DNA of 11,330 bases from Gryganskiella cystojenkinii (lineage: Eukaryota > Mortierellomycota > Mortierellomycetes > Mortierellales > Mortierellaceae). Of this stretch, positions 1 to 11,330 are shown piece by piece. Below the pieces are notes generated by a model. It ran no database searches and was not told the DNA's origin. It saw nothing but the letters and a program-made list of their open reading frames with translations. The stretch is from contig JAAAIG010000364.1 of assembly GCA_015852425.1 (NCBI GenBank), positions 1-11,330 of the forward strand, read 5' to 3'. Position 1 is the first letter of the stretch; every line of letters starts with the position of its first letter. A program made the translations under genes and the position numbers.

Positions 1-290
1 GCAGCTGAAAATGACAGCATCTCGCATCATAGACTAGAATCATACATATATCTTTCATAATTCATTTTATTTATAAAGGCATTCACATTCCATAATAATC
101 TAATATGCCAATATTGAGAGGTAATAATGTGGCTTACCTTGGATCGGCTACAAAGCTGACTTAACAGACAATGCGCCGGTCGTTTTTATTTTCTTTTTCC
201 CCCTTTTAGACTATATCTGTACACTTTTTGACACCGTTTCCATTCTCTTTCTCTGTCATCTGATTTCTTTCTGTACTCAAGCTGTTGACC
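1..290 (+). promoter_or_regulatory. Upstream region of the first Cys-rich gene
   Basis: No coding region is seen here. A TATA-like hexamer (TATAAA) lies at 72-77, about 220 nt before the start codon at 291. From about 176 to 270 the + strand becomes strongly pyrimidine-rich, as it does before the other + strand genes in the window. That is the usual look of a fungal core promoter and 5' leader, so the region is called the promoter and leader of the gene at 291. The TATA-like site is rather far from the start codon and may be chance. Nothing else is recognised. Confidence 0.4.
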
Positions 291-458
291 ATGCATCCAA
301 GTTTTCGGGTCGTTTGGGCCATTCTCTCAGTTGCATTAATCCTGATAATGTCACCACCATTCGCAGAGTCGCTCGAACAACAACAGGATCCTTCGACCCT
401 TCACTCTTCTGCGTCGACGGAAAGTAAATATATCAATTCTCCCCCCACTTGCTCGTCT

Positions 459-493
<35 letters not shown>

Positions 494-760
494 CAACCTC
501 CTAGCTATACCTGCTATATTCTCTAAATCTTGGCTTGGAATGGAAACCTCTTGAAGGTCGAAACGCATATTGACCACACAATGGTGCCCTCGCACGACGG
601 TTTGCCATCTCTTGTTCCCGACCCTCTCACATTATTAGCTTGCATTGAATGTCTCTGGGAACCAAAGGAGTGCAGTCGACCTTGTGATAAAGGGTATTGC
701 TGCAAAGTCACTCCGAAGACCTGCCATGCCTGTGGAAGTGCCAAATGTGTGAAAGAGTAA
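291..760 (+). CDS. Small secreted cysteine-rich protein, Opy2-like module (copy 1)
   Basis: Proposed join is 291..423, 639..760 (84 residues, stop TAA at 758-760). The donor is GTAAAT at 424, the acceptor is ATTATTAG at 638, and the 215-nt intron is phase 1. Exon 1 encodes a signal peptide: a hydrophobic core at residues 7-20 and a likely cleavage near residue 25, followed by a short polar linker. Exon 2 encodes almost only a cysteine module, C46-x2-C49-x6-C56-x3-C60-x4-C65-C66-x6-C73-x2-C76-x4-C81. This spacing, with TPKTC and a closing CV, resembles the extracellular N-terminal domain of Opy2, the membrane anchor that docks Ste50 in the yeast HOG pathway. Unlike Opy2 there is no transmembrane or cytoplasmic part after the module, so the product should be secreted. 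The cysteine count is odd (nine). The next gene downstream is a paralogue with the same architecture. Function is unknown; the family call rests on motif spacing only. Confidence 0.72.
463..490 (+). repeat. (TC)14 microsatellite inside an intron
   Basis: A perfect dinucleotide tract of 14 TC units lies in the intron of the first Cys-rich gene. It is noncoding in the spliced model. It also creates an artificial Arg-Glu repeat ORF on the opposite strand. Confidence 0.95.
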
Positions 761-863
761 ATTTGCAGTCAACTGTCCCGTTCCAAAGGCGTAACAAGGG
801 GCGTTGAAGAACGGAGCCCCCTACTGTCGCGTCAAATGCAGCTTTATAAAAAAAAGATAAAAA

Positions 864-903
864 AATAAAGAACAACGCTATTGATAAGATGATCCATAAT
901 AAA
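864..903 (+). terminator. Poly(A) signals of the first Cys-rich gene
   Basis: AATAAA hexamers occur at 864-869 and 898-903, about 105 and 140 nt after the stop codon at 760, in an A-rich stretch. They fit cleavage and polyadenylation of the gene at 291-760. The rest of 761-1298 holds no ORF that I can support: it is the 3' UTR of the first gene and the promoter of the second. Confidence 0.5.
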
Positions 904-1138
904 TTGGAGACGGACCCCCTCGAACTAGGTTGTAATATCATCTATGCAACGTAGCAAGGTCTACAAGTTGGTGTCCGGCTCATGTGGTGACCAGATCCAC
1001 AATTCCGTGATCTGAGGCAGCATTTACAGGCTATTGAAAGAACTGGGAACAAGAGTATTCACATCTTTCGAGGACTGCATTTTGCGGAACCAAGGCGAAG
1101 TTTTTCCCTTGTGTTTGATATCTCCAGTGTCGATTGAT

Positions 1139-1298
1139 CACGTGGTCCATTTAAAGCAACGTGTCATAAAACCGATCTACTTCACTTTTTCTTTTCATCT
1201 CTCTCCGCCGTCCTACACTACTTTTCCTCTTTTACCGCCCTCCCGTCTCCCCACTCCCTCGTATCCTCTTGCTGTTCTCCTGCCTACTGCTCTCTTAG
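1139..1298 (+). promoter_or_regulatory. Pyrimidine-rich promoter and leader with a CACGTG site
   Basis: A palindromic E-box CACGTG lies at 1139-1144, and from about 1180 the + strand is almost pure pyrimidine up to the ATG at 1299. The CT-rich block matches the leaders of the genes at 4875 and 6146 in this window. It is taken as the core promoter and 5' UTR of the second Cys-rich gene. The E-box could bind a bHLH factor, but one 6-bp site can easily arise by chance. Confidence 0.4.
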
Positions 1299-1787
1299 AT
1301 GTCGATGATTATGCGCCACCGCCATGGACAATATCTCTGCCGGGTCGCCTGGATCTTTCTTTGGACGGCCATTGCCTTGACTTTTACTCTTGGATACCTT
1401 AGTCCGTCGGCAGGATCCTCTCAAATTCGTCCTGTTTCCTTTCTTGAGTTAGATTCCTGGTCCCCCTTCAAAGTCTCAGAACGTGCGTATAATACATGTC
1501 TAGTTTTCCTTTCCATGTTCTTTCTTCTCTCCTTTCTTCCATCGTTCCGTTTGTAGAAGATTGCCAGTCACCTTTTTTTTCCAAGAAAAAAAAAGACCTC
1601 CTCGCTCTCGCCGTATTTTCCTCAGACACTTCTGTACTATAACGATCCATTGTTTTATTATCATCGTCTAGCCATCTTTTGCATCCAAATGATACCAGAG
1701 TGTCAGCCCTGTCCACAAGGTCAACACTGTGAACACGTCCCTCAGAGTCGCTCTGCTTGCGCCACCACTCGCTGTGTCAAGAACTAG
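1299..1787 (+). CDS. Small Cys-rich protein with N-terminal hydrophobic segment, Opy2-like module (copy 2)
   Basis: Proposed join is 1299..1482, 1672..1787 (99 residues, stop TAG at 1785-1787). The donor is GTGCGT at 1483, the acceptor is CGTCTAG ending at 1671, and a branch-site-like ACTATAAC lies in the 189-nt phase-1 intron. Residues 17-33 form one strong hydrophobic segment after a basic start. It could be a signal peptide or a type II signal anchor. Nearby Met codons at 1, 3 and 5 make the exact start uncertain. The C-terminus carries C65-x6-C72-x2-C75-x5-C81-x9-C91-x4-C96 and ends in CVKN. It aligns with copy 1 upstream: shared EC-x-PC, a Gly before the next Cys, a Val two residues after that Cys or shortly after it, AC, and a terminal CVK. 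The intron phase is also the same, so the two genes look like tandem duplicates. Relative to copy 1 it lacks the second Cys and the Cys of the TC pair. Function is unknown. Confidence 0.68.
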
Positions 1788-1877
1788 AATGATATCAAGC
1801 CTGGCTCGCTTTTCACCCTAACCCCCTCTCACGATTGCACAAGCTAGTCGTGACTTGGACTGAACTTGGTCTTGACA

Positions 1878-1883
1878 AATAAA
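1878..1883 (+). terminator. Poly(A) signal of the second Cys-rich gene
   Basis: AATAAA lies 91 nt after the stop at 1787. The convergent CAT2 gene has its own signals at about 1996-2007 on the other strand, so the two 3' ends are packed within roughly 120 nt without a clear overlap. Confidence 0.5.
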
Positions 1884-1995
1884 AACTTTCCTCTTTTTCT
1901 TTTTTTATTGACGAGACTTCTATGTGAGGCAGATGATAGACTCACCGTTGTCGGCGGAAACCCATTGATCATCAATTGGTATCAAAATTTCATTT

Positions 1996-2007
1996 TTTAT
2001 TTTTATT
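1996..2007 (-). terminator. Poly(A) signals of the carnitine acetyltransferase gene
   Basis: Two AATAAA hexamers on the minus strand (read as TTTATT at 1996-2001 and 2002-2007) lie 66-77 nt beyond the CAT2 stop codon. This is the expected distance for a fungal mRNA 3' end. Confidence 0.55.
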
Positions 2008-2072
2008 TTTGGCGACAAAATCCTCGAAAATACGTGGCGAATTCGAAGAGCAACCCTCTTCCAATCTCTCTT

Positions 2073-4510
2073 CTAACCAAGAGTCTTCTTCATGTCCCGG
2101 AGAGCACCCAAGATCGTCTCTCGGAACTCGCGCGAATTCGTCTCCTTGCAAGAGTTCAAGCTCGAGATACTGAACTTGATGTTTTCTTTGCCGATCGCAT
2201 AGTTGATGCCGTATCCCTCTGGAACAACCGGTCCAAACCCTCCCCAGAAGTTATCACCCGGCGACATGTTGGAAGACGAAAGTCGGAAATACATGGATTG
2301 GATATAGGAAGGATCCTGGAAGATCAAGGCCTGTTTTTGCTCCTCAGGCGTCTGCATCATTGAACGCAATCCCAGCAAGTGACGATCGACACCCTTTCCG
2401 GCAGAGGCCGCCATCATGTACTCCAAATGGGACTGAATCGCCTTGGCCAGCAAGCGCTGCTTCTCGATGTTCTAAAAAGGGGACAACAAATGAAAAAGAA
2501 GAGGAAAGAGAGAGAGTTAGTGCAGGTTAATATGCGAGAAATCAGAATAAGGGGACAATTCCAGTTGTGTAAACGTACATCGGCGTTTTTGCTCTCGAAT
2601 CCCTTGACGAACGCGACACTGTCGACGGAGCAGGATCGGACAGTCTCGGTACGACCACCAAGGAAGAGTCTGGTCGAGGCAGATTCGTAAGTGGGGGTCC
2701 ATGTGCCGTAGTGGCGGTAGTAGGCGAGCTGGAGGACCATCTGAATGTACGCATCGGGCGAGCACTTGACTGTTTAGAACGGAGGGTCATTACAGAGGAT
2801 ATTAATTAGCATGATAGCGCATTAACATAGTAACAACATTGAAGCATAACAGTATATAAGCTCTCCGTTGAAGATCAGGATCCACCAGCATAGTACAAAT
2901 GTCGACTTACCACTCTTGAGCCAGTTGGAGCCATACTCGTTAAAGTGGATCAAGCAACTGTCGACGTTATCAATCATCTTCTTGGCATTGATCTCGGCCT
3001 GCTTAATTGTCTCCTTGATCTCATCATTGATCACAAACTTCAAGGGCTCGATAGGCGCCAACTGAGCGTGAGTAGGTTCCCTTGGCTCAGCAGTCTTCTC
3101 GCTATTGTCAAAAAACAGAGGAGGTTTGGTGATTAGTAACCAGATCGATTGGCATAGGCACTTGGAAAAAAGAGAGCCCTCTTATCCTTTATACTTACTT
3201 TCTCACCAGCTCGTCGAGGATACGTCCGGGGATGACAGCGTCTGCGGGGGTATGTTCACCATTGATACCAGCCCTACCGTTGCTCTCAAAGATGAACTGC
3301 ATCGACTTGTCGAACCAACGGTTATGGGCGTTGTTGGCGTGGAAGATGTTGTGGTGAGAAATATCGATATTCCGGTCAGAGCTATAATCGTCCAAACAGA
3401 CCGTGAACAACGAGTTGTCGATCGACGACAAAGTCGCATGGTTCAAAGGTGACAGACCCAAGAGCGTCTGACGCGCCTTGGCCCAAGTGTCTCTGTTCTC
3501 GGAGGTCAAGACACCGACCGCAGCCTGTCGATCTTGTGCACGGGTGTTGTTGACAGCCTCGACCACGTTCTTCAATTGCTGCTCGATCGCCTGAACAGAG
3601 ACACGTTCGCCGTTGGGTCCGATCACGGGGACTCTAAAGATTTGATCCCTCATCATGACCGTGATATAGTTGGCAGTCGTGGGCCAGGTAGTGACGATCC
3701 GATCCCGAGGCATCTCTGCGACTCTGTAGGCGCCAAATTGGTTCTTGTACTGGTTCATGCACAAGGGCGTTGTCTTTTGGTATTCTGCGGGCAGGGACTG
3801 AGTGTTGACCAGATCGTTAAAGTTGAGCAAGGAGCTGGTATAGTTAGCCGCACGCTTGATCTGAACCCCCGAGATAATGCCTCGGGCGGGACTCTGTTCC
3901 AGGTTAAAGTTGGGTGAATCTTTGAACTGGGCCCACCAATTGACATTGATCATAGAGGGTTCGCGCCATTCAAGATAACCCTTGTTGAGCCAGATGGTCT
4001 CCAACCATGAGTTCTTCTCAGTCCTGTCCATCTCCTGAAGACGTCCCTGGAGGGTCTCACCCAGTCCACCGGGCTTGACGAATTCATCGACTGCCTTCTC
4101 AGCACGGGCGAGCTCGGTCCCGTTGAGGATTGGGAGCAAACTACGCTTGTAACGGGCAGCGGTCTCGGACAAGGAAGGGATGGGGAGACGGGGCAACCTG
4201 GATTGGTTCTGGAAGGAACGCTCGACGACCTCGGGCGCTGTCTGTTGTGCTTGAGCGGAGGAGTAGTATGCGGTGCGGGGACGGGCTTGAGCAAGCAACT
4301 GAGGACGCGAAGCTTTGGTCAGCAAGCTGTGTGCAAAACACAAAAAAGTGGAAAAATGAAAGGAGTTTGGTAAGCACAATTATACATGTAAAGTTGTGCG
4401 AGCATGTCCAGCACGTGTGTGTAGGTGTTAACGTGTGAGAGATGCAATGCATGCCATGAGACTTACCTGGCCAACTGGCGAGTGGAGCGGAGAGGAGTGG
4501 AGATGTTCAT
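2073..4510 (-). CDS. CAT2: Carnitine O-acetyltransferase, mitochondrial type
   Basis: Catalyses acetyl-CoA + carnitine to acetylcarnitine + CoA, moving acetyl units between organelles. Five exons on the minus strand: 4467..4510, 3199..4326, 2911..3101, 2579..2769, 2073..2471 (650 residues, stop TAG). All four introns (97-141 nt) have GT..AG ends and the phases agree across every join. Residues 1-45 are rich in Arg, Ser and Ala with no acidic residue, a typical mitochondrial presequence. The choline/carnitine acyltransferase body follows. The catalytic His is H373 in the motif [11 protein letters not shown]. The carnitine-site block [16 protein letters not shown] is intact. The usual STS triad is SSS at 583-585. 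The [10 protein letters not shown] block and the SC.ETNS signature lie near the C-terminus. Length fits the family (about 620-670). The protein ends in TLG, so no PTS1 peroxisomal signal is visible, unlike yeast Cat2. It is divergently transcribed from the secreted-protein gene at 4875. Confidence 0.95.
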
Positions 4511-4874
4511 GAGAAAATGGATTGTTTGAAGGAGAGGGATGGAAAGACGAAGAGACGAAAAAAGAAGTGGAGAACGATGGAGGGAAAAGGGGTGAGAGCT
4601 GAGAGGACAACTTTGTCAACCCACGTGAAATCTGGAAATGATCAATTTTGCCCGAGGGCATGAAAAGCAGTAACGGTCGCGGCTGCGATTGAACGACACG
4701 GCCGCGAACCCTGTAAAATAGAAGTGTACGATAGCCTCTGTAAAAGAAAACAGTGTCTTGGTCACGTGCAATACGAGTGACCTTTCTTCGCCCGTTTTTT
4801 TCCTCCGCTCATTCACATTCATTCACATTCCTTCCTTCCTTCTTTCATTCACTAGACCTTTACATATTGACATT
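4511..4874. promoter_or_regulatory. Shared divergent promoter between CAT2 and the secreted-protein gene
   Basis: This 364-nt gap separates two divergent start codons (4510 minus, 4875 plus). Palindromic CACGTG E-boxes occur at 4622-4627 and 4763-4768, 141 nt apart, and another is in CAT2 intron 1 (4412-4417). The + strand side (about 4790-4855) is pyrimidine-rich with imperfect ATTCAC and CCTT repeats just before the second start codon. The CAT2 side is purine-rich on the + strand, hence pyrimidine-rich in the sense of CAT2 transcription. Which gene the E-boxes act on cannot be told from sequence. Confidence 0.5.
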
Positions 4875-5838
4875 ATGCGCCCCACAGTACTTTCTGTCGC
4901 AGTGGGTCTCACCCTCTGCACCCTGCTCACTGCAGCATCGCCTCTCCCCCAGTATTGTAAGCTCTTTTCGAACGTCCTCTTTATGCTTGACAAATGACGC
5001 CACGTTTGTGTAATGTTCCGGCATTCTATTCTTGGCATGGCGCAAATTCGGAACAAGGGAGTTGCCCACAGCAGCAAACAAACCCACAATCGAGCCAGCG
5101 GCAAGAGGTCAATGTCTGATACAGTCTTTGGAAACCAAGTATCCAAGATGGCCACCCATGCATTGGCTTCGAACAAAAAGACGCTTTTAACAACGACTAC
5201 GCCCAAACTGTGGCTCTCAACTTTCTTTTTCATTTTTTTTGAGAGTCCTTCACACGCCAGAGAAATCCTGGGACGACATGATCCTGACCCCGTTCTCACT
5301 CTGGCTCTGCAGTGGACTCTCCCTTTTGACGATTTCTTACAATCTTCTTTTTCTTCTTGATGCTATAGCGCCGGTACAACACCTATGTGTCGAGGACTGT
5401 CTAACGATCCAGGAAGACTGTCTATTGAACTCGATATCCATGTCGGGCTGTGTGATCGCCTTTGACTCTTGTCACAACGTCTGTGTCCCTCCGGACACGG
5501 TCGCTACACCCGACAATCACCCCAAGACTGCACCTCCTGCACCTCAACAGCAACAGCAACAACAACAAAACCAACCGCCCAACACTTCCAACAATGAAAA
5601 GCATAAAGACGTGTCCCACGAGACTGAGGTCACCACGCCTCCAACAAAGAAACCTGACACAACTACGACGACGACCACCCCAGACACTGATGAAGAGGTC
5701 ACCGATGGCAACGAAGGTGATCCCGAAGAGTACGTGGAGGACGATGGCATCGAGGACGAAGACAGTGATGAGAACCCCAAGAACCAAGGAGGCGAAGAAG
5801 ACGAGGACGGCTCTGATGATGACAACTCTGGCTACTAA
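4875..5838 (+). CDS. Secreted protein with regularly spaced cysteines, polyQ run and acidic tail
   Basis: Proposed join is 4875..4956, 5369..5838 (183 residues, stop TAA). The donor is GTAAGC at 4957, the acceptor is GATGCTATAG ending at 5368, and the 412-nt intron is phase 1. It is the longest intron in the window, so a hidden exon inside it cannot be excluded. Exon 1 is a signal peptide: hydrophobic residues 5-20, with likely cleavage in TAAS-PLP. Exon 2 starts with six cysteines in the pattern C34-x3-C38-x6-C45-x9-C55-x6-C62-x3-C66. A Pro/Thr/Gln-rich linker with eight consecutive Gln (residues 87-94) follows, then a strongly acidic Asp/Glu-rich tail to the C-terminus. There is no GPI signal or second membrane segment. 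The signal-peptide exon, phase-1 intron and partly matching Cys spacing (C-x6-C, then C-x6-C) recall the two small Cys-rich genes at 291 and 1299, so a distant relationship is possible. No family is recognised with confidence and no function is assigned. Confidence 0.72.
5545..5568 (+). repeat. CAG/CAA repeat coding for eight Gln
   Basis: Eight consecutive Gln codons (mixed CAA and CAG) in the linker of the secreted protein. The codon mix suggests the tract is not a recent pure slippage expansion. Confidence 0.9.
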
Positions 5839-6145
5839 GCAAAAAAAGCACCGGCCCTTCCCCTCCCCTCCCCCTACCGTTCCCTTTATCGACTCCTTTG
5901 TCGCTTTTGCCATTACGAATAACTCATTCACTTATCGTATCGTCGATGTATATCCCCCTCTCGTTTGTACAAAACTTATAAACCTCACTTTGATTTACAC
6001 TGAATTTGTGCGGACAAAAAATATCAACAGATAAGCCACCGTTTTGTGGAACAGCTCATTCTTTTTTTTGCACGCATTAACATTCACGACGCTCCTCCGA
6101 CCTCTCTCTCTCACTCCACCTTTTCTCTCATTTGGACAACGAATC
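5839..6145 (+). promoter_or_regulatory. 3' UTR of the secreted-protein gene and promoter of QTRT2
   Basis: This 307-nt gap lies between the stop at 5838 and the QTRT2 start at 6146. No canonical AATAAA was found after the first gene; the closest match is AATAAC at about 5919. From about 6060 the + strand is pyrimidine-rich with a T8 run and a short CT repeat just before the ATG, the same leader style as the other + strand genes. No further gene is seen. Confidence 0.4.
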
Positions 6146-8233
6146 ATGTCGCCGCTCTCATTCGACCTCAAAGACGTCAAGGCGGGAGAGGCGCATGCGC
6201 GCACAGCCCGTCTCGGAACATTGGCCATCGCCTCCAATCAAAACAAACGACAGATCGAGACACCAGGCTGCTTCATGTACTCGAGCAAAGGGTCCGTCCC
6301 TCACCTCACGCCTGATAACATGAGACTCCAGGACTTTGGAGGCGTGAATATCACCCTGGAGCAGATCCTGTAAGGACGAACGTTGATATAAATATGATGT
6401 CACTTGTCGAAGACGGCATTTGGAAACATATACTTATCGGCGCGTTTCTTTTTTTTTTTTTCGTCGCGTTCATCTCCCTCTTCGCTAGTCAAATGGATCA
6501 GCCCCAGTCCTTCACAAAGTGGACCAACCCTTTTGCCGCTCCCGGAAGCAACAAACTGATGAACCTCGCCGACTATTTGCACCTTCAGGATCTGATCCTC
6601 CTTTGTGATTTCCATGATTCAGCCCTTCTCGAACCTTTCTCCAAACGCGCGTCCAATACGGATTACCACGTCGTTCTCTCAACCCCCAAGGGAATCCGTC
6701 AACTGACTCTAGAAGATTACTTGAAGGTTGTTCGACACTATCGCCCCGATATCATGGCAGCTCTGACGGATTCCATCTTGGAGACAACTCAGTCGGTGGA
6801 ACAACCAGAACCCCATAAGAAGATTCCATCCGAGAAACGTATCCGCAAAAGTGTCGATCGGTCACTGAAATGGTTGGATCAGGTCCTGGAGGAGAGGCAG
6901 GGTCGCGATGGCATGGCTGAAGATCGCAAGCGTGAGGATGAGAAGCGGCAGAAGCGGGAAAAGAAACAGAAATCCAGAGATGCCAAGGCTGCGGCTGCCA
7001 CTGGAACACCTGTGGATACGGACATGGCCTCGGTTAAGGACGATGAAGAGGATACAAATGCGTTTGTACCTCAGCCCTGGACGGACGTCGCGGTGTTTGC
7101 ACATGTTCAGGGTGCACATTTGAAGGGAGAACGGATCAGGAGCGCACAGGAAACCGCCAGACGGGAAGAGGTCGCAGGATTTATCATCGACACAAACGAC
7201 CTGTATGCCTCGCTCTCAAAGGACCATGAGAAGCGATCGAACGAGGTCTTGACCCATGTTCAGACGTCTCTCGAGCATTTGCCCGCCAGTAAACCCAAGA
7301 TGGTTTATGGCGTTCGCACACCTGGTAAGTTTATCGTTGGGAAAACCACTATATGTTTAATCGTTTGCTGATTACCAAGTCGCCGTTAACTTATGCTAGC
7401 CACTATTATGCTGTATTTTATTTTATTTATTACATTTTCAGAGGACGTCTTGAAAGCTGTAGCGATGGGCGTGGACTTGTTCGATACCTCCTACCCATTT
7501 CAACTCACCGAGGATGGAAAGGCTTCCCTGTACAACTTTGGAACCGATGCGGCCTCCGCACCGCCCTCAATATCCGTCACCCATGGAACCCAACAGACCA
7601 ACCGCTGGATTAACCTTTGGGATGACGAACATTCCGATCAATTCAAACCGATCCTCGAGGGATGTGAATGTTATGCCTGCAAGGATGGTCATCATACCCG
7701 AGCTTATATCAACCATCTCTTGAAGACCCACGAGATGTTGGCGACAGTTTTGCTTATGAGGTAAAAAAAACTGATGGCGACGATGATCACGATGACGAAG
7801 GTGGCAAGAAAATAGGCCATCTACGTAAAGAAAATCATGGACGAATCTCTTCTCACTTTTTTTATTGTTATCTTGTTCGTTTAGTCACAACATGTACCAG
7901 TACAGCCTGTTCTTTTCTAAGGTCCGGGCATCAATTCAGGATGGAACTTTTGCTGCCAAGGCGGCTTTGTTCCACGAGGTCTTTGGGACCGAGCTTGAGA
8001 GGCGAGAGGAGAAACACGAGGCACAGGTCGTGGTCGAGGCTGCGCTCCAGAAGAGGAACCAGAGATTGGAGACGGCTGAGGAAGGTGTTATGGACGCTAT
8101 CGGAGGTGGTGGTGCAGGTCATGTTTTGGGACAAGCTCAGCCACAACAAGAGGCAGGTAACAAGAAGCGATCTTCTCAAGAGATCGAAGAAGCCGTGGAA
8201 GTGTCTGCGGAAGAGAAGGCACCAAAGAAATAG
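6146..8233 (+). CDS. QTRT2: Queuine tRNA-ribosyltransferase accessory subunit 2
   Basis: The non-catalytic partner of QTRT1 in the eukaryotic tRNA-guanine transglycosylase, which exchanges guanine-34 for queuine in tRNAs with GUN anticodons. Join is 6146..6369, 6489..7324, 7442..7760, 7885..8233 (575 residues, stop TAG). The introns are 119, 117 and 124 nt with matching phases 2, 1 and 2. Family signatures in order: PGCFMYSSKGSVPHLTPDN near the N-terminus, KRIRKSVDRSLKWLD at about 191-205, ERIRSAQETARRE, GVDLFDTSYPFQLTEDG, and the zinc site C428-x-C430-x2-C433 followed by HHTRAYINHLL. The fourth zinc ligand is H461, just after the third intron (S460 is split by it), which supports that splice. 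The protein is longer than the human one (about 415 residues): a charged Lys/Glu/Ala-rich insert at about 212-272 and a C-terminal extension of about 75 residues with a lysine-rich patch. The start ATG 6146 is the first one giving the conserved N-terminus. Confidence 0.93.
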
Positions 8234-8267
8234 AACACGACGCTTCTTTTTTTTACCCGACTACCAT

Positions 8268-8273
8268 AATAAA
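8268..8273 (+). terminator. Poly(A) signal of QTRT2
   Basis: AATAAA lies 35 nt after the QTRT2 stop codon and 18 nt before a genomic run of 20 adenines at 8292-8311. Confidence 0.6.
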
Positions 8274-8291
8274 AAACATAAAGTCACTTTC

Positions 8292-8311
8292 AAAAAAAAA
8301 AAAAAAAAAAA
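8292..8311 (+). repeat. Homopolymer A20
   Basis: Twenty consecutive A residues in the genomic sequence downstream of QTRT2. The length should be treated with care, because homopolymers of this size are often miscounted. Confidence 0.85.
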
Positions 8312-8360
8312 TTGTTTAATTCGTTCTCTGTTGGATATTGAGGTGATTAATGGATGATTA

Positions 8361-8366
8361 TTTATT
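8361..8366 (-). terminator. Poly(A) signal of the tau-like gene
   Basis: AATAAA on the minus strand (TTTATT at 8361-8366) lies 125 nt beyond the stop codon at 8491. The convergent 3' ends of QTRT2 and the tau-like gene leave less than 100 nt between their signals. Confidence 0.45.
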
Positions 8367-8490
8367 TCATATCAGGTATCTGGGTTTGCTTTTGTATCTG
8401 CAAAAATATTGAAAACCTGTTGAGGCTGCTACCTTCCTTGGATCTTTTTCACACAGTTTCTGTCAACGATGACCTCTCCTTGGGACCTCC

Positions 8491-10250
8491 TTATGCGTGC
8501 TGCTCCTGCTCAAGACCAAGATCACCGACGGAAGCTGTGACCTCCTCAAGGACGGCCAGGATATTCATTGGCGGTTCAAAATCATCTGCACCAGCATCGG
8601 ATCCATAAATGATGCTCTCCTCCTGCAGCTGCACTTCCTGAGAAAATTCGCTATTTGGGTCCGCCAGTTGCCCTACTTCCTCCTCCGGGATCGAAGTATC
8701 AAAGGATTGGTTTCCATTCTGGTAGAACGAAGTAATGTTGATTTCCTTTGCGATCTTGGACTGAGTTGGTTGAATAGAACACAAAACAATGACAAAAATT
8801 GTTTTAGAATCTCATTGCCAGTGCTTTTCATATTCCTTATTGTTTTGGTTGATATTCTTGTTTTTACCTGTGCTCCTTCTCTAAAGCTCAATTTCTCGCT
8901 AAAGACCCGAAGGTTCCCACCTTGAGGGGTATGGTTGATAAACTCCAGACTGCCAACTTTGGACTTGACTTTGGAATAATCCACCTTCTTGGACGTAGGG
9001 ATCTTGAATCCCGAAGATGATCCTCCTGAAGACAAACGTCTCTGAGTCGTACTAGTGGTCGTGGAAGTACCATTCGAAGAAGTTGTCGAACGAGCTCCAC
9101 TAGGCGATCGGGAATGACCCTCGCCCGGCGAAAACGTGCCTCCGTTTGAGGAAGCCCTGCTATCGGGTCGTCCTCGAGTCCCGTTCGAAGCAGCCTTGTA
9201 AGCGATGTTATCCAAGGATCCGACCTTGGATTTAACATGATCAAACGATTGTTTTTGTGTGGGGATAATATGTTTTGAGAGCCTACGGGCACTTGCACTG
9301 CCACTGTTGGGACTCGAGGGCGAGAGTGGTGGACTGGTTGCGACCGACAAGTTGACGGAAGAACTCCGGCGAGAATGGAGAGGTGAGCGAGACGAGGTTG
9401 CTGTGGAAATCGAAATTGCTGCGGTGGTGGAAACTGTAGGGGTGGATGAGACTGTCCTGACTGTCGAGGAGGTCCGTGATGGTGGGGGAGATAGGGGCTG
9501 ACGAGCAGCGGTAGTCGAGCCCGTTCTCGAATGAGACTTTCCTGCCGTCGTCGTGGTTGTGATCACCATGGGTCGCCTACCACCGGAAGCGGCTGCCAAG
9601 GAAGGCGAACCAGGCAAAGCCGGGGTCGCACCGTCTTCGCCACCCTCCTTGGGTTGGACAACGAGTTTAGCATCAACTTTAGATTTGATGTGGGAAAAGT
9701 CTTGTTTGAAGGACTGGATTTTCTTTTCAGAAGCTTTTGGCTTGTAGCTGATGGCGTCCAGGGATCCGACCTTTGATTGAATGGTCGAGAACCGTTTGCT
9801 GGGTGCACCCGGGAGAGCAGGTCGACCGCCAGTAGGACTTGTCACGGAGACTCGACCAGTGGGCGAAGTGACGTTGGTTCGGGACGAGGACGACGTGCCT
9901 GAAGAAGTTGGGTGCGACTTTGTAGACCTTTCCAGGTTTACATGAGGAGCCGAAGGCACGGGCGATGGGGAAATGGGAGGAAGAGAACAAAGAGAGACAA
10001 GAAAGGTTGTGTCTTCCGGTGTAGTTGAGGTTGCAATTGAGCCAAATAGTGGAACGAGAAGGAGGCAATGTTCCCCGTGGGTGTTCGACTGGGTTGATTT
10101 TGGGGGTGAGTTTATCGTCACCACCGATTGCGAGAATGACAAAAAAGAAAGTAAAAAGAGCAGAGAGGAGAGGAGCGAGCGCAAAAAAAAAGGGTGCGGA
10201 TGAAGAATATGGAAAGAAGATGAAGCGTCAGGGTGTGGAGGACGCTTCAT
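8491..10250 (-). CDS. Tau/MAP2/MAP4-like microtubule-binding-repeat protein
   Basis: Predicted cytoplasmic microtubule-associated protein. Two minus-strand exons can be supported: 8868 up to at most 10250, and 8491..8760 (stop TAA). They join in phase 0 over a 107-nt intron (donor GTAAAA, acceptor CAACTCAG). Three clear copies of the tau-type repeat core SKVGSL[DE]xI occur at residues 159-167, 341-349 and 430-438, plus a degenerate copy at 185-201, numbered from ATG 10250. The last copy is nearly complete: HTPQGGNLRV, then EKLSFREGAQ, matches the VPGGGNKKI and KLTFRENA parts of animal tau repeats. Linkers of about 90-150 residues are Ser/Thr/Pro/Arg-rich and basic. The exon-2 tail of 89 residues is acidic. 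The start is uncertain. ATG 10250 is the only upstream in-frame Met, but it gives a leader with a signal-like hydrophobic stretch (about 20-40) that does not fit a cytoplasmic MAP. The true start may lie in an unseen upstream exon, with a plausible acceptor (CCCAACTTCTTCAG) just before 9898. Repeat assignment is strong; function is inferred. Confidence 0.78.
8868..8984 (-). repeat. Tau-type microtubule-binding repeat 4 (most complete)
   Basis: Residues 423-461. It contains KVKSKVGSLEFIN, then TPQGGNLRV and EKLSFREGAQ, and so covers the SKxGS core, the PGGG-like turn (PQGG here) and the KLTF-RENA-like end of the animal repeat. The exon ends exactly at its last codon. Confidence 0.8.
9180..9251 (-). 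repeat. Tau-type microtubule-binding repeat 3
   Basis: Residues 334-357. The core HVKSKVGSLDNIAYK differs from the animal consensus by only a few conservative changes. The PGGG turn is absent and the sequence then passes into a Ser/Gly/Arg-rich linker. Confidence 0.8.
9648..9698 (-). repeat. Degenerate tau-type repeat 2
   Basis: Residues 185-201. It keeps the FSHIKSKV half of the core, but GSLDNI is replaced by DAKLVV. It follows repeat 1 directly at a spacing of 31 residues between the SK pairs (159 to 190), the spacing of contiguous animal repeats. Confidence 0.6.
9702..9797 (-). repeat. Tau-type microtubule-binding repeat 1
   Basis: Residues 152-183. The core TIQSKVGSLDAISYKP is followed by a Lys-rich SEKKIQSFKQD stretch in the place of NKKIETHKLTF in animal tau. 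Its DNA closely matches repeat 3 across the KVGSL codons. Confidence 0.78.
10100..10210 (-). promoter_or_regulatory. Pyrimidine-rich block near the 5' end of the tau-like gene
   Basis: On the minus strand this stretch is dominated by T and C runs (T9, CTCTCCTCTC, T5 and T7), like the leaders directly before the other genes of the window. It may be the core promoter and 5' UTR, or the polypyrimidine part of a 5' intron. Either reading argues against it being translated as the N-terminus of the tau-like protein. Confidence 0.4.
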
Positions 10251-10433
10251 CAAAAATCACCCTCCCGGCTTTCATTTCGATTACAAAAAACAAATAAAAA
10301 GCAGGGCTGGTGAGCCAGCACATGGCTGACAGGGATTATGAGAGCAAGAAAACAAGAACAAAGGCTAGTGGGAAAACATGAAGAGAGTGAGCAAACAGGA
10401 AAGCTCTTGTAAAAGGGGAAAGGCGAGGTAGCT

Positions 10434-10686
10434 ATGACCAAAGTAAAGAAGACGGGTTATTTGAGACTTGATAGACCTAGCATTCCTCAGTTCAAACTCT
10501 CTGTTGCCGAAAAGATTCAGATCCGTTGGGATGTTTTGTTTGCAGGTATCAAAGACGATACGGGATCAAGACAGAGGATTAAAAAAAGGTGTGGAGGGTG
10601 AGAATTTTCATTCATTTTGTCACCCTGCAGATAATTTCGTTGTATGGTTCGTGCCGTGGGAACGAAGCAGCCCGGCCTCGGCCTGA
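10434..10686 (+). CDS. Weak candidate: small spliced ORF of unknown function
   Basis: ATG at 10434 opens a reading frame with reasonably coding-like composition. Without splicing it stops at 10601 (55 residues). A good donor (GCAG-GTATCA, intron from 10546) and a good acceptor (TTTTGTCACCCTGCAG, ending at 10630) allow the join 10434..10545, 10631..10686, also 55 residues, with phase 1 preserved across an 85-nt intron. No signal peptide, domain or family is recognised. Against it, the region before the ATG is purine-rich on this strand, unlike the leaders of the other + strand genes, and the product is very short. It may be chance, or a remnant of something longer. Confidence 0.2.
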
Positions 10687-11025
10687 CAACTCCAACCACC
10701 TGCATATGTCTCTCTATGTGCTTTCTCCGTGCTTTTATGTTCTCCCAATAATCGCGACACGAAAAACGCGTTGTCTTGATAACTATCTAGCACGATCACG
10801 GGGACACCCTACAAGCTCTTTTACAGGGTCTGGATCCTTTCGAGTCGTGGCATAATGCGTTTGCGAGGCAAAGTTGATTTTGAAAGTGAGTACAGGCGCA
10901 GCTCCCGTGGCCGCAGCAAACGGGTATACTTCAGCCACAAACTAAATGTCGAAATCCACAAGCCCAAACTGCGCTTTTCTCGGAACACAGCTTCAATGAA
11001 ACGACGTACAGTATAAAGAAAACTC

Positions 11026-11031
11026 TTTATT
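11026..11031 (-). terminator. Poly(A) signal of the right-edge gene
   Basis: AATAAA on the minus strand (TTTATT at 11026-11031) lies 50 nt beyond the proposed stop codon at 11081. It supports that stop as the end of the partial gene. Confidence 0.5.
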
Positions 11032-11080
11032 CCTTTCTTTTTTCTAAAACTTTTCTCGACTATTGATAGCCTCAAAGAAT

Positions 11081-11330
11081 CTATCTGAGTGTCATGGGTT
11101 GATCGTTTTCATTCATGGGACCCCGATCCCTTTCAGATCCAAACATAGCATCGACAGGCGACCAGAAGAAACCTTCGCGGAGAAGGCGTTGTTGGGTCTC
11201 GGTTGAGAGGGATATTTTAGTACTTTCTTGCTATTGCGGCGTGCGTAGCCGTCTCTTCCAGTCATATCGTGATTGACGTCAACAACGGTCGACACATCCT
11301 GAGCAGAAAATAGAACAGCAACCAAAAAAA
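11081..11330 (-). CDS. 3' end of an unidentified gene entering from the right edge (partial)
   Basis: Minus strand. The most coding-like reading of the last part is 11081..11230 (stop TAG), ending in TQQRLLREGFFWSPVDAM, FGSERDRGPMNENDQ and PMTLR. A poly(A) signal lies 50 nt downstream. Upstream, a strong acceptor (CTATTTTCTGCTCAG) ends at 11299, and the exon after it reads well in another frame (STVVDVNHDMTGRDGYARRN) for about 25 codons. The two good frames are offset by one base near the A4 run at about 11214. So either the real acceptor is the CAATAG just before 11230, or one A is missing from the sequence, or the gene carries a frameshift. No domain is recognised in this fragment. Confidence 0.5.

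Follow-up and report, generated by a model that had tools for sequence, protein, structure and literature searches.

The question raised by this locus is whether a fungal gene encodes microtubule-binding repeats of the tau/MAP2/MAP4 family and, if so, where those repeats came from. The window (the whole stretch of DNA analysed, 11,330 nucleotides of Gryganskiella cystojenkinii) carries on its minus strand a gene which, judged from its sequence and at a probability of about 0.83, is a fungal member of this repeat family, encoding a protein, predicted to be mostly disordered, that likely attaches to the outer surface of microtubules and, in hyphae, would stabilise them or link them together.

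Gene model and neighbouring genes

A gene at 8491..10250 had been proposed in the preliminary description. Its two-exon structure on the minus strand was recovered as a single open frame (10250-8868) followed by exon 2 (8760-8491), but support from orthologues for coding begins at about 9974, at ISPSPVPSAPHV, and continues downwards from there. The NCBI protein of this locus, P0001 (hypothetical protein BGZ83_006557, Gryganskiella cystojenkinii), has an identical splice and enters at 9899, a different start from the one supported by orthologues. Three start-like patterns were searched for upstream and none was found, and the MTS start of the orthologues was likewise not found there. The open frame at 9975-10250 is probably non-coding. 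The gene is made up as follows.

8491..9974, minus strand: tau/MAP2/MAP4-family gene, coding part backed by orthologues; P0001 concurs from 9899 downwards
8868..9974, minus strand: exon encoding repeats R1 to R4 and the first half of R'
8761..8867, minus strand: intron, GT...AG, phase 0, 107 bases, the same in P0001
8491..8760, minus strand: last exon, with the second half of R', an acidic linker, the Mortierellomycota-type C-terminal block and the stop

Several other frames were annotated in the window. Exons of a carnitine/choline acyltransferase lie at 2073-4379 on the minus strand (PF00755, E 7.9e-99 and 2.8e-36). On the plus strand, three frames at 6319-8233 match queuine tRNA-ribosyltransferase in order (PF01702), the third below the cut-off (E 0.0093); they apparently form one intron-split gene whose 3' end faces that of the tau-like gene. 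Also on the plus strand, the short frames at 527-760 and 1557-1787 are both cysteine-rich, are alike in spacing and end in CVK and one further residue; the former, the sole one of the pair scanned, gave a sub-threshold Opy2-like match (PF09463, E 0.076). In the frames at 4823-5838 (plus strand), an apparent signal peptide is followed by a cysteine-rich region, a run of glutamines and a strongly acidic tail; the second frame gave weak mucin-type matches and nothing stronger in the Pfam scan.

Repeats and the R' block

The repeat region contains the following elements, all on the minus strand.

9735..9800, minus strand: repeat R1, SKRFSTIQSKVGSLDAISYKPK; PF00418 at 9735-9791, 24.1 bits, just below the cut-off
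9657..9704, minus strand: degenerate repeat R2 (SKVDAKL), exactly 31 residues after R1; PF00418 at 9672-9725, 16.2 bits, E 0.56, below the cut-off
9252..9290, minus strand: ARRLSKHIIPTQK, a signature of several fungal groups, directly before R3
9195..9251, minus strand: repeat R3, QSFDHVKSKVGSLDNIAYK; PF00418 at 9192-9266, 35.5 bits
8916..8987, minus strand: repeat R4, KVDYSKVKSKVGSLEFINHTPQGG; PF00418 at 8913-8996, 53.3 bits
8868..8915, minus strand: R' pseudo-repeat, first half, NLRVFSEKLSFREGAQ
8719..8760, minus strand: R' pseudo-repeat, second half past the intron, SKIAKEINITSFYQ

The three SKVGSL[DE]xI copies and one degenerate copy noted at the outset were all found again (SKVGSLDAI in R1, SKVGSLDNI in R3, SKVGSLEFI in R4; SKVDAKL in R2). 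Their SKV[GD] cores lie at residues 159, 190, 341 and 430 of the open frame, giving spacings of 31, 151 and 89, of which two of three differ from tau. The KVGS serine is kept in R1, R3 and R4, while R2 has lost the GS core. R4 runs through HTPQGGN, the PGGG-like turn described earlier, into KLSFREGAQ, and after the phase-0 intron into SKIAKEINI, so that a tau-type R' block, KLSFREGAQSK, is formed across the splice.

A search of the whole protein with PF00418, set beforehand as a test of family membership, gave 101.9 bits against a cut-off of 27 (E 1.6e-29) over four stretches, which were counted at E up to 1 and include the degenerate R2. Taken singly in a profile search of the genome, two of the four repeats (R4 and R3) exceeded the 27-bit Pfam cut-off; no further PF00418 gene was found in that search, in which this locus alone matched, and two bacterial control genomes also gave PF00418 matches at E up to 10, none of them above the cut-off. 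An animal-only profile, built from 528 different 31-residue stretches taken from 241 animal proteins, recovered R1, R3 and R4 and missed R2; it scored the window protein at 82.1 bits, and none of 5000 shuffles made from fungal proteins exceeded 11.2. The piece comprising R4 and R' matched PDB tau chains with E down to 3.6e-25, summed over the four repeats of tau; the match is best over tau R3 and R4, and the alignment spans 44 residues, continuing from R4 into R'. The PF00418 match, together with orthologues in related fungi, bears out the earlier proposal of a fungal member of the tau/MAP2/MAP4 family.

Conservation, disorder and the C-terminal block

Related fungi were searched for orthologues whose C-terminus is of the exon 2 type, and 29 such proteins from Mortierellomycota were found and aligned (series P0001-P0035 minus P0001, P0003, P0020, P0031, P0033 and P0034; P0039 was also excluded). 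In these, R1-R4, R' and the tail block each show a mean identity to the window of 70-83% (77% on average; R2 81%, R' 83%), against 35% for the 318 remaining linker residues. This contrast was equalled by 2 of 10000 random block placements, which points to selection on the blocks. An AlphaFold2 model (from 22 sequences) had a mean pLDDT of 46, no residue at 90 or more and one short C-terminal helix, and the protein is accordingly predicted to be mostly disordered. The helix belongs to one further feature:

8527..8580, minus strand: C-terminal block, FEPPMNILAVLEEVTASV; contains the one helix predicted with at least four residues; conserved among Mortierellomycota

A homology of this tail to that of vertebrate tau was considered and rejected, NILAVLEEVTASVGDLGL and LATLADEVSASLAKQGL being alike by eye only. 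Profiles of 32 Mortierellomycota tails (P0003 and P0020 were excluded beforehand, and one of the other 33 had no usable tail) and of 68 distinct vertebrate-type tails gave real maxima of 2.4 and 2.0 bits, with 99% shuffle levels of 3.9 and 3.7, and hhalign returned a probability of 0.4% (E 0.13). By this test, which was not significant, a vertebrate-type C-terminal tail (DEVSASLAKQGL-type block) was not found in the window protein, and such a tail is also absent from the named invertebrate members whose ends were inspected. On these comparisons the C-terminal block is a feature seen in Mortierellomycota, not one shown to be akin to the vertebrate tau tail.

Spread across fungi

PF00418-type members occur in at least 25 fungal genera among the matches listed (the best 120 per search; in two of the searches, the best 120 of 2982 and the best 120 of 2060 passing proteins). 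In what we take to be their phyla, the genera among these matches comprise nine of Mortierellomycota (Gryganskiella, Entomortierella, Linnemannia, Mortierella, Haplosporangium, Dissophora, Lobosporangium, Podila and Actinomortierella), three of Glomeromycota (Gigaspora, Cetraspora and Racocetra), seven of Mucoromycotina and nearby groups (Bifiguratus, Syncephalastrum, Umbelopsis, Halteromyces, Helicostylum, Pilobolus and Calcarisporiella) and six chytrids (Phlyctochytrium, Powellomyces, Geranomyces, Spizellomyces, Thoreauomyces and Rhizophlyctis). Among the best 120 matches per search, no name pointed to Dikarya, to a choanoflagellate or to any other unicellular animal relative. One tau-family protein, P0062 of Umbelopsis nana, carries the label 'cell surface agglutination protein Map4', probably through an error of naming.

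For counting, a fungal set of 57 proteins was used (36 Mortierellomycota, 3 Glomeromycota, 9 Mucoromycotina-type and 9 chytrid), in which P0003, P0020 and P0224 were placed by similarity, two within the 36 Mortierellomycota and one within the 9 chytrid proteins. The animal set, 241 proteins, is dominated by vertebrates and contains numerous isoforms; 18 proteins without a named source, P0003, P0020 and P0224 among them, were left out of it. The pattern H-I-[IL]-P-[TDEN]-x-K (HIIPTQK signature) stands before a repeat in 29/36 Mortierellomycota, 3/3 Glomeromycota and 4/9 Mucoromycotina-type proteins, and in 0/9 chytrid and 0/241 animal proteins. Its distribution suggests that the gene has a common ancestry in the three groups of moulds.

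Repeat spacing and sequence variation

Intervals of 29-35 residues make up 1026/1084 of those in animals, 17/20 in Glomeromycota and 34/44 in chytrids, but 17/38 in Mucoromycotina types and 39/105 in Mortierellomycota, where 64/105 intervals are of 60 residues or more. The Glomeromycota arrays hold 7-8 repeats, mostly about 31 residues apart. Tandem packing in animals as well as in Glomeromycota and chytrids suggests that the scattering is derived in Mortierellomycota.

Within the repeat, positions 258-262 (tau numbering) were fixed by the search pattern and hence are no evidence, while N265 to G273 lie outside it. Here the residues most often seen in the repeats of Glomeromycota, Mucoromycotina types and chytrids are N265, a hydrophobic residue at 266, H268, P270, G272 and G273, in agreement with animals (P0003, P0020, P0031, P0033, P0034, P0039 and P0224 were excluded from this position-by-position comparison). 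The Mortierellomycota repeats are worn: PGGG is often broken, position 268 is Y in 47/80 and H in 31/80, and at the position of tau K267 mostly N, H, S or G is found. KCGS occurs in 0/57 fungal proteins (0/36 Mortierellomycota) versus 231/241 of the mainly vertebrate animal proteins. Hexapeptides of the VQIINK/VQIVYK type were found in 0/57 fungal proteins; the strict pattern is also missing in 200/241 animal proteins, so that its lack is no fungal peculiarity. A VQI[IVL] stretch is present in 9/9 chytrid members (P0042, P0217-P0220, P0224, P0229, P0232 and P0253), in 201/241 animal proteins and in 0/48 other fungal members.

Origin of the repeats

Trees were computed from the last repeat. In the first (45 rows), a clade of all fungi was rejected (p-AU 0.009, log-likelihood 25.0 lower than the free tree); one blank row was omitted from it, and two of its fungal rows, P0307 and P0232, had been cut at the wrong place. 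In a tree of 39 rows, used as they were aligned, with these two recut, P0234 added and P0041, P0057, P0064, P0075, P0088, P0196 and P0251 dropped, a recut chosen after the outcome of the first tree, the all-fungi clade was not rejected (p-AU 0.128, log-likelihood 12.4 lower), and the chytrid rows stood beside animal rows. A clade of Mortierellomycota, Glomeromycota and Mucoromycotina types was not rejected in either (p-AU 0.155 in the first, 0.617 in the recut). Both trees have 48-49 columns, insufficient as proof of descent from the animal-fungal (opisthokont) ancestor, which is the simplest reading.

Contamination of the assembly by animal DNA is scarcely credible. Orthologues at 40-66% identity are present in many named Mortierellomycota records, and the gene sits on a 35.7-kb contig beside genes divided among several frames (the carnitine acyltransferase and the queuine tRNA-ribosyltransferase type), as the preliminary description had also argued. 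Convergence or chance in a serine-rich, low-complexity protein could be suspected since the motif is short and 20% of the residues are serine, yet it is highly improbable: the animal-only profile score refutes it at the sequence level, the last repeat is followed by an R' block as in tau, and the Glomeromycota have long, regularly spaced arrays. The spread over fungal genera makes both contamination and convergence very unlikely. An old horizontal transfer from an animal to a fungal ancestor, followed by descent within fungi, appears rather unlikely as well. It would fit the position of the chytrid rows in the recut tree, the lower likelihood of the all-fungi clade in both trees and the lack of Dikarya-named matches among those listed. 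On the other hand, it would need one old transfer each for the chytrids and for the Mortierellomycota/Glomeromycota/Mucoromycotina types, or a single one before their split; the second group is united by a signature that the animal proteins lack, and its clade was not rejected. As the fungal proteins are without KCGS, a vertebrate donor is unlikely. Of the three origins first proposed (ancestry, transfer or convergence), convergence is thus effectively excluded, and the choice between descent and early transfer is not settled by the repeat trees.

Under descent, the animal-fungal ancestor probably already had the repeat family, which chytrids and zygomycete-grade fungi then retained. At odds modestly better than even, we consider that the tau/MAP2/MAP4 repeat is no animal invention: it would have existed in the animal-fungal ancestor, survived in chytrids, Glomeromycota, Mucoromycotina-type fungi and Mortierellomycota and been lost in yeasts and mushrooms, with the Mortierellomycota array opened into a long-tethered, multi-armed microtubule linker.

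Proposed function

By analogy with tau, the window protein most likely binds to the outer surface of microtubules. Five tubulin C-terminal matches were found in the Gryganskiella genome, and the equivalent of alpha-tubulin Glu434 is kept in 3/3 of those ending like alpha-tubulin (one locus was aligned to PDB alpha-tubulin, the other two were read by eye). The third alpha-tubulin-type locus, L007, is divergent, with KDYAEV replacing KDYEEV, and retains the Glu434 equivalent. Two loci in the genome encode a KA1 domain, which we take to be the tail domain typical of Kin1/MARK kinases. The KVGS serine in R1, R3 and R4, the Glu434 equivalent and the KA1 loci make binding of the tau kind the best inference.

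The SKVGS repeats would run along a protofilament at one repeat to each tubulin dimer, every one with its KVGS serine facing the end of alpha-tubulin helix 12 (Glu434), as in tau. R1 and R2 keep the 31-residue step of tau and so could occupy neighbouring dimers, while R3 and R4, on steps of 151 and 89 residues of predicted disorder, might extend to further protofilaments or microtubules. Fungal Kin1/MARK-type kinases may loosen the grip by phosphorylating the KVGS serines. According to the accessible part of a review on tau-tubulin structures, one repeat binds per tubulin dimer, Ser262 touches Glu434 of alpha-tubulin, and this contact is weakened by MARK phosphorylation (PMC13224075).

It is unlikely that the protein, while a true family member by descent, has lost microtubule binding and been reused, e.g. 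as a phosphorylated scaffold. The degenerate R2, the scattered repeats, the weakened PGGG turns and the acidic C-terminus (the product of the last exon has a net charge of -17, the segment from 9974 through R4 one of +33) are what such a history might leave; against it stand the repeats and R', which rank with the best conserved segments across the 29 orthologues, and the 44-residue alignment of R4/R' with tau. Binding to the microtubule surface is the preferred reading.

Relation to published work

The preliminary description had held the family to be almost entirely animal. A 2013 survey, as far as its text was available, lists TAU/ptl-1 among conserved metazoan innovations (PMC3789837), in line with that statement, but UniRef labels several fungal proteins 'Microtubule-associated protein', and the accessible text of Sundermann et al. 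2016 names Rhizopus delemar once, with a distinct architecture, while tracing MAP4 to the metazoan ancestor (PMC4815063). No Mortierellomycota, Glomeromycota or chytrid members were met in that text, nor further fungal members in the available portions of PMC6759874 and PMC7604284. Yeast Mhp1 is said, in the part of the article available, to hold a stretch homologous to the microtubule-binding part of tau (PMC5288216), and the phrase 'tau in fungi' in the available part of PMC8778325 concerns fungus-infected neurons. In the open-access literature, as far as its texts were accessible, no other fungal members were found beyond Rhizopus delemar (PMC4815063) and the Mhp1 claim (PMC5288216). The novelty is limited: what is new is this gene with its unusual layout, and no account of the wide distribution in fungi turned up in the open-access literature searched.

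The spread over chytrids and several mould groups contradicts the listing of TAU/ptl-1 as a metazoan innovation in the accessible text of the 2013 survey (PMC3789837). The tau-type repeat is likely older than animals and neurons, and a fungal family allows the origin of tau-type binding to be tested in walled cells, where there are no neurons. The fungal proteins offer naturally occurring repeat variants in which spacing and turns are changed. The VQIINK/VQIVYK hexapeptides are linked to tau filaments, and 57 fungal proteins without them could help to separate the needs of binding from those of aggregation.

Comparison with known systems

Yeast Mhp1, with its reported tau-like stretch, is likened to the window protein by description only (PMC5288216, available part). 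The Rhizopus delemar protein, in the accessible text, is likewise fungal, has tau-like repeats and is placed with the family, but is described as distinct in architecture and without a claim on origin (PMC4815063). Invertebrate members (nematode, insect, mollusc) share the PF00418 repeats, in some cases with irregular spacing, e.g. in Lottia, and those inspected have no vertebrate tail; unlike the window protein they are animal and have no HIIPTQK signature. The Glomeromycota and chytrid members belong to the same repeat family, and the three Glomeromycota proteins share the HIIPTQK signature and have a KLSYRD block after the last repeat, whereas the number of repeats (5-8), their mostly tandem arrangement at 29-35 residues and the C-termini inspected differ from the Mortierellomycota layout and tail. 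Compared with vertebrate MAPT, MAP2 and MAP4, the window protein has spacings of 31, 151 and 89 where mostly 31-32 is found there, is without KCGS and a VQIINK/VQIVYK-type hexapeptide, and carries its acidic part at the C-terminus, where the vertebrate tail was not found. It resembles them in the PF00418 repeats with their V-x-SK-[VI]-GS core, in predicted disorder, in a basic repeat part and in the passage from R4 into the R' block K-L-[ST]-F-R-E-x-A-x-[SA]-K.
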